From the NCBI RefSeq assembly GCF_000166295.1, contig NC_017506.1:1178001-1242000 (forward strand): a stretch of DNA of 64,000 nt, in the 5' to 3' direction. A program made the position numbers and the translations under genes. The DNA is from Marinobacter adhaerens HP15. Its GTDB lineage: Bacteria; Pseudomonadota; Gammaproteobacteria; Pseudomonadales; Oleiphilaceae. Numbering within the stretch: position 1 is the stretch's first letter; each line of letters begins with the position of its first letter. The notes under the pieces are model-generated. The model was given only the letters and a program-made list of their open reading frames with translations, did not search any database and was not told the origin of the DNA. Positions 1-64,000 of this stretch are shown one piece after another.

Positions 1-1035
1 TTCATCTTCGATGGCGAGGCCGAGCTTGTCTCGCATGTTCTGGAGGAAGCGTTCGTTGTAGGCCACCTCATAGCGGCGAAGCCCCCGGCGCACGTCGTCC
101 TCCTCCATTACCGGGAGCAGGGCTGTGGCCAGGTAGCGGCAATTCTCGAACCCGACTTGTGGTTGACGGTTGTAGGCGTAGCGCCCGCCCTGGTCGGTAT
201 GGTTGCTTATATAGCCGGCATCGAAATCATCAAGGAATGCGAAAGGGCCATAATCAAAGGTGTCGCCGATGATGGACATGTTGTCGCTGTTCATCACGCC
301 ATGGCAGAAGCCGACTGCCTGCCAGTCCGCAATCGTTCTTGCGGTGCGTTCCACCACTTCCTCGAACCAGCGGGCGTATCGATCGTCATCCGGCAGGTTG
401 ATCAGATGAGGGGAGTGCAGCGAGATCACATGCTCAAGCAGAGTCTTTACGCTTTCAGGTCCTTCGTGGTGAGCGGCGAACTCGAAGTGTCCGAAGCGAA
501 TATGGCTTTGAGCTACGCGCACCAGTGTAGCCGCCGTCTCGATGGATTCCCTGCGCACCGGGTCTTTGGCGCTCACCATGAATAGGGCCCGGGTGGTAGG
601 GATACCCAGTCCGTGCATGGCTTCACTGCACAGGTATTCGCGAATGGTGGAGCGAAGCACGGCGCGGCCATCCCCGAAGCGGGAATAAGGAGTCATGCCG
701 GCGCCTTTGAGGTGCCAGTCCCAGCGTCGTCCATCGGGGCCAACGGTTTCCCACAGTAGCAGTCCACGGCCGTCGCCCAGATCGGGATTGTAGGCGCCGA
801 ACTGGTGGCCGGTGTATTTCATGGCCACAGGCTCCATGCCCTCAAGTAACTCTGATCCTGCACCCACGCCGGTCCACTCCGATTCGGAATCGGCGCGAAA
901 GCCCATCTGTTCCGCGAGCTTGTGGTTGAAGCACACCATCTTTGCGTCTTTTAGTGGTGAGGGCTGAACCCGGGTGTAAAAACTGTCCGGGAGCTCCAGG
1001 TAGCGATGCTCTATTCGAAAATCGTTGCCACTCAT
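1..1035 (-). CDS. selO: Protein adenylyltransferase SelO (YdiU family), C-terminus cut off by window edge
   Basis: Pseudokinase-fold enzyme that transfers AMP from ATP to Ser/Thr/Tyr of target proteins; in E. coli the family is linked to redox stress. The translation starts MSGNDFRIEHRYLEL at 1035 and is open to base 1 (345 residues; the family is usually about 480-490, so roughly the last 140 are missing). Visible family motifs, in order: GAGMTPYSR, DGRAVLRSTIREYL, HGVMNSDNMS (catalytic-loop equivalent) and DYGPFAFLD (metal-binding DFG equivalent). It is divergent from the glucosylglycerate operon, separated by a short gap. Identity is very secure; only the end of the gene is unseen. Confidence 0.95.
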   Translation of the reverse strand, partial: MSGNDFRIEHRYLELPDSFYTRVQPSPLKDAKMVCFNHKLAEQMGFRADSESEWTGVGAGSELLEGMEPVAMKYTGHQFGAYNPDLGDGRGLLLWETVGPDGRRWDWHLKGAGMTPYSRFGDGRAVLRSTIREYLCSEAMHGLGIPTTRALFMVSAKDPVRRESIETAATLVRVAQSHIRFGHFEFAAHHEGPESVKTLLEHVISLHSPHLINLPDDDRYARWFEEVVERTARTIADWQAVGFCHGVMNSDNMSIIGDTFDYGPFAFLDDFDAGYISNHTDQGGRYAYNRQPQVGFENCRYLATALLPVMEEDDVRRGLRRYEVAYNERFLQNMRDKLGLAIEDE

Positions 1036-1110
1036 AAAACGCCTATACTCCCATTGGTATGAATTCTGCTGCCGTCTCTCTTAAGTCATCCATTGAACTG
1101 GAAACCCAAC

Positions 1111-2049
1111 GTGTCTGATCGCTCGCTAGAACAAACCATCAGTGCCCTGATTCAGCAGGAAGGCCTGCCCGATGCCTACGCCGAAACGGTAGAAAAGACC
1201 ATTCTGCCGCTCGCAGACCGAATCTGTGCGCTCCATGATACGGAAAAGCAACCCATTGTGGTTGGAATTCACGGAGCCCAGGGTACGGGCAAGTCTACGT
1301 TGACACTCTTTTTACGGGAAATTCTGCTGCGCCACCGCAACCGGTCTGCGGCCAATTTTTCCCTGGATGATATTTACCTTACCAGAGGTGAACGCCAGGA
1401 CCTCGCCGAACGGGTGCACCCGTTGTTTATAACCCGTGGCGTGCCGGGAACACACGACGTTGCGCTCGGGCAACAGGTCTTGAACCGCTTGCGCAGTGCA
1501 GTGCCTGAAGATGCCACCCCGATTCCTGCATTCGACAAGTCGCGGGACGACCGGGTTCCCCGGGATCAGTGGCCTGTCTTCGGGGGAAGTGCGGAGGTCA
1601 TTCTTCTTGAGGGGTGGTGCCTTGATGCGCGACCGGAGCAAGACAGTGCGCTTGCCCAGCCGATGAATCCTCTGGAGGAGAACGAGGACCCGGACGGCGT
1701 CTGGCGCAGCTATGTTAATGATCAGTTGAAAGGGGAATACCGGAAATTTTTTGATGAAATCGATTTTCTGATCATGTTGAAGGCTCCCTCCATGGCGTGT
1801 GTTCTTGAGTGGCGTCGACTCCAGGAACAAAAGCTGGCAAATAAAATCCGCAATGCACCAGAAAGTGGCGGGCCCCATGATGGTGCACAGGAGTTGCGCA
1901 TTATGACCGACGAAGAAGTCGGCCGCTTCGTGATGCACTATGAACGGGTTACCCGTGCCTGCCTCGCAGAAATGCCTGGGCGAGCTGATGTTCTGATCAA
2001 CGTGGCCGAGGACCATGGCCTCGGCCTTCCGCAGTTTCGCGAGGCCTAA
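1111..2049 (+). CDS. D-glycerate kinase (P-loop, GLYK/PRK-like)
   Basis: Phosphorylates D-glycerate to a phosphoglycerate with ATP. The P-loop GIHGAQGTGKST lies near the N-terminus, followed by FSLDDIYLT and VHPLFITRGVPGTHD, then PAFDKSRDDR and the Walker-B-like strand VILLEGW, the order seen in plant-type D-glycerate 3-kinases and related uridine-kinase-like enzymes. Start: I chose GTG 1111 because GGAAA lies about 7 bases upstream; an in-frame TTG at 1093 is the alternative, and ATG 1059 is out of frame and stops after 19 codons. First gene of a tight operon with a sugar-phosphoglycerate phosphatase, a glycosyltransferase and a phosphorylase, so its likely job is to return glycerate released from glucosylglycerate to glycolysis and synthesis. 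Confidence 0.85.
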   Translation: MSDRSLEQTISALIQQEGLPDAYAETVEKTILPLADRICALHDTEKQPIVVGIHGAQGTGKSTLTLFLREILLRHRNRSAANFSLDDIYLTRGERQDLAERVHPLFITRGVPGTHDVALGQQVLNRLRSAVPEDATPIPAFDKSRDDRVPRDQWPVFGGSAEVILLEGWCLDARPEQDSALAQPMNPLEENEDPDGVWRSYVNDQLKGEYRKFFDEIDFLIMLKAPSMACVLEWRRLQEQKLANKIRNAPESGGPHDGAQELRIMTDEEVGRFVMHYERVTRACLAEMPGRADVLINVAEDHGLGLPQFREA

Positions 2050-2061
2050 CGGAGACCGGCC

Positions 2062-2877
2062 ATGGCCAGACCCCATTTGATCCTCTTCTCAGATCTCGAT
2101 GGCACCCTGCTGGACCACGACGACTACCGCTGGCAGGCGGCGGGCCCCGCCCTGGCCAAGTTGAAGGCAGCCAATATTCCCCTGGTGCTTAACTCCAGCA
2201 AAACCATGCCGGAGATCCGGGCTTTGAGGGAAGAACTTGGAAATAACGATCCGTTCATTGTCGAAAACGGTGCAGCCGTGGTTGTTCCTCCCCACGCCCT
2301 GGGCAATGCGGAAGAAGAAGTGGTGAATTTTGGTGCAACCCGGGAACGTGTCCTTGAGGTGCTGGGCGCGCAACGGAAGAAGGGCGCGCGATTCAGGGGC
2401 TTTGCCGACATGTCTACCGATGAACTTGCAGCGCAGACCGGCCTGGATCCGGCAGCGGCCGGGCGGGCCAAAGAGCGGCTGGGAACCGAACCATTGATCT
2501 GGCAGGGCTCTGAGCAGGAGCTGGCGGAGTTTGAAGCGGCTCTGAGTGCCGAGGATCTCCGCCTGGTAGCGGGCGGACGTTTTCTCCATGCCATGGGTAT
2601 ATTTGATAAAGCCGATGGGGCCCGGTTCTTGCTAAACAAATACAAAGAGCAATACCGGGAGCAGTATGGCGATGGGCCAGTGTTGGCCATTGCCCTGGGT
2701 GATAGCCCCAACGATCAGCAGATGCTGGAATCGGCGGATATACCGGTGGTGATCCGGGGCGTAAAAAGCGAAGAGGTTCAGTTGCCCTCGGCGAAACACG
2801 CCATTCGCTCCCTCAAGCCCGGCCCCGAGGGCTGGAATGAGTGCGTGCTCAATCTCCTGTTTGAGTACGGGTACTGA
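2062..2877 (+). CDS. Glucosyl/mannosyl-3-phosphoglycerate phosphatase (HAD-IIB)
   Basis: Removes phosphate from glucosyl- or mannosyl-3-phosphoglycerate to release the osmolyte. Domain: HAD superfamily with a type IIB cap. Motif I is FSDLDGTLLD near residue 10 (nucleophile and acid/base aspartates), motif II NSSKTMPEI around 50, and motif IV ALGDSPNDQQML near 210. At 271 residues it has the usual length of the MpgP family. ATG 2062 has a GGAG ribosome site and sits 12 bases after the glycerate kinase. MpgP-family proteins act on both glucosyl and mannosyl substrates; the neighbouring phosphorylase makes glucosylglycerate the more likely product. Substrate is inference. Confidence 0.88.
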   Translation: MARPHLILFSDLDGTLLDHDDYRWQAAGPALAKLKAANIPLVLNSSKTMPEIRALREELGNNDPFIVENGAAVVVPPHALGNAEEEVVNFGATRERVLEVLGAQRKKGARFRGFADMSTDELAAQTGLDPAAAGRAKERLGTEPLIWQGSEQELAEFEAALSAEDLRLVAGGRFLHAMGIFDKADGARFLLNKYKEQYREQYGDGPVLAIALGDSPNDQQMLESADIPVVIRGVKSEEVQLPSAKHAIRSLKPGPEGWNECVLNLLFEYGY

Positions 2878-2913
2878 CCCGTTCGAGTGTGGGTATAAAA
2901 AAGGAGAGCCGCC

Positions 2914-4137
2914 ATGGGCGACTTTTACCAGAATGGCATTATCACAACCCTTCATAACCTGGTTCGGCGTCCGGTAGAGGAACTCGAAGCGGAGCTGATG
3001 AGTTTTCGCAAGACCCGGCCCATGTCCCTGGTGTTGCCCTCCCTGTACTCGGAGCTGGAAGGGCCGGCCCTGAAAAATATCGTGCATGAGCTGGGCAAGG
3101 TGCCTTATCTGGACCAGGTGGTCATTGGCCTGGACCGAGCCAACGAGGAACAATACCGCCACGCCCTGGAGTACTTCTCCGAGCTGCCACAGAACTTCAA
3201 GGTGCTCTGGAACGACGGGCCTCGACTCAGGAACATTGACCTGAAGCTTCGGGAGCAGAACCTGGCACCAACGGAAATGGGTAAAGGGCGAAACGTCTGG
3301 TATTGCTTTGGCTATGTGTTGGCCTCGGGTGTCAGCAAATCCGTTGCCTTGCACGACTGCGACATCCTTACGTATTCCCGGGATCTTGTGGCCCGCCTGA
3401 TCTACCCTGTGGCTAACCCCGGCTTCAACTACATGTTCTGCAAAGGCTACTACGCCCGTGTAGCGGACGGAAAAATGAACGGAAGGGTCAGTCGCCTGTT
3501 GGTAACACCGTTGATCCGATCCCTGAAGAAGGTCTGCGGCCCCAACGATTTCCTGGATTACCTGGACAGTTACCGGTACCCACTGGCCGGGGAATTTTCG
3601 TTTCGCACGGATGTGATCAATGACCTGCGTATTCCCAGCGACTGGGGACTGGAAATCGGTGTGCTCTCGGAGATGAAGCGCAACTACGCCACAAACCGCC
3701 TGTGCCAGGTGGATATTGCCGATGTCTACGACCACAAGCACCAGGAGCTTTCGCCAGAGGATGCCAGCAAGGGACTGTCCAAAATGAGCATGGATATTGC
3801 CAAGGCCCTGTTCCGAAAGCTGGCCACCAACGGTGAGATTTTCTCCAATGAGAAATTCAGGACGATCAAGGCCACGTATTTCCGCATTGCCCTGGATTTC
3901 GTGGAGACCTACCAGAACGACGCCATTATCAACGGCCTGACGTTTGATCGACACAAGGAAGAAAAGGCGGTGGAGCTGTTCGCCCAGAACGTGATGCGGG
4001 CGGGCGCCTATTTCCTCGATAACCCGATGGACACACCTTTTATTCCCAGCTGGAACCGGGTCACAAGCGCGATTCCCGACATCAAGGAGCAGTTGCTGGA
4101 GGCCGTTGAGCTGGATAATGAGGAATTCCGGCCATGA
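2914..4137 (+). CDS. Glycosyltransferase, probable glucosyl-3-phosphoglycerate synthase
   Basis: Likely transfers a sugar from an NDP-sugar to 3-phosphoglycerate, the committed step of glucosylglycerate synthesis. GT-A fold features: a nucleotide-sugar binding N-terminal half (VLPSLYSELEG, DQVVIGLDRA), the metal-binding DCDILTYSRDL segment, and an acceptor-side region with GEFSFRTDV and DWGLEIGVLSEM, as in GT81-type GpgS proteins. At 407 residues it is longer than the actinobacterial enzyme (about 320-330), with an extended C-terminus. ATG 2914 follows an AAGGAGAG ribosome site. Its stop overlaps the next start (ATGA at 4134-4137), so the two are translationally coupled. A mannosyl-3-phosphoglycerate synthase activity is the main alternative. 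Confidence 0.82.
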   Translation: MGDFYQNGIITTLHNLVRRPVEELEAELMSFRKTRPMSLVLPSLYSELEGPALKNIVHELGKVPYLDQVVIGLDRANEEQYRHALEYFSELPQNFKVLWNDGPRLRNIDLKLREQNLAPTEMGKGRNVWYCFGYVLASGVSKSVALHDCDILTYSRDLVARLIYPVANPGFNYMFCKGYYARVADGKMNGRVSRLLVTPLIRSLKKVCGPNDFLDYLDSYRYPLAGEFSFRTDVINDLRIPSDWGLEIGVLSEMKRNYATNRLCQVDIADVYDHKHQELSPEDASKGLSKMSMDIAKALFRKLATNGEIFSNEKFRTIKATYFRIALDFVETYQNDAIINGLTFDRHKEEKAVELFAQNVMRAGAYFLDNPMDTPFIPSWNRVTSAIPDIKEQLLEAVELDNEEFRP

Positions 4138-5873
4138 CCCAGGCTCTGAAAGCGAAGCTGGTTTCCATGCTGGATGTCGTCTATCCAGAGCTGGACTGTG
4201 ACTTTCTGGCCGAACAGTTGCTGACCACTATGGGTCTGGAGCCCAACCAGGCCCCGCCGCCTGCGCACCAGAATAACTGGGATGAATCGGATGTGGTGCT
4301 GATTACCTATGCCGATACGGTTCAGCGGGCGGAAGAAAAACCACTGCAGACATTGCATCGGTTCCTCGCGGATTGCCTGTCAGATTCAATTTCTTCGGTG
4401 CACATTCTGCCGTTTTTCCCCTACAGCTCCGACGACGGTTTCTCGGTCATGGATTATCTGGCCGTCAACGAGTCCCACGGAAACTGGGAGGATATCGAGG
4501 GCATCGCCCGGGATTACAAGCTGATGGCGGACCTGGTGATCAACCATATGTCGGCCCGCAGCCGCTGGTTCGAGAATTTCCGCAAACGGGTAGACCCGGG
4601 CAAGGATTATTTCTTCGAGGGCAATCCAAGGGATGATCTGAGTGCCGTTGTGCGGCCCCGTACCTCACCGCTCCTTAACCCGGTCCAGACCGATGATGGC
4701 GAGCGATATGTCTGGTGTACGTTCAGTGAGGATCAGGTTGACCTGAATTTTGCCAACCCGAAGGTGCTCATCGAGTTTGCTGCTATCATCCGGCGCTATC
4801 TGGAGCGTGGCATTATCATCTTCCGGCTCGATGCCGTCGCCTTTCTCTGGAAAGAGCCGGGCACGCCCTGCATCCATCTGCAGCAAACCCATGAGCTGAT
4901 CAAGATCCTGCGCCTTCTGATCGAGCACCACAGCCCGGATGCGGTGGTGATTACCGAGACCAACGTACCCAACCGCGAAAATCTCACCTATTTCGGCAAC
5001 GCCAACGAAGCCCATGTAATCTATAACTTTTCCCTGCCGCCCCTGCTGATCAATACCCTGGTTACCGGTGACTGCAAGCACCTGAAAACCTGGCTGATGA
5101 GCATGCCGCCCGCGCAGATGGGCACCACCTATCTGAATTTTATTGCGTCCCACGATGGTGTGGGTATGCGGCCAACGGATGGTCTGCTGACGGAGGAAGA
5201 GAAGCAGCGGCTGATCAACACCATGGACTCGTTCGGCGGCAAGGTCTCGTACCGGCGCACGCCGGATGGCCGCGACCAGCCCTATGAAATCAACATCGCC
5301 CTGTACGATGCGCTGCAGGGCACGGCGGAGTCGGGTCGGGATCACTGGCAGTTGCAGCGCTTCGTCTGCGCCCACACCGTAATGCTGGCGCTGGAGGGGA
5401 TTCCGGCCTTCTACATTCACAGTCTGCTGGCGACTGAGAACGATCTGGAGCGGGTGGAGCACACCGGTCGGCTTCGATCCATTAACCGCAGCCAGTGGCA
5501 ACTGGATACTCTGGAGCAGAAGCTCGCAGATCCCCTGAGCCACCACAGCAAGGCGTTCCAGGAGCTGAAACGGCTGATTGCCATCCGGCGTAAACAGCCA
5601 GCGTTTCACCCGAACGCCACCCAGTTCACCCTGCATCTTGGCCTGCAGCTGTTTGGTTTCTGGCGCCAGAGTATGCGCCGGGACCAGTCCATCTTCTGCA
5701 TTCACAACATCAGTAACGAGGTACAGCAGGTAGCGCTGAGCGACATCAATCTCATCGGCACCGATCATTGGCTGGATCTGATTTCCGGTATGACTATTGA
5801 TGATCTGTCTGGCTCGATCACCCTGAAACCTTATCAGAGTGTGTGGCTGTCCAACCTGGAAGTTACCGGCTGA
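4134..5873 (+). CDS. GH13 subfamily 18 phosphorylase, probable glucosylglycerate phosphorylase
   Basis: Sucrose-phosphorylase-like (beta/alpha)8-barrel enzyme expected to split glucosylglycerate with phosphate into glucose 1-phosphate and D-glycerate. Seen: HILPFFPYSSDDGFSVMDY, DLVINHMSARSRWF, the nucleophile segment FRLDAVAFLWKE, the acid/base segment VVITETNVP, and NFIASHDGVGM carrying the third catalytic Asp. At 579 residues it fits the glucosylglycerate phosphorylase branch (E. coli YcjM) better than sucrose phosphorylase (about 490-500), and the neighbours supply kinase, synthase and phosphatase of the same compound. Sucrose or sucrose-6-phosphate specificity cannot be excluded by eye. 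Confidence 0.85.
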   Translation: MTQALKAKLVSMLDVVYPELDCDFLAEQLLTTMGLEPNQAPPPAHQNNWDESDVVLITYADTVQRAEEKPLQTLHRFLADCLSDSISSVHILPFFPYSSDDGFSVMDYLAVNESHGNWEDIEGIARDYKLMADLVINHMSARSRWFENFRKRVDPGKDYFFEGNPRDDLSAVVRPRTSPLLNPVQTDDGERYVWCTFSEDQVDLNFANPKVLIEFAAIIRRYLERGIIIFRLDAVAFLWKEPGTPCIHLQQTHELIKILRLLIEHHSPDAVVITETNVPNRENLTYFGNANEAHVIYNFSLPPLLINTLVTGDCKHLKTWLMSMPPAQMGTTYLNFIASHDGVGMRPTDGLLTEEEKQRLINTMDSFGGKVSYRRTPDGRDQPYEINIALYDALQGTAESGRDHWQLQRFVCAHTVMLALEGIPAFYIHSLLATENDLERVEHTGRLRSINRSQWQLDTLEQKLADPLSHHSKAFQELKRLIAIRRKQPAFHPNATQFTLHLGLQLFGFWRQSMRRDQSIFCIHNISNEVQQVALSDINLIGTDHWLDLISGMTIDDLSGSITLKPYQSVWLSNLEVTG

Positions 5874-5954
5874 TCCTGTCTTTGCGCCATTTGTGCAATG
5901 CTCGGAAAACTTGGGGTATCCTGTGCCCATATGAGCAAGGCCGAGACGTCATAC

Positions 5955-6923
5955 ATGATCAAAGCAATCAAGGTAACCGGGGGCAATCTAAGCTGGGAGC
6001 CCTGGGAAGGACCGGGTGAACCGCCCGCAGACCACGTCGAAATCGAGGTTGTCTGGACAGCCATCAATCGTGCGGATCTCATGCAGCGCGCTGGCGTCTA
6101 TCCCCCGCCTCCGGGAGCATCCGATATTCTCGGGCTGGAGGTCAGTGGTCGCATCGCTTCGGTCGGATCCGGCGTTACCCACCTCAAACCCGGTGATGAA
6201 GTCTGCGCCCTGCTGACCGGCGGCGGTTATGCGACTCGTGTGGTGGTACCCGCGGTGCAGGTTTTGCCCGTTCCCAAAGGGGTGTCGCTGGAGACAGCTG
6301 CGGCCATTCCCGAGGTTTTTGCTACCGCCTGGTTGAATCTGTATCACGAAGCAGCCTTGAAACCGGGCGAGCGTGTGCTCCTGCATGCGGGTGCCAGCGG
6401 CCTTGGCACTGCGGTAATTCAGCTCGCAACGGCGTTTGGCAATCCGGTCTTTGCGACCGCCGGTGATAAGGCCAAACTGGAGGTTTGTCGCAATCTGGGA
6501 GCCAGTGGCGTCTGGAACCGGAACGAAGGCTCCTTCGTTGATGCTGTTACAGCGTGGGGTGGCGTGGATATGGTTCTGGATCCGGTCGGTGGCAATTATA
6601 TTGCCGAAGATCAGCGGGTTCTGAACGTCGATGGCCGGATTGTGCTCATCGGACTCATGGGTGGCCGTATGGCCGAAGTGGATCTGGGCATCATGCTGAT
6701 CAAACGCCAGCGCCTGATCGGTTCCACCCTCCGTTCACGCACGGTCGAGGATAAGGGCCAGGTGATGCAGGCGCTCTACAGGCACGTCTGGCCACTGCTC
6801 GCAGCCGGCCAGATTGAACCTCTGATCGATAGCACCTGGCCGATAGAAGAGGTGGAAGAGGCGATGGCCTATGTGGCCGAGAACAGGAACACCGGCAAGG
6901 TGCTCCTGAAAATCTCGGATTGA
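5955..6923 (+). CDS. NAD(P)H quinone oxidoreductase, PIG3/zeta-crystallin type (MDR family)
   Basis: Zinc-free medium-chain dehydrogenase/reductase that reduces quinones or enones with NADPH. N-terminal GroES-like part with NRADLMQRAGVYPPPPG and DILGLEVSG; Rossmann part with LLHAGASGLGTAVIQLA. No zinc-ligand pattern is visible. About 322 residues from ATG 5955, which gives the family-typical MIKAIKVTGG start; in-frame ATGs at 5931 and 5898 are possible but lack a good ribosome site. It follows the phosphorylase by 81 bases and may have its own promoter. Function in the pathway context is unclear. Confidence 0.85.
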   Translation: MIKAIKVTGGNLSWEPWEGPGEPPADHVEIEVVWTAINRADLMQRAGVYPPPPGASDILGLEVSGRIASVGSGVTHLKPGDEVCALLTGGGYATRVVVPAVQVLPVPKGVSLETAAAIPEVFATAWLNLYHEAALKPGERVLLHAGASGLGTAVIQLATAFGNPVFATAGDKAKLEVCRNLGASGVWNRNEGSFVDAVTAWGGVDMVLDPVGGNYIAEDQRVLNVDGRIVLIGLMGGRMAEVDLGIMLIKRQRLIGSTLRSRTVEDKGQVMQALYRHVWPLLAAGQIEPLIDSTWPIEEVEEAMAYVAENRNTGKVLLKISD

Positions 6924-6957
6924 TTTACACAGACCACACGCGTCTCAGGTATTGCAG

Positions 6958-7983
6958 TCAGTCTGCGATGTGAACCAGCTGTTTGCCGAAGTTCTGGCCT
7001 TTGAGCATGCCTTTAAAGGCATCAACGGCGTTGTCCAGCCCTTCGGCAACGGTTTCGCGGTATTTAAGTTCTCCGGAAGCAACCCTTGAGGCCAGGATGT
7101 CCGTGATTTCCTGATGCTGGTCCTGCCATTCGGTCACGAGGAAAAAACGATGCTCCGGCGCCGGATCAAGCGCCCCGAGCACGTGGAAGGGAGTTTCCAC
7201 GCTGGCCATATCTTTTGCATTGTAGGCAGAGACAAAACCGCAGATGGGCACCCGGGCCCCCTCATTCAACAATGGGGCAACGGCGCGCGTAACGGCTCCA
7301 CCCACGTTTTCAAAGTAGATGTCGATGCCGTCGGGGCAGGCCGCTTTGAGATCCGCTTCCAGGTTCCCCGCCTTGTAGTCAACGCAGGCGTCGAAGCCCA
7401 GCTCATTGACCACGAAATTGCACTTCTCAGGCCCACCGGCAACGCCAACCACCCGGCAACCCTCTGTTTTTGCGGTTTGGCCAACCACAGTGCCGACAGG
7501 GCCGGAGGCTGCCGAGACAACCACGGTTTCGCCGGCTTTCGGTTTGCCGACGTACATAAGGCCGCAATAACCGGTGCGCCCTGGCATGCCTGCAACGCCA
7601 AGGTAGGTTTGCAGGGGCACATTGTCCCGATGTTGAATTTTGTAGACCATCGGCGCGTCCGCCGGGAAGGTGACGTATTCCTGCCAGCCGGAGTAGCAGG
7701 TAACCAGGTCGCCGACTTTAAGGTCGTCCGAGCGGGACTCAACAACACGTGCAACACTCTCGCCGACGATAGGCTCATCGATGCCAATGGGGTCCATGTA
7801 ACCCTTGGCATCGTTCATGCGTGGACGCATGTAGGGGTCCAGTGAAAGCCAGAGCACTTGAGCAACAACTTCTCCCTCGTTAGGGGAACGGACAGGACGC
7901 TCTTCCAAAACGAGATCGCCTTGTTGGATTTCGCCCTGTGGGCGTTGTTTGAGCACGACGGCTCGGTTCTTGTATTCGCTCAC
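6958..7983 (-). CDS. NADP-dependent oxidoreductase, CurA / leukotriene B4 12-hydroxydehydrogenase-like
   Basis: Medium-chain reductase of the PTGR/CurA (YncB) group that reduces alpha,beta-unsaturated ketones and aldehydes with NADPH. Seen: SLDPYMRPRM near residue 50, the nucleotide-binding stretch VVVSAASGPVGTVVGQTAK, and the family segment DIYFENVGG. At 341 residues it is full length. Convergent with the upstream quinone reductase, with 34 bases between stops and no clear terminator. ATG 7983 has a GAGAGAA ribosome site just upstream on the minus strand. Confidence 0.9.
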   Translation of the reverse strand: MSEYKNRAVVLKQRPQGEIQQGDLVLEERPVRSPNEGEVVAQVLWLSLDPYMRPRMNDAKGYMDPIGIDEPIVGESVARVVESRSDDLKVGDLVTCYSGWQEYVTFPADAPMVYKIQHRDNVPLQTYLGVAGMPGRTGYCGLMYVGKPKAGETVVVSAASGPVGTVVGQTAKTEGCRVVGVAGGPEKCNFVVNELGFDACVDYKAGNLEADLKAACPDGIDIYFENVGGAVTRAVAPLLNEGARVPICGFVSAYNAKDMASVETPFHVLGALDPAPEHRFFLVTEWQDQHQEITDILASRVASGELKYRETVAEGLDNAVDAFKGMLKGQNFGKQLVHIAD

Positions 7984-8087
7984 TTGTTCTCTCCGGTTGC
8001 ATAATGAAACCAGATTAGGGTGCAGCAGAATGATGGGCGGGTCAACTGTTTAGCTGGTGCCTGCTTGTTTGCAACGTTTTGATCCAG

Positions 8088-8116
8088 TTGTAGCGAAACG
8101 CAACAAGTGCCATAAT
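8088..8116 (+). promoter_or_regulatory. Sigma-70 promoter of the toxin-antitoxin operon
   Basis: TTGTAG at 8088-8093, a 17-base spacer, then CATAAT at 8111-8116 preceded by TGC, i.e. an extended -10. The expected start is a few bases later, leaving a leader of about 30 bases before ATG 8153, which has a strong TGGAGG ribosome site. Short GTTG/CAAC repeats flank the -35 box and could be an antitoxin operator, but they are weak. Confidence 0.55.
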
Positions 8117-8152
8117 TTTAAGTGTGAATAGATATCTTCCCTGGAGGTAACC

Positions 8153-8566
8153 ATGACTACCGCCGTCCGTCTCGACGATTCACTCGTTCGTCACGCCGCC
8201 GCCGAGGGCGCGGTTAATCGGCGCTCGACACCCAAGCAGATTGAGTATTGGGCCGAAATCGGGCGTGCTGTTGCCGGCGATGTGAGTGCCGAAGATCTGA
8301 TTGCCATTGTGCAGGGTATACGCCAGGTTCGGGTCGAGCCGGTGGTGGCTGACTCTGTGTCCAGCGATGAGCTCTGGGCCGAGGTGGATCAGTCCAGGGA
8401 AAGCGGTGACCTGGGGCGCTCTATCGGCCGGGGGCGAACGGTTTACCAGGCCTCTGATGAGAAACCCGGCTACCTGGAAGCGATCTATCCGGACGGTAGC
8501 CGAGAACTCGGCCAGTTTCGCAACGGGCGTTTCGAGGCACTGAGTGACCGTGACAACGCAGCCTGA
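8153..8566 (+). CDS. Antitoxin, ParD-like, of a zeta-toxin pair
   Basis: 137-residue protein beginning MTTAVRLDDSLVRHAAAEGA, the short strand-plus-helix start of ribbon-helix-helix antitoxins, followed by NRRSTPKQIEYWAEIGRAV, a segment common in ParD-like antitoxins that accompany zeta-type kinases. It would bind its own promoter and neutralise the toxin. Its last 23 bases overlap the toxin gene in another frame, typical of coupled antitoxin-toxin operons. The C-terminal half (about 80-137) shows no recognised motif and is probably the toxin-binding part. Family assignment rests on these motifs and on the neighbour. Confidence 0.75.
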   Translation: MTTAVRLDDSLVRHAAAEGAVNRRSTPKQIEYWAEIGRAVAGDVSAEDLIAIVQGIRQVRVEPVVADSVSSDELWAEVDQSRESGDLGRSIGRGRTVYQASDEKPGYLEAIYPDGSRELGQFRNGRFEALSDRDNAA

Positions 8567-9128
8567 GCTCTGGCTGTTAGTTGGCGGTAATGGTGCGGGG
8601 AAAACAACGTTCTATGAGCGGTTCCTGGCTCGTCGCAAAATCCCGCTGGTGAATGCCGATAACATCGCCAAAAGTGTCTGGCCGGATGCTCCTGAAAAGC
8701 ACAGTTACGAAGCGGCGCTTGTTGCCGAAAGGGAGCGGTTCCGACTGCTTGAGGAGCGTCAGACTTTCTGTTTTGAAACGGTCTTTTCCCATCCTTCCAA
8801 GGTGGATTTTGTTGGGGCTGCAAAGGCGGCAGGGTTCCGGATTCGGCTGTTCTATTTTCACCTGGAGTTTGCAGAACTCAACAAGGCGCGGGTTGCCTCG
8901 CGGGTCAAGTCCGGCGGCCATAGCGTCCCCGATGCCAAGATCCAGTCCCGGATTCCGCGAACTCTTGAGAATCTCCGTCAGTGCGTTGGTCTTGTCGACG
9001 AATTGCATCTTGTGGATAACTCCAGTCTCGATCACCCCTATGTGCGTGTTGCGGTTTGGGAAGAGGGGCGTTGGCGCTCTTTACAGGAAAGACTGCCCGA
9101 CTGGGCAACAGACTTGATCGATGCCTGA
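8544..9128 (+). CDS. Zeta-type toxin (P-loop kinase)
   Basis: Zeta toxins phosphorylate UDP-N-acetylamino sugars and so block peptidoglycan synthesis; related kinases may use other small substrates. Seen: Walker A VGGNGAGKTTF at about residues 13-23, LVNADNIAKSVWP after it, FCFETVFSHPSKVDF, and the arginine-rich KARVASRVKSGGHSVPDAKI lid region. 194 residues, from GTG 8544; GTG 8550 is an alternative. It is shorter than plasmid zeta (about 290) but normal for chromosomal zeta-like toxins. No damage to the active-site motifs is visible, so it may be functional. Confidence 0.88.
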   Translation: MTVTTQPELWLLVGGNGAGKTTFYERFLARRKIPLVNADNIAKSVWPDAPEKHSYEAALVAERERFRLLEERQTFCFETVFSHPSKVDFVGAAKAAGFRIRLFYFHLEFAELNKARVASRVKSGGHSVPDAKIQSRIPRTLENLRQCVGLVDELHLVDNSSLDHPYVRVAVWEEGRWRSLQERLPDWATDLIDA

Positions 9129-9135
9129 TTATTGA

Positions 9136-10032
9136 TTACGGCCAGCTATCCGGCACAACAAATATCCGATCGGTCTCCTGCCATATCTCGCCGCTGTCGT
9201 TTTTTTCGAGTTTAGCGAATAGCATGGGAATGTTGTGCCGCTCAATGGTGTTCAGCGCGGTTGTCATGGCATCCGCTGCGGGTGGCTCGCTCTGGCGCCA
9301 CGGCCCGATCCAGTGGGGTTTGTTCAACACCACCCAGCCGTGGATGTCCGACGACTCGATTTGTGAGAGGTAGCACCAGTGTCCGCGGAGGTGATTGGCA
9401 GGCACTGACTCGGGCGCTATTACCCGCGTCTCTCTCGGGTAAAACAGATAGCCCGGCATGAAGATGCGGGGCGTCACGGGTTCGTTGATTCCAGCTTCGG
9501 CGAGCAGTTCCCTGGCTTCGGGCAATCTGGTTCGCTGGCTTTGCAGGTTCAGCATGCGGTCTGCTTTCAGGTCCAGCCGATCTCTTGCGTTAGGGCCGTA
9601 CCAGAGTGTTCTTCCGGCTTGCTCCGGAACCCCCAGATAATATTTGATCGCGATTTCATGGTGTTCGATGCGATCTTCCAAACGATTGTGCACCACGAAA
9701 TCCAGCTCGCCAATGGTTCGACCGTTGGACTGGATTTGCCGGTTCTGCAGCAGAATGTCCCAGCCCAGAAGATCTTCAAGCAATACCCGGTAAAGCTGTT
9801 CAAAGTAAAATCCGAGCCGCTTTGGCGGCGTCTCGCTCAGCAGCGGAGGTGCCTTTTCCGGATTGCGATCCCACGCCCGGAGTTGCTCATCAACATTTTT
9901 GCTGAGGGAACGACTTGGCTCAAATGTCAGTGGGGACTGCAGCAACTGGGGCGCCTGGCATAGCCACGCAAGGTGCCTGACCGCCGGGGTGGTCAGCTCT
10001 GAAGTCGCGTAGTGGGCTGTTTTTGCATCCAT
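9136..10032 (-). CDS. DUF1853 family protein, PD-(D/E)XK-like core
   Basis: 298 residues from ATG 10032 ([13 protein letters not shown]). The recognisable stretch runs from [19 protein letters not shown] through GELDFVVHN and [11 protein letters not shown] to [18 protein letters not shown], the pattern of DUF1853 proteins of gammaproteobacteria. The D in GELDFV and the ExK in HEIAIKYY are spaced like the metal site of PD-(D/E)XK nucleases, so a nuclease-fold role is plausible but unproven. Divergent from gloA with a 64-base gap. A longer start at 10098 would overlap gloA and is less likely. Confidence 0.7.
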
Positions 10033-10096
10033 ATGGCCAGAATACCGTAAACTGTCCCCAAGGCACGATGATCCATACAGTTCTGAAGGAGGCTTC

Positions 10097-10537
10097 ATGC
10101 AATATCTTCACACGATGATCCGGGTAAGCAACCTGGACGAGACCCTCCATTTCTTTTGCGACCTGCTGGGAATGGTCGAGATCAGTCGCAAAAGCAGCGA
10201 CAAAGGTCGATTCACCCTGGTGTTTCTGGCTGCACCCGACGACGAGGCGCGGGCCCGTGAAGACAGGGCGCCGATGATCGAGCTCACCTACAACTGGGAC
10301 CCTGAGGAATATACGGGCGGTCGGAATTTTGGCCATCTCGCCTACCGCGTCGATGACATTTATGCGCTGTGTGAGCACCTCAAAGCCAATGGTGTAACGA
10401 TTAATCGTCCGCCCCGTGATGGACATATGGCTTTTATCCGCACCCCGGATAATATTTCTATCGAGCTGCTGCAGAAAGGCGATGCGCTGCCACCGAAAGA
10501 GCCCTGGGCCAGCATGGAAAACACCGGAACCTGGTAA
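10097..10537 (+). CDS. gloA: Lactoylglutathione lyase (glyoxalase I)
   Basis: Isomerises the methylglyoxal-glutathione hemithioacetal to S-lactoylglutathione in the cytoplasm. The four metal ligands are visible: His in LHTMIRV (residue 5), Glu in [10 protein letters not shown], His in [11 protein letters not shown] and Glu in ISIELLQ. Length 146 residues, normal for the bacterial nickel-type enzyme. ATG 10097 has a strong GAAGGAGG ribosome site. A GloB-like hydrolase lies far away at 47.7 kb, not in operon. Confidence 0.95.
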
Positions 10538-10570
10538 GTGTTTGGGCGGGCCGCTGCGAAGCGTCGGAAA

Positions 10571-10579
10571 TGCTATAAT
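10571..10579 (+). promoter_or_regulatory. Extended -10 promoter (TGCTATAAT)
   Basis: Perfect TATAAT at 10574-10579 with TG at the extended position; no good -35 box at normal spacing. It lies 60 bases before the Clp-N protein start and is the natural promoter for that gene pair. Confidence 0.6.
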
Positions 10580-10638
10580 GGCCGCCCGCAATATGGCGTT
10601 CGCATCAGGACGATGCATTCAGAACATGGAGAAGTTTG

Positions 10639-12063
10639 ATGGACGATTGGCAAGGATGCCTGGATCCCCAGTGCCAGACCGCATTATTACGAGCCCGGGA
10701 GAGCGTTGAGCGCAGGGGCGGCTCGGTGATTACCGCTGAAGACTACCTGCTTGCTCTTCTGGACTCCGCGCCTGCTATTGCCCGCTTTCTGCGCGGCTGC
10801 GGCGTGGATATGGATGAGCTTACCCGCACCATTCAGTGCGAACAACCGATCGTGACGGAAGTTGGTGGGGAGGGGCAATTATCTTCCCAGCTGATGTATT
10901 GGTTTGCGGCGGCCCGGGAAGCCAGCGATTCGCCATGGCTTGGTTGGTCGCACCTGCTGGAGGCGCTCGTTCGGCACGCGGACCGGTTGCAGCAAAAAGC
11001 CTATGTGGCGGTTTTTGAGCTTGTTACTCGCTGGCCGGATCCTTCCGATGAGCGGGAACCGGCGCCGATCGATCAATTCCAGAGAGCACCTGTGGTAGTG
11101 GCCGATTCGGCATGGGTTGAGCTGGCTGAAGATGTCGCGATCAGTCTCTCGGCGTCTTCGTCCGCCATGATCTGGGTGCGTGGCGAACGTGGGTCGGGCA
11201 AGACCGCCTGGCTGCAATCGTTGCTCCCAGCACTGGAGCAGGATTACGTCGAGTTGGATCTCAGGCGTGAAGCGGAGATTATGGCCAGTGATCTTCCGGT
11301 CCTGCCCCAGCGCACTTTGGAAAGTGCTCCAGGAGAGAGCGGCTCACGCTGGCCGGTGCTTGTGCTGGACAATGTCTCGCCTGCAGACCTGGTTGCGCTG
11401 ATGGATCTCCCTGATGGGCTGGCGTCAGCGCTCGTGCTCCAGTGGGCGGGCCCAATACTTTTGCTGGGTCCTGACGAGCCCACAGAAAGCCGTTCAGCTG
11501 TCTCACTTCAGCATCGCCTGGGCCGGAGCCTCGACATCTTTGACATGCCTGTTACGAGCGTGGTCCAGCGTCAGGCCATTTTAACGGCACATCAGGCCGC
11601 CATCGAGAAGCAATGGAATATCCAGATTCCCCGCTCGGTGATCCGGTTTGTCGCCTCTCGCCAAAGCCGTTGCGTCAGCACGCCGGGGGGAATGCTTCAG
11701 TGGCTTGAGCGGGCGGCTGCAAGGCTAAATCTCTTTGCCCGCAGAGGTCCAGGCGATGCGGTCGCTCTTTCAGGACAGGCAGACACACTGAGGCGCCAGT
11801 CTCTGGTGGCGCTTGCACGCAAGGAGCCGCTCGAAGATATTGAAACGTCGTTGAGAGAGATACAGCTCCACCGGGTGGCAGCGGAAGTGGCCTGGCACGA
11901 ACGACAAGCGGCCGGCACGTTGCGTCAGCTCTGTAATGAAGATTTGCGTCGGGAACTGGAGCGGCGGGTTGCAGCGGGACCCGGGCCGGTTCACTATGTG
12001 CTGCATTGTAATCAGCAGGATGGAGATTCAGCGGGTGCAGGATCTGGAAATATACATTCGTGA
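10639..12063 (+). CDS. Orphan Clp N-domain / P-loop ATPase-like protein
   Basis: 474 residues. The first 130 resemble the double Clp N-terminal repeat: LLRARESVERRGGSVITAEDYLLALL, then a second copy around WLGWSHLLEALV. A P-loop follows (RGERGSGKTAWLQ, about residues 185-197), with a Walker-B-like VLVLDNVSP and a later all-helical part. Only one degenerate nucleotide-binding module is present, with no second AAA domain and no ClpP-binding loop that I can see, so it is not a classical ClpA/B/C/V. It may be an adaptor or regulatory ATPase. ATG 10639 with GGAGAAG upstream is the start. It overlaps the next gene by 44 bases. Confidence 0.6.
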   Translation: MDDWQGCLDPQCQTALLRARESVERRGGSVITAEDYLLALLDSAPAIARFLRGCGVDMDELTRTIQCEQPIVTEVGGEGQLSSQLMYWFAAAREASDSPWLGWSHLLEALVRHADRLQQKAYVAVFELVTRWPDPSDEREPAPIDQFQRAPVVVADSAWVELAEDVAISLSASSSAMIWVRGERGSGKTAWLQSLLPALEQDYVELDLRREAEIMASDLPVLPQRTLESAPGESGSRWPVLVLDNVSPADLVALMDLPDGLASALVLQWAGPILLLGPDEPTESRSAVSLQHRLGRSLDIFDMPVTSVVQRQAILTAHQAAIEKQWNIQIPRSVIRFVASRQSRCVSTPGGMLQWLERAAARLNLFARRGPGDAVALSGQADTLRRQSLVALARKEPLEDIETSLREIQLHRVAAEVAWHERQAAGTLRQLCNEDLRRELERRVAAGPGPVHYVLHCNQQDGDSAGAGSGNIHS

Positions 12064-12409
12064 TCTGGAGCCGGGGGCGGTTTCCGGGTGGCTTGAAAAC
12101 CATGTGGACCAACTGGAACTGAATGACAGTGACGTAGCGAGCGTGATCAAGGGCTTCGCGCGCTATGAAGGTGACAGGGTTCGAATATCGCTTTATCCCG
12201 GCGCGTTCGGCAAGCGTTTTACCTCTCTGGTGATTGAGGGGCCTCGGGTACCCTGGAACAGTGATCTGGACTGCGCCCGAAGCGCATGGCGTGCCATGGA
12301 TACCGAGATTCGCTGCAGTCCGGGAGACTGGAAAGAGGGCGAGCCGGTAGAGGATGAGAAATGGTGGCGTCTGGACCACCGGGGCGAGCAACAGGTCGTC
12401 TGGAACTGA
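12020..12409 (+). CDS. Conserved-looking hypothetical protein, 129 aa
   Basis: Not recognised. Soluble, acidic protein starting MEIQRVQDLEIYIRDL; central segment VRISLYPGAFGKRFTSLVIEGP and a Trp-rich C-terminal tail (WWRLDH). It starts inside the last codons of the Clp-N gene in another frame and ends directly at an intrinsic terminator, so the two are surely one transcript and may act together. GTG 12035 is an alternative start. Codon use looks like that of its neighbours. Confidence 0.6.
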   Translation: MEIQRVQDLEIYIRDLEPGAVSGWLENHVDQLELNDSDVASVIKGFARYEGDRVRISLYPGAFGKRFTSLVIEGPRVPWNSDLDCARSAWRAMDTEIRCSPGDWKEGEPVEDEKWWRLDHRGEQQVVWN

Positions 12410-12440
12410 AAGAGGCAGCCCTTGGGCTGCCTCTTTGTTT
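12409..12440. terminator. Intrinsic terminator
   Basis: 13-base perfect stem AAAGAGGCAGCCC (12409-12421) with GGGCTGCCTCTTT (12424-12436) and a tiny loop, then T-rich sequence. It ends the Clp-N/hypothetical transcript, and the A/T ends of the stem let it also serve the convergent cold-shock-domain gene. Confidence 0.9.
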
Positions 12441-12452
12441 TCAGTGGGCGAT

Positions 12453-12986
12453 TCAATCGCTCAGGATGGATACGTTGTCGGCCTGAAGGCCTTTGTCTGC
12501 CTCCACAACATTGAAGCGGACCAGTTGACCCTGTCGCAGGACCCGGCGCCCACGGCCACGAATCGCCCGGAAGTGAACAAATACCTCGTCACCGCTGTCA
12601 CGCACGATAAAGCCGAAGCCTTTCTTGACGTTGAACCACTTTACGGTGCCTTCTTCATCACCCTCAGGGCTGCTTTCGTCATAGCCATCATCATCGTCAT
12701 CATTGTGGTTCTGGCTGGGGGCACGGTTGCTCGGCCGGGTTGGGCTTTGCTGTTCGGCCGGTTTCTTGACTGAAAGCGCAATGGCCAGGAAGCCCGCAAT
12801 GCCGAAAACGATCAGCGTAATAATGTAGGCTGCGATGCCACGAGTGCTACCGAGGGCCTCAATAAGCTGACCTGCAGCGATCAGGCGCAGAGGCTCTGGT
12901 GTAAAAGACAGCAACAGGGCAAGCACCAGCGGTGCGGGGATGGCGATCAGGAGAGAAAAAAGGATCGCTTTGGATGGATTACGCAT
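12453..12986 (-). CDS. Inner-membrane-anchored cold-shock-domain protein
   Basis: 177 residues. Two hydrophobic helices (about residues 8-28 and 45-68) are followed by a low-complexity acidic/Pro-rich linker with a DDDDD run, then a complete C-terminal cold-shock domain: [16 protein letters not shown] (RNP1) and DEVFVHF (RNP2). The domain binds single-stranded RNA or DNA, and here it would be tethered to the membrane. Start ATG 12986 ([10 protein letters not shown]) is chosen because it begins just before the first membrane helix; ATG 13004 is an alternative. The gene is separate from the usual csp genes. Confidence 0.82.
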
Positions 12987-13209
12987 TGACTGAAATTTCT
13001 CCATTCTTGTAACGCTAACGATAAAAACCGGATATCGGGTAAAATCGCACATCCGGCCGGTGAAAACCGACAGTACCCCGAAAAACGGGAGTGCTGGCGG
13101 GCAAAAGCGGCATGATACCAGATTATCCCGAGCGCTGACCAAGCAACGGAATAAGCAGTGTCATCGATCACATTCTAGAGAGAACTACCCAGGGGAGCAC
13201 CAATACCCG

Positions 13210-13428
13210 ATGAGCCAGAACGATCTGGAAACCCGACTGGACGAGCTGGAAACGCGGCTGGCCTTTCAGGACGACGTTATCAATACCCTGAGCGAACAAA
13301 TTGCCAAGCAGGAAATGGATATCCGTGAGTTGTGGGAGGCCAAGCGGCTGCTGCACAAACAGTTGAAAGATGTTTCACCGTCCAATATCAAGTCAGAGCA
13401 GGACGAAACACCTCCCCCTCATTATTGA
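13210..13428 (+). CDS. slyX: SlyX family protein
   Basis: 72-residue coiled-coil protein: ETRLDELETRLAFQDD, INTLSEQIAKQEMDIREL, ending in the family-typical PPPHY. Function is unknown; in enterobacteria the gene lies next to slyD. ATG 13210 has AGGGGAG about a dozen bases upstream. Confidence 0.92.
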   Translation: MSQNDLETRLDELETRLAFQDDVINTLSEQIAKQEMDIRELWEAKRLLHKQLKDVSPSNIKSEQDETPPPHY

Positions 13429-13440
13429 TAATGGCACATT

Positions 13441-13480
13441 AAAAAAGGGATCGGATGAAGGTTTCATCTGATCCCTTTTC
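13441..13480. terminator. Bidirectional intrinsic terminator between slyX and dapE
   Basis: AAAAGGGATC(G)GATGAA and TTCATC(T)GATCCCTTTT form a long stem with A-rich and T-rich ends, suited to end transcription from both sides between two convergent genes. Confidence 0.9.
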
Positions 13481-13501
13481 GTTGGATTCCGGTTCCCGCT
13501 T

Positions 13502-15653
<2,152 letters not shown>

Positions 15654-15740
15654 CTGATGGTTGCTCCTGTTTTGAATGTGGGGGCAGGGCAATGCCTCAA
15701 GACCCCTGAAATTAAAGTTTGGATCTGGTTTGCCCGAGAT

Positions 15741-16082
15741 TCAGGCCAGCCATGCGGACCATTCGTCTGCACTGAAACCTACGCGCACATCACCGCCGTT
15801 TTCGACAACGGGGCGCTTAATAATGGATGGATTCTCCAGCATGATCTCGTAAGCGCTTTGGGCGTCAATGGTATCACGAACGTCCTCCGGAAGTTTGCGC
15901 CAGGTGGTGCCACGGCGGTTCAGCAGGGTTTCCCATCCGACCGCCTGCTCCCAGCGGAACAGCAACTCACTCTGCAGGCCATCCTTCTTGAAGTCGTGGA
16001 ATTCGTAGTCGATACCTTGTTCGTCCAGCCACTTCCGGGCCTTCTTTACGGTGTCGCAGTTTTTGATGCCGTACAGTTTCAT
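15741..16082 (-). CDS. yffB: ArsC/Spx-family protein YffB
   Basis: 113-residue thioredoxin-fold protein starting MKLYGIKNCDTVKKARKWL, with one Cys in the ArsC position, and KRPVVENGGDVRVGF near the end. YffB is a stand-alone relative of arsenate reductase, thought to be a glutathione-dependent thiol reductase; in gammaproteobacteria it commonly sits beside dap genes, as here. Its ATG overlaps the dapC stop (ATGA). Confidence 0.9.
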   Translation of the reverse strand: MKLYGIKNCDTVKKARKWLDEQGIDYEFHDFKKDGLQSELLFRWEQAVGWETLLNRRGTTWRKLPEDVRDTIDAQSAYEIMLENPSIIKRPVVENGGDVRVGFSADEWSAWLA

Positions 16083-17281
16083 GGCTTGTTCGCCTTAACA
16101 AATTCAACAATGCGTTCCGCTGCCTCTACGCACTCTTCCAGCGGGGCGACCAGGGCCATCCGGACACGGTTTTCTCCGGGGTTATGGCCATCCACGGTTC
16201 GGGAAAGATATCGCCCAGGCAACACGTGCACGTTCTGTTGCGCCGAGAGCTCCCGGGCAAACGTTTCATCGTCCATCGGAGTTATCGGCCACAGGTAAAA
16301 CCCGGCATCCGGAAAATCAACATCCATAACTTCCCGGAGGATCGGGACCACTGCCTCAAATTTGGCGCGGTACGCTGCACGATTCTCCCGAACGTGGTCC
16401 TCGTCGCTCCAGGCGGCGATGCTCGCCAGCTGATTGTGGATCGGCATGGCGCAGCCGTGATAGGTGCGGTACTTCAGGTAGCCGTCAAGAATGTTTGCAT
16501 CCCCGGCTACGAAACCCGATCGCAGGCCGGGCAGGTTGCTGCGTTTGGACAGGCTGTGGAACACCACGCAGCGGGCGTAGTCATCCCGGCCAATGGCGGC
16601 GCAGGTTTGCAGGAGGCCTTCCGGCGCGTTGCCTTCCTCCGGATAGAGTTCGGAGTAGCATTCGTCGGAAGCAACGATAAAGTCGTGTTTGTCGGCCAGG
16701 GCTATCACCCTGGTCAGCGCCTCCCGGGAGATAACAGCACCACTGGGATTGCCCGGGGAGCACAGAAACAGTATCTGGCATTCTTGCCAGATGGATTCGG
16801 GCACTGAATCAAAATCGGGAATGAAGCCATTTGAGCCATCGCAGGGGATGTATACGGGCGTCGCGCCTGCAAGGAAGGCGGCTCCCTCGTAAACCTGATA
16901 AAACGGATTGGGGCTGACTACGGTGGCAGGCTTGGTGGCATCCACGACAGCCTGAACCAGGGAAAAGATGGCTTCACGTGTGCCGTTTACCGGCACGATG
17001 TTGTTCGCCGCGCTGAGGCTGCCGGCCTTCAGATTGAATCGGCGGGTTGCCCAGCCACTGATGGCCTCGCGAAGTTCATCCGTACCCCGGGTGGTGGGGT
17101 AATTGGCAAGCTTGTCCAGATTGTTCGCAATGACCTGTTTGACGAAATCGGGCGAAGGGTGCTTCGGCTCTCCAATCCCCAGGGAAATCGGCCGGAGATG
17201 ATCGGGCACGCTGATGCCTGCCTTCAGTTTGGCAAGCTTTTCAAAAGGGTAGGGATGAAGTCTGTCCAGGTTCGGATTCAT
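16079..17281 (-). CDS. dapC: Succinyldiaminopimelate transaminase
   Basis: PLP aminotransferase (fold type I, class I/II) converting N-succinyl-2-amino-6-ketopimelate to succinyl-DAP. Seen: SLGIGEPKHPSPDFV near the N-terminus, CSPGNPSGAVIS, the cofactor-binding Asp in VASDECYSE, Lys in HSLSKRSNLPGLRSGF, and a C-terminal substrate Arg in NRVRMALV. 400 residues. The start overlaps the glnD stop (ATGA). With dapD and dapE it supplies three consecutive DAP steps. Confidence 0.95.
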   Translation of the reverse strand: MNPNLDRLHPYPFEKLAKLKAGISVPDHLRPISLGIGEPKHPSPDFVKQVIANNLDKLANYPTTRGTDELREAISGWATRRFNLKAGSLSAANNIVPVNGTREAIFSLVQAVVDATKPATVVSPNPFYQVYEGAAFLAGATPVYIPCDGSNGFIPDFDSVPESIWQECQILFLCSPGNPSGAVISREALTRVIALADKHDFIVASDECYSELYPEEGNAPEGLLQTCAAIGRDDYARCVVFHSLSKRSNLPGLRSGFVAGDANILDGYLKYRTYHGCAMPIHNQLASIAAWSDEDHVRENRAAYRAKFEAVVPILREVMDVDFPDAGFYLWPITPMDDETFARELSAQQNVHVLPGRYLSRTVDGHNPGENRVRMALVAPLEECVEAAERIVEFVKANKP

Positions 17282-19923
17282 TGAATGTCGTCCAGCATTT
17301 TACAGAGATCTTGCTGCAGGGCCTGGCATACCGCCAGCTCCCGGATGGGCTCGCCGTGTTCGTCCGTCACGAAGAAAACGTCCTCCACGCGCTCGCCCAG
17401 GGTGGCAATCTTGGCGTTGCTCAGGCGTACCCGGTGCTCCAGCAGCACCTGGCCGATGCGGGCCAGAAGCCCCGGGCGGTCGGGCGTGATCACTTCCATT
17501 ACGGTGCGCTGGTTGATGGTGTCATTCGAGAACGTCACTTCCGTTGGGAAAGCGAAATGCTTGAGCTGGCGTGGCGTGCGCCGGTGGATGATGTCCGGAT
17601 AGTCATCCGGGTCGTCCAGCTCTTCGATCAGGCGCAAACGCACTCGCTCTTTTCTCGCAGGGTCGATTCCCAGAGGCTGTCCCTTCTCATCAAGTACCAC
17701 ATAGGAACTGATCGAGTAGGGCCCCTCGCTTGAGCTGATGCGCGCGTCCACGATGTTCAGGTTCAGCTGTTCTAGGACCGCCGTTGTCGCAGCGAACAGG
17801 GCAACCCGGTCCTTCATGTAGATAATGATCTGGGAGTAGCCGTCCGTCGGGCCGCCCCGCGTGTCTCGAATCAGCACCAGCGGGTCCGTATTGTCGCCGT
17901 GTCTGATGATGGCAGCAGTCTGCCAGGCGATGTCCACGGTCGAGTCCTGGAGGAAATAGTCTTCGTCCACGGTGTCCCAGATGGCGTCGATCTGTTCATC
18001 GGTCATGTTCTGGGCATGCAGGATTTCCCGGGCTTCCGACTGGGTAGCGCGAACCCATTCCTGTCGGTCGATGGGCGTTTCAGTGCCCCGACGCAAAGCC
18101 CGTTTTGCCTCGATATAGAGTTGGCGCAACAGCGAGGCCCGCCACGTGTTCCACAGCTTCGGATTGGTAGCGCTGATGTCGCACACAGTTAGAACGTACA
18201 GGTAATCCAGGTGCGCCTGGCTCGGCACTGCCCTGGCAAACCCGTGGATAATGTCCGGGTCGGAGATGTCTTTGCGCTGGGCTGTCATGGACATCAGCAG
18301 GTGGTTTTCCACCAGCCAGGAAATCAGCTGGGTGTCCCGTTCGCTCAGGTGATGCCGCTGGCAGAAGGCCTCGGCGTCGATGGCACCCAGTTCCGAGTGA
18401 TCGCCACCCCGGCCTTTGGCCACATCATGGTAAATGCCCGCAATGTAGAGAGTTTCCAGTTTCGGCAGCCGGTGAATCAGGCGAGATGCCAGCGGATACT
18501 CGGTTCGGGCTTCCGAGCCGCCAAGCCTTACCATGTTGCGGATGACCCGCATGGTGTGGGCATCCACGGTGTAAATGTGGAAAAGGTCGTGCTGCATCTG
18601 GCCAATGATCTGGCCAAACTCCGGGAGATAGCGCCCGAGCACGTTGTACTTCTTCATGGCAGACAGCGTCTGATCCAGGGCATGGGGCGTTCTGAGCAGC
18701 TCCATGAACAGGGTAGTCACCGCCAGATCAGATCGGAACGCATCATCGATTAAATGCCGGTGGGCCCGAAGCGACCGGATCGTCGTGGCCCGGATGCCCT
18801 TGATCTCAGGGTGCTGAGCCATCAGAACGAAGATTTCCATGATGGCATAGGGCGCGTAGGCGAAGACCTGGTTGTTGACCGCTTCAATATAGTAGTTACG
18901 AATCTGGAAACGCTTGTTGATGGGCTGGATGGCGTCTTCCGATGGGCTACCCAGAATCGCTTCGTCGTAATACTGCAGAATCACATCCGCCAGTTCGGCG
19001 AGGGCCAGGACGGTGCGATAGTAGGCCTGCATCATCAATTCGACGCCGAGCCGCTTACCTTCATCTCTATAACCGAGCATCTGGGCCAGGGCTCGCTGAT
19101 GATCGAACAGCAGCCGGTTTTCATTCCGGTCAGCGAGCAGCTGCAGGCCGTATCGCAGTTGCCAGAGGAAGGTTTCACCCTGGAACAGAATCTGATGCTC
19201 TTCCTCGGTAAGAATGCTGAAGCGGGTCAGGTCAGCGATGTTCTGCAGTCCGAAATGTCGCTTGGTAATCCAGCCGATCGTCTGTATGTCCCGCAGGGCG
19301 CCCGGGGAACCCTTCACGTTTGGTTCCAGGTTGTATTCGGTATCGCCGTATTTCTGATGCCGTTGCTGCTGCTCCTCACGCTTCGCAATAAAGTAGTCGC
19401 GGTCGGTGCTGACATCATCGGAATAGACTTGCTCGCTCAGATCTGACCGGAGTTCATCCGGGCCGGCAATCGTGCGCGTTTCCAGCAGGTTGGTCAGTAT
19501 GGTGATGTCTTCGCGGGCGGCTGTCTTGCTTTCCTCGATGCTGCGAACACTGTGGCCGATATCCAGCCTGAGATCCCACAGCAGGGTAACAAACGCGCCC
19601 AGGTCTTCGTGCCAGCTGTCTTCGATGCCGGCACGGGTGAGAATGAGCAGGTCGATGTCCGAATGCGGGTGCAGCTCACCCCGTCCATAGCCGCCGACGG
19701 CGATCAGGGCAATGTCCGGTGAATCGGAAAAGGGGTAGCGGTTCCAGATCAATCTGAGAACTGTGTCGACCGTGTCAGCCCGGGAGCGGACAAGGGCGCG
19801 CACATCGGCGCCTTGTCGAAAGGCCTCGGCATCGGCGTCATACCTGCCCTTTAACAGCTCCCGGGCCGCCGTAACCGGAGATGGGTCATTACTGATGCGG
19901 GATTCCAGCTCGCTTTGGTCCAC
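17278..19923 (-). CDS. glnD: [Protein-PII] uridylyltransferase / uridylyl-removing enzyme
   Basis: Senses glutamine and uridylylates or deuridylylates PII proteins, setting nitrogen metabolism. 881 residues with the classical order: nucleotidyltransferase domain with VGGYGRGELHPHSDIDLL (residues 76-93), a central helical linker, an HD phosphohydrolase domain (YIAGIYHDVAKGRGGDHS) and two ACT domains near the C-terminus (starting around AATTAVLEQLNLNIVDA and TPDRPGLLARIGQ). GTG 19923 immediately follows the map stop codon. Confidence 0.97.
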   Translation of the reverse strand: MDQSELESRISNDPSPVTAARELLKGRYDADAEAFRQGADVRALVRSRADTVDTVLRLIWNRYPFSDSPDIALIAVGGYGRGELHPHSDIDLLILTRAGIEDSWHEDLGAFVTLLWDLRLDIGHSVRSIEESKTAAREDITILTNLLETRTIAGPDELRSDLSEQVYSDDVSTDRDYFIAKREEQQQRHQKYGDTEYNLEPNVKGSPGALRDIQTIGWITKRHFGLQNIADLTRFSILTEEEHQILFQGETFLWQLRYGLQLLADRNENRLLFDHQRALAQMLGYRDEGKRLGVELMMQAYYRTVLALAELADVILQYYDEAILGSPSEDAIQPINKRFQIRNYYIEAVNNQVFAYAPYAIMEIFVLMAQHPEIKGIRATTIRSLRAHRHLIDDAFRSDLAVTTLFMELLRTPHALDQTLSAMKKYNVLGRYLPEFGQIIGQMQHDLFHIYTVDAHTMRVIRNMVRLGGSEARTEYPLASRLIHRLPKLETLYIAGIYHDVAKGRGGDHSELGAIDAEAFCQRHHLSERDTQLISWLVENHLLMSMTAQRKDISDPDIIHGFARAVPSQAHLDYLYVLTVCDISATNPKLWNTWRASLLRQLYIEAKRALRRGTETPIDRQEWVRATQSEAREILHAQNMTDEQIDAIWDTVDEDYFLQDSTVDIAWQTAAIIRHGDNTDPLVLIRDTRGGPTDGYSQIIIYMKDRVALFAATTAVLEQLNLNIVDARISSSEGPYSISSYVVLDEKGQPLGIDPARKERVRLRLIEELDDPDDYPDIIHRRTPRQLKHFAFPTEVTFSNDTINQRTVMEVITPDRPGLLARIGQVLLEHRVRLSNAKIATLGERVEDVFFVTDEHGEPIRELAVCQALQQDLCKMLDDIQ

Positions 19924-20694
19924 TTAGAAGGACTCTTCCTTTCGCTTGGTCAAGACCTCATGACCGTCCGCCGTCACAAGGATGGTGTGCTCCCATTGTG
20001 CAGAGAGTTTGTGGTCCTTGGTCACGACGGTCCAGCCATCCGGCAGAAGCTTGGTCTGGTACTTGCCCTGGTTGATCATCGGCTCAATTGTAAACGTCAT
20101 ACCTTCCTGCAGCTCCAGACCGGTGCCGGGTTTGCCGTAATGCATTACCTGAGGCTCCTCGTGGAATACTGCGCCGATGCCATGGCCACAGTAATCTCGA
20201 ACCACGGAATAGCGGTGTTTCTCGGCGTGCTGCTGAATCACATGCCCAATATCCCCCAGACGGGTTCCCGGCTTGACCAGCTCAATGCCTTTATAGAGGC
20301 ATTCCTGTGTTATCTGGATCAGCCGCTCGGTGCCAGGTTTCGGCTTGCCGACAATCCACATCTTGCTGGTGTCGCCGTGGTAGCCATCCTTTATTACGGT
20401 GACATCGATATTAAGGATGTCTCCATCTTTGAGGATTTTCTTCTCAGACGGGATGCCATGGCAGATAACGTGGTTGACCGACGTGCAGATGGACTTCGGA
20501 AACCCCTTGTAGTTGAGCGGTGCCGGAATGCACTTTTGCTCGTTGACAATATAGTCGTGGCAAATCCGGTCGAGCTCTTCGGTGGAAACGCCGGGCTTGA
20601 CGTGATCGCCGATCATCTCGAGCACTTCGGCCGCCAGGCGGCCAGCGACGCGCATCTTTTCAATTTCTTCCGGTGTCTTGATCGATACCTGCAT
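19924..20694 (-). CDS. map: Methionine aminopeptidase, type I
   Basis: Removes the initiator methionine from nascent proteins. 256 residues from ATG 20694 (MQVSIKTPEEIEKMRVAG). Five metal ligands are visible: Asp in DILNIDVTV, Asp in YHGDTSKMW, His in YCGHGIGAVFHEEP, Glu in FTIEPM, Glu in QWEHTILV. First gene of the leftward operon. Divergent from rpsB, the standard gammaproteobacterial arrangement. Confidence 0.97.
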   Translation of the reverse strand: MQVSIKTPEEIEKMRVAGRLAAEVLEMIGDHVKPGVSTEELDRICHDYIVNEQKCIPAPLNYKGFPKSICTSVNHVICHGIPSEKKILKDGDILNIDVTVIKDGYHGDTSKMWIVGKPKPGTERLIQITQECLYKGIELVKPGTRLGDIGHVIQQHAEKHRYSVVRDYCGHGIGAVFHEEPQVMHYGKPGTGLELQEGMTFTIEPMINQGKYQTKLLPDGWTVVTKDHKLSAQWEHTILVTADGHEVLTKRKEESF

Positions 20695-20796
20695 TGGGTT
20701 TCCCGTTGTTTGTGCCAAACCGGCATTTTAAGGGGCCTGCTGCCCGGGTACAAGGAAGCTCGCCGTCAAAAATAATGGCGTTTGTCGGGGCGAATA

Positions 20797-20805
20797 TGGT
20801 ATAAA
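20797..20805 (+). promoter_or_regulatory. Extended -10 promoter for rpsB
   Basis: TGGTATAAA: TATAAA at 20800-20805 with the extended TG. A GC-rich discriminator (CGCGCCCG) follows, typical of stringently controlled ribosomal promoters. No convincing -35 box. It leaves a leader of about 135 bases before rpsB. Confidence 0.55.
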
Positions 20806-20839
20806 CGCGCCCGCTGGAAACGAATCCAGCAAATTCACA

Positions 20840-20946
20840 CACGTGTCGGCACGTTATCCTAGGGTGCCTGCTCCTGCTTTTAAAGGAGTCAGGTTGGGGT
20901 AATCGGATACGTGGAGGACTAACCCGAAGCTAAAAAGGTAACTATC
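20840..20946 (+). ncRNA. rpsB leader (S2 autoregulatory element, t44-like)
   Basis: Structured leader upstream of rpsB. It includes CTGCTCCTGCTTTTAAAGGA, a hairpin-forming stretch, and GGTAATCGGATACGTGGAGG followed by ACTAACC, which resembles the conserved part of the gammaproteobacterial rpsB leader where excess S2 represses its own translation. The call rests on position and recalled motif, not on a covariance-model search. Confidence 0.55.
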
Positions 20947-21699
20947 ATGGCTCAGGTAAATATGCGTGACCTGCTTAAGGCAGGTGCTCACTTCGGTCAC
21001 CAGACCCGCTACTGGAACCCGAAAATGTCGAAGTTCATCTTCGGCGCCCGTAACAAGATTCATATCATCAACCTTGAGCAGACTGTTCCTGCCATGAACG
21101 ACGCGCTGAAGTTTGTTCAGCAGCTGGCAGAGAACAAGAACAAGATCCTGTTCGTTGGTACCAAGCGTGCCGCGGCCAAGATTATCAAGGAAGAAGCCGA
21201 GCGTGCCGGTCAGCCGTTCGTTAACCACCGCTGGCTCGGTGGCATGCTGACCAACTACAAGACCATCCGTCAGTCTATCCGTCGCTACCGTGACCTGGAA
21301 ACCCAGAGTCAGGACGGTACTTTTGACAAGCTGACCAAGAAAGAAGCACTGGATCGTACCCGTGAAATGGACCGCCTCGAGCGCTCCATTGGTGGTATCA
21401 AGGACATGGGCGGCCTGCCGGACGCGATGTTCGTGATTGACGTTGACCACGAGCGTATCGCCATCAAGGAAGCCAACAAGCTTGGTATTCCTGTCATCGG
21501 TGTTGTGGATACCAACAGTGATCCCGACGGTGTCGATTACGTGATCCCGGGCAACGATGACGCTATCCGTGCGATCCAGATTTACGTGAAAGCCGTTGCT
21601 GATACCTGCATGGAAGCAGCCCAGTCTGCTGGTGCCGGTGCTGACGAGTTTGTTGAAGTCAGCGAAGACGCTGAAGGCGCTGCTCCAGCCGCTGAGTAA
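20947..21699 (+). CDS. rpsB: 30S ribosomal protein S2
   Basis: Small-subunit ribosomal protein. 250 residues: [20 protein letters not shown] at the start, [25 protein letters not shown], and [19 protein letters not shown]. The C-terminal tail is acidic and alanine-rich. AAGGT ribosome site upstream. Followed by tsf on the same transcript. Confidence 0.99.
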
Positions 21700-21726
21700 C
21701 GTTTTACCTTCACGTTTTAGATGTAA

Positions 21727-21755
21727 GGTGTGCCCGGTGTTTTCCGAGGCACACC
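21727..21755 (+). promoter_or_regulatory. Hairpin between rpsB and tsf
   Basis: GGTGTGCC-CGG (21727-21737) pairs with CCG-A-GGCACACC (21744-21755), an 11-bp stem with one bulge and a TGTTTT loop. No T-run follows, so it is more likely a partial attenuator or mRNA-processing site that sets the S2/EF-Ts ratio than a full terminator. Confidence 0.55.
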
Positions 21756-21791
21756 GCCCCACCGAATTCGGAACAGTTGAGAGGATTGAAC

Positions 21792-22661
21792 ATGGCTGCA
21801 ATTACCGCTGCAATGGTCAAAGAGCTGCGTGAGCGTACCGGCCTTGGCATGATGGAATGCAAGAAGGCACTTGTTGAAGCCGAAGGCAGCGTTGACGCTG
21901 CGATCGAAGAGCTGCGCAAGTCATCCGGTCTGAAAGCTGCCAAGAAAGCCGGCCGTACCGCCGCTGAAGGCGCTTCACTGATCAAGATCTCTGACGACAA
22001 CACCGTTGCCTTTATTCTGGAAGTGAACTCCGAGACCGACTTTGTTGCTCGCGATGACAACTTCCTGAACTTTGCCAACGACGTGCTGAACGTTGCGTTT
22101 GAAAATGGCGAAACCGACGTAGCCAAGCTGATGGAAGGCGATCTGGAATCCAAGCGTGAAGCGCTGGTTCAGAAAATCGGCGAGAACATTACTGTTCGTC
22201 GTGTCGTCAAGGTTGAAGGCCCGGTTGTTGGTGGATACGTCCACAGCAACAACAAGATCGCTTCGGTTGTCGCCCTGACTGCCGGTGATCCTGAAGTTGC
22301 CCGTGACATCGCCATGCACGCAGCTGCGGTTAACCCGCGTGTCGGCAAGCCGGAAGATATGCCGGCTGAAGAACTCGAAAGAGAGAAGGATGTGATCAAG
22401 GCCCAGCCGGATATGGAAGGCAAGCCTGCCGAGATCGTCGAAAAGATGATGGGTGGCCGCATCAAGAAGTTCCTCAAGGAGAACAGCCTTGTTGAGCAGC
22501 CTTTCGTCAAGAACCCGGACCAGACCGTGGGCGAGCTGATCAAGTCCAACGGCGGCGAGCTGGTTGGCTTCGTTCGTCTGGAAGTGGGTGAAGGCATTGA
22601 GAAGGAAGAAGTGGACTTTGCTGCCGAGGTTGCTGCTGCAGCCGGCACAGGCAAGGCCTGA
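21792..22661 (+). CDS. tsf: Elongation factor Ts
   Basis: Nucleotide-exchange factor for EF-Tu. 289 residues starting [20 protein letters not shown], with the EF-Tu-contacting [18 protein letters not shown] and the core [14 protein letters not shown] (the TDFV motif). ATG 21792 is preceded by GAGAGG. Co-transcribed with rpsB. Confidence 0.98.
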
Positions 22662-22710
22662 TCCTTCGTTCGATGCAGCGGGCTTTGAGCCACTGTATCA
22701 CCTGAGTCTG

Positions 22711-22795
22711 CCACGTTAGCCGGGAATTCCCGGCTCTCGTGGCGGGCTTGTATCTGAGATACCCCTTTTTATGAGGAGTATGTCAGATACAAGCC
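22711..22795 (+). promoter_or_regulatory. Tandem RNA hairpins between tsf and pyrH
   Basis: The first hairpin is CCACG-tt-AGCCGGG (22711-22724) with CCCGGCT-ct-CGTGG (22729-22742), around a GCCGGGAATTCCCGGC palindrome. The second is a perfect 13-base stem (22745-22757 with 22783-22795), further extended inside by ATACCCC/GGAGTAT with one mismatch, around TTTTTATGA. Neither is followed by a clean T-run. They may form a translation or termination switch ahead of pyrH. Confidence 0.6.
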
Positions 22796-22846
22796 TGCAA
22801 CGGGTACCACGCCGGATAGCAGCCAACAGACGACAAGGGGATCATC

Positions 22847-23575
22847 ATGCCGACATCATCGAAAACCCAGCCCAGATACAAGCGTGTTCTGCTCAAACTC
22901 AGTGGCGAGGCCCTGATGGGAGAGCACGATTTCGGTATTGATCCCAAAGTTCTTGACCGCATGGCACTGGAAATCGGTGCGCTGATTGGCATCGGCGTGC
23001 AGGTTGGTCTGGTGATTGGTGGCGGCAACCTGTTCCGTGGCGCAGCCCTGAATGCGGCCGGCATGGATCGGGTTACCGGTGATCATATGGGCATGCTGGC
23101 CACCGTGATGAACGGTCTGGCCATGCGTGATGCCCTGGAACGTTCGAACATCCGGACCCGTGTGATGTCCGCGATCCCCATGAGCGGCATCGTGGAGCAC
23201 TACGACCGCCGTCGCGCGGTACGGGATCTGAAGGATGGCGATGTCGTGATCTTCTGCGCCGGTACCGGTAACCCTTTCTTCACGACCGATTCCGCTGCAT
23301 GTCTGCGTGGCATTGAGATCGAGGCCGACGCGGTGCTGAAGGCTACGAAAGTGGATGGCGTATACTCAGCGGATCCGCACCTCGACAGCAGTGCAGAGAA
23401 ATACGACTACCTCACCTATGATGAGGTTCTGGACAAGAAACTGGGTGTGATGGATTTGACAGCCATCTGTCTCGCCCGTGACCACGGCATGCCGCTGCGG
23501 GTGTTCGATATGAACCGTGCCGGCGCCCTTACTCGCATCGTAACTGGCGAGAAAGAAGGTACACTGATCGAATGA
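22847..23575 (+). CDS. pyrH: UMP kinase
   Basis: Makes UDP from UMP with ATP, the bacterial hexameric amino-acid-kinase-fold enzyme regulated by UTP and GTP. 242 residues: [67 protein letters not shown] 22847 follows AAGGGGATC. The 185-base gap to tsf holds two strong hairpins, so it may have separate control. Confidence 0.98.
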
Positions 23576-23649
23576 ATCGCTGTCCCGGCCCCACAGGATC
23601 GTGGCGCCAGATTACAGAATGACATGACGAACGAATTGAGGATGCTGAA

Positions 23650-24207
23650 GTGATCAACGACATCAAAGCAGAAGCCGAAAAGAAAATGAAAAAGAGCCTG
23701 GAGTCCCTTAACTCCGCGTTCAACAAGATCCGCACCGGCCGTGCCCACCCCTCTATCCTGGATAGTGTCATGGTGAACTACTACGGCCAGGAGACGCCGC
23801 TGAAGCAGGTGGCTAGCGTCAACGTCGAGGATAACCGCACGCTGACGGTCTCTCCCTGGGAGAAAAACCTGATGCCGACCATCGAGAAAGCTATCATGGC
23901 ATCAGACCTTGGCCTGAACCCGGCGACCAGCGGCGATATCATCCGTATCCCGATGCCCATGCTGACAGAAGAAACCCGTAAGGAAATGGTCAAGCAGGCA
24001 AAAGCAGACGCCGAGCACGGTCGTGTTTCCATCCGTAATGCGCGTCGTGACGCGAACAGCATGATCAAGGATCTGCTGAAGGAAAAGGAAATCACCGAAG
24101 ACGACGAGCGCAAGGGCGAGGACGATATCCAGAAGCTGACTGACCGCTACATTGCAGAAGTCGAGAAGATGCTCAAGGCCAAAGAAGAGGACCTGATGGC
24201 GGTTTAA
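23650..24207 (+). CDS. frr: Ribosome recycling factor
   Basis: Splits post-termination ribosomes together with EF-G. 185 residues starting [20 protein letters not shown] (GTG start), with [16 protein letters not shown] and the C-terminal helix [24 protein letters not shown] lies 8 bases before GTG 23650. Standard pyrH-frr order. Confidence 0.98.
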
Positions 24208-24278
24208 CCGTCCGGACCTACTTGCACGCGAATTGAAAGGCCGAAGCACCGAGGCGCTCCGGCCGCACAGGGGATTTC

Positions 24279-25049
24279 ATGACGGGAACTGTATCCGCAG
24301 AGATTCCGGTGTCGGCAGACAGTCGGCCCCGGCATGTGGCCATCATCATGGACGGGAACAATCGATGGGCCAAGGCCCGTCGGCTTAAGGGAGTGGCTGG
24401 GCACAAGGCCGGTGTCGATGCGGTCAGGGCAGTGGTGGAAACCTGTGCCCGTGAAGGCGTGGAAGTGCTCACGCTGTTTGCCTTTTCCAGCGAGAACTGG
24501 CGGCGGCCCAAGGACGAAGTGTCCGCGCTCATGAAGCTGTTCCTGTTCGCCCTTGAGCGCGAGGTTCGCAAACTTCACCGGAACGATATCCGCCTGCGCA
24601 TTATCGGTGATCGGTCAGCGTTCAGCGCTTCACTGCGTGAACACATGGAGGCGGCTGAAGAGCTGACCCGCAACAACTCCCGGATGACCCTGGTAATTGC
24701 CGCCAACTATGGTGGTCACTGGGATATCACGCAGGCCACACGCAAGGTGGCCGAGCAGGTCCGTTCCGGGCAGTTGGCACCCTCTGACATCACCGATGAC
24801 CTGATTCAGCAGCACCTCAGCATCGGTGACCTGCCAATGCCGGACCTGATGATTCGTACCGCCGGTGAGCAAAGAATCAGCAACTTCATGCTTTGGCACC
24901 TGGCTTACACAGAGCTTTACTTTTCACCGGTGTATTGGCCTGACTTCCAGCAGGAAGAGATGCTCAAGGCCCTGCAGGCCTATGCCGGCCGACAGCGTCG
25001 CTTTGGCCAGACGGATGATCAGATAGCGGCCAAGGCTGTACAACAATAA
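24279..25049 (+). CDS. uppS: Undecaprenyl diphosphate synthase
   Basis: Cis-prenyltransferase that makes the C55 carrier lipid for peptidoglycan and O-antigen. 256 residues: HVAIIMDGNNRWA with the catalytic Asp, GHKAGVDAVR, TLFAFSSENWRRP, and the C-terminal PDLMIRTAGEQRISNFMLW and TELYFSPVYWPDF. Directly followed by cdsA. Confidence 0.98.
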   Translation: MTGTVSAEIPVSADSRPRHVAIIMDGNNRWAKARRLKGVAGHKAGVDAVRAVVETCAREGVEVLTLFAFSSENWRRPKDEVSALMKLFLFALEREVRKLHRNDIRLRIIGDRSAFSASLREHMEAAEELTRNNSRMTLVIAANYGGHWDITQATRKVAEQVRSGQLAPSDITDDLIQQHLSIGDLPMPDLMIRTAGEQRISNFMLWHLAYTELYFSPVYWPDFQQEEMLKALQAYAGRQRRFGQTDDQIAAKAVQQ

Positions 25050-25070
25050 CGAACGATAGCGACGTCAACC

Positions 25071-25910
25071 GTGTTAAAAACCCGAATTATCACCGCACTG
25101 ATCCTCGCTCCTATCGCCATTGGCGGGATCTTTTTCCTCCCGCCCCTGGGTTTTGCGCTCTTTACCGGTGCCATCATTACCCTGGGCGCCTGGGAGTGGG
25201 CGAACATGTCCGGTATTGAGAGTCCTGCCGGTCGGGTTGGCTACGCACTGGCCACCGCTATCATTCTCTACGGTCTGCTGAACGTTCCGTTTGTGGCGGT
25301 CCTCTGGTTATCGTTGCTCTGGTGGGGCGTTTGCTTTCTTTTGGTTCGCGGTTATCCCGCCGGCTCCGAAAAATGGGGCAGTCTCCCCGCAAGAGCCGTC
25401 ATGGGGCTGTTCGTTCTGGTGCCGGCGTGGGTGGGCCTTAATCACCTGCGAACCGGCGGTTTCCAGTTTGGTGACAGTACCAACAACCTGCTGCTCATCC
25501 TCTACGTATTCTGTGTGGTGTGGGTTGCCGATATCGGTGCTTACTTCGCCGGTCGGGCGTTTGGTAAGGCAAAATTGGCGCCCCGTGTCAGTCCAGGCAA
25601 ATCATGGGCAGGCGTCTGGGGCGGCCTGATGGCCGTCGGGGTTTTTGCCCTGGTTGTCAGCTGGCTGGCTTCGGCGGGGACGGTTCAGACCTCGCTGCTA
25701 ATTCTTGCCAGCCTCGCCACGGGTCTTGTTTCAGTGTTGGGCGATCTGCTGGAAAGCATGCTCAAGAGGCACCGAGGCATCAAGGACAGTAGTCAGCTAT
25801 TACCCGGTCACGGTGGCATCATGGACCGGATCGACAGCCTGACGGCGGCCATTCCGGTATTTGCGTTGATTATTACCAAACTTGGTTGGCTGACAACCGG
25901 GCACTGGTGA
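25071..25910 (+). CDS. cdsA: Phosphatidate cytidylyltransferase
   Basis: Integral membrane enzyme making CDP-diacylglycerol from phosphatidate and CTP. 279 residues with about eight hydrophobic segments, and the family signature near the end: [24 protein letters not shown] stretch ([20 protein letters not shown]) and [18 protein letters not shown] 25071 start. Three bases after its stop dxr begins. Confidence 0.96.
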
Positions 25911-25912
25911 CT

Positions 25913-27097
25913 ATGGTAACCCGCTCTATCAGTGTTCTCGGGGCGACCGGCTCCATCGGTCTCAGTACCCTGGACGTTGTTCGGCGCCACCCTGACCGCT
26001 TCTCGGTCTATGCGCTTACGGCCAGTACCCGTGCGGAAGAGCTCGCGGTCCTCTGCCGTGAATTCCGTCCGAAAGTGGCGGTCATGGCTGACCCTGAAGC
26101 GGCCGATGTCCTCTCAAAATTGCTGGCAGACCTGCCTGAAACTCGCGTGCTTGGCGGGCTGGAAGGGTTGTGCGAGGTGGCCTCCACCCCCGATGTTGAT
26201 ACCGTGATGGCGGCTATCGTCGGGGCAGCGGGTCTTTCGCCAACACTGTCGGCGGTGCGGGCGGGAAAGCGGGTATTGCTTGCCAACAAAGAAGCGCTTG
26301 TGATGTCCGGCAAACTGTTTATGGATGCCGTGGCCGAAGCGGGGGCAGAATTGCTGCCGATCGACTCTGAGCACAACGCGATTTTCCAGTGCATGCCGGC
26401 CGACAAGGTCCGGGACCCTGCCGGTGCCGGCATCACTCGTATACTTCTGACAGCCTCCGGGGGCCCGTTCAGGGAACATTCTGCCGAGGATCTTCGATCG
26501 GTAACGCCCGCCCAGGCCTGTGCCCATCCGAATTGGTCCATGGGGCAGAAGATTTCCGTGGACTCGGCCACCCTGATGAACAAGGGCCTGGAGCTCATTG
26601 AAGCCTGCTGGCTGTTCAATACCACGCCCCAGAAAGTTGAGGTGCATGTCCACCCTGAGAGTATTATCCACTCGATGGTTGAATATGCCGATGGCTCCGT
26701 TCTGGCCCAGCTTGGCAGTCCCGATATGAGAACACCGATTGCCAACGGCCTGGCCTGGCCAGAGCGCATTGATGCCGGCGTTGCTCCTCTCGACCTGTTT
26801 GCGATCGGTCGCTTTCATTTCGAGCGTCCGGATCTGGGTCGTTTTCCGTGTCTGCGCCTCGCGGCGGAAGCGTTCGAGGCAGGTGGCACTGCGCCGGCGG
26901 TTCTCAATGCCGCCAATGAGGTGGCTGTTGCCGCTTTTCTCGAGGGCAGCCTGTGTTTTTCGGATATCCCCGTTATCATAGAGCGAACGCTGGTTGCGAC
27001 TGCTGTTGAACCAGCAAACAGCTTTGACATTATCTTTGCAAAGGATAAAGAAGCACGGGCTCGTGCGCGGGAACAGATAGGTCTGTTAACTGTCTGA
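25913..27097 (+). CDS. dxr: 1-deoxy-D-xylulose 5-phosphate reductoisomerase
   Basis: Second step of the MEP isoprenoid pathway (DXP to MEP, NADPH). 394 residues from ATG 25913 ([20 protein letters not shown], Rossmann loop), [12 protein letters not shown], the metal and substrate segment [43 protein letters not shown]. The pathway supplies IPP to UppS encoded two genes upstream. Confidence 0.98.
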
Positions 27098-27146
27098 TAG
27101 TCGCAGCGGAATGCTGCCCGGCTGAAGCCATTCAATCAGGAACGCT

Positions 27147-28496
27147 ATGCAGATTATTGAAACCGTCCTAGCACTCGCACTTACCCTGGGTATCCTCGTG
27201 ACCTTGCACGAATACGGTCATTTCTGGGTTGCCCGGCGTTGCGGCGTGAAAGTGCTCCGTTTCTCGGTGGGTTTCGGGAAACCGATGTTTTCATGGTACG
27301 ACAGGCATGGAACCGAGTTTGCGGTTGCCGCCATTCCTTTGGGTGGCTACGTGAAAATGCTGGATGAGCGCGAAGGGCCGGTGCCAGAAGAACTGAGGGA
27401 TCAGGCCTTTACCTCCAAACCGCCAGGGCAGCGTATTGCCATCGCCGCAGCCGGTCCCGTGGCCAACTTCATTTTCGCTATTTTCGCATACTGGCTGTTG
27501 AGCGTGGTCGGCGTTACCCATGTCGCGCCCATTGTTGGGCAGATTGCCGATGAGAGCGTGGCCGAGCGGGTAGGTTTGCAGGAAGGCATGGAGATCCACG
27601 CGGTGGATGGTCACCGGGTAAGCTCCTGGCGCGATGTGAATATGCGCATTCTGGAGCGAACCGGGGAGCATGGCCTGATTTCCATGGAGGTTTCGGAGGA
27701 TGGCGCGCGCGGGACTATCAGCGGCGAGCTTTCCGGCTGGGGCCTGAGTGATGATACCCCCAATCCTTTGGCCGAGTTCGGTATCACACCATGGCGCCCG
27801 GCGGTTCCCCCGGTACTGGGGCAGATTTCCGACGGTGGCCGCGCTCAGGCGGCAGGACTTCAGCCCGGTGACCGCATAGTGGCCGTCAACGGGGAATCGA
27901 TCAACAGCTGGTTCGAGCTGGTTGAGTTTATCCGCAATGCCCCGGAGCAAGCGCTGCAGGTAACCATCGAACGCAATGGTGCGGAACAAGCTGTCAGTGT
28001 CACGCCGGAGGCGAGGGCCGAAGAAAGCGGGGAGTCGATTGGTTTTGTCGGTGCCGGTGTGGAAGCCATTTCCTGGCCGGAAGAGGTTTTGCGGGATGTC
28101 AGCTACGGCCCGTTTGCTGCGGTTCCGGTTGCCCTCAGCGAAACCTGGGCAGATACCCGTCTGACACTGGTGGCCATCCAGAAGATGTTTACTGGCCTGC
28201 TGTCGCCCACCAATCTCAGTGGGCCCATCACCATTGCCCGGGTGGCTGAAGCCAGTGTCAGCTCCGGATTCGAAGACTTCGTGCGTTTTCTTGCCTATCT
28301 CAGCGTGAGTCTGGGCATTCTGAATCTTTTACCTGTGCCGGTTCTTGATGGTGGTCATATCGTCTACTACACCATCGAAGCCCTCCGTGGAAAGCCGCTT
28401 TCCGAGCAGGCTCAGGCGTTTGGATTACGAATTGGTATGGCAATGATCCTCACATTAATGGTGTTTGCTCTTTACAACGACCTGATGCGGTTGTGA
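27147..28496 (+). CDS. rseP: RIP metalloprotease RseP
   Basis: Site-2 zinc protease of the inner membrane that cuts anti-sigma factor RseA after DegS, releasing sigma-E. HEYGH zinc motif at residues 21-25 inside the first membrane helix, two PDZ domains (around VAERVGLQEGMEIHAVDGH and AQAAGLQPGDRIVAVNG), and NLLPVPVLDGGHI as third zinc ligand near residue 400. 449 residues. Placed just before bamA, the usual envelope-stress context. Confidence 0.97.
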   Translation: MQIIETVLALALTLGILVTLHEYGHFWVARRCGVKVLRFSVGFGKPMFSWYDRHGTEFAVAAIPLGGYVKMLDEREGPVPEELRDQAFTSKPPGQRIAIAAAGPVANFIFAIFAYWLLSVVGVTHVAPIVGQIADESVAERVGLQEGMEIHAVDGHRVSSWRDVNMRILERTGEHGLISMEVSEDGARGTISGELSGWGLSDDTPNPLAEFGITPWRPAVPPVLGQISDGGRAQAAGLQPGDRIVAVNGESINSWFELVEFIRNAPEQALQVTIERNGAEQAVSVTPEARAEESGESIGFVGAGVEAISWPEEVLRDVSYGPFAAVPVALSETWADTRLTLVAIQKMFTGLLSPTNLSGPITIARVAEASVSSGFEDFVRFLAYLSVSLGILNLLPVPVLDGGHIVYYTIEALRGKPLSEQAQAFGLRIGMAMILTLMVFALYNDLMRL

Positions 28497-28540
28497 GAAT
28501 TGCGAGCTCCTTACGCGCATTAACCAGGCGAAATATTTGA

Positions 28541-30859
28541 ATGAGACGTTCTCTTCTAGGTGTAGCCGTTGGCCTCGCTGTGGCTGTGTCCGGCCTGAAG
28601 CCAGCACTTGCTGATCAGTTCACGGTGGCGGATATTGAGGTGGAAGGCTTGCAGAGGGTATCTGCGGGTACCGTGTTTTCTGCGTTCCCTGTCAATATTG
28701 GTGAACAGGTGGACGAGACTGAGCTGGCTGGTGCGATCAAATCGCTGTTCCGGACCGGGCTTTTTACCGACATTGAGGCCAGCCGGGATGCCGGCGTACT
28801 CATCCTGACGGTGCGCGAACGTCCCTCCATCAGTGATATCGAGATTGAGGGTAACAAGAACATCGAAACCGAGATGTTGATGGACGCGCTGGCAGGTGCC
28901 GGGCTCCAGGAAGGGCAGGTGTTCCGGCGCGCAACCCTTGAGCGTCTTGAGCTTGAAATCCTGCGCTCTTACATTGCCCAGGGGCGCTACAACGCCCGGG
29001 TAAAGGCGACGGCCGAGGAACTGCCCAGAAACCGCGTTGCGATTCGCCTGGATATCAACGAGGGGTCGGTCGCTGCGATCCACCATATCAACCTGATCGG
29101 CAACAAGGATTTCAGCGACGAGGAATTGCAGGAACTGTTCGAGCTGCAGTCCACGAGCTGGTGGAATTCCCTGACCAACTCGGACAAGTACGCCAGAGAG
29201 CGGCTAAGCGGCGATCTGGAATCGCTACGGTCATTCTATCTTGACCGTGGGTATCTCGATTTCAACGTGGAATCCAGTCAGGTCTCCATTTCCCCTGACA
29301 AACAAAAGGTCTTCATTGCGATTGCCCTGAATGAGGGCCCCCAATACACCATTTCGGAGATCAACCTTCGCGGGGATCTCATCGTAGGGGAAGAGGAATT
29401 GCGTGCGTTGATTCCGGTTGAGGAAGGCGACGTGTTCTCCCGCTCCCGTATGACGGCCATTTCCGAATCCCTGGCGTTCCGGCTCGGGCGTGAGGGCTAT
29501 GCCTTTGCCAACGTCAATGCTGTTCCGGAGCCCGGTGAGAATAACACAGCTGCCGTGACCTTCTTTGTGGAACCTGGCAAGCGGGCCTATGTGCGCAGGA
29601 TCAATTTCGACGGTAACGTGTCGACCCGTGATGATGTGCTTCGCCAGGAAATGACGCAGATGGAGGGGGGCGTGGCCTCTTCCGACCGCATCGAATTCTC
29701 CAAGACCAAGCTCGAACGTCTTGGCTTCTTCCAGACCGTGAACGTTGAAACCGTGCCTGTGCCAGGCACTGACGATCTGGTGGATGTGAACTACTCTGTC
29801 GAAGAACAGCCCACAGGCAGCCTGTCAGCGTCTGTCGGTTTCTCCCAGGATTCCGGGGTGATCCTCGGTGCCAATGTCTCCGAGAACAACTTCTTCGGCA
29901 CGGGTAAACGGGTATCTTTCGGTGTGAACGTCAGTGATTCCATCAAGAGTGCGAACATTTCCTACCTGGACCCTTACTACACCGTTGACGGAGTGAGCAG
30001 GGGCTTCAGCGTATTCGCCCGGGAGACGGACTACGAAGAAGAAGATATCTCCTCGTTCCTTCTGGATGAGTACGGTGGCCGGGTGACATTCGGCTACCCC
30101 ACCGACAGCATCACCCGCCTGAACTTTGGTGCCGGTATCACTCAGTCGAATTTGAAGGAAGGCCTGTTCACCTCTCAGGAGGTGAGTGAGTTTATTGATG
30201 AAGAGGGCGATTCGTTCACCAACTTCTTCCTGTTCGGAAGCTGGCGTCGCAGTACCCTGAACCGGGGTGTTCTGCCGACTGATGGTTACAGTCACTCCCT
30301 GTCATTGGATGTGGCGGTTCCAGGCAGTGACCTGACCTTCTACAAAGCCACTCATAAAACCGATTTCTACTACCCTGTGACTGATGACAATCGCTGGGTC
30401 TTCCGGGCGCGATCGGAGATTGGTTATGGGGATGGTTACGGCGATCGCAGCCAGATGCCGTTTTACGAGCATTTTTACACGGGCGGCTATGGTTCGGTTC
30501 GTGGTTATGAGGCGAACTCGCTTGGCCTGAGAGCAACGAATAACGTAAACGACCTCTCGGATCCTGATCCGTTCGGGGGCAACCTGCTGACCGAGGGTGG
30601 CCTGGAGCTGATTTTCCCGACACCATTTGCCGGTGATACCCGCTCCATGAGAACCGCGTTCTTCCTGGATGCTGGCCAGGTCTTCGACACGGCACGGGGT
30701 TTTGACCCGGAGCTGAACGAGATCCGGATGGCGGCGGGTGTTGGTTTCCAATGGATTACCGCAGTTGGTCCATTGGCATTCAGTCTTGCCTACCCCCTGA
30801 ACGACAAAGCGGGTGACGACACCCAGGTGTTCCAGTTCTCGCTGGGCCAGACCTTCTAA
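28541..30859 (+). CDS. bamA: Outer membrane protein assembly factor BamA
   Basis: Outer-membrane Omp85 protein at the core of the BAM machine. Signal peptide at residues 1-24 (LAVAVSGLKPALA-DQ), five POTRA domains to about residue 420 (each with the GN-type turn, e.g. IEGNKNIETEMLM, LIGNKDFSDEELQEL), then a 16-strand barrel with the lid-locking RGYEAN-type motif (GSVRGYEANSLG) and the C-terminal beta-signal ending FQFSLGQTF with terminal Phe. 772 residues. Confidence 0.98.
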   Translation: MRRSLLGVAVGLAVAVSGLKPALADQFTVADIEVEGLQRVSAGTVFSAFPVNIGEQVDETELAGAIKSLFRTGLFTDIEASRDAGVLILTVRERPSISDIEIEGNKNIETEMLMDALAGAGLQEGQVFRRATLERLELEILRSYIAQGRYNARVKATAEELPRNRVAIRLDINEGSVAAIHHINLIGNKDFSDEELQELFELQSTSWWNSLTNSDKYARERLSGDLESLRSFYLDRGYLDFNVESSQVSISPDKQKVFIAIALNEGPQYTISEINLRGDLIVGEEELRALIPVEEGDVFSRSRMTAISESLAFRLGREGYAFANVNAVPEPGENNTAAVTFFVEPGKRAYVRRINFDGNVSTRDDVLRQEMTQMEGGVASSDRIEFSKTKLERLGFFQTVNVETVPVPGTDDLVDVNYSVEEQPTGSLSASVGFSQDSGVILGANVSENNFFGTGKRVSFGVNVSDSIKSANISYLDPYYTVDGVSRGFSVFARETDYEEEDISSFLLDEYGGRVTFGYPTDSITRLNFGAGITQSNLKEGLFTSQEVSEFIDEEGDSFTNFFLFGSWRRSTLNRGVLPTDGYSHSLSLDVAVPGSDLTFYKATHKTDFYYPVTDDNRWVFRARSEIGYGDGYGDRSQMPFYEHFYTGGYGSVRGYEANSLGLRATNNVNDLSDPDPFGGNLLTEGGLELIFPTPFAGDTRSMRTAFFLDAGQVFDTARGFDPELNEIRMAAGVGFQWITAVGPLAFSLAYPLNDKAGDDTQVFQFSLGQTF

Positions 30860-30904
30860 AGCATGGATAATAACAACCTACGGATGAAAACCAGGAGAAA
30901 ACCA

Positions 30905-31402
30905 ATGTCCCGATTTGTGTTGATGTTCGCTGCCGTGATGCTGGCGTTTTCATTCCCGGCGATGGCCGAAACCCGCATCGGTGTGGTCGATCTGCGTCAG
31001 GCACTGTTTTCGTCTGACGATGCAAAGACCTTCAGCGAGTCGCTTCAGAAAGACTTTGCCGGCGATGAAGCCCGGGTTCGCGAAGCGCAGGAAGAAGCTC
31101 GCAAGCTTCAGGAGCGCCTGGAAAAAGACGGTGCCATGATGAACGAGAGCGAGCGTAACCAGCTGGCCGGCGAGTTCCAGGAAAAGGTAAAAGAGTTCAA
31201 CTTTTTGAAGCAGCGACTGGATTCTACAGTGAATCAGCGCAAGCAGGCGTTTCTCGAGCAGGCCCGCCCCGAGGTAGACGCAGCGGTCAAGGAGCTGCTT
31301 GAGGAGAACAACCTCGATCTGATCCTGCCGAGCGAAGCGGTTGTCTATGTAAAGCCGGAAATGAATCTGACCTCTCAGCTTCTTGAAAAACTGAACCGTT
31401 AA
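30905..31402 (+). CDS. skp: Periplasmic chaperone Skp / OmpH family
   Basis: Holds unfolded outer-membrane proteins in the periplasm for BamA. 165 residues from ATG 30905 with a strong AGGAGA site; signal peptide [21 protein letters not shown], then [13 protein letters not shown], a long charged coiled-coil arm, and [19 protein letters not shown] at the C-terminus. Lies 45 bases after bamA, as in most relatives. Confidence 0.95.
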
Positions 31403-31449
31403 CCTGTGATGGGCACCCCGGTGCCCTGATCGTTGCTTGGGAGCTCGCA

Positions 31450-32475
31450 ATGACAGAAAGGTCCTATCGCCTTGGGGATATTGCCAATGCCCTTGGTGCG
31501 GAGCTACGGGGTGATCCTGATGTGAAGGTATCGGGCCTTGCGACCTTGCAGGCTGCTGGGCCCGACCAGATCAGTTTCCTTGCCAATCCGTCCTACGGTA
31601 AATACCTGGCAGATACGCGCGCCTCGGCTGTTATTGTCTCGCCGGCGTCGGCCAAAGATGCTCCGACCAACGTCCTGTTACTGGACAACCCTTATCTCGG
31701 ATATGCTCAACTGAGCCACTGGTTTGATCCTGCCCCTGTTGCTACCCCCGGTGTTCACGCAACTGCAGTGGTGGATCCCTCTGCGTCTATTGCGGAGGAC
31801 GCCTGCATTGGCCCCAACGTGGTAGTGGAAGCGGAAGCGGAGATCGGCGAGAAAGTCGTTGTTGGAGCAGGCTCCGTTATTGGCGCCCGCGCCAGCATCG
31901 GATCCCGCACGCTGATTCGACCGAGGGTAACGCTGGCCCACGATGTGGTCGTTGGTGAGCGTTGTCACATCCTCAGCGGCGCCGTTATTGGCTCCGACGG
32001 TTTTGGCTTCGCCAATGAGAAGGGCGTATGGCATCGTATCGCGCAACTCGGTCGGGTTGTGCTCGGAAATGATGTAGAAGTGGGTGCAAACACCACCATT
32101 GATCGCGGTGCATTGGACGACACGGTGATTGGCAACGGTGTAAAGCTCGATAACCTGATCCAGATTGCCCATAACGTTCGCATCGGTGATCACAGCGCCA
32201 TGGCGGCCATGGTTGGTATTGCCGGAAGTACTCGTATTGGTCGGCATTGCGTGTTTGGTGGCGCCTCGGGCGTGGCCGGCCATCTCGAGATTGCGGATCA
32301 GGTCCATCTGACAGGTATGACTCTGGTGACCGGAGATATCCGTGAGCCCGGAGTCTATTCATCTGGCACCAGCGCCGATACCAACCGTCAGTGGCGCAAG
32401 AATGCTGTGCGCTTCCGGCAACTGGATGCGCTGGCGCGACGGGTCAAAGAACTGGAAAAGAAATTAGAGGGCTGA
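31450..32475 (+). CDS. lpxD: UDP-3-O-(3-hydroxyacyl)glucosamine N-acyltransferase
   Basis: Third step of lipid A synthesis. 341 residues: uridine-binding N-terminal domain ([18 protein letters not shown]), a left-handed beta-helix of hexapeptide repeats with the catalytic His region ([19 protein letters not shown]), and a C-terminal helix (KELEKKLEG). Located between skp and fabZ. Confidence 0.98.
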
Positions 32476-32486
32476 GGCCGATCAAC

Positions 32487-32924
32487 ATGATGAACATCGA
32501 CGAAATTCTGGAATACCTGCCGCACCGATACCCGTTTTTGCTGGTGGATCGGGTAACGGAGGTCGAAAAAGGAAAATCGATCAAGGGCTACAAGAATATT
32601 TCGTTCAACGAGTCATTCTTTCAGGGCCACTTCCCGAACAACCCGATCATGCCGGGTGTCCTGATTATCGAAGCCATGGCCCAGCTCTCGGGCATTCTCG
32701 GTTTTGTGACTGTGGGCCGGAAACCTTCTGACGGCGTGGTACAATACCTCGCCGGCTCGAGCAAGGCTCGGTTCAAGCGCCCGGTTTTGCCGGGAGATCA
32801 ACTGTGCATGGAGTCGGAACTCATCTCCGGTAAACGGGGTATTTACAAATTCGAGTGTCGCGCCCTGGTCGACGGTGAAGTCGTCTGCGTGGCAGAGATT
32901 CTGACCGCTGAGAGAGAAGTTTGA
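32487..32924 (+). CDS. fabZ: 3-hydroxyacyl-[ACP] dehydratase FabZ
   Basis: Dehydrates beta-hydroxyacyl-ACP in fatty-acid elongation; it competes with LpxA for hydroxyacyl-ACP, so co-expression balances the two. 145 residues: [18 protein letters not shown] with the catalytic His, [20 protein letters not shown] with the catalytic Glu. Start ATG 32487 (MMNIDEIL) or 32490. Its stop overlaps the lpxA start (TGATG). Confidence 0.98.
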
Positions 32925-33715
32925 TGGCGACAAATGACTGGTCGGGTGTCCATCCTCAGGCGATTGTAGACCCGTCAGCCAGGCTCGGGGACAACGTTAC
33001 TGTCGGGCCCTGGAGCTACATTGGCCCCGATGTGGAAATCGGCGAGGGTACCGAGATCCTGTCCCACGTAGTGGTCAAGGGGCCGACGGTTATCGGCCGG
33101 AATAACCGTATTTTCCAGTTCTCCAGTATCGGCGAGGAATGCCAGGACAAGAAATACGCGGGCGAGCCAACCACACTGGTGATTGGCGACAACAACGTGA
33201 TTCGCGAGAATTGCACGGTTCATCGGGGCACGGTCCAGGACCGGGGTGAAACCCGTATCGGCAGCGGCAACCTTTTGATGGCGTACGTGCATGTCGCTCA
33301 TGACTGTATCGTCGGTGACAACACCATTCTGGCCAATTGTGCCACCCTTGCGGGCCATGTTTCGGTCGGCGATTTCGCGATTCTGGGCGGTGGTACCATG
33401 GTGCACCAGTTCTGTCATATTGGTCCCCACAGCATGGCGGCCGGTGGCAGCATCGTACTCAAGGACATTCCGGCTTATGTGATGGCGAGCGGTCAGTCCG
33501 CCCAGCCACACGGCATGAACGTGGAAGGCCTCAAGCGCCGTGGTTTCAGCAAGGATGTCTTGCTGGCTTTACGCCGCGCCTACAAGGTGATCTATCGCCA
33601 GGGACTGACAACCGAACAGGCCGTCGAAGAGCTTGAGAAGTCCTACTCCGATGTTGCAGAAATACGTCCCCTCATTGACTCCCTGCGTGGAGCTCACCGC
33701 GGCATCATCCGCTAA
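32924..33715 (+). CDS. lpxA: UDP-N-acetylglucosamine O-acyltransferase
   Basis: First step of lipid A synthesis. 263 residues, hexapeptide beta-helix with NTIL-type repeats and the catalytic-His stretch LLMAYVHVAHDCIVGDN; C-terminal helical domain from about residue 190 (HGMNVEGLKRRGFSKD). ATG 32924 overlaps the fabZ stop; an in-frame TTG at 32921 is unlikely. Confidence 0.98.
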   Translation: MATNDWSGVHPQAIVDPSARLGDNVTVGPWSYIGPDVEIGEGTEILSHVVVKGPTVIGRNNRIFQFSSIGEECQDKKYAGEPTTLVIGDNNVIRENCTVHRGTVQDRGETRIGSGNLLMAYVHVAHDCIVGDNTILANCATLAGHVSVGDFAILGGGTMVHQFCHIGPHSMAAGGSIVLKDIPAYVMASGQSAQPHGMNVEGLKRRGFSKDVLLALRRAYKVIYRQGLTTEQAVEELEKSYSDVAEIRPLIDSLRGAHRGIIR

Positions 33716-33733
33716 CCCGGCAGGAGCCTGTCG

Positions 33734-34915
33734 GTGACAGATCTTTCTAACGCGACCATCAGCGAGCGTAAAATCACATTCGGAATCATTGCCGGTGAGG
33801 CATCGGGGGATATTCTCGGTGCCGGCCTGATCCGTTCGCTGCGCCAACGCTATCCCCAGGCCCGTTTCGTCGGCATTGGCGGGGAGGAAATGGTTGCGGA
33901 GGGATTTCATTCCCTGGTGCCGATGGAACGTCTTTCGGTCATGGGGCTGGTGGAGGTCCTTGGACGAATTCGTGAACTGTTCAGCATCCGGGCCCGGCTC
34001 CTGGACTATTTCTTCGCCACGCCACCGGATGTTGTGATCGGTATCGATTCTCCGGATTTTACGCTTGCGATCGAACGGCGCTGCCGCGAGGCCGGCATTC
34101 TTTCCGTGCATTATGTCAGCCCATCGGTTTGGGCCTGGCGGCAGAAGCGGATCTTCAAAATTGCCAAATCGGTCAACCTGATGTTGACCCTGTTTCCTTT
34201 CGAGGCAAGGTTTTACGAGGAGCATCAGGTGCCTGTGGCCTTCGTGGGCCATCCACTGGCGGATCGAATTCCCATGGCGCCGGATACCCTCAAGATGCGG
34301 GAGTCGTTGGGAATAGATGCGGATGCACCCGTACTGGCGGTTCTTCCCGGTAGTCGTGCAGGAGAAGTGGAGAGACTTGGTACCCTGTTTCTTGAGGCCT
34401 CTCGCTGGATACAGGAAAGAAGACCTGATCTGCAGTTGGTGATCCCCTGCGTGAACCGGGACCGGGAGAAGCAGGTGCGCGATCTGGTCGATGCGTTGGA
34501 GGTGAAGCTTCCGGTTACCATCGTACGTGGGCGTTCCAGGGATGTGATGGCCGCCTCCGACGTTGTGCTCTTGGCCTCTGGAACGGCAACACTCGAAGCG
34601 ATGCTTCTTAAAAAGCCGATGGTTGTAGGGTACCGCCTGAGCGGGTTCAGCTATGCGCTTCTGTCGAAGTTGGTGAAGGTGCCTCATGTCGCATTGCCCA
34701 ATCTCCTCGCGAAACGCCAGCTTGTTCCAGAGCTGCTCCAGGACGACGCCACGGCCGAGAGTCTGGGTGCAGCAGTGCTTGAGCGACTGGAGAACAAAGA
34801 GGAGAGGGCGAGGCTTAACGAAGCCTTTACCGAGTTGCACCATTCACTGAAGCAGGGGGCTGATGAAAAAGCCGCTCAGGCGATCTCAGACCTGATAGAG
34901 CAGGGTGCCCACTGA
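33734..34915 (+). CDS. lpxB: Lipid-A-disaccharide synthase
   Basis: GT19 enzyme joining UDP-2,3-diacylglucosamine and lipid X on the inner membrane. 393 residues: [56 protein letters not shown], and [15 protein letters not shown] 33734 start with GGCAGGAGC upstream. Its stop overlaps the rnhB start by one base (TGATG). Confidence 0.98.
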
Positions 34916-35601
34916 TGCCCAAGAGCCCTTTGCCACCCTTCGAATGTCGTTACACCGGTTCTTTGCTTGCCGGTGTGGACGAAGTCGGTCGGGGGCCGCT
35001 CATCGGGGCCGTCGTGACTGCCGCGGTCATTCTTGATCCGGACCGGCCAATCGCAGGCCTGGCTGACTCAAAGAAGCTGACCGAGAAGCGTCGCAACGCC
35101 CTCTACGATCAGATTCTCGAGCATGCCAAAGCCTGGAGCATTGGCCGGTGCGAGTCCCACGAAATTGACCGGCTGAATATCTACCAGGCCACAATGCTGG
35201 CTATGGAGCGAGCAGTGTCTGGGCTCGCTGTGGTGCCTGAGTACGTGCTGGTGGATGGCAATCGCTGTCCCAAGTGGCGCTGGCCGTCGGAACCGGTTGT
35301 CAAAGGCGATAGTCGGGTGGCAGCCATCAGCGCCGCTTCTATTATTGCCAAAGTAACCCGTGACCGGGAAATGGAAGCGCTTGAAGCGCGTTTCCCCGGG
35401 TTCGGCCTGGCGCAGCACAAAGGTTATCCGACCCCGGTCCATCTGGAGGCCCTGCGCCGCCTCGGAGCAACCATTGAACACCGCCGCTCCTTTCGACCTG
35501 TTCAGGAAGTGATTGAAACAGTGGGATTCTATCAAGATCACGTTGCCTCAGAGCCCGAAGAGCTTCAGTACCGGGCAGATCTTTTCGAAGATATCGATTG
35601 A
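34915..35601 (+). CDS. rnhB: Ribonuclease HII
   Basis: Removes ribonucleotides and RNA primers from DNA. 228 residues: [16 protein letters not shown] with two catalytic acidic residues, [41 protein letters not shown]. The last gene of the lpx operon here; dnaE, which commonly follows, is absent. The -35 box of the tRNA promoter overlaps its stop codon. Confidence 0.97.
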
Positions 35602-35626
35602 CAGTTTTGAATCCAATCCTTAATAT
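35598..35626 (+). promoter_or_regulatory. Near-consensus sigma-70 promoter of the initiator tRNA
   Basis: TTGACA at 35598-35603, exactly 17 bases, TAATAT at 35621-35626, then a GC-rich discriminator (ACGCGCACG) as expected for a growth-rate-controlled stable-RNA promoter. Confidence 0.85.
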
Positions 35627-35670
35627 ACGCGCACGTTGATCGGGGTAGCCCGGTAAACAACCAGTTTTGA

Positions 35671-35747
<77 letters not shown>

Positions 35748-35754
35748 CTATTAA

Positions 35755-35789
35755 AATAAAGCCCGCATCTTGCGGGCTTTATTGTTTGT
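35755..35789 (+). terminator. Intrinsic terminator of tRNA-fMet
   Basis: AATAAAGCCCGCA (35755-35767), loop TCT, TGCGGGCTTTATT (35771-35783), followed by GTTTGT. A 13-bp perfect stem. Confidence 0.92.
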
Positions 35790-35822
35790 ATTCGACCTTT
35801 TTTGAGCGTGCCCACCACAATT

Positions 35823-35850
35823 AAAAAGCCCGTCTTTGCGGACCTTTTTT
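35823..35850 (+). terminator. Second, decayed terminator-like hairpin
   Basis: AAAAAGCCCGTCTTTGCGG then ACCTTTTTT: same layout as the tRNA terminator just upstream (A-run, GCCCG, TCTT loop, CGGG-like, T-run) but with an imperfect stem. It looks like a duplicated and diverged copy or a back-up terminator. Confidence 0.5.
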
Positions 35851-36096
35851 CGCACTCCAGCACACCCATTTTGCTCTCCACTGCCCCTGCCCGGACTTTT
35901 TTGTAACGTTGTGTATGGCGCTTGATTCCGCTAGGCAAAAATTTGCCCGCCTGATCAATTACTTCCCCGCTTTATTACAAATCCCTGACGGGAAATTGAC
36001 ATTTTCGTAATTAGGAAAATGACCACCGTCACACCGATAATCGTCCACGTTTTATACAATTTAACAAAGTCGACGATTTATTGGTGCTTAATGCAT
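35851..36096. other. Gene-free spacer between tRNA-fMet and the lipoprotein
   Basis: A+T-richer than its surroundings. Contains a TTGACA at 35996-36001 without a matching -10 at 17 bases, and a TATACAAT-like box at 36053-36060 without a matching -35; one of these probably serves the lipoprotein. No RNA gene or repeat recognised. Confidence 0.4.
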
Positions 36097-36561
36097 ATGA
36101 AACGCGTCATCAAAGTGTCACAGGCATGGATCGCCGCGTTTATTTTTGGAGCACTTCTCACAGGCTGTGGGGGTGGCTCATCGGGTAGTGCTAGCGTCGG
36201 TTCGCCGGGCGATTCTGGAGATTCCGCTGGTTCAGGCGGTCAAGTTGATTCCGGGGGCACCGGAGGACAAGAGCCATCTCCCGAGCGCTCCGCAGTATTG
36301 AGCTGGAGCGCTCCCCTGACTCGCGTTAACGGCGAGAGCATTCCGATGGGTGAGCTCGACAAATATGTGATCCGGTACGGTCAGGATGCTGACGAGCTGA
36401 GCGAAGAGGTGGTTGTCACCAATGCTCAGGCCGAAGCGGAAATGTCCTACGAGGTGAGTGGTCTGGACGCAGGGACCTGGTATTTCACCATCCAGGTTCA
36501 GGATACCAACGGGCTGATCAGTGAGCCCTCCGATGTTGTGAGCAAGTCCATCCGTTCCTGA
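36097..36561 (+). CDS. Lipoprotein with a fibronectin-type-III-like domain
   Basis: 154 residues. Type II signal peptide with lipobox LLTGC (MKRVIKVSQAWIAAFIFGAL then LTGC), a Gly/Ser-rich spacer of about 40 residues, then a single FnIII-like domain: VLSWSAPLTRVNGESI, YVIRYG, YEVSGLDAGTWYFTIQVQDTNG. Predicted to be anchored in a membrane and exposed in the periplasm or outside. ATG 36091 is an alternative start two codons earlier. Convergent with the CHASE2 kinase. Function unknown; FnIII/FecR proteins are also encoded across the junction. Confidence 0.75.
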   Translation: MKRVIKVSQAWIAAFIFGALLTGCGGGSSGSASVGSPGDSGDSAGSGGQVDSGGTGGQEPSPERSAVLSWSAPLTRVNGESIPMGELDKYVIRYGQDADELSEEVVVTNAQAEAEMSYEVSGLDAGTWYFTIQVQDTNGLISEPSDVVSKSIRS

Positions 36562-36592
36562 GACTAGAACCCCGGGCCTGGAGTATGAAGTC

Positions 36593-39160
36593 TCAGGCCA
36601 TCGGGTCTGCAATCGGCAATTTGAGGGTGAACGCAGAGCCTTCGCCTGGTTGCGACGACACCGAAATTTCCCCTCTATGCTTTTCAACAACGGTCTTGAC
36701 GAAGGAGAGTCCGAGTCCCGTTCCGTGGACTCCGGCCAGCTCAGTGCTTTTTTGACGCCGGTAACGGTCAAACAGGTGCGGCAGTTCCTCCGGATCGATA
36801 CCGGTACCTTCATCGGCAATCGTCAAACAGGCCTGATGGCCAGCGCGGAAGACCTGAATGCTGACGTCTGATCCACTCGGGCTGTATTGAACAGCATTGG
36901 TCAGCAGGTTGATAACGGCGCGCTCCAGAAGCTCCGCATTGCCTTTCAGCCACAAATCCTCGGTACCCTGTAACTGGAGTTGTATCTGCTTCTCTACAGC
37001 CTGCTCGCTGACGCTGTCACGGGCGTTTTCTACGATCGCCAGAAATTCGCATTCGTAGAACCGGGTTTCCGTTAATTGTTCCGCCCGGGCCAACTGCACG
37101 AATTCCTCGGCCAGGTGATAGCTTCTCCGGGCCAGCCGCCCCAGTTGTTCCAGCTGTTCCTGTTCAATGTGGCTGGGATCCCGTTTCAACTGTTCGATCA
37201 GGGCAAGCTGTGAAACCAGAGGCGAACGCACGTCATGGGAAATAAAGTCGATTGCCTCGCGGTGCTGGCGCTGCTGCTCCCGCAATTCCGAAATATCCGA
37301 AATATTGGCAATGATGCCTTGCTGGTCGCTGTCTGGCAGCGAAAACGGTGCAAAATGAATCAGGAAGTCCTTGTCGCGAATCCTGAGGTCTACGGTCCGG
37401 CTCTGTAATAGGGTCAGGGTGTCGGAAACGGTTTCATGCCAGGGTGGCGTTTCCCGCGGATCGTGTCCCTCCAGCAGTCTTACCAGGGGAAGGCCGGCCA
37501 GGCTGGGCATGGGCTCGCGGAACCATTCCTCTATGTGGCCGTTGGCAAAACGGATGACCCCCAGTTCGTCGGTCACGATGATACCGTCGGGCATGCGCTC
37601 AAAACTTCTCCGGATGAACTGCTGCATGTGGTTCAACCGATCCGTGGCGATGCGGACCCGCTCGATTCGTGCAGAAATGTTTTCACTGGGTCTGGCAGCA
37701 GAATCCGCCGGTACGGCTTGCTCAAGGTGAAGCCTGCGCAGATAGCGCTGGATGGCCTCGCGCCCGAGATCATTGGGTAACAGCAGGCCCAGGTGATAGC
37801 GGGTGCCGGCTCGCAATAGCTGAATCCAGCTGCGATTGCTGTCGTGAAACCAGTGCCCCGGAGTCAGGTCATCCGGAATATCGCTCTGTGACAGTCCACG
37901 TGCGGAGAGGATGTCGTTCTCCTCCATCAAAAGCCACCCTGTGGGGCGAAACAGGGCCTGGAAGTGCTCCAGAAGTTGTGTCGGGTTCCTTCCCGAGGGT
38001 GCGGGCAGTGCGACCTGGGGACTTCTGGCCAGTTCGTCCAGTTGCCGGTTCAAAAATCGGTTGGTCATAGCCAGTCGAAGGCCGCTGGATACAGGAAAGG
38101 CCAAGAGTGGAACCAGCAGTGCGTTTGCAAGGGGAAACCACCATCGCATCGTCAGCAGCACGAACAGATAGATTCCGAGCAGTCCCGCCAGAACCGTCGC
38201 GCAGGCGAGAAGGGTTCGCGCAGGGCGCATGGGTGGCAGGGCGAGGGCGAGTATCAGGATGGTTGTCATGGCCAGCAGGGCAGACGCCCACGCAGGTGCG
38301 GGTTTAATCAACAATCCCTGCATGTATGCCGACAACACGTTGGCGTGGAATTCAACGCCGGACATCGGACGGCTCAGCCCCGAGAAGGGCGTGGGCAGTA
38401 TGTCGCCAAAACCGGCGGCTGTGGCACCGACAAAGACTATTTTGCCACTGAAGTGTTCGGGTGCGGCCGGCTGAGTGAGTACCTGCGAGAAAGAATACGA
38501 CTGGAGAGAGCCGGCACCACCGATCAGGGGCACGGCACGGTATTGATCCCGAATATTGACATAGGAAGGCGTATCCCCGGCCTCCAGATTTTGTGGTCCA
38601 ACACCGCTTGCGGCCAGCGCAAGGCTTGGCCAGAGCTGGTTACCGAGGCCATTAAACAGGTAAAGACCCCGGGCAACGCCGTCGCTGTCCAGTTCCACGT
38701 GAGCATGGCCCAGACCGGCGGCCGCTGAAGCCAGCACTCCAACCGGCAATTGTTCGCTTAACAAGTACTGGGAGGTGGGAGGCGACAGATAGACTGGCAG
38801 AATAACGTTGCCGTGGCTTCGCATCTGTTCTGCCAGTTGCTGGTCGTCTGGCGACGGTTCGGCGAACAGAATATCGAACACAATGGTTTTTGCGCCCGCC
38901 TCGTTGAGCTTGGCAATGAGCTCAGCGTGCAGATTACGGGGCCAGGGCCAGCGGCCCAGGCGATTCAGGCTCAGCTCGTCGATCGTCACCAGAACCACCT
39001 CGTCCGAGGCTTCCAGTGGATTCGAGGTGATGGTTTGGTCGTACAGCCAGTAATCCAGGCGTTGAGGCAGTTCGGTTGTCTGGATAAGCAGGAGCAGTGC
39101 CAGCAGTATCAGGCCCAGAGTCCAGGGGGTCGTTTTAATTGGCAGCCAATCCCGGTTCAT
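36593..39160 (-). CDS. CHASE2 sensor histidine kinase with PAS domain
   Basis: 855 residues. One N-terminal membrane helix (about 13-28), a large extracytoplasmic CHASE2 domain (LVTIDELSLNRLGRWPWPR, KTIVFDILFAEPSPDD, IVFVGATAAGFGD) to about residue 280, three close membrane helices (about 290-365), a PAS domain around 520-630 (MPDGIIVTDELGVIRFANG), a HisKA box with phospho-accepting His about 642 (FISHDVRSPLV), then the ATPase domain: N box NLLTNAVQYS near 751, G1 DEGTGI near 783, G2 HGTGLGL. Last gene of a three-gene operon with its likely partner regulator first. The signal is unknown. Confidence 0.93.
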   Translation of the reverse strand: MNRDWLPIKTTPWTLGLILLALLLLIQTTELPQRLDYWLYDQTITSNPLEASDEVVLVTIDELSLNRLGRWPWPRNLHAELIAKLNEAGAKTIVFDILFAEPSPDDQQLAEQMRSHGNVILPVYLSPPTSQYLLSEQLPVGVLASAAAGLGHAHVELDSDGVARGLYLFNGLGNQLWPSLALAASGVGPQNLEAGDTPSYVNIRDQYRAVPLIGGAGSLQSYSFSQVLTQPAAPEHFSGKIVFVGATAAGFGDILPTPFSGLSRPMSGVEFHANVLSAYMQGLLIKPAPAWASALLAMTTILILALALPPMRPARTLLACATVLAGLLGIYLFVLLTMRWWFPLANALLVPLLAFPVSSGLRLAMTNRFLNRQLDELARSPQVALPAPSGRNPTQLLEHFQALFRPTGWLLMEENDILSARGLSQSDIPDDLTPGHWFHDSNRSWIQLLRAGTRYHLGLLLPNDLGREAIQRYLRRLHLEQAVPADSAARPSENISARIERVRIATDRLNHMQQFIRRSFERMPDGIIVTDELGVIRFANGHIEEWFREPMPSLAGLPLVRLLEGHDPRETPPWHETVSDTLTLLQSRTVDLRIRDKDFLIHFAPFSLPDSDQQGIIANISDISELREQQRQHREAIDFISHDVRSPLVSQLALIEQLKRDPSHIEQEQLEQLGRLARRSYHLAEEFVQLARAEQLTETRFYECEFLAIVENARDSVSEQAVEKQIQLQLQGTEDLWLKGNAELLERAVINLLTNAVQYSPSGSDVSIQVFRAGHQACLTIADEGTGIDPEELPHLFDRYRRQKSTELAGVHGTGLGLSFVKTVVEKHRGEISVSSQPGEGSAFTLKLPIADPMA

Positions 39161-39193
39161 GAGCCCTGCTGTGTGGTTCGGTCGATCAACGGA

Positions 39194-40831
39194 TTATTCC
39201 AGGTACAATTCCCTCCCTGGTCCCCAACGGCTTTGCAGTGGACCATCAGAAAGAGCTTTCAGGCGCACAAAATACCGCCTTCCGGGAATAAGACGCAAGG
39301 CTGCCGTGGTATCAGGCAGTGTTGCTTCCTTGATGATATTGTTGAAGCCCGGCTCCTCCGAGAGTTGCAGTCGGTATTCTGCCGCCGTGTCTACCTTCTC
39401 CCAGAACACCCTTACCTGGCTGTCGATGTAGTTCACGCTGATGATCCGAACCGGAGGCAGACTGCCATTGACCACCAGCTCCCGCGGCTGCGTTGTAGCA
39501 ACTGAATTGCCGCCTGCTTCGGTCACCACGCGCCAGTAATACTTGCCAGGCCCAAGCGGGCGTGAGGGCAGGGCAGCCGTTTCGGGTGCCCACTCGCTGG
39601 TGGCGATCAGGTTCCGGAAATCCTGATCCTCGGCTATTTCTACCCGAGCCACTTCATTGTCGCCGTTAAGCTGCCAGCGAAACTCGGGCATATCGTCGTT
39701 GACGGTGCCGCCATCTTCCGGAGCAACCAGGCTGGCAGTCCTGGCCTGAAGATCGACTTCCAGCGGGACGACGCGGGGCATTCCCGCCGTGCCGCGAGTA
39801 TCGAGTGCCGCCAGGTGTACCTCATAGCTGCCATTATCCAGTTGCCCGATATCAAAGCTGTTGCCTGTCAGTTTTCGGCTTTCTACCCAGCGACCTGTGT
39901 CGCTTTCGAAGATGTCCACCCGGTGCATGGGGGCGCGACTTTCCTGCCAGGTCATGGTGGTTGGCAGTTGGGTCAGTCTCGGTGGCAGTGGATTGAGCGC
40001 CGGCGCTGGCGGTAGGCGACGAATGCTCAGGCCGTCATTGTCGGTGGTGGACAGGCTGGCTCCGAAACCCGCAGGGATCCGGCGGGTCTTGCCGGGCGCC
40101 CCGAAGTCAACGTCACCCTCGGTTACCTGCAGGCGAGTGCCCTCTGCCGATGTCTGGAGTGAAAATGCGGTACCTCTCACGGCGGCGACGGCCGAAGGCG
40201 TTTCAATCTCGAATCGTGCGCCTCCCTCCATGACCGGCTTCACCCGGGTGTGGATCTCGCCCCTGTCGAGTCGGAGTCTGGTATCGACCATGCCGGCTTT
40301 GCCGTATTGGGTCAGGCGATTGAAGATGAGTCGAGAATTCGGAGAAATCCTTACTTCCGAGCCGTCCGCCAGTTCAATGGTGGCGGTCCCGGACGCGGAC
40401 AGAATTTCATCACCAACGCGGATGAGGGCGTCTTCACTCAGGGGTGTTTTACGACCGGTATTTCCGGAAATCAGCTGTACGGTTCCGGCGACCGATGTCG
40501 CCCGCGCCGGCTGAGGTTGGCGCTTTAGCCAGGCAAGGGGAATTCGCACACTGTCGCTGGCACCCAGAATGGCACCGTTGCCAATCTTGTTGTATTGCAG
40601 AAGGCGACTCGCGGGATAATTGGGGGCGAGCAGGTCGTTGGCCACTTCCGAAAAGCTTTCTCCCGGCCGCAAGGTGTAGATCCACTCGGGCACCGGGTTA
40701 GCCGACGAAACGTCAGAATGCCCGGCTGAACCGCGCGTTACCGAAAGCTCGGCAGCCGCGGGGGCAGCCCAGGCAAGCAGTGAAAGGATCAGCAGCAGTG
40801 CCGGTAATCGCGGAGCCGGGCTGTCAGTCAT
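39194..40831 (-). CDS. Secreted FecR-domain protein with LysM and FnIII-like repeats
   Basis: 545 residues from ATG 40831. Signal peptide (LLLILSLLAWAAPAAA), a LysM-like segment (YTLRPGESFSEVANDLLAPN) expected to bind peptidoglycan, a FecR domain from about 100 to 250 (GDEILSASGTATIELADGSEVRI, VAAVRGTAFSL, LQVTEGDVDFG), and two FnIII-like or carbohydrate-binding-like modules at the C-terminus (PEFRWQLNGDNEVARVEIAE; VRVFWEKVDTAAEYRLQLSE). Its start overlaps the regulator stop by 8 bases. It probably supplies the periplasmic input for the CHASE2 kinase encoded next, by analogy with FecR-type sensors. Confidence 0.88.
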   Translation of the reverse strand: MTDSPAPRLPALLLILSLLAWAAPAAAELSVTRGSAGHSDVSSANPVPEWIYTLRPGESFSEVANDLLAPNYPASRLLQYNKIGNGAILGASDSVRIPLAWLKRQPQPARATSVAGTVQLISGNTGRKTPLSEDALIRVGDEILSASGTATIELADGSEVRISPNSRLIFNRLTQYGKAGMVDTRLRLDRGEIHTRVKPVMEGGARFEIETPSAVAAVRGTAFSLQTSAEGTRLQVTEGDVDFGAPGKTRRIPAGFGASLSTTDNDGLSIRRLPPAPALNPLPPRLTQLPTTMTWQESRAPMHRVDIFESDTGRWVESRKLTGNSFDIGQLDNGSYEVHLAALDTRGTAGMPRVVPLEVDLQARTASLVAPEDGGTVNDDMPEFRWQLNGDNEVARVEIAEDQDFRNLIATSEWAPETAALPSRPLGPGKYYWRVVTEAGGNSVATTQPRELVVNGSLPPVRIISVNYIDSQVRVFWEKVDTAAEYRLQLSEEPGFNNIIKEATLPDTTAALRLIPGRRYFVRLKALSDGPLQSRWGPGRELYLE

Positions 40832-41558
40832 TGGCTGCCCTGGCGGGTTCGTCGACGTCAAAGGCCTGGTCCTGCGCCTTCATGGCCTCCAGGCGGTAGC
40901 CCCGCTGGTAAATGGTCTTGATGCGGAAGCCGTTTTCCGGGTTCAGGCCGAGACGACGGCGCAGTCGGCTCATATGGGTGTCCACGGTACGGGTATTGAT
41001 ATCCCGCGCCAGACCCCAGACGCGCTCAAGCAGCATTTCCCGAGTCAGCAGCCGGCCCTGGTTCTGGAAGAGGAACAGGGTCAGATCGAAATCCTTGTCG
41101 GTCAGCGTCAGTTCTTCACCATGGAGTGCAATGACCCTTTGCTGCGTGTTGATTTCGAACGGACCATAGCGAAGCACTTCCTTTTCGCTGTCAGGATTGG
41201 AACGTCTCGCCAGGGCATTGATGCGCGCGCCCAATTCCGCTGCACGGGCCGGCTTGGCCAGGTAATCGTCGGCGCCGGCATCCAGAGCCCGAACAATATC
41301 TGCCTCGCTGTCCCGCTGGGTGAGAAACACCACTGGAATCGGCCAGTTCAGCTGGGCGCGAACGCTCTCTAGAACATCAATGCCGGTCATGTCCGGAATC
41401 TGCCAATCCAGAATCAGGAGATCATAGCTGCGGTGCAGAACCGCGCTCAGGAAATTTTGGCCGGTCGGGAAGCTGTCGCAGTGATGCCCGCTTTCAGACA
41501 GAATTGACTGGATGTGCTGTGCCTGTTCGGTTTCATCTTCAAGCAAAGCAATACGCAT
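40824..41558 (-). CDS. OmpR-family response regulator
   Basis: 244 residues. Receiver domain with acidic pocket ALLEDE, phospho-acceptor Asp51 (LLILDWQIPDMTG), switch Thr in FLTQRD and Lys in YLAKP; winged-helix DNA-binding domain from about 130 (LTDKDFDLTLFLFQNQGRLLT, VDTHMSRLRRRL, TIYQRGYRL). First gene of the regulator/FecR/kinase operon, so the kinase two genes later is the likely partner. Confidence 0.95.
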   Translation of the reverse strand: MRIALLEDETEQAQHIQSILSESGHHCDSFPTGQNFLSAVLHRSYDLLILDWQIPDMTGIDVLESVRAQLNWPIPVVFLTQRDSEADIVRALDAGADDYLAKPARAAELGARINALARRSNPDSEKEVLRYGPFEINTQQRVIALHGEELTLTDKDFDLTLFLFQNQGRLLTREMLLERVWGLARDINTRTVDTHMSRLRRRLGLNPENGFRIKTIYQRGYRLEAMKAQDQAFDVDEPARAAND

Positions 41559-41669
41559 TAAGCCTCTCCCGGAGTGTCGCTCTCTTGCCTGGTATCGAGC
41601 AGAGCTTTCAATGGACTACTCTGCTATATCAATCAATTATCACAAAATGTGGATCTGCGTTCAGTATCG

Positions 41670-43853
41670 TTATGTAGACTTGCGTAAACGGACTGAAGGC
41701 TTTCCGTTGTCGTCGTCCAGTGTTTGTCGGCAGCCGGGGAAATTACTGCAGCCCCAGAACCAGCCTTTTTTCCCTTTTCGTCGCACCAGGGGCGAGAAAC
41801 AGTGGGGGCATGGAATGGGTTTCTGGCCAGTGCCATCCTGAGGCGTGGCTTCTTCCAGCGGTCGGGTGCCCCGGCAATCCGGGTAGCGTGTGCAGGCAAA
41901 AAAGCGGCCGAATTTGCCCTCACGCTCCAGCATCGGGGCGCGACATTTGGGGCAGTGGGGCTGTGCCTCTGGCGAGGTTGTGCCGATGCTCTCCGAGTCG
42001 ACGGTCGGGCGGCCTTGGGGCCTGTCCAGAAAGCCGCGGATCTCCTCTTTGAGGGTATCCAGGAACTTTCTGGGATCGCCCTCGCCACGGCGAATGCTCT
42101 CCAGGTTGGCTTCCCAGACGGCCGTGCGATCCGGCTTGCTTACCGATTCGGGCAAAGCACTGATCAACGCCTTGGCTTTGTCGGTGGCGCGTATATGTCG
42201 ACTGTCGCGGTACAGGTAATCGCGCTTGAACAAGGTATCGATGATCGCAGCCCGGGTTGCTTCGGTGCCCAGGCCATCGGTCTCGCGCAGGGTTTTGCGA
42301 AGTTCGGTATCGGTTACAAATCGGGCAATGTTGGTCATTGCCGAGAGCAGGGTCGCGTCGGTGAAATGCTGGGGCGGCTGGGTTTTGCGCTCGCTGAGGC
42401 TGCTATCGTCGCAGAATACTGGTTCGCCTTTTTCCAGTCTGGGAAGGGGGGCCTTCTCCGGTTCCTTGCGAGCTTCTCGCAGTTTCAGTTCCAGCGTTTT
42501 CCAGCCCGGCACCAGGATGGCGGTTTCCGTCGCGCGGAATTCGTGCTCTGACACTCGTACCGTTAGCTTACCCTCCCTGTGCACGGCATCGGGCGCGAAC
42601 TGCATCAGATAATACCGGCTGATCAGTCCGTAGATTTTTTCTTCCGCGTCACTGAGTTTGCCGTTCGGCGTCGGGCGGCTGGTTGGGATAATAGCGTGGT
42701 GGGCGTCGACCTGTTTGTCGTTCCAGGCGGAAGTCCTGCGACCAAGGTCTGCGCCGTTGCAGGCTTCCTCCAAATCCGGTGCTACTCGGGCAATGGCCCT
42801 TATCACCTGCTCCCGCTGGCTGTAGTGGCCTTCCGGTAAATACCGGCAATCGGATCGCGGGTAGGTGATGAGCTGGTGGCGCTCGTAAAGATTCTGGGCG
42901 GTATCCAGGACGTCTTTGGCCCCCATCCGGAATAGCCGGCCTGCTTCAATTTGCAGGGCCGACAGGGAAAACGGCAGCGGTGGCGCTTCCGACCGATCCC
43001 GAAAGCGGGACTCGGTGATGGTGCCGGGTCGGTTTCGAACGCTGTCGGCAATCTGTTCAGCGACTTCCCGGTTCAGCAGGCGGTTCTCTTCGTCCAGGTA
43101 ATCCTGGAACTGCTCGTTGGGCTGCCAGCGGGCGGTGAAGGTTTGCTGGTCGGCTTCTTCCTCCTGAGCCCTGAACCTTGCTTCAATGCGGTAATAGGGC
43201 TTGGGCTGGAAGTGTTCGATGGTGGTGTCACGTTCAACCACAAGGCCAAGTACCGGAGTCTGGACCCGGCCAACGGAATAGACCCCCTGTTCACCCTGCC
43301 GCTGATAACTGAGGGTATAAAATCGGGTCAGGTTGATGCCATAGAGCCAGTCGGCGCGTTGTCTGGCCAGGGCGGAATGGGATAACCGACGGAATTCCCG
43401 GTTGTCCCTGGGGCTCTGGATCGCCCGGGCCACGGCCGCTGGCGTCAAATCGTTGATCAGTATCCGTTGAACCGGAGCGCTAGCGCCGAAATAGCGTATA
43501 ACTTCGTCCACCAGCAGCTGGCCTTCCCGATCCGGGTCGCCAGCATGAATAATGGTCTTGGCCTGGCGAATCAGGGATTCCAGCACCTTTAATTGTTGCT
43601 GAACACTGTCCTTGGGCATGACCTCCCATTTGTCGGGAAACATCGGCAGGTCTTCCTGGCGCCATTTCTTCCAGGCCGGGTTATAGCGTGCAGGTTCTGC
43701 CGGCTCCAGCAGGTGGCCGATGCACCAGCTAACGGTGGCAGCATTTTCGCCAGTGCCACAGCGTATCCAGCCCTGGCCTTTCTGGTGAGGGCCGGGGAGG
43801 GCAGCGGCGATGGCGCGGCCGAGGCTTGGTTTTTCGGCGATGTACAGGTGCAT
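41670..43853 (-). CDS. topB: DNA topoisomerase III
   Basis: Type IA topoisomerase acting in decatenation and recombination. 727 residues from ATG 43853 (MHLYIAEKPSLGRAIAAAL, TOPRIM). DPDREGQLLVDEV completes the TOPRIM site; the active-site Tyr is in LITYPRSDCRYLPE; two four-Cys zinc ribbons at the C-terminus (CPKCRAPMLEREGKFGRFFAC and CPHCFSPLVRRKG...) are more than E. coli TopB carries. Longer upstream reading frame to 44042 lacks a good start and covers the inverted repeat, so it was not used. Confidence 0.96.
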   Translation of the reverse strand: MHLYIAEKPSLGRAIAAALPGPHQKGQGWIRCGTGENAATVSWCIGHLLEPAEPARYNPAWKKWRQEDLPMFPDKWEVMPKDSVQQQLKVLESLIRQAKTIIHAGDPDREGQLLVDEVIRYFGASAPVQRILINDLTPAAVARAIQSPRDNREFRRLSHSALARQRADWLYGINLTRFYTLSYQRQGEQGVYSVGRVQTPVLGLVVERDTTIEHFQPKPYYRIEARFRAQEEEADQQTFTARWQPNEQFQDYLDEENRLLNREVAEQIADSVRNRPGTITESRFRDRSEAPPLPFSLSALQIEAGRLFRMGAKDVLDTAQNLYERHQLITYPRSDCRYLPEGHYSQREQVIRAIARVAPDLEEACNGADLGRRTSAWNDKQVDAHHAIIPTSRPTPNGKLSDAEEKIYGLISRYYLMQFAPDAVHREGKLTVRVSEHEFRATETAILVPGWKTLELKLREARKEPEKAPLPRLEKGEPVFCDDSSLSERKTQPPQHFTDATLLSAMTNIARFVTDTELRKTLRETDGLGTEATRAAIIDTLFKRDYLYRDSRHIRATDKAKALISALPESVSKPDRTAVWEANLESIRRGEGDPRKFLDTLKEEIRGFLDRPQGRPTVDSESIGTTSPEAQPHCPKCRAPMLEREGKFGRFFACTRYPDCRGTRPLEEATPQDGTGQKPIPCPHCFSPLVRRKGKKGWFWGCSNFPGCRQTLDDDNGKPSVRLRKST

Positions 43854-43972
43854 GGGGTTTGGGTGTTTTGGAATCGGGATGGGAATGTGGCGCTTTGGCT
43901 TTATGGTGTCAAGGCTCTCGGGTGTGTCCTGTATGTGTAGTAGACTGAGGTTGTTGGTGGAGGCGGCTGTGA

Positions 43973-44061
43973 AGATGGCTTTCCCAAAAGACGCCGTGAA
44001 CCCATCCATGGGGGCTTGGTGTTGCCATCCTTGGCAACACACACTTTTGGGAAAGCCATCT
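43973..44061. repeat. Structured inverted-repeat element between topB and the BolA-family gene
   Basis: Outer arms of 18 bases match perfectly in inverted orientation (43973-43990 and 44044-44061; arm core GGCTTTCCCAAAAG). Inside are two smaller hairpins: CCCATCCATGGG (44001-44012) and GTGTTGCCA-TCCT-TGGCAACAC (44019-44040). The whole 89 bases can fold into a three-way junction. It lies between divergent genes. Such units are often short dispersed repeats (REP- or MITE-like); no second copy was noticed in this window and no target-site duplication is evident. Confidence 0.75.
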
Positions 44062-44130
44062 CCACACCCGCTTCTGACCGTTCGTCATTCGCCCTCTTCC
44101 ATCAGGGTTGAGCAGTAGGAGTCTCGAAAC

Positions 44131-44487
44131 ATGAAGATCCAGAATGCAATTGAAACCAAGCTGAACGACGCCTTCGATGCGCGTGTGCTTCAGGTGGAGA
44201 ACGAGAGCCACAAGCACAGTGTGCCGCCTAATTCTGAAACTCATTTCAAGGTGACCCTGGTGTCGCCGGAATTTGAGGGGCAGATGAGGGTGCGGCGTCA
44301 TCAGGCGATTTACAAGGTGCTTGCCGAGGAACTGGCGGGGCCGGTTCATGCGCTGGCGTTGCATCTATACTCACCGGAAGAATGGGAGGCGACGGGGCAG
44401 TCGGCGCCGGAGTCTCCGAATTGTATGGGCGGGTCGAAGAAAGATCCGGCGATGGCGACGCGGACCGCACAGGGAGAGGGTTCATGA
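44131..44487 (+). CDS. BolA family protein
   Basis: 118 residues: IETKLNDAFDARVLQVENES, the class-typical HFKVTLVSPEFEGQMRVRRHQAIYKVLAEEL with the conserved RHQ segment, HALALHLYSPEEW. BolA proteins pair with monothiol glutaredoxins in iron handling or act as stress regulators. The C-terminal 25 residues (SPNCMGGSKKDPAMAT) are an extension with one Cys. ATG 44131 has TAGGAG upstream. Overlaps yciO by ATGA. Confidence 0.93.
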   Translation: MKIQNAIETKLNDAFDARVLQVENESHKHSVPPNSETHFKVTLVSPEFEGQMRVRRHQAIYKVLAEELAGPVHALALHLYSPEEWEATGQSAPESPNCMGGSKKDPAMATRTAQGEGS

Positions 44488-45107
44488 GTCAGTTTTTCCA
44501 GATTCATCCGGAGACGCCGCAGAAGCGTCTGATCAATCAGGCGGTGGATATTCTGCGTCGTGGCGGGGTGATCGTGTATCCCACGGATTCAGCCTATGCC
44601 ATTGGCTGTCACCTGGGTGACAAGCAGGCGGCGGATCGGATCAAGCGGATTCGCCGTCTGGATGACAAGCATAACTTCACCCTGGTGTGCCGGGATCTTT
44701 CGGACATCGGGGTCTATGCCAAGGTGGATAACACCCAGTACCGGTTGCTGAAGAATTTCACGCCCGGACCCTACACTTTCATTCTGGATGCCACCAGTGA
44801 AGTGCCCCGGCGGCTGCTTCATCCCAAGCGCCGGTCAGTGGGCGTCCGTGTGCCGGACAATGCCATTGTTCAGGAGCTGTTGGGCGAGCTTGGTGAGCCC
44901 ATCATGAGCAGCACCCTGATTCTGCCGGGCGAAACCGATCCGATGACAGACCCTTATGAAATCCGGGAAACCCTGGAGCATGAGCTGGATCTGATTATCG
45001 ACGGAGGATTCTGCGGTATGGAAGCGACCACGGTCGTGGACTTCACCGGCGAGGCTCCGGTGGTTACCCGTGTTGGCAAGGGGGATCCGGCGCCTTTCGA
45101 GGTCTGA
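44484..45107 (+). CDS. yciO: YciO/YrdC/Sua5 family protein (threonylcarbamoyl-AMP synthase-like)
   Basis: 207 residues closely resembling E. coli YciO: MSQFFQIHPETPQKRLINQA, GGVIVYPTDSAYAIGC, HNFTLVCRDLS, TPGPYTFILDAT, RRLLHPKRRSVGVRVPDN. The fold binds ATP and double-stranded RNA; the paralogue TsaC makes threonylcarbamoyl-AMP for tRNA t6A, while the YciO role is uncertain. Coupled to the BolA-family gene by a 4-base overlap. Confidence 0.92.
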   Translation: MSQFFQIHPETPQKRLINQAVDILRRGGVIVYPTDSAYAIGCHLGDKQAADRIKRIRRLDDKHNFTLVCRDLSDIGVYAKVDNTQYRLLKNFTPGPYTFILDATSEVPRRLLHPKRRSVGVRVPDNAIVQELLGELGEPIMSSTLILPGETDPMTDPYEIRETLEHELDLIIDGGFCGMEATTVVDFTGEAPVVTRVGKGDPAPFEV

Positions 45108-45128
45108 TTCTCCTGATCCGTCTTTCCG

Positions 45129-45794
45129 TTATGCCCGGGCGTTCAGATTAAAGGCGTACGCCCGGCTATTCCCTGCAGCTTCGATTTGCTCGGCACTCAC
45201 TGAGCGGCGCATGGTGTCGTAACGGTGCACGAGGTCCTGCAGGCCGTTGAATTGCTGGTTCTCGCTGATCAGTGTGTCCAATAGCGGGTTATTCACCCCG
45301 TACGCCTGGTTGAGCTTGAGCGCATTGTCCATGAAATGCAGCGTTGGCTCGTTAACGCTGAGGCGATTGAACGCTTCCTTGAAGTTTTTGTTTACGTTCA
45401 GATCTTTTTCAATCTGGATGCGTGTGTTGTCTGCGATTTTCCCTTCCACCGCAACGCTGCCATTCTCCGTTTTGCTCACGTTCAATGCGGTTGCCGGGTG
45501 CAGGTTGTATTCGGCAAGTTTGTGCCGCAGGGTTTCCCGTACAAAGGCAAGATCCTGCCCCACGGTCTGTTTGTAGTCAGCCATGGCCAGCCTGCGGGCT
45601 TTCAGCCGTGAGAGGTCAGACTGGTTGTTCTCCGAGGGTGTAAAGCGGTCATCGCCAGGTGTCGGCTCGGTTTCCATGGCCTTTGCCTGTGCTTTGCCAG
45701 GCGCGGCTTCCGGCGCTGTTGAGGGCGTCTGGCGCCTTTCCATGGCCTGCTGGAACTGGGTGCTCGCCCGGATCAGAGAGGTCAGTAGGGACAT
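45129..45794 (-). CDS. Hypothetical protein, 221 aa
   Basis: Not recognised. Soluble, no signal peptide or membrane helix. N-terminal about 75 residues are polar and Pro/Ala-rich, probably disordered; the rest looks helical: RLKARRLAMADYKQTVGQDL, VRETLRHKLAEYNLHPATAL, NKNFKEAFNRLSVNEPTLHF, then NNPLLDTLISENQQFNGLQD. ATG 45794 has a perfect AGGAGG site. Divergent from the chemoreceptor gene and convergent with yciO. No homology claim made. Confidence 0.7.
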   Translation of the reverse strand: MSLLTSLIRASTQFQQAMERRQTPSTAPEAAPGKAQAKAMETEPTPGDDRFTPSENNQSDLSRLKARRLAMADYKQTVGQDLAFVRETLRHKLAEYNLHPATALNVSKTENGSVAVEGKIADNTRIQIEKDLNVNKNFKEAFNRLSVNEPTLHFMDNALKLNQAYGVNNPLLDTLISENQQFNGLQDLVHRYDTMRRSVSAEQIEAAGNSRAYAFNLNARA

Positions 45795-45994
45795 GGATGG
45801 GTTTCCTCCTTCGGTCAACCGGAGTGCGGTTTCCGAACAGTCAGCGTTGGGAATCACGAATGCTTGTCATCGTGCTCTGCAGCTTTCAGGCCAACTCGAT
45901 GAAGTCCCGGGCTGAGGGCTCCCCCTCCTTCCTTCATGTGTAAACGACTTTTCCCGGATCTGATCTGGGTCAGGAAATAATTGACGCATATCTA

Positions 45995-46021
45995 TAAAGT
46001 TTGGCGACAGTTAGTTGTCAT
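45995..46021 (+). promoter_or_regulatory. Possible sigma-28 (FliA) promoter of the chemoreceptor
   Basis: A perfect TAAAGTTT -35 box (45995-46002), an 11-base spacer, then GTTGTCAT, a poor match to GCCGATAA. It lies 60 bases before the chemoreceptor start, the right place for flagellar-class control of a chemotaxis gene. Confidence 0.35.
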
Positions 46022-46080
46022 CACGAAACGTCAAAACAACGTCCTGGCCGCATGCCGCGCGGTCTCTGTGTCGGGTTACC

Positions 46081-47706
46081 ATGAAAAAACAGTATTCCAT
46101 CCGCTTTCTCTTACTTGCCGCTCTGGCGGCTGCCTTCTCCCTGGTGCTCGTGTTTACCGTAATCTACAGTGCAGACTCGCAGCGTGATCATCTTGAAGAG
46201 TTCAGCCACAAATACGTGGATGGACTGACAAAATCCTATTTCGATGGGCTGAATACCATGATGGTCACCGGCACCATCGGTAACCGGGATGTCCTCCGGA
46301 AAAAGGTGATGGCGTCTGAAGACGTGCTGGACGTGCGGGTGATTCGCAGTGACCATTTGAATCGGATCTTCGGCAACGGCAACGCGTCGGAACAGAAGCG
46401 GGAACCACTGGATAAGAAAGCGCTTACCGGTGAGCGGGTGGAGTCCTATTCCAGCAATGAGGACGGGCGAGTCTACACACTTATTGAGCCCGTGATCGCG
46501 ATGGAAAACTATCAGGGCGTCAACTGCCTTGGCTGTCATCAGGCCAGTGAGGGTGACGTTCTTGGCGCCATTCGGGTGGACTATTCCATGGCTGACAGCG
46601 ATGCCCGTTTGCAGCAGCAACTGCTGACCAGTGGCGGTATTCAGGTAACCATCTTTGCTGCGGTGTTTTTCCTGACCGCCGCCGCTTTGAGTCGACTGGT
46701 GTTTTCCCGTTTGCGGCGACTCCACGACCGCATGGACGAGATCTCCAGAAACTCTGACCTGACCATTGAGCTTGAGGTTAGCCGCAACGACGAGATCGGT
46801 TCCGTCTCCCGGGCGTTCAACCGGATGATGGCGAAGATACGGGAGAGCATGAATACCGTCATGGACAACGCCGAACAGGTTGAACAGGCGGCCAGAAGCA
46901 TTGCAGGGAAGGCTGACACGACAGAGAGGGAAGTGCTTGCCCAGCGTGACAACACGGATCAGGTGGCCAGCGCCACTACCGAGATGGCCGCATCTGCGGT
47001 TCAGGTTCGGGAAAATGCCATCCATACCACCCGAAAATCCGCAGATACTGCGGAATCAGCGAGCAAGGGTGAGAGCCTTGCCCGGAATGCAGTAAAAGGC
47101 ATCGAGGCATTGAACTCCGAGGTCCAGAGTGGCGCAAAACGCATTGAGCAGCTGGATCAACGTACCAGTAAGATGTCGGATATGCTGGAGGTAATCTCCA
47201 ATATCGCTGACCAGACCAACCTGCTGGCGCTCAATGCCGCCATCGAGGCGGCCCGTGCCGGAGAGCAGGGGCGCGGTTTTTCTGTGGTGGCCGATGAGGT
47301 GCGTGCGCTGGCGTCGAGAACTCAGGATTCAACGGAGGAAATCCGGAACACCATCAACGGACTGAAGGGAGAGGTTGTCGATTGTGTGGCCACCATGCGC
47401 CATGCCTCTGAGATGGCAGAGCATCAGGTTTCAGCCATTCTGACCGTAGAGTCTGAACTGCAAACCATTGCATCTGCTGTGCGGGAGATCACCAACCTCA
47501 ATCAGGAAATGGAGAGCGCTGCCAACGAGCAGAGCGATGTCTCCGAATCCATTAATCACAACGTGATTGAAATCAGTCGCTCGGCAGAGCAGACCTCCGG
47601 GGATGCCAAGGAGACAGCGAGAATTGCCGGAGACCTTCTGGCCATGGCCGAGAATCTCAGGAAAACCATCGAACAGTTCCGGCTGAATCAGGAAGGCCGC
47701 CCTTAG
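46081..47706 (+). CDS. Methyl-accepting chemotaxis protein with periplasmic haem c motif
   Basis: 541 residues from ATG 46081. Membrane helix at about 8-28, periplasmic sensor domain carrying CLGCH at residues 149-153 (covalent haem c site), second membrane helix about 190-210 (VTIFAAVFFLTAAAL), a HAMP domain, then the long signalling hairpin with the conserved tip NIADQTNLLALNAAIEAARAGE-type stretch (47.2 kb). A haem-bearing sensor points to redox, oxygen or nitric oxide taxis. Longer in-frame start at 46015 is unlikely. The neighbour at 48.4 kb also has CLGCH. Confidence 0.94.
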   Translation: MKKQYSIRFLLLAALAAAFSLVLVFTVIYSADSQRDHLEEFSHKYVDGLTKSYFDGLNTMMVTGTIGNRDVLRKKVMASEDVLDVRVIRSDHLNRIFGNGNASEQKREPLDKKALTGERVESYSSNEDGRVYTLIEPVIAMENYQGVNCLGCHQASEGDVLGAIRVDYSMADSDARLQQQLLTSGGIQVTIFAAVFFLTAAALSRLVFSRLRRLHDRMDEISRNSDLTIELEVSRNDEIGSVSRAFNRMMAKIRESMNTVMDNAEQVEQAARSIAGKADTTEREVLAQRDNTDQVASATTEMAASAVQVRENAIHTTRKSADTAESASKGESLARNAVKGIEALNSEVQSGAKRIEQLDQRTSKMSDMLEVISNIADQTNLLALNAAIEAARAGEQGRGFSVVADEVRALASRTQDSTEEIRNTINGLKGEVVDCVATMRHASEMAEHQVSAILTVESELQTIASAVREITNLNQEMESAANEQSDVSESINHNVIEISRSAEQTSGDAKETARIAGDLLAMAENLRKTIEQFRLNQEGRP

Positions 47707-47733
47707 AACGGCGGCGTGGGTCTGGCGACAGGC

Positions 47734-48381
47734 TCAGCCCCGATGGTCGGAAACAAAGGGGTTGGTGGCTCGCTCCCGGCCAAAGGTGGACATCGGACCG
47801 TGTCCGGGAATGAACGCAACCTCGTCGCCGAGCGGGAACAGCTGTTCCCTGATAGAGCGAATCAGTGTTGCGTGGTCGCCCTTTGGAAAATCCGTGCGTC
47901 CGATGGAGCCATGGAACAGCACGTCACCTACCAGCGCCAGACCGGATTCCTTGTGGTAAAAAACCACATGTCCCGGTGTGTGGCCGGGGCAGTGAAGGAC
48001 TTCCAGGGTCTGGTTACCCACGGTGACCTGCTGCCCATCTTCCAGCCAGCGATCCGGGGTGAAAACTTCCGGGGCCGGAAACCCGAACATCTGCGCCTGC
48101 TGGGGCAGGCCAACAATCCAGAAATTGTCTTCCTTCTGCGGCCCCTCAATGGGAATACCCAGCTCTTTGGTCAGCTCCGCAGTTCCGCCGGCATGGTCAA
48201 TGTGGGCATGGGTAAGCAGAATTTTCTCGACCGTCACGCCTTCCTCAGCCACAGCGGCGCGAATCTTCTCCAGATCCCCGCCCGGATCGACTACGGCTGC
48301 CCGGCGCGTCTTTTCGCACCAGATCAGTGAGCAGTTCTGCTGGAAAGGCGTGACCGGAATGATTCTGTAGTTCAGTGACAT
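47734..48381 (-). CDS. MBL-fold metallo-hydrolase, YcbL / glyoxalase II-like
   Basis: 215 residues. Dinuclear-metal motif [10 protein letters not shown] near residue 55, then [24 protein letters not shown] and [10 protein letters not shown] for the remaining ligands. YcbL-type proteins are shorter than GloB (about 250) and lack its C-terminal substrate domain, as here; they can hydrolyse S-lactoylglutathione or sulfur-containing thiol adducts. ATG 48381 starts [10 protein letters not shown]. Convergent with the chemoreceptor gene. Confidence 0.9.
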
Positions 48382-48417
48382 ACCTGTTCTCAATCGCTGA
48401 AGAAATGGCTAGTGCCA

Positions 48418-48996
48418 TCAGTTTACTGGAACTTCCCGCGTAACAACGAACGCGCCCCGCAAATCGCCCTCGGAGAAGCCGGTCGCCTTGTCTTCAGGAT
48501 ACAGTTCAGCCAGTTTTGCCTTCACCTCCGGGGCGATGGACTTACCGTGACAGCCAAGGCAAAGTTTCTGTGTCGGGATGGCGCTCATATATTGGAACGC
48601 CGGCTGTCCGGACGCTTCGGAGACCTGCCAGACCTCCACCGGTTTTCCGTTCTTCACCGGCTGTCTGTCCATGGCCAGCAGCTGGATCTCCTGCCAGTCG
48701 GTCGGGGTGTTTTCCGGGTTCCGAACTTTCAGACTGGTCCGACTGATGACCCAGCCGCCGCTGCTGTTGTTCCTGGCGATTTCCGGTGCAACAGTCTTGC
48801 AAACACCAATACCGTTTGTGAGGCCGCCTTCTTTGATGGCCGCCTGGAGCGCCTGCTTCAGTGAGCCGCCGAAGCTTTTCACCAGGGAACGTGCTTCGGC
48901 AACCATTGCTTCCGGGCTATCTGCTTGGGGTTGCGCGAGCAGTGGCATGGAAAGCAAAGAGCATAGCAAGGCTGTTGTGATGATCGGTTTGGTCAT
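48418..48996 (-). CDS. Periplasmic DUF3365 haem-c protein
   Basis: 192 residues from ATG 48996 with a CGGGAGAG site. Signal peptide (ITTALLCSLLSMPLLAQP). DUF3365/Tll0287-like features: GVCKTVAPEIA, NPENTPTDWQ, a haem attachment motif CLGCHGK near residue 147, and LRGAFVVTREV at the C-terminus. Expected to be a PAS-like periplasmic haem domain that binds a diatomic gas or passes electrons. It lies in the same neighbourhood as the haem-bearing chemoreceptor, but on the other strand. Confidence 0.88.
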   Translation of the reverse strand: MTKPIITTALLCSLLSMPLLAQPQADSPEAMVAEARSLVKSFGGSLKQALQAAIKEGGLTNGIGVCKTVAPEIARNNSSGGWVISRTSLKVRNPENTPTDWQEIQLLAMDRQPVKNGKPVEVWQVSEASGQPAFQYMSAIPTQKLCLGCHGKSIAPEVKAKLAELYPEDKATGFSEGDLRGAFVVTREVPVN

Positions 48997-49093
48997 TGAG
49001 TCTCTCCCGGGCTTCTTGGCTTTGGAATAAGTATATAACAAAAGAATAATCCCAAATTGAGCCAGGACAGATTCCGGTAGAGCCGATGAATGA

Positions 49094-49768
49094 TTACCAC
49101 GCCAGCCAGATAACGTGGCGGGCACCCTTGCCGGGTCGCAAGGCCCTCACTGTAACGGGCTCAACAGAAAATCCTGCCCGTCGCAGCCTCTCTGTGAAGG
49201 AATGCTCCTGGCCGGCAGACCAGTAGGCAAGGATGCCATCAGGTCGCAGGGCGTTCTGGGCGGCCGCAATGCCATCCGGTGAGTAGATCCAGTTGTTTTC
49301 TTTGCGGGTGAGGCCTTCCGGGCCGTTGTCAACATCGAGAAGGATGGCATCCCATTCGCCGTCGCTGTTTCTAAGTAATTCGGCTACATCACCAATGTGA
49401 ACCAGCGCTCTCGGGTCGTTCAGCGGGTTGCCCGCCGCAGAGCCCAGTGGCCCTCGATTCCAGGCTTCTACTTCGGGAACCAGCTCGGCTACCGTCACCT
49501 GCGCATCGTCGCCCAGAGCGGCCAGCGCTGCTGCCAGCGTGAACCCCATGCCCAGGCCGCCGATAAGAACCCGGGGAGCAGGCTGATCGGCAATCCGTTC
49601 GCACGCGAGGGTGGCAAGAGCATCCTCCGAGCCGTGGATCCGGCTGTTCATCAATTCTCCGGTGGTGCCGGCAATTTTGATGGAAAATTCATCATTGCGT
49701 TGCAAAAGACGTAATCGGGTTCCCTTGCCGGGGATCGTTGCGGTTCCGATTTCGGTAAAGCGGGCCAT
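49094..49768 (-). CDS. Spermidine-synthase-like SAM-binding protein
   Basis: 224 residues, Rossmann-fold methyltransferase-like: glycine-rich RVLIGGLGMGFTLAAAL, acidic VTVAELVPEVEAW, DVAELLR, and WDAILLDVDNGPEGLTRKEN with YSPDGIAAAQ. Related proteins are often labelled spermidine synthases, but the small size and missing N-terminal beta domain argue for a different substrate. Last recognisable core gene before the accessory region. ATG 49768. Confidence 0.75.
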   Translation of the reverse strand: MARFTEIGTATIPGKGTRLRLLQRNDEFSIKIAGTTGELMNSRIHGSEDALATLACERIADQPAPRVLIGGLGMGFTLAAALAALGDDAQVTVAELVPEVEAWNRGPLGSAAGNPLNDPRALVHIGDVAELLRNSDGEWDAILLDVDNGPEGLTRKENNWIYSPDGIAAAQNALRPDGILAYWSAGQEHSFTERLRRAGFSVEPVTVRALRPGKGARHVIWLAW

Positions 49769-50147
49769 TGAGAAGTCCTGATGTCGGTAAGGAGGGGCAG
49801 TTTAGCTCGCCTGGAGCCAGGTTGAATATCACGGACCGAGAATCGGGGTTAAGAGAGGTGGTACCCCCGGCAGGACTCATATAAAGGTCTAAAGCATTGA
49901 AAGATAACGCCTAAAAATTCCATCGGTGAGTTTAGTACCCCAATATAAGCCCCCAACTATCTTTTCCTGAATGGGGTTGTGCCCCATATAATCAAGTATT
50001 CTGGCTTGCAATATAAAGTCGCTAAGGTCGACATCCACTGTATTTCAACTTCAATTATCGGCGATCAAATGAGTAGCAGGCTAATGAAATCGTGCTCCTC
50101 ATTTAGGACTGGATCGCTTTGCAACGGCTCTCTGCCCAAGCCGGATA
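49769..50147. other. Gene-free boundary segment at the left edge of the accessory region
   Basis: Base composition turns A+T-rich here. A small hairpin ATGGGG-ttgtg-CCCCAT (49971-49987) overlaps a TATAAT (49987-49992) that faces no plus-strand gene. No tRNA, integrase or obvious direct repeat. No convincing gene; a plus-strand open frame at 49979-50362 runs antisense into the helicase gene and looks spurious. Confidence 0.5.
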
Positions 50148-51812
50148 TCAATGTTCTGTTAAAAATGGTTCCACGTACGAAAGGTATTCTGATTGTGGCG
50201 AGCGATGTTCTCTCCACATTCCGCCGTGATTTTCCGGCCGAGGGCGAAGCTTCGCGTTTGTTAGTACTAAACGTCGTTTCGCACGAGACACTCCTACAAA
50301 AAAGGCACAGCGATTCTCGTCTTGATTGCCAAAAAAAATCTCATTTTCGATCGCCATCATGATAACCGAGTCAAATTCAAGTCCTTTACTCTTATGTATG
50401 GTCAAGATCCTCACTGACTCGTCGTCTGAAAAACGGTCCAGCGCTTCTTCGAGGGTAGAGGTCGATTGACTCAGCTCAGATATGCGATTTTTTGTATCGG
50501 TAATAACGTCTCTCAGCCTTGCCTTTGACTCATATTCAGGAGATAGCGCTGCAACGGTTTCAATGCCAACGTGTTGAAGAAACAACTTTGCTGGTTCCCA
50601 CCATTCCGTGCTTCGTTGCTCAGCCGTCTGGCCAGCCATGGCTTTCCTTTGCTTTCTTATAAAGCTGTCCAGGGACCGGCTAACTTCAGACTGCACGTCG
50701 TCATCGGCAAAGGGCTGCAGCTGCTTCATTAGTCTTATCCACGCTTTGGGTTCGCGTTTTCCGTAGAGGCAAGAAAGGTAATCGACAATCAAGCGAGCTG
50801 CTGGCTCAACTGTTATATCCTGCATCTCTTGTTCATTTCGAAAGGGTATTCCTCTTGCCGTCAGCGCCTTAATTAAGTCGTGCGCGTATAGATCAAGCTG
50901 CTTGGATACAAGTATCGCGATCTCTGATGGTGCCAACTCCTCGGTTTCAATCCAGCTTTTTATGGTGTCTGCCAAATAGGAGGCTTCATCGCTGCTGTTC
51001 GCAAATTGCGTCGACAGAATCTCTCCAGCGTCTCCCTCAAGTTGTTCATCTGGCATGACAGAATCAGGGTCTATTACCTTAATGATTTCGTTTTGTACCC
51101 TGAGCAGGCCTGGTACAGACCTAAAATTTCGGTAAAGGTTTAGTGGCATCGCGGAGAAGTCTTGAGCAAATGTGAGGAATATTCCCTCTAGCGCACCGGC
51201 CCAGCCCATAATTTTCTGTTTTACATCACCCACAGCGGTAAGACGAACAGGAGTATTGTGAAATGCCAACTTTACTAACTCGTATTGTTGGTGTGTACAA
51301 TCTTGAAACTCATCAAGAAAAACGTCGCTGTAAGTCTGCCTGACAGCATTTCTGGCAATTGATGACGTTTTTAGTATCTGGATTGCTAGGGGCACCAGGT
51401 CAACAAAAGTAATTTGTTTTCTGGGAACCTTCTGGTCTCCGATCGTGAAGCCCACATCCAAAGCATCATTACCCTCTAACACTGGTCGAAATCGATCAAT
51501 GATGCGTTTTGCGAATGCATGGAACGTATAACTGTCGAAACGTGATGCAAGGTCATAACCACAGCGCTTCTTCACGCGTTCTCTCAAGTTTTGACTTGCA
51601 TCGACTTTGAAAGAAATAGCGAGGATACGTTTGGGATAAGTACAAGTGCCAGATCTAAGTAGGAAGTCTGCACGCTGAGCCAGCATCTCTGTTTTACCTG
51701 CCCCAGGGCCAGCAGTTAGGGCTAGAGAGTGGATCTGCTCTGTCGCCGCCTTCTGTGCGTTAGGCTCAAGTGTAAGATTGTCGGCAGGTTTCCACTCCGC
51801 TACGGAGATCAT
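50148..51812 (-). CDS. gajB: UvrD/PcrA-like helicase, Gabija GajB
   Basis: SF1A DNA helicase of 554 residues. Walker A TAGPGAGKTEML at 33-44, motif Ia ISFKVDAS, motif II FLDEFQDC at 165-172, motif III AVGDVKQKIMGWAGA at 193-207, motif IV NLYRNFRS, motif V TIHKSKGLEFDSV around 470-482, motif VI FVGVSRAKRRL near 505. In Gabija systems GajB forms a complex with GajA and is proposed to sense DNA ends made during phage infection. ATG 51812 overlaps the upstream stop (ATGA), so the pair is coupled. Slightly longer than the B. cereus GajB (about 494). Confidence 0.9.
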   Translation of the reverse strand: MISVAEWKPADNLTLEPNAQKAATEQIHSLALTAGPGAGKTEMLAQRADFLLRSGTCTYPKRILAISFKVDASQNLRERVKKRCGYDLASRFDSYTFHAFAKRIIDRFRPVLEGNDALDVGFTIGDQKVPRKQITFVDLVPLAIQILKTSSIARNAVRQTYSDVFLDEFQDCTHQQYELVKLAFHNTPVRLTAVGDVKQKIMGWAGALEGIFLTFAQDFSAMPLNLYRNFRSVPGLLRVQNEIIKVIDPDSVMPDEQLEGDAGEILSTQFANSSDEASYLADTIKSWIETEELAPSEIAILVSKQLDLYAHDLIKALTARGIPFRNEQEMQDITVEPAARLIVDYLSCLYGKREPKAWIRLMKQLQPFADDDVQSEVSRSLDSFIRKQRKAMAGQTAEQRSTEWWEPAKLFLQHVGIETVAALSPEYESKARLRDVITDTKNRISELSQSTSTLEEALDRFSDDESVRILTIHKSKGLEFDSVIMMAIENEIFFGNQDENRCAFFVGVSRAKRRLVLTNAKLRPRPENHGGMWREHRSPQSEYLSYVEPFLTEH

Positions 51813-53728
51813 TCGGGCAACTCCGTTAGCTTTGCAATAACTGTATCGATTAATCGATTGAGTTCTTGGGGCATGTTTTGAGCTAGCTGATTATCATCTA
51901 GGTTTGCCAAAGCCTGTATATGTGCAGCAGGTTTGCTTCCTAATTTGAAGTGCTTGTGATAACTCGTGAAGAGACTCTGTTCATCCTCGCTATATTGAGA
52001 TGCATCGTGATGATTTTTTCCCAGAACGGCTTGCAAGGCTGGCCTGTCTGAGATCTCCCGTTTTACTGAGTATGCTTCCGGGAAGGCAAGGAGCATAGAG
52101 AAATCCAAGTCCAGAGGGTATGAAAAGAAAACACCGCGGCTTTCCAACTCGGTAAAAACATCGCGATTGTTTTCGAACCAATGATGTGTCCTTACTGGCA
52201 AATCGCTATCATTCCATTTTGGGAGATTCCAATTAGGTAACGCCTTGGTTGGTTCGAATTTTTTGAGTTGGTCGTTCACGTACTTGATACGTCCCCATCC
52301 GGCCTGATGTCTCCCTACATCGAGATCAAGAAGCGTGAGGTAGGGGATTTGCAATGCCGATAGCAAGCGCCAAAAGTGATTCACATGCCGACCACCGAGT
52401 GGAGCAATTGAGACGGAGGATTCATCCACTGGTGCTCCTTTCGCTTGAAGAAGGCGAGGTAACACGATTTCCTCACTATCTCCTTCACCAAGAATCACCA
52501 ATCTCGAAAAATAGACTTCAGGAAATGCCTGAACAGCTTCCCTGACAAATTTATGGGCGTCATCGGTCTTAGGTGGTAGTTGGATATGAGTGACCCTTGA
52601 CTGCCGGTTTTCTCCCAATCTCATGTATCTAATATTTTCCGGTGGTACACGTCGAAGCATTGATGGAGCATGGGTAGCAATAAGCGCCTGGCAGTCTTCG
52701 TCTGCGACCATTTCGTTTAGTGCGGTAACAATTCTCCCTAAATAAAGAGGAGAAAGGCTGTTTTCTGGCTCCTCTATTGCAATCAAGGTGAAAACGGGAG
52801 GCTGGAGACGATCCGGATCGAATGATGCGTTTTCCTCGGATAGAGTTTTTCGGCCTATCGCTTGGGAGGAAAATACCAGCGATAAGTACAGCAATGACTT
52901 TTGCCCGTCGCTTAAACGAGAAAAATCAACCAACTCCTCGTCATGTCCCGGAGAGAAAGAAACTGACATGTGTCGCAGCAATGCCTCGATCTCAGACGCT
53001 ACAAAAGTGATTTTCGGGTCGGTGAAGAAATCGCCTTTGTGCAATGTCTCCCAAGAAGCTTGAAGCGCGTCACTGAATGCCTTTACTGATGGGTTGGCTA
53101 TAAGGCTGTCACTGATTTCTGTAGTCAAACCCTTAATGGTCTCTCGCTCTTCTTCCCAGCGAATTGAGCGAAGAATTCTCCCCAAGAGGGCATTGGCGCT
53201 ATAGGAAATATGGTCCGCTGGATCTCGTCGAGCAGGCAGATAGTGAAGCTTTATGTGACGTCGTTCAGAGCGAGGTACCTGCGATACATCTAGTGGATTT
53301 CCCTCGTCATCTATGTCTAGAACATAGACGAGGTTCTCCTCGATTTCTCCGTCCAATCCCATTGTTGCATTGAGTCTAAATCGTACTCGAGGAATACCAT
53401 CAACCTCATCAAGCCGCATGTGCCCAAAATGCGGGGCCACTGTGCTGTTGTCTTCATCCTCGGTCAGTTCGGGAAACGTGAAATCGGCTTCAACCCATAA
53501 CTCGCGTTCCTCAGATTCCGATTCTTCATCAATTGGGACGTGGAAGTCTGAGCGCTGAATACGACGTTGAGCTGGATCGAAAGCGAATAGCCGGCATAGG
53601 GCTTCCAATGCTGCTGTCTTACCCGATCCATTCCGACCAATGAGATATGTGATGTCGTCAAGCAATATCGTGGTTGGAGTTTGGCCAAAAGAACGGAAGT
53701 TCGAAAGGCGCATCGTGTGTAGTTTCAT
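51809..53728 (-). CDS. gajA: OLD-family ATPase-TOPRIM endonuclease, Gabija GajA
   Basis: 639 residues from ATG 53728 (MKLHTMRLSNFRSFG). ABC-type ATPase: Walker A LIGRNGSGKTAALE at 29-42, signature LSDGQKSLL at 272-280, Walker B FTLIAIEEPENSLSP at 313-327, switch His in ATHAPSML at 351-358. TOPRIM nuclease: VILGEGDSEEI at 411-421 and LTLLDLDVG at 464-472, later YPLDLDFSML typical of class 2 OLD nucleases. Class 2 OLD proteins encoded next to a UvrD helicase define Gabija. GajA cuts DNA when cellular nucleotides fall. A longer frame to 53869 lacks a good start signal. A+T-rich relative to the core genome. Confidence 0.9.
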   Translation of the reverse strand: MKLHTMRLSNFRSFGQTPTTILLDDITYLIGRNGSGKTAALEALCRLFAFDPAQRRIQRSDFHVPIDEESESEERELWVEADFTFPELTEDEDNSTVAPHFGHMRLDEVDGIPRVRFRLNATMGLDGEIEENLVYVLDIDDEGNPLDVSQVPRSERRHIKLHYLPARRDPADHISYSANALLGRILRSIRWEEERETIKGLTTEISDSLIANPSVKAFSDALQASWETLHKGDFFTDPKITFVASEIEALLRHMSVSFSPGHDEELVDFSRLSDGQKSLLYLSLVFSSQAIGRKTLSEENASFDPDRLQPPVFTLIAIEEPENSLSPLYLGRIVTALNEMVADEDCQALIATHAPSMLRRVPPENIRYMRLGENRQSRVTHIQLPPKTDDAHKFVREAVQAFPEVYFSRLVILGEGDSEEIVLPRLLQAKGAPVDESSVSIAPLGGRHVNHFWRLLSALQIPYLTLLDLDVGRHQAGWGRIKYVNDQLKKFEPTKALPNWNLPKWNDSDLPVRTHHWFENNRDVFTELESRGVFFSYPLDLDFSMLLAFPEAYSVKREISDRPALQAVLGKNHHDASQYSEDEQSLFTSYHKHFKLGSKPAAHIQALANLDDNQLAQNMPQELNRLIDTVIAKLTELPE

Positions 53729-53930
53729 AATTAGTTCGAGGCCATCCTTGTATCTTTTTATGGATTGCGGCAGCTTCCCAACTACTAACGATTGTGTGCA
53801 GCTAGAACGCCCATGAACTGATCTATCGCAAAGTATGTCAACCATACTCATCTTTCCGATTGACATCATCCCTTGCTAGTTCTTGAAGGCAGTGATCGCG
53901 TAATAAAAAAATCTCAAACCTATATCACCC

Positions 53931-53974
53931 CTGTGAACCAGGGCACTGACAGTGCCTTCCCTCCCGATTCACAG
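53931..53974 (+). promoter_or_regulatory. Nested inverted repeat in the leader of the element module
   Basis: CTGTGAA (53931-53937) pairs with TTCACAG (53968-53974), enclosing GGCACT-gac-AGTGCC (53942-53956). It sits 11 bases before the start codon at 53986, so the outer stem reaches close to the ribosome site (AGAGG) and could be an operator or a translation-control hairpin. Confidence 0.45.
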
Positions 53975-53985
53975 AGGTAATTCCC

Positions 53986-54336
53986 ATGTCTGAAAAATGC
54001 CCCAACTGCCTGTCTGTTCGGATTGGTAAAAACAACTACGGCAAGAAAACCGCTGGGGTGGTCGGTGCTTCTGCAGGCGCCTATGGCGGGTTTGCTGCTG
54101 CGACAGCCGGTGCTCGAGCAGGTGCCACGCTGGGTATCGTTGCCGGACCCGTAGGCGCAACCGTGGGCGGTATCGGTGGTGCCGTCATCGGCGCGCTGCT
54201 CGGTGGCGCTACCGGTGCTTCAGCTGGCGTGATTCTGGGTGATGTCCTGGATGATCGTGTGCTCGATAACTATCGATGCCTCGACTGCGGCTATTCCTTC
54301 AGTGTCGACCCTGGCTGCCCCGACAACATCCGTTAA
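53986..54336 (+). CDS. Glycine-zipper membrane protein inside a split zinc ribbon
   Basis: 116 residues. CPNC at 5-8 and CLDC at 98-101 look like the two knuckles of one zinc ribbon. Between them lies a Gly/Ala-rich stretch (about 23-86) with GxxxG-type repeats and several GG/GA pairs, typical of glycine-zipper membrane hairpins. After the second knuckle comes GYSFSVDPGCP. The start is unambiguous (ATG after CAGAGG). Heads a plus-strand module common in plasmids and integrative elements. Function unknown; membrane insertion is inference. Confidence 0.72.
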   Translation: MSEKCPNCLSVRIGKNNYGKKTAGVVGASAGAYGGFAAATAGARAGATLGIVAGPVGATVGGIGGAVIGALLGGATGASAGVILGDVLDDRVLDNYRCLDCGYSFSVDPGCPDNIR

Positions 54337-54372
54337 TTCCCTTCGCGCATTTCAAATTTAAGGAGAACAGTC

Positions 54373-55335
54373 ATGGCTCACCTTATTGAGCAAATGTCCT
54401 ACGCAGGACAAACCCCGTGGCATGGCCTGGGGAACGAACTGACTTCAGACCAACCCCTGGACGTCTGGGCAAGGCAAGCCGGTCTGGACTGGCAGATCCA
54501 GGAAAGTCCCGTCCGATATATCGCCAATGCCAGTGGCACTTTGGGAGAGATCCTGTCCTTTCCGGATTCCAAGGTGCTTTATCGCTCAGACACCAAAGCC
54601 CCGCTGTCAGTGGTCGGTAACCGCTTTAAAGTGGTTCAGCCTGAAGAGATCCTGGAGTTTTACCGGGACCTGACCGAGGTATCCGGTTTTGAGCTGGAAA
54701 CCGCCGGTGTCCTGAAAGGCGGCCGAAAAATGTGGGCACTCGCCCGAACCGGTCAATCCGGCATGCTCAGGGGCAACGATCAAACCAATGCCTACGTCCT
54801 GCTGGCAACAGCCTGTGACGGAACCATGGCAACAACCTGCCAGTTCACCAGTATCCGAGTGGTGTGCAACAACACACTGGCGGTTGCATTGAAGAGCTCC
54901 ACTGCTAATGCCGTCAAGGTGAAGCACAACACAGCGTTCGATGCAGACCTGGTGAAGAAGCAACTGGGAATCTCTGTCTCGGCTTGGGATGACTTCATGT
55001 ATAGCCTGAAAACTTTGAGTGAACGGAATGTGAAGACCACCGAAGCCAGGAACTACTTCCTCAAGGTGTTCACCGATGATTCCGGCATTGGTGTAGGCAA
55101 AACTAACGAACGATCGATGGTGAAGGCTCTGGGGCTGTATGAAGGCGAGGGCATGGGTGCCAACCTGGCATCCTCCGAAGGCACGGCCTATGGCCTGCTG
55201 AATGCCGTCACTGAATTCATCGATCACCAACGCCGCGCGAAAACCGTGGACCACCGCCTGGATTCCGCCTGGTTCGGTACCGGTGCTGCCATGAAGAGCC
55301 GTGCATTAGAGCAGGCCATGTCACTTGTGGCTTAA
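54373..55335 (+). CDS. DUF932 (phage/plasmid-like TIGR03299) protein
   Basis: 320 residues: MSYAGQTPWHGLG at the start, LSVVGNRFKVVQPEEILEF, CQFTSIRVVCNNTLAVAL, and FLKVFTDD. This family accompanies recombination genes in phages, plasmids and integrative elements; its molecular role is not established. ATG 54373 with AAGGAG site. An intrinsic terminator directly follows. Confidence 0.9.
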   Translation: MAHLIEQMSYAGQTPWHGLGNELTSDQPLDVWARQAGLDWQIQESPVRYIANASGTLGEILSFPDSKVLYRSDTKAPLSVVGNRFKVVQPEEILEFYRDLTEVSGFELETAGVLKGGRKMWALARTGQSGMLRGNDQTNAYVLLATACDGTMATTCQFTSIRVVCNNTLAVALKSSTANAVKVKHNTAFDADLVKKQLGISVSAWDDFMYSLKTLSERNVKTTEARNYFLKVFTDDSGIGVGKTNERSMVKALGLYEGEGMGANLASSEGTAYGLLNAVTEFIDHQRRAKTVDHRLDSAWFGTGAAMKSRALEQAMSLVA

Positions 55336-55364
55336 GCCACCCCCACAAATTTCAAAACCGTCAT

Positions 55365-55402
55365 AAAGCCCACCGAAGCCTGATGCTCTGGTGGGCTTTT
55401 TT
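55365..55402 (+). terminator. Intrinsic terminator after the DUF932 gene
   Basis: AAAGCCCACC (55365-55374) pairs with GGTGGGCTTT (55390-55399), followed by TTT. It lies between DUF932 and YqaJ, so part of the transcripts would stop here. Confidence 0.85.
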
Positions 55403-55421
55403 ATGTCTGGAGCAAAACATC

Positions 55422-56423
55422 ATGGGCATGAGTGCAAACGCAAATCAGAAATCACGACCGGCATTGCGCCTGGTCTCTACCAAGGGCCTCAGCCGGGATG
55501 AATGGCTGAGGGTCCGCAAGCAGGGCATTGGCAGTAGCGATGCCGCTGCATCTGTCGGCATGAACCCGTATCAATCCCAACTGGAACTCTGGATGGTCAA
55601 AACCGGCAGAGATGCGGGTTTGCCAAAACCGGATTCAGGCGATCCGACTTCACCGGTCTACTGGGGCCATATCCTGGAACCTATTGTGGCAGAGCAGTAC
55701 AGCCAACAAACGGGCAGAAAGGTGCGCCGGGTGAACGCGGTATTGCAACACCCAGATCCGGACAAGCACTGGATGTTGGCCAACCTCGATTATTCGGTGG
55801 TGGCCGATGACGACGTGCAGATTCTGGAATGCAAAACGGCAGGGGAGTTCGGATCACGGCTCTGGAAGGAGGGGGTTCCGGACTACATCCAGTGCCAGGT
55901 GCAGCACCAGTTGGCTGTCACTGGGAAACCGGCAGCGGACGTGTGCGTTCTGTTGTGTGGCGAGGAGTTGAAGATCTACCGCGTTGAACGGAATGAAGAG
56001 CTCATCGAGGCACTGTACGTGCTGGAGCGCCAATTCTGGGACTTCGTGGTAACGGATACCCCGCCACCGGTCGATGGAACCGACTCCGCTGAACGGGCCT
56101 TGCGTCATCTGTATCCAGTGGACAGAGGGGAGACCCTGGACTTCAGCCAAAGCAAGGAATTGTCGGATGCGTTTGACGAGCTGCTGGCCATTCGCTCGGA
56201 ACTGGAAAGCCTCAAATCCACCGAATCCCACCTGAAACAGCTAATCGAGATCCAGATGGGCGACGCCTCAAAAGCAACCTTCCCCAGTGGCAGCGTCAGC
56301 TGGAAACGGAGCAAGGATTCCGTTGGGCTCAACGTGAAGCGACTGCTCAAGGATCAGCCAGAGCTTCTGGATCAATACCCACTCCCCAAGCCGGGCAGTC
56401 GGCGGTTTCTCATTCAAGCATAG
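55422..56423 (+). CDS. YqaJ-type viral recombinase (lambda-exonuclease-like)
   Basis: 333 residues. Nuclease core in order: GIGSSDAAASVGMNPYQS, GHILEPIVAEQYSQQTG, MLANLDYSVVADD with the metal Asp, ILECKTAG with the ExK pair, then YIQCQVQHQLAVTG. A PD-(D/E)XK exonuclease of the YqaJ family that resects DNA ends for single-strand annealing. A C-terminal helical part (SELESLKSTESHLKQLIEIQ) follows. Start ATG 55422 with GGAG upstream; ATG 55428 possible; the frame extends back through the terminator, which argues against an earlier start. Confidence 0.9.
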   Translation: MGMSANANQKSRPALRLVSTKGLSRDEWLRVRKQGIGSSDAAASVGMNPYQSQLELWMVKTGRDAGLPKPDSGDPTSPVYWGHILEPIVAEQYSQQTGRKVRRVNAVLQHPDPDKHWMLANLDYSVVADDDVQILECKTAGEFGSRLWKEGVPDYIQCQVQHQLAVTGKPAADVCVLLCGEELKIYRVERNEELIEALYVLERQFWDFVVTDTPPPVDGTDSAERALRHLYPVDRGETLDFSQSKELSDAFDELLAIRSELESLKSTESHLKQLIEIQMGDASKATFPSGSVSWKRSKDSVGLNVKRLLKDQPELLDQYPLPKPGSRRFLIQA

Positions 56424-56484
56424 ATGCCCATTGGCCACGCGGGCGTGACGAGTGCCCCGTGGTCCTTTTTTCAGGAGAGAAATC

Positions 56485-57417
56485 ATGATTAAAGGTTTAG
56501 CCATCACGCCTCCCGTGTTGGGGCGTATCAGCATTGGTCGGGTCGTTGAGAAAAACGGCATCCGGTTACCTCAAAAAGATGATCAATTCACTATCACCTC
56601 CCAGATCCAGGAGAAGGACTCCGGGTGGGTTTTACACCCCATGGACGAAGAACTCAGAAAGGATGCGCCGAACAGCAAGCTGCGGACCATCCCGGTACGC
56701 ATGCTGTTCAACGATGCGGATCTCAATCTGCGGGCTGAATACACCATGTTTGACCGTAAAAGCGGGCGACCCATGTGTGTCGGCAATGGCGACACCTGTA
56801 AGCGCCTGACACAATCAGGAGTGCAGTCTCTGCCATGCCCGGGGCCGAAGCTCTGTGAGTTCGGCAAAGGAGGCCTATGCAAGCCCTATGGCCGTCTAAA
56901 CGTGAAGATTGGTGACGATGATGATCTCGGCAGTTTTATCTTCCGCACCACCGGCTACAACAGCATCCGAACCCTCGCGGCCAGGCTGAGCTACTACCAG
57001 GCAGTCTCTGGTGGTCTATTGGCGTACATGCCGTTGGAGCTGAAGCTAAGGGGCAAAAGCACTAAGCAGAGTTATGGAACGCCAGTCTATTACGTGGATC
57101 TGGTCATCAGAGACGGTATGAGCTTGATCGACGTGATCAATCGCGCTCGTGAGCGATTTCTGACGTTTCAAGAAGCCGGCTATGATCAGGATGCGTTGGA
57201 AGGAGCCGCGATGAATGGCTATGGGAATTGTGTGTTTGAGGATCTGGGTGACGATTCGGGCGACGTGCTTGAAGAGTTCTTCAGCACCGAAATTGCCAAG
57301 CCTGAGATCAACGATTCCAAAGAGAATGCCAAAAGCCACTTGCGAGCAATTAAGCGAGAGCTGTCCGCCGGAGGAAGCCGCACTGATCTCTTTAGTCAGG
57401 GATCAGCACCAAACTGA
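56485..57417 (+). CDS. Cys-rich element protein ('hydrolase or metal-binding'), possible recombination directionality factor
   Basis: 310 residues. N-terminal MIKGLAITPPVLGRISIGRV, then a five-Cys cluster (C98, C105, C118, C124, C132) that could bind zinc or an iron-sulfur centre, and a mixed C-terminal half. Homologues accompany DUF932 and YqaJ in integrative elements. The opening GRISIG plus a long central beta region with Cys reminds me of phiC31 gp3-like directionality factors, but this is a hypothesis. ATG 56485 has AGGAGAG. Metal binding is inferred from the Cys spacing only. Confidence 0.6.
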   Translation: MIKGLAITPPVLGRISIGRVVEKNGIRLPQKDDQFTITSQIQEKDSGWVLHPMDEELRKDAPNSKLRTIPVRMLFNDADLNLRAEYTMFDRKSGRPMCVGNGDTCKRLTQSGVQSLPCPGPKLCEFGKGGLCKPYGRLNVKIGDDDDLGSFIFRTTGYNSIRTLAARLSYYQAVSGGLLAYMPLELKLRGKSTKQSYGTPVYYVDLVIRDGMSLIDVINRARERFLTFQEAGYDQDALEGAAMNGYGNCVFEDLGDDSGDVLEEFFSTEIAKPEINDSKENAKSHLRAIKRELSAGGSRTDLFSQGSAPN

Positions 57418-57448
57418 TTAATCTCTGGTAAAGGGAGAGGGTGTCGTC

Positions 57449-57523
57449 ATGCTCTTTACGAAAAGCCATTATTCGAGGAGGACCACTATGGCAGGAGCAT
57501 TTTTAGGGAGCGTAGCTCCCTAA
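57449..57523 (+). CDS. Micro-ORF running into an intrinsic terminator (24 or 11 aa)
   Basis: ATG 57449 (after GGGAGAGGG) gives MLFTKSHYSRRTTMAGAF then LGSVAP; the internal in-frame ATG 57488 has a perfect AGGAGG six bases upstream. The stop codon falls just after the terminator stem. It could be a leader peptide, or the first codons of a following module gene whose remainder was lost at a recombination junction. Expression is not shown. Confidence 0.35.
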   Translation: MLFTKSHYSRRTTMAGAFLGSVAP

Positions 57524-57529
57524 TTTTTT
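57505..57529 (+). terminator. Intrinsic terminator ending the element module
   Basis: AGGGAGC (57505-57511), loop GTA, GCTCCCT (57515-57521), then AATTTTTT. The micro-ORF codes through the whole stem. Confidence 0.85.
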
Positions 57530-57601
57530 GTCATTACTGCGAAAAAGAGCGACTTCGAATCAAAACTCCAATTGAACAACACAAGCCGCTTAGATTGTCG
57601 A

Positions 57602-60600
57602 CTATGGCGTAGGTGGAATCCGCTTCTGCTCGTTTGCCGAGATGCTATGGAGTGGGAGCAGATCCATCACATCACAGAACAACGCCCTATTTTGCCAGTC
57701 TCCTCTATCACCAATGACATAGAAACGGCGCTTGGCACGCGTTGCTGCCACATTTAAAAGATTCGGTTCCGAAACGACCCAGTTGCGAGCTCCCGAGTTC
57801 TCGGTATTCCCGCCTAACACCATTATTATAATTGCTGCTTCCTTGCCCTGCATGGTGTGGATCGTGCCGGAAACCACTTTGTCAGGGAGTATGCGATTTA
57901 GGTTTTCCCGGACGGCTTTGAAGGGAGTGATGACAGAAATGTCTTTAGCCTCAACGCCGTCTCCTTCCAACAGCTTAAGTAGCCTCTGGAGTGCTTGTCC
58001 TTCGGCTGGTACCCAGTTTCCTTCTGACGTGCCAATGGCTTGAATCCATCCCGTCGGAAGACTGGCTGGCGTCTCCTTGTCGGGTTTAGGAGGAATCGTT
58101 CCAAACACCATCGCCCCGTCATAGGCAACGCGATTTGCCAGCTCGTGCATAGGCTTGTCACAGCGCCGATGTACTACGAGAGGCATTCCCACCCAGGTCT
58201 TGTCATCCGCTGGTCCAGCCATGCGTCCCAATGGAGTTGCTCCGTCGGCTAATGTCTGCGCAGATTGTCGATTGGGAAGCCAATGGGCATTGATCTGGTA
58301 ACGCGTTCTCATGTGTTCAAGTACAGCATCGGAGACGGTGACGATGGGCTTGAGCTGCAGAGGGTCCCCAACCATCAAAGCTCGTTGGGTACGCCATAAC
58401 GCGCCGACCGCCGCTTGAGGTGGAGCTTGACCTGCCTCATCTACGAACAACCAGCCGATCTCGCTGGCCCCTAAAGAACCGAATGAGCGTGAAAAAGATG
58501 CGAATGTGCTACTCAGAACTGGCACCACCATAAACAGTGTTGTCCAGGCGGAACGGATAGCTTCACGTGATAAGCCTCGATAGCGGCTGCCGGTCAAAAT
58601 TCCATTGATGAGGAAAAGGTTGGATCTTATACGATATGCTTCCAATTCAAAGAACACACGATGAAGCTTGAGAGCCTGAATGAAGACCCGCGCGCGAGAT
58701 TGGCGCCAGCCCTCAATTTGCCAAGGTTCTGCGAGCTCGATGGGCTCGCCGCGACCGATGGAACCCTCTTTCAGCCAGGCCAATAGGTGATTGGCTCGAT
58801 ACGTGTTTGCTAAGTCTATGGCGTCTTGTTCCTGTGCTTGGCCTTGATCCTTTAGTCGCTGAAGTGAGCGCTGTAAATCACCTACCTGCGTTTCCAAACT
58901 CTTTCGTGAAACATCCAATCGCATAGTTTGGCGTGCTATCCGGTTGAATTCAGACTTTGCCAAATCGTGTTGGCTTTTCAGTAGTTTACCCGTAGTCTCC
59001 CAGTCTCGTTGTGCTCTCCAAAGGCTGAACAACTTAACCCAGAAGCTTGGCCTTCTGGCTTGATGTTTGCCAAGCGCATCCAAGTATTTTTTGAGCTTTA
59101 TACTGGCTGGACGGCTTTCTTTGGTATCCAAGTCAGCGAGGTCGTTCAGTGTATCGCCCAACTTACTTTCGAGGTCAGTTAGTGTTTTCGATTTTTCCCT
59201 GATCTTCTCACGGGTTTGGCATAGGTGCTGAATCAACTCACGGATGCGCGAGGCAGCAGCATAGGTCTTGCGCACGTCTTCTTTGGCTGTTTCAAAGTCC
59301 TGGACGGCCTCTTTCCACAATGCCTGGCGCTCTGCGGGTGAGCGAGTTTTGTTGATCTTAGCGTTCGCATTGAGCCATTCGAGCAGGCCCTCTGCTTCCT
59401 TTTCCTTGTCTCGCGGCGTATCAGCGTGATCCTTAAGTGAGTCGCGTCCTTCTTCCAAAGAGCGTGTGGAAGATAAGCTCCTTGCGACGTCGCGTTCAGT
59501 AACAGGGCCGGCTTTATCATCCACTTCTGGGGCCACCTGCTCTGCGCTGCCAAATGGGCGCTGACCATAGAAGTAGCGCTCCACGAATTTGGTTCGCCGC
59601 GACTTGCTGCCCAGGGCTCCGGAGATAAGTCCCCATGCTGGCTGTCCACTGACCAGTTCGCCTAATTCGGAAAAATACTCAGCCTCGGGTAACCAGCTCT
59701 CGTCGATCTTGTCCCGCTGTGGTAATTCAAGCGTGATGTTTTCCACCGCGCCGTTATTGGATGAAGCCACTACGATCTCGAAGCCATAAAGTTTCGAGTC
59801 AAGTTTGAAGCAAGCCTGCTTTTTGCCTCCATCATTAGCCTCCTCGCGTCCGTCACGAACAAACCCATCTGAAGCGCGCCCGAGTCGAGCGAGTACATCG
59901 GCACGACTGGTCACGATGGACGCTATCAAATCGCGCAGTAGAGTCGTTTTTCCTGTACCCGGGGGGCCATTGATGCCCAACAGCCCGTCGTCGCTGTTGA
60001 GCTTGGCGAGGGTCGTGTTGACAGCGAGTTGTTGAGAATGGACGAGACCACGATGTTGTTCTGATGGCCAACAGCTCAGTGGATAACTGTCTGGCATCAG
60101 ACTTTTAATGAGTTGCAACGAGGAATGTTTATCATCGACGTGCAGGCGGAGTCGCTCATTGTACTGACATAGGTACTCCTCCAGAGGTCTGCTTTTTTCT
60201 CCTTTGCTGATGCTGTCAGCTATGTTGGAAAGGTCTTCTAGCATGAAGCTATTGAGTGGGTCGTCTTCTCGCTCTGGCTTTTGAGGTTTGATCGGACGTG
60301 ATCGAAACCGAAATACCTTTTTGTCTATATCGCCAAAAAAATTCGATATGCCAATGTAGTCGAGAATCCAGATGGTCAATTCGCGCAGCGCGGAGCCAGT
60401 TACCTCGCCTCCAAGCAAGGCTTTTGCCTGATCGCCAACAGCTCTTTGATCGTCCTCGAATCCAGTGCTCCAATCCTTCCCCTTCAAAACTCGTCCTAAA
60501 AACCATGCTTCGCTCGAGAGGACGAAACTGTCCTCTACCAAGTGACCAGCCATGTTGAATTTTGCTGCGAAGAGTGCCGATTCTCGATGTTGGGGCTCTT

Positions 60601-60877
60601 TATATCCCTGATCAGCGCCAAAGACCTTTTCAAGCTGTTCAGCAACAAGGCGACTGTCATAGACATGTGCGAAAAGTGTGTGACTCCAAACGCGCTGCTT
60701 GGGCAACTCCTGCTTCGCAGCAATACTTTCTTCTGACCAAGGGGGTATGACATCCGCGATGGGAGTGTTGTGAATAAACGCTCCGTAGCTGTTGGTGCGC
60801 TTTTCCACCTTTGGGGCCGACTGAGGTTGCAACAACTCCACAGCATGCCAATAACGGACAATATTCTCCTGCCCCAT
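57602..60877 (-). CDS. Large SF1B (Upf1/DNA2-like) helicase with coiled-coil insertion
   Basis: 1091 residues. N-terminal domain of about 280 residues with no recognised family. Helicase core: Walker A NGPPGTGKTTLL at 303-314, motif II VDEAGQAPP at 812-820, motif III GDPLQLKP at 837-844, motif V GTIHTMQGKEA at 1004-1014, motif VI NVAATRAKRRF at 1042-1052. Between motifs I and II lies a roughly 450-residue insertion rich in charged helices (about 480-700), probably an antiparallel coiled coil. Single gene on the minus strand beside other defence-type genes; stand-alone SF1 helicases of this size occur in defence islands, but I cannot name a system. Start ATG 60877 (MGQENIVRYW) has GAAAAATTTTT upstream and a weak ribosome site. 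Confidence 0.85.
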   Translation of the reverse strand: MGQENIVRYWHAVELLQPQSAPKVEKRTNSYGAFIHNTPIADVIPPWSEESIAAKQELPKQRVWSHTLFAHVYDSRLVAEQLEKVFGADQGYKEPQHRESALFAAKFNMAGHLVEDSFVLSSEAWFLGRVLKGKDWSTGFEDDQRAVGDQAKALLGGEVTGSALRELTIWILDYIGISNFFGDIDKKVFRFRSRPIKPQKPEREDDPLNSFMLEDLSNIADSISKGEKSRPLEEYLCQYNERLRLHVDDKHSSLQLIKSLMPDSYPLSCWPSEQHRGLVHSQQLAVNTTLAKLNSDDGLLGINGPPGTGKTTLLRDLIASIVTSRADVLARLGRASDGFVRDGREEANDGGKKQACFKLDSKLYGFEIVVASSNNGAVENITLELPQRDKIDESWLPEAEYFSELGELVSGQPAWGLISGALGSKSRRTKFVERYFYGQRPFGSAEQVAPEVDDKAGPVTERDVARSLSSTRSLEEGRDSLKDHADTPRDKEKEAEGLLEWLNANAKINKTRSPAERQALWKEAVQDFETAKEDVRKTYAAASRIRELIQHLCQTREKIREKSKTLTDLESKLGDTLNDLADLDTKESRPASIKLKKYLDALGKHQARRPSFWVKLFSLWRAQRDWETTGKLLKSQHDLAKSEFNRIARQTMRLDVSRKSLETQVGDLQRSLQRLKDQGQAQEQDAIDLANTYRANHLLAWLKEGSIGRGEPIELAEPWQIEGWRQSRARVFIQALKLHRVFFELEAYRIRSNLFLINGILTGSRYRGLSREAIRSAWTTLFMVVPVLSSTFASFSRSFGSLGASEIGWLFVDEAGQAPPQAAVGALWRTQRALMVGDPLQLKPIVTVSDAVLEHMRTRYQINAHWLPNRQSAQTLADGATPLGRMAGPADDKTWVGMPLVVHRRCDKPMHELANRVAYDGAMVFGTIPPKPDKETPASLPTGWIQAIGTSEGNWVPAEGQALQRLLKLLEGDGVEAKDISVITPFKAVRENLNRILPDKVVSGTIHTMQGKEAAIIIMVLGGNTENSGARNWVVSEPNLLNVAATRAKRRFYVIGDRGDWQNRALFCDVMDLLPLHSISANEQKRIPPTP

Positions 60878-61392
60878 TGAAAATTTTTCCTTCTGAAAAG
60901 TCAGTACAGTGTGATGGGGTCATCCTACCAGCGTAACGTACTAAACTCTCAACGAAAATTTCCAGAAAGCGCTTTCCGGCGCGAAGGGAAAAACCAGGCG
61001 GAGGGGGAGAAGCAGGTGGTTACCGGATGGTTTCCGATGAGGCTGCAGCGAAAGGATTTGGTGATTCGCCTTTCGAGTTCGATGAGGCCGAAATGACTGA
61101 AGCGATATAGGAGTTATGCCCCTCAACTCTAACGGGAGATATTGACGACAACTCAAGGTCAGGAGTGTCATAGCTCCGGAAAGGATTGACGTCGACTACG
61201 TCTATTACTGGGTTCGGGGGAACGATCCTTTTCAGGGCTGTTCGAAAACCTCGCCCGATAGATCTACTTTTTGACTACAATGCGAATTTCAACAGTATGG
61301 AACTTGCGCGCCGAATTTGGCTGTCTGGGCCGATGTTTAAAACAGAAGAGCGGTCTTGATGCCATCTCTTCCTATCATTGTATTCAAGTCGC
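60878..61392. other. Gene-free 515-base spacer in the accessory region
   Basis: No supported gene on either strand; short open frames do not have ribosome sites or recognisable products. Contains a GAAAGCGCTTTC palindrome (60965-60976, extendable to 18 bases with one mismatch) and a GACGT/ACGTC pair near 61188-61202. Presumably holds the helicase promoter (leftward) and the 3' end of the nuclease operon. It could also be decayed coding sequence. Confidence 0.45.
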
Positions 61393-61935
61393 TTAAGGTC
61401 GGTTAGTTTTGGCAAGCTTTGTAAGGTCACTAGGCCTCTTTCGCCGGCCGGGAACCTTTACAGCCAAAACCATCCGTGACTGTGATTCGCCGGAGCGGTA
61501 GACGCGGCGCATCTCAAATAAGCTCGTTAAATGCGGCGTACCTTCGCGATTGGGTGTCGCCAGGTCGAGTACCAGCAGCACGCCCAATCGAATACTAACA
61601 TTTTGGTAGTCTGTCGTTTGTGCTGCATACGATTTGAATAACGCATCGAAGGAGCAATCTTTTTCCTCGCGCTTCACCTCGACTACGAGACGTTCAGGGC
61701 CAGATTGCAAGCGTATGTCGGCTCGGCCACTCGCAATGTTTGTGGGTTCAAGATCACTCCCTGCGGCATACGTTGCCACCCACCGAAAAAAGTCCTGCTG
61801 TAGTTCGTCCTCGTGAGGCAGTGAACCGTCTTCGCGTTCGAACAGGTAGGCGCCAGTTGGGTCATCGCCCTTAGTCAATTCCAGGCGATTAAAATAAAAC
61901 GGACCATCCAGAGAAGCACGGTATCGAAGAGACAT
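61393..61935 (-). CDS. Small PD-(D/E)XK nuclease-like protein
   Basis: 180 residues. Core pattern: HEDELQQDFFRWV (E44), GRADIRLQ (D73), LVVEVKREEK (E86, K88), then a Q-motif YAAQTTDYQN (Q106) and LGVLLVLDL, the arrangement of PD-(D/E)XK enzymes such as VRR-Nuc or restriction nucleases. Third gene of an operon after a helical protein and an SMC-like ATPase; it overlaps the previous gene by 61 bases. Likely the effector nuclease of the unit. The frame is open upstream of ATG 61935 inside the preceding gene, so a fused ancestor or a frameshift is possible. Confidence 0.7.
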   Translation of the reverse strand: MSLRYRASLDGPFYFNRLELTKGDDPTGAYLFEREDGSLPHEDELQQDFFRWVATYAAGSDLEPTNIASGRADIRLQSGPERLVVEVKREEKDCSFDALFKSYAAQTTDYQNVSIRLGVLLVLDLATPNREGTPHLTSLFEMRRVYRSGESQSRMVLAVKVPGRRKRPSDLTKLAKTNRP

Positions 61936-63371
61936 GTGCCGTTCGCATTCGTGTTGTAGTCGATGTGCCCCCGGGCCTCCTGGTAGCAGCGTTCGATGAC
62001 CTCGATTTCGGAACCCGTCAGGTTGGCAAGCTGCAATGACATAGCATTCTCGACTACACCAGAAAGGATTTTCTTCTTTTCTTCTGGAATGTTGGATCTT
62101 GCAATGATGGCGGCGAGCGATGTCCGTTCGCTCGCCGCCTCAGGAGGGTTATTCGGGCTGCCTGACTGTTCAATGAAATTATCAATCTGTGCAATTAAAT
62201 CCTGAGCTTCCGTGGCCCATTCGTGGGTCGTGTTGTGTTGGAGCCACATTCGCACTTGATGCACTTGCCCAGCTTGCCTGGCGACGCTTGTGCGTATTCG
62301 AGGTCTGACCATCGATTCGACACCACCATGCTGATCTCGACGCAAGATCGATCGACCTGCGTTATACACAGATAGGAGGCCCTCCTCGATGACAGTTGCC
62401 GGCTCCCACCAACTCGGCTCGTCAAGCGACACTGCCAGCCCTGCAATAGCTCTGGCTAGGACGCTCCAACAAGCCGCCTCGGTCTGTCTTGATCCCAACC
62501 AGGGAGGCCCGGAGCCTCCTGACCAAGCGTGCAGCTCGAACGCGTGTCGCTGAACACAGGCGCTCGCGGAGGCGATCGAAGCGCTTGCGGCTCCGTTGTG
62601 AAAGCTTAGGAGAAGATCAAGCCCGTCGAGGTATAAGCTAGTTTCCGGACTGCGCTCGGATGCTCTGTTAGACTCATCAAGCCAGTCTCTGGCCATACGG
62701 AAGGCGGTGGTTGCCGAGTTGCGGTCCTCTCTATCCATGGCTTCAGAAAGAGCTGCCATCCCCAACTCGAAAGTGGCCTCAGGTCGCACCGCGTCGAGTT
62801 GAGCGAGTTTGTGCAGAACTTCAACCAGTTCCTTGTCACGCCAATGGGAATAAGCGACGCCGACAATCTTTGCCGCCCGTCGAAGGAACTCTGTGTCGTC
62901 GTTTGGTGCGAGACCCAGGAAGAAGTCCAATAAGCGAAGTTGCCAGCGCCTGTTGTCACTGGCCCAGCGAAACGCGCCATCTAGCGCTGCGCTGCGGGCT
63001 AACCCAGATAGTGAGTGGTCTCCTGTTGCGGCCTTTGATAGAAAGAGCATAAAGCAACACTCATCTCCTTCATCCGGCAGCGGCCGATGTTGACCCAGGA
63101 TATCGACCGCTTCAAGGAGAACGAAGTCTGTTGTCGCGACCTCCAATAGATCGTGCAGGACACCCTTGTGCAGTTCTCGATCACTTGCCTGAGCACGGCC
63201 CCATCCCAATACAAGTGGGTGAAACAGCTCGGGCATTATGGGTGTAGTGCCGAGCGACCGCGCTGCCGGCGCGAGTTGCTCTATCCCACCAAGATCTTCC
63301 AACTGCCAATCTCGCCCATCTTTCAAGATTTCTATGAGCTTTGCTTCGATCGGATGCATGTCGTCTACCAT
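61875..63371 (-). CDS. Helical-repeat protein of unknown function, 498 aa
   Basis: Not recognised. 498 residues, predominantly alpha-helical with TPR- or HEAT-like spacing (FHPLVLGWGRAQASDRE, LLEAVDILGQHRPLP, KELVEVLHKLAQLDAV, WWEPATVIEEGLLSVY). No catalytic motif found. Its ATG overlaps the ATPase stop (ATGGTAG), showing translational coupling, and its last 61 bases overlap the nuclease gene. The very end (FDTVLLWMVRFILIAWN) is hydrophobic and is encoded in the overlap; it may be a real tail or the result of a frameshift. Probably a scaffold or sensor between ATPase and nuclease. Confidence 0.7.
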   Translation of the reverse strand: MVDDMHPIEAKLIEILKDGRDWQLEDLGGIEQLAPAARSLGTTPIMPELFHPLVLGWGRAQASDRELHKGVLHDLLEVATTDFVLLEAVDILGQHRPLPDEGDECCFMLFLSKAATGDHSLSGLARSAALDGAFRWASDNRRWQLRLLDFFLGLAPNDDTEFLRRAAKIVGVAYSHWRDKELVEVLHKLAQLDAVRPEATFELGMAALSEAMDREDRNSATTAFRMARDWLDESNRASERSPETSLYLDGLDLLLSFHNGAASASIASASACVQRHAFELHAWSGGSGPPWLGSRQTEAACWSVLARAIAGLAVSLDEPSWWEPATVIEEGLLSVYNAGRSILRRDQHGGVESMVRPRIRTSVARQAGQVHQVRMWLQHNTTHEWATEAQDLIAQIDNFIEQSGSPNNPPEAASERTSLAAIIARSNIPEEKKKILSGVVENAMSLQLANLTGSEIEVIERCYQEARGHIDYNTNANGTCLFDTVLLWMVRFILIAWN

Positions 63372-64000
63372 AGGAAGGCGTTCCCGGCGACTTCACGGCG
63401 ATGCGCCTTCGGTATGTGGTCGGTAATCGCTTTGGATGAGATGCCAGCAACAAACACCTGAAAATGCGGCAACTTGGTGAAAACTGACTGAAGTCCAGCA
63501 ACAAGGTGATCCACGTCGACAGGGGACACCTCCTGAGCAGCAGGCGAATCGATCATCAACAATCCAGGATGGCGGCCGATTCCCCGCTCCTCCGCAATTT
63601 CGATCATCGCAAGAACGGTCGCAACTTTAAGGCGTAGCTTTTCGCCTTCTGTTACCTTGCTATAGCTTGTGGGCGCTCCGCCTTTGATCAACGAGAGTGA
63701 CGCATTTCCCTTTAGAGACGCTTCCGACAGGTTCTTCATTCCGAAAGCATTGGCGTACTCTACCAAGCGCTCAGATACGTCTTCGAGCAATCCATCCCGT
63801 CTCGCTTTGACGCGAGACTCCGTTTCCTTCACGACAGCAGATAGAATTTTTAACTCGTCGTTGCGGTCATTGGTTTGTGTATTCGGGCTTATCGAGGCTT
63901 CGGCCTCCTCAAGCCGACCTTCAAGGACAGCCACGGCTCTTGCAGCGTCCTGCCGGCGCGTGGCGGAGCCTAGCTCTTTAGAAGCAGACTCAAGACGATC
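63365..64000 (-). CDS. SMC/RecN-like ATPase, C-terminal part only (continues beyond the window)
   Basis: Frame is open from 64000 down to the stop at 63365 (211 codons seen). First part is charged coiled coil (DRLESASKELGSA, LEGRLEEAEAS), then KVTEGEKLRLKVATVLAMIE, equivalent to the ABC signature and following helix, GLLMIDSP as Walker B with D-loop, and LPHFQVFVAGISS in the switch-like region. Such heads with coiled coils belong to the SMC/Rad50/RecN class. The Walker A half lies outside the window. First gene of the three-gene unit seen here; earlier genes may exist upstream. Confidence 0.75.
   Translation of the reverse strand, partial: DRLESASKELGSATRRQDAARAVAVLEGRLEEAEASISPNTQTNDRNDELKILSAVVKETESRVKARRDGLLEDVSERLVEYANAFGMKNLSEASLKGNASLSLIKGGAPTSYSKVTEGEKLRLKVATVLAMIEIAEERGIGRHPGLLMIDSPAAQEVSPVDVDHLVAGLQSVFTKLPHFQVFVAGISSKAITDHIPKAHRREVAGNAFLW

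Follow-up and report, generated by a model that had tools for sequence, protein, structure and literature searches.

Lamassu of a known branch in the Marinobacter adhaerens HP15 assembly: a split lmuA gene, and gene X, a proposed interchangeable partner

The closest known systems to the locus described here include Lamassu and the modification-dependent restriction enzymes AspBHI and MspJI. In Lamassu, LmuB and LmuC are thought to sense abnormal DNA (ends, hairpins) and to activate LmuA (PMC10586767 and PMC12904381). LmuC is missing from some Lamassu systems. According to PMC10586767, an N-terminal effector domain in LmuA is usual rather than defining. Lamassu as reviewed there (DdmABC, Vibrio cholerae) shares with our locus an SMC/Rad50-like LmuB of ~650 amino acids (aa) with a zinc hook, a small LmuC, a nuclease effector LmuA, and a Walker B motif that lacks the catalytic Glu. 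The layouts also differ: in the review the effector domain is N-terminal in LmuA, whereas here the nuclease is C-terminal and follows a helical scaffold of ~500 residues; lmuA is the last gene here; and LmuB has Ser in Walker B where Gln is given for reviewed Lamassu. The C-terminal nuclease is a trait of the branch, because the PADLOC LmuA model of this branch spans an identical layout.

We analyzed the right end of a 64,000-nucleotide stretch of the M. adhaerens HP15 genome (C1:1178001-1242000, referred to as the window; genome of 4.65 Mb on three contigs) and extended the reading rightward past the window edge. We conclude with considerable confidence that this region carries the 3' end of an X-lmuC-lmuB-lmuA Lamassu operon in which lmuA is split and X is a proposed interchangeable DNA-handling partner. 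A first-pass annotation had placed three minus-strand open reading frames (ORFs) here, and the ORF listing confirms both their coordinates and the overlaps of 61 and 7 bases between neighbors. These are a 180-aa ORF in its own frame (61393..61935), residues 15-180 of which are the C-terminal part of LmuA with its PD-(D/E)XK nuclease domain; a 498-aa ORF (61875..63371), the N-terminal part of LmuA with a HEAT-like helical scaffold, which ends early at a frame change near 61893; and the last part of lmuB (63365..64000), encoding an SMC/Rad50-like ATPase and open at the window edge. The half of the ATPase gene that the annotation had found missing is present in the genome: lmuB continues to C1:1243338 (L002:8339), and the full gene, encoding 657 aa, occupies L002:6366-8339 on the same strand as lmuA. 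Two more genes lie on this strand outside the window, lmuC (209 aa, L002:8353-8982) and a gene that we refer to as X (362 aa, L002:8979-10067, C1:1243978-1245066), which overlap by 4 bases (ATGA). The frames of lmuB, lmuC, and X are unbroken over their full length in this assembly. On the far side of X, a 287-aa gene runs in the opposite direction and has no family match in Pfam, NCBIfam, or PADLOC.

Profile searches place lmuA, lmuB, and lmuC in a Lamassu branch that is already known; in this assembly its effector gene is split. The ATPase fits the PADLOC model for LmuB (PDLC03864) from the first to the last of its 657 positions (E 5.3e-220), and the 209-aa protein fits that for LmuC (PDLC03872; E 1.2e-78). 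The LmuA model (PDLC03853; 655 positions) matches both remaining ORFs: the 498-aa ORF covers its positions 1-494 (E 9.8e-136), and the 180-aa ORF covers 493-654 (E 2.8e-62). LmuB carries a Walker A-like GKS, a signature-like VTEGEK, a Walker B motif (MIDSP) without the usual Glu, and a pair of CxxC motifs (CPRC...CSVC) of the zinc-hook kind. Together, the PADLOC match and the motifs support the SMC-type ATPase seen in the first-pass annotation, which also recognized a resemblance to Lamassu that the PADLOC Lamassu models now bear out.

That annotation had nevertheless favored a genuinely new three-gene system of ATPase, scaffold, and nuclease with only a distant likeness to Lamassu, which we regard as extremely improbable. 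Novelty of this kind would be in keeping with the lack of an informative Pfam or NCBIfam match for the operon proteins, with the lack of a sequence match among solved structures for LmuB (E up to 0.01) and for an LmuA relative (E up to 1), and with a nuclease position and gene order unlike the reviewed Lamassu layout. However, dedicated PADLOC Lamassu models cover the parts along their length, LmuC is present, and what looked like three genes comes down to lmuB and a single split lmuA. The 498-aa product, taken for a helper protein, is the N-terminal part of LmuA, and the true helper, LmuC, lies beyond the window. We also considered two other named systems. With E up to 0.1, none of the five operon proteins matched a PADLOC model for Septu (the ATPase PtuA and the HNH nuclease PtuB), and the nuclease residues in LmuA are of the PD-(D/E)XK type, not HNH as in Septu. 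For Wadjet (JetABCD, with a MukB-like JetC), the sole match among the operon proteins was that of one LmuA piece to JetC, at chance level (E 0.069).

The scaffold and nuclease ORFs had been read as two coupled genes. Judged by sequence comparison, they are a single lmuA gene in two frames, because a 659-aa relative, P0001, joins both pieces and because LmuA comes out of a genome-wide profile search as two adjoining matches (profile positions 1-495 and 493-659). P0001 consists of residues 1-493 of the 498-aa ORF and residues 15-180 (the last 166) of the 180-aa ORF, to which it is identical, and this identity switches frame at 61893, within a T-rich stretch. Given the split near 61893, either this strain has a broken effector or the assembly is in error. 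We consider it improbable that the split is real and functional, with the halves made separately or joined by programmed frameshifting into a two-protein effector. Two long overlapping ORFs with the nuclease residues kept would suit such an arrangement, and a separate ATG, at 61935, opens the 180-aa ORF. Yet in most of the relatives seen, LmuA is one protein of about 630 to 660 aa: with the 498-aa ORF as the query, 193 relatives were found, and 110 of the 120 listed are single proteins of at least 640 aa. Moreover, P0001 is unbroken, and lmuA is a single gene in the four closest loci and in the three distant loci for which LmuA was scanned. The ten shorter relatives among the 120 start or end elsewhere, and a conserved split or programmed frameshift was rejected on the ground that none of them ends at the split site. 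Recognizing one lmuA corrects a trap, in that a frame change can make a single defense gene pass for a new two-gene module.

Both domains ascribed to the two ORFs in the first-pass annotation are supported in the reassembled protein. The nuclease, with its E, D, ExK, and Q residues, lies at about residues 521-641 of 659; the positions that correspond to D73, E86, and K88 in the 180-aa ORF (D552, E565, and K567 in P0001) are invariant in 110/110 LmuA relatives of at least 640 aa among the 120 listed, as are the helix residue E521 and Q585. The helical-repeat scaffold appears as a helical superhelix in the AlphaFold2 model of P0002, an intact LmuA relative. Two of the 120 listed relatives carry the label PF28130. 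By analogy with described Lamassu, we infer a sequence of sensing, activation, and cleavage, in which LmuB, a small Rad50-like protein with a zinc hook, and LmuC would bind abnormal or invading DNA (ends, hairpins); this binding would activate LmuA, and its C-terminal PD-(D/E)XK nuclease, carried on the HEAT-like N-terminal scaffold, would cut DNA.

The order LmuC-LmuB-LmuA is kept in nine fetched loci. Four of these (L004 to L007), found by X alone, have the arrangement X-LmuC-LmuB-LmuA with 72 to 91% identity, in Halomonas sp. A40-4 (L004), Thiobacillus (metagenome-assembled genome [MAG]), Dechloromonas (MAG), and Pseudomonas sp. EpS/L25 (L007). The other five (L035 to L039) are distant plasmid loci of Methylobacterium, Rhizobium, Sphingomonas, Roseovarius, and Streptomyces, in which LmuA is 26 to 31% identical. 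LmuA, LmuB, and LmuC were all confirmed by PADLOC in three of the five; the Methylobacterium locus was checked with tblastn, and in the Roseovarius locus LmuC, the only protein submitted, was confirmed by PADLOC while LmuB appears as two pieces. In these five loci, neither X nor four divergent X proteins found a match at E up to 0.01 within 6 kb on either side of LmuA. The distant loci keep the core order without X, and we therefore regard LmuC-LmuB-LmuA as the core and X as an addition in one sub-branch.

Relatives of LmuA occur in 32 plasmid records; identity is under 60% in 31, and the other is a fragment at 72% identity with 9% coverage. No relative was found in viral contigs. In a sample of the order, LmuA is present in 2 of 390 genomes, this one included. 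The match in the other genome is unbroken, and this genome, with an X-LmuA spacing as in L007, may be the same strain as L007 and was not counted as independent. Within the family, LmuB was found in 2 of 163 genomes, namely, this genome and one with a marginal match (E 9e-4), a distribution that fits horizontal arrival.

The surroundings look like a defense island. As the first-pass annotation had proposed, Gabija lies in the same region, with GajB (window 50148-51812) and GajA (window 51809-53869), and PADLOC matches support the defense context. Its best PADLOC models coincide with those of the X-linked Gabija in L010, yet it has no X alongside. Between Gabija and a 1,091-aa helicase-like protein resembling Mokosh MkoC (window 57602-60877; PADLOC, E 5e-63) are DUF932 and YqaJ-type genes (window 54373-56423), which are typical of mobile elements. 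Beyond the window edge, L002:11195-15002 holds genes for a 916-aa PADLOC "Ankyrin" protein and a 334-aa prokaryotic viperin, followed by genes for a 742-aa protein with a CHAT match just under the Pfam cutoff and a 458-aa possible hydrolase (L002:15301-18908). The last two are on one strand, 2 bases apart, and are perhaps another defense pair. A tRNA-Arg gene to the right of the defense genes (L003:239-315) is a possible attachment site for the island.

Gene X belongs to no Pfam, NCBIfam, or PADLOC family (Pfam and NCBIfam searched to E up to 1), and among the 120 listed of its 252 relatives none has a Pfam domain. Several database records label it a methyltransferase, an assignment that we rejected given the absence of a family match in those Pfam and NCBIfam searches. 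The predicted structure comprises an OB fold and a PD-(D/E)XK-like domain. Residues D249 and K269 are present in 140/140 sequences, and the E/Q place of the catalytic D...(E/Q)xK motif is occupied by Leu in 139/140, with Gln only in L029; we propose that the modeled PD-(D/E)XK-like domain is degenerate. The X profile had no match to the sequences of solved structures at E up to 10, and most hits of a Foldseek search with X were aminoacyl-tRNA synthetases or small proteins of the OB-fold type, none of the 50 listed exceeding a TM-score to the query of 0.22.

This genome has a single copy of X. One partial match was found in viral contigs and one in phage records, and two plasmid records contain X, neither of them among the 32 LmuA plasmid records. 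A sample of 398 genomes from the phylum gave three with X: the present genome and two more, in one of which the match was confined to residues 189-346. The open-access literature searched names no gene like X common to Lamassu, Gabija, and Qat; within this scope, X is undescribed.

To describe the neighborhoods of X, we used 20 genome-contig loci found with X alone and counted 18, leaving out two with a partial or broken X (L022 and L023). L006 was counted; its X has an in-frame stop and ambiguous residues, but the Lamassu order is kept. Contexts refer to the chosen neighbors that were scanned. In 9 of the 18 loci, a recognized defense gene lies next to X in the same gene run: Lamassu in L004 to L007, PDC-M68/ABC-3C genes in L008, L009, and L011, Gabija (GajA-GajB-X) in L010, and a DrmMI-like methylase with an LmuB-like ATPase directly before X in L020. 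Three loci have more distant candidates. L013 encodes QatA, QatB, QatC, and QatD, then a 175-aa gene, then X; in L014, CBASS genes (cyclase, E1-E2, and E2) are on the same strand as X, with one gene and a 0.7-kb gap between; and L015 has a methylase-like gene at a greater distance. The remaining six (L012, L016 to L019, and L021) have no recognized defense partner on the X strand among the genes scanned, with GajA (L018), a PDC-S37-like protein (L017), and a weak restriction-enzyme-like match (L016) on the opposite strand.

Two observations concern individual loci. In two Pseudomonas loci, the gene immediately preceding X encodes a family-less protein of up to 175 aa; it follows QatABCD in one (gene at L013:9428-9955) and CBASS genes in the other (gene at L014:9424-9873), and the two proteins are related. 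In L010, an OB match on the GajA ORF suggested a fusion; the N-terminal 141 residues of this ORF are similar to the end of a DnaE2 polymerase, so the match is probably the remnant of an interrupted gene and was not counted.

Linkage of X with Lamassu was also approached through contig sizes. Fourteen of 120 LmuA clusters match one of 120 X clusters in the exact size of the longest contig, whereas 1,000 perturbed sets gave 0.43 such matches on average and never more than 3; in 12 of the 14 the X identity is at least 75%. We take these matches as a further sign of linkage.

Our tentative reading, which we put at somewhat under even chances, is that X is an interchangeable immunity component, with an OB fold and a degenerate PD-(D/E)XK-like domain, recruited by unrelated systems, where it would deliver or license DNA to the sensor or effector. 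The recruiters would be Lamassu, PDC-M68, Gabija, Qat, and the DrmM/LmuB-like pair, mostly based on SMC/ABC- or KAP-type ATPases, and perhaps CBASS. As a DNA-handling partner, X may help the sensor to recognize or process DNA. Because the Lamassu, PDC-M68, Gabija, Qat, and L020 partners have an SMC/ABC- or KAP-type ATPase, X might be a DNA-binding protein of the OB type that supplies substrates or licenses them, a role inferred less strongly than that of the Lamassu core. The CBASS of L014 is not of this ATPase type and counts against a strict ATPase rule for X partners.

X could instead be a passenger that sits beside defense operons through shared mobility, perhaps a stand-alone nuclease or regulator, with no role in Lamassu; this we find doubtful. 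The six loci without a recognized same-strand defense partner among the scanned genes, the lack of immediate adjacency to a defense gene in L013 to L015, and the five distant Lamassu loci without X all favor a passenger. However, X overlaps or nearly touches its same-strand partner in L004, L005, L007, the present locus (by the 4-base overlap), L010, and L020, and probably in two of the three PDC-M68 loci; in L008 and L011 the exact overlap depends on the choice of start codon, and in L009 the gap exceeds 100 bases. Furthermore, in a tree of 21 X proteins, in which 6 of 18 inner branches are well supported and L014 was entered as "other" before its CBASS genes were noticed, the five Lamassu-linked ones group together (support 81/93, seen in 78% of bootstrap trees, one change), a pattern to be expected of a gene that moves along with its partner. 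Their hosts come from four named families in addition to this one.

The Lamassu itself is ordinary, and the part worth following is X. If X is indeed a shared plug-in, one DNA-handling accessory would be common to systems with different sensors and effectors, present tools would list such Lamassu, Gabija, and Qat loci incompletely, and X would offer a compact handle on sensor recognition in those systems.

Among the closest known systems is the PADLOC Lamassu branch defined by PDLC03853, PDLC03864, and PDLC03872, in which the same three proteins are matched along their length and in the same order, LmuC-LmuB-LmuA; the present locus differs in that lmuA is split and, together with four close loci, in having the extra gene X before lmuC. 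The PDC-M68/ABC-3C operons (DUF2326, CTD10; L008, L009, and L011) likewise have an SMC-like ATPase gene after X in one gene run, but their ATPase and partner families are others and their LmuA and LmuB matches are weak. Nuclease-protease pairs, as presented in PMC12799240, share with X the idea of one accessory module acquired by unrelated antiviral systems, Lamassu included; those pairs consist of an MBL-fold nuclease and a protease fused to a defense enzyme, whereas X is modeled as an OB fold with a PD-(D/E)XK-like domain.
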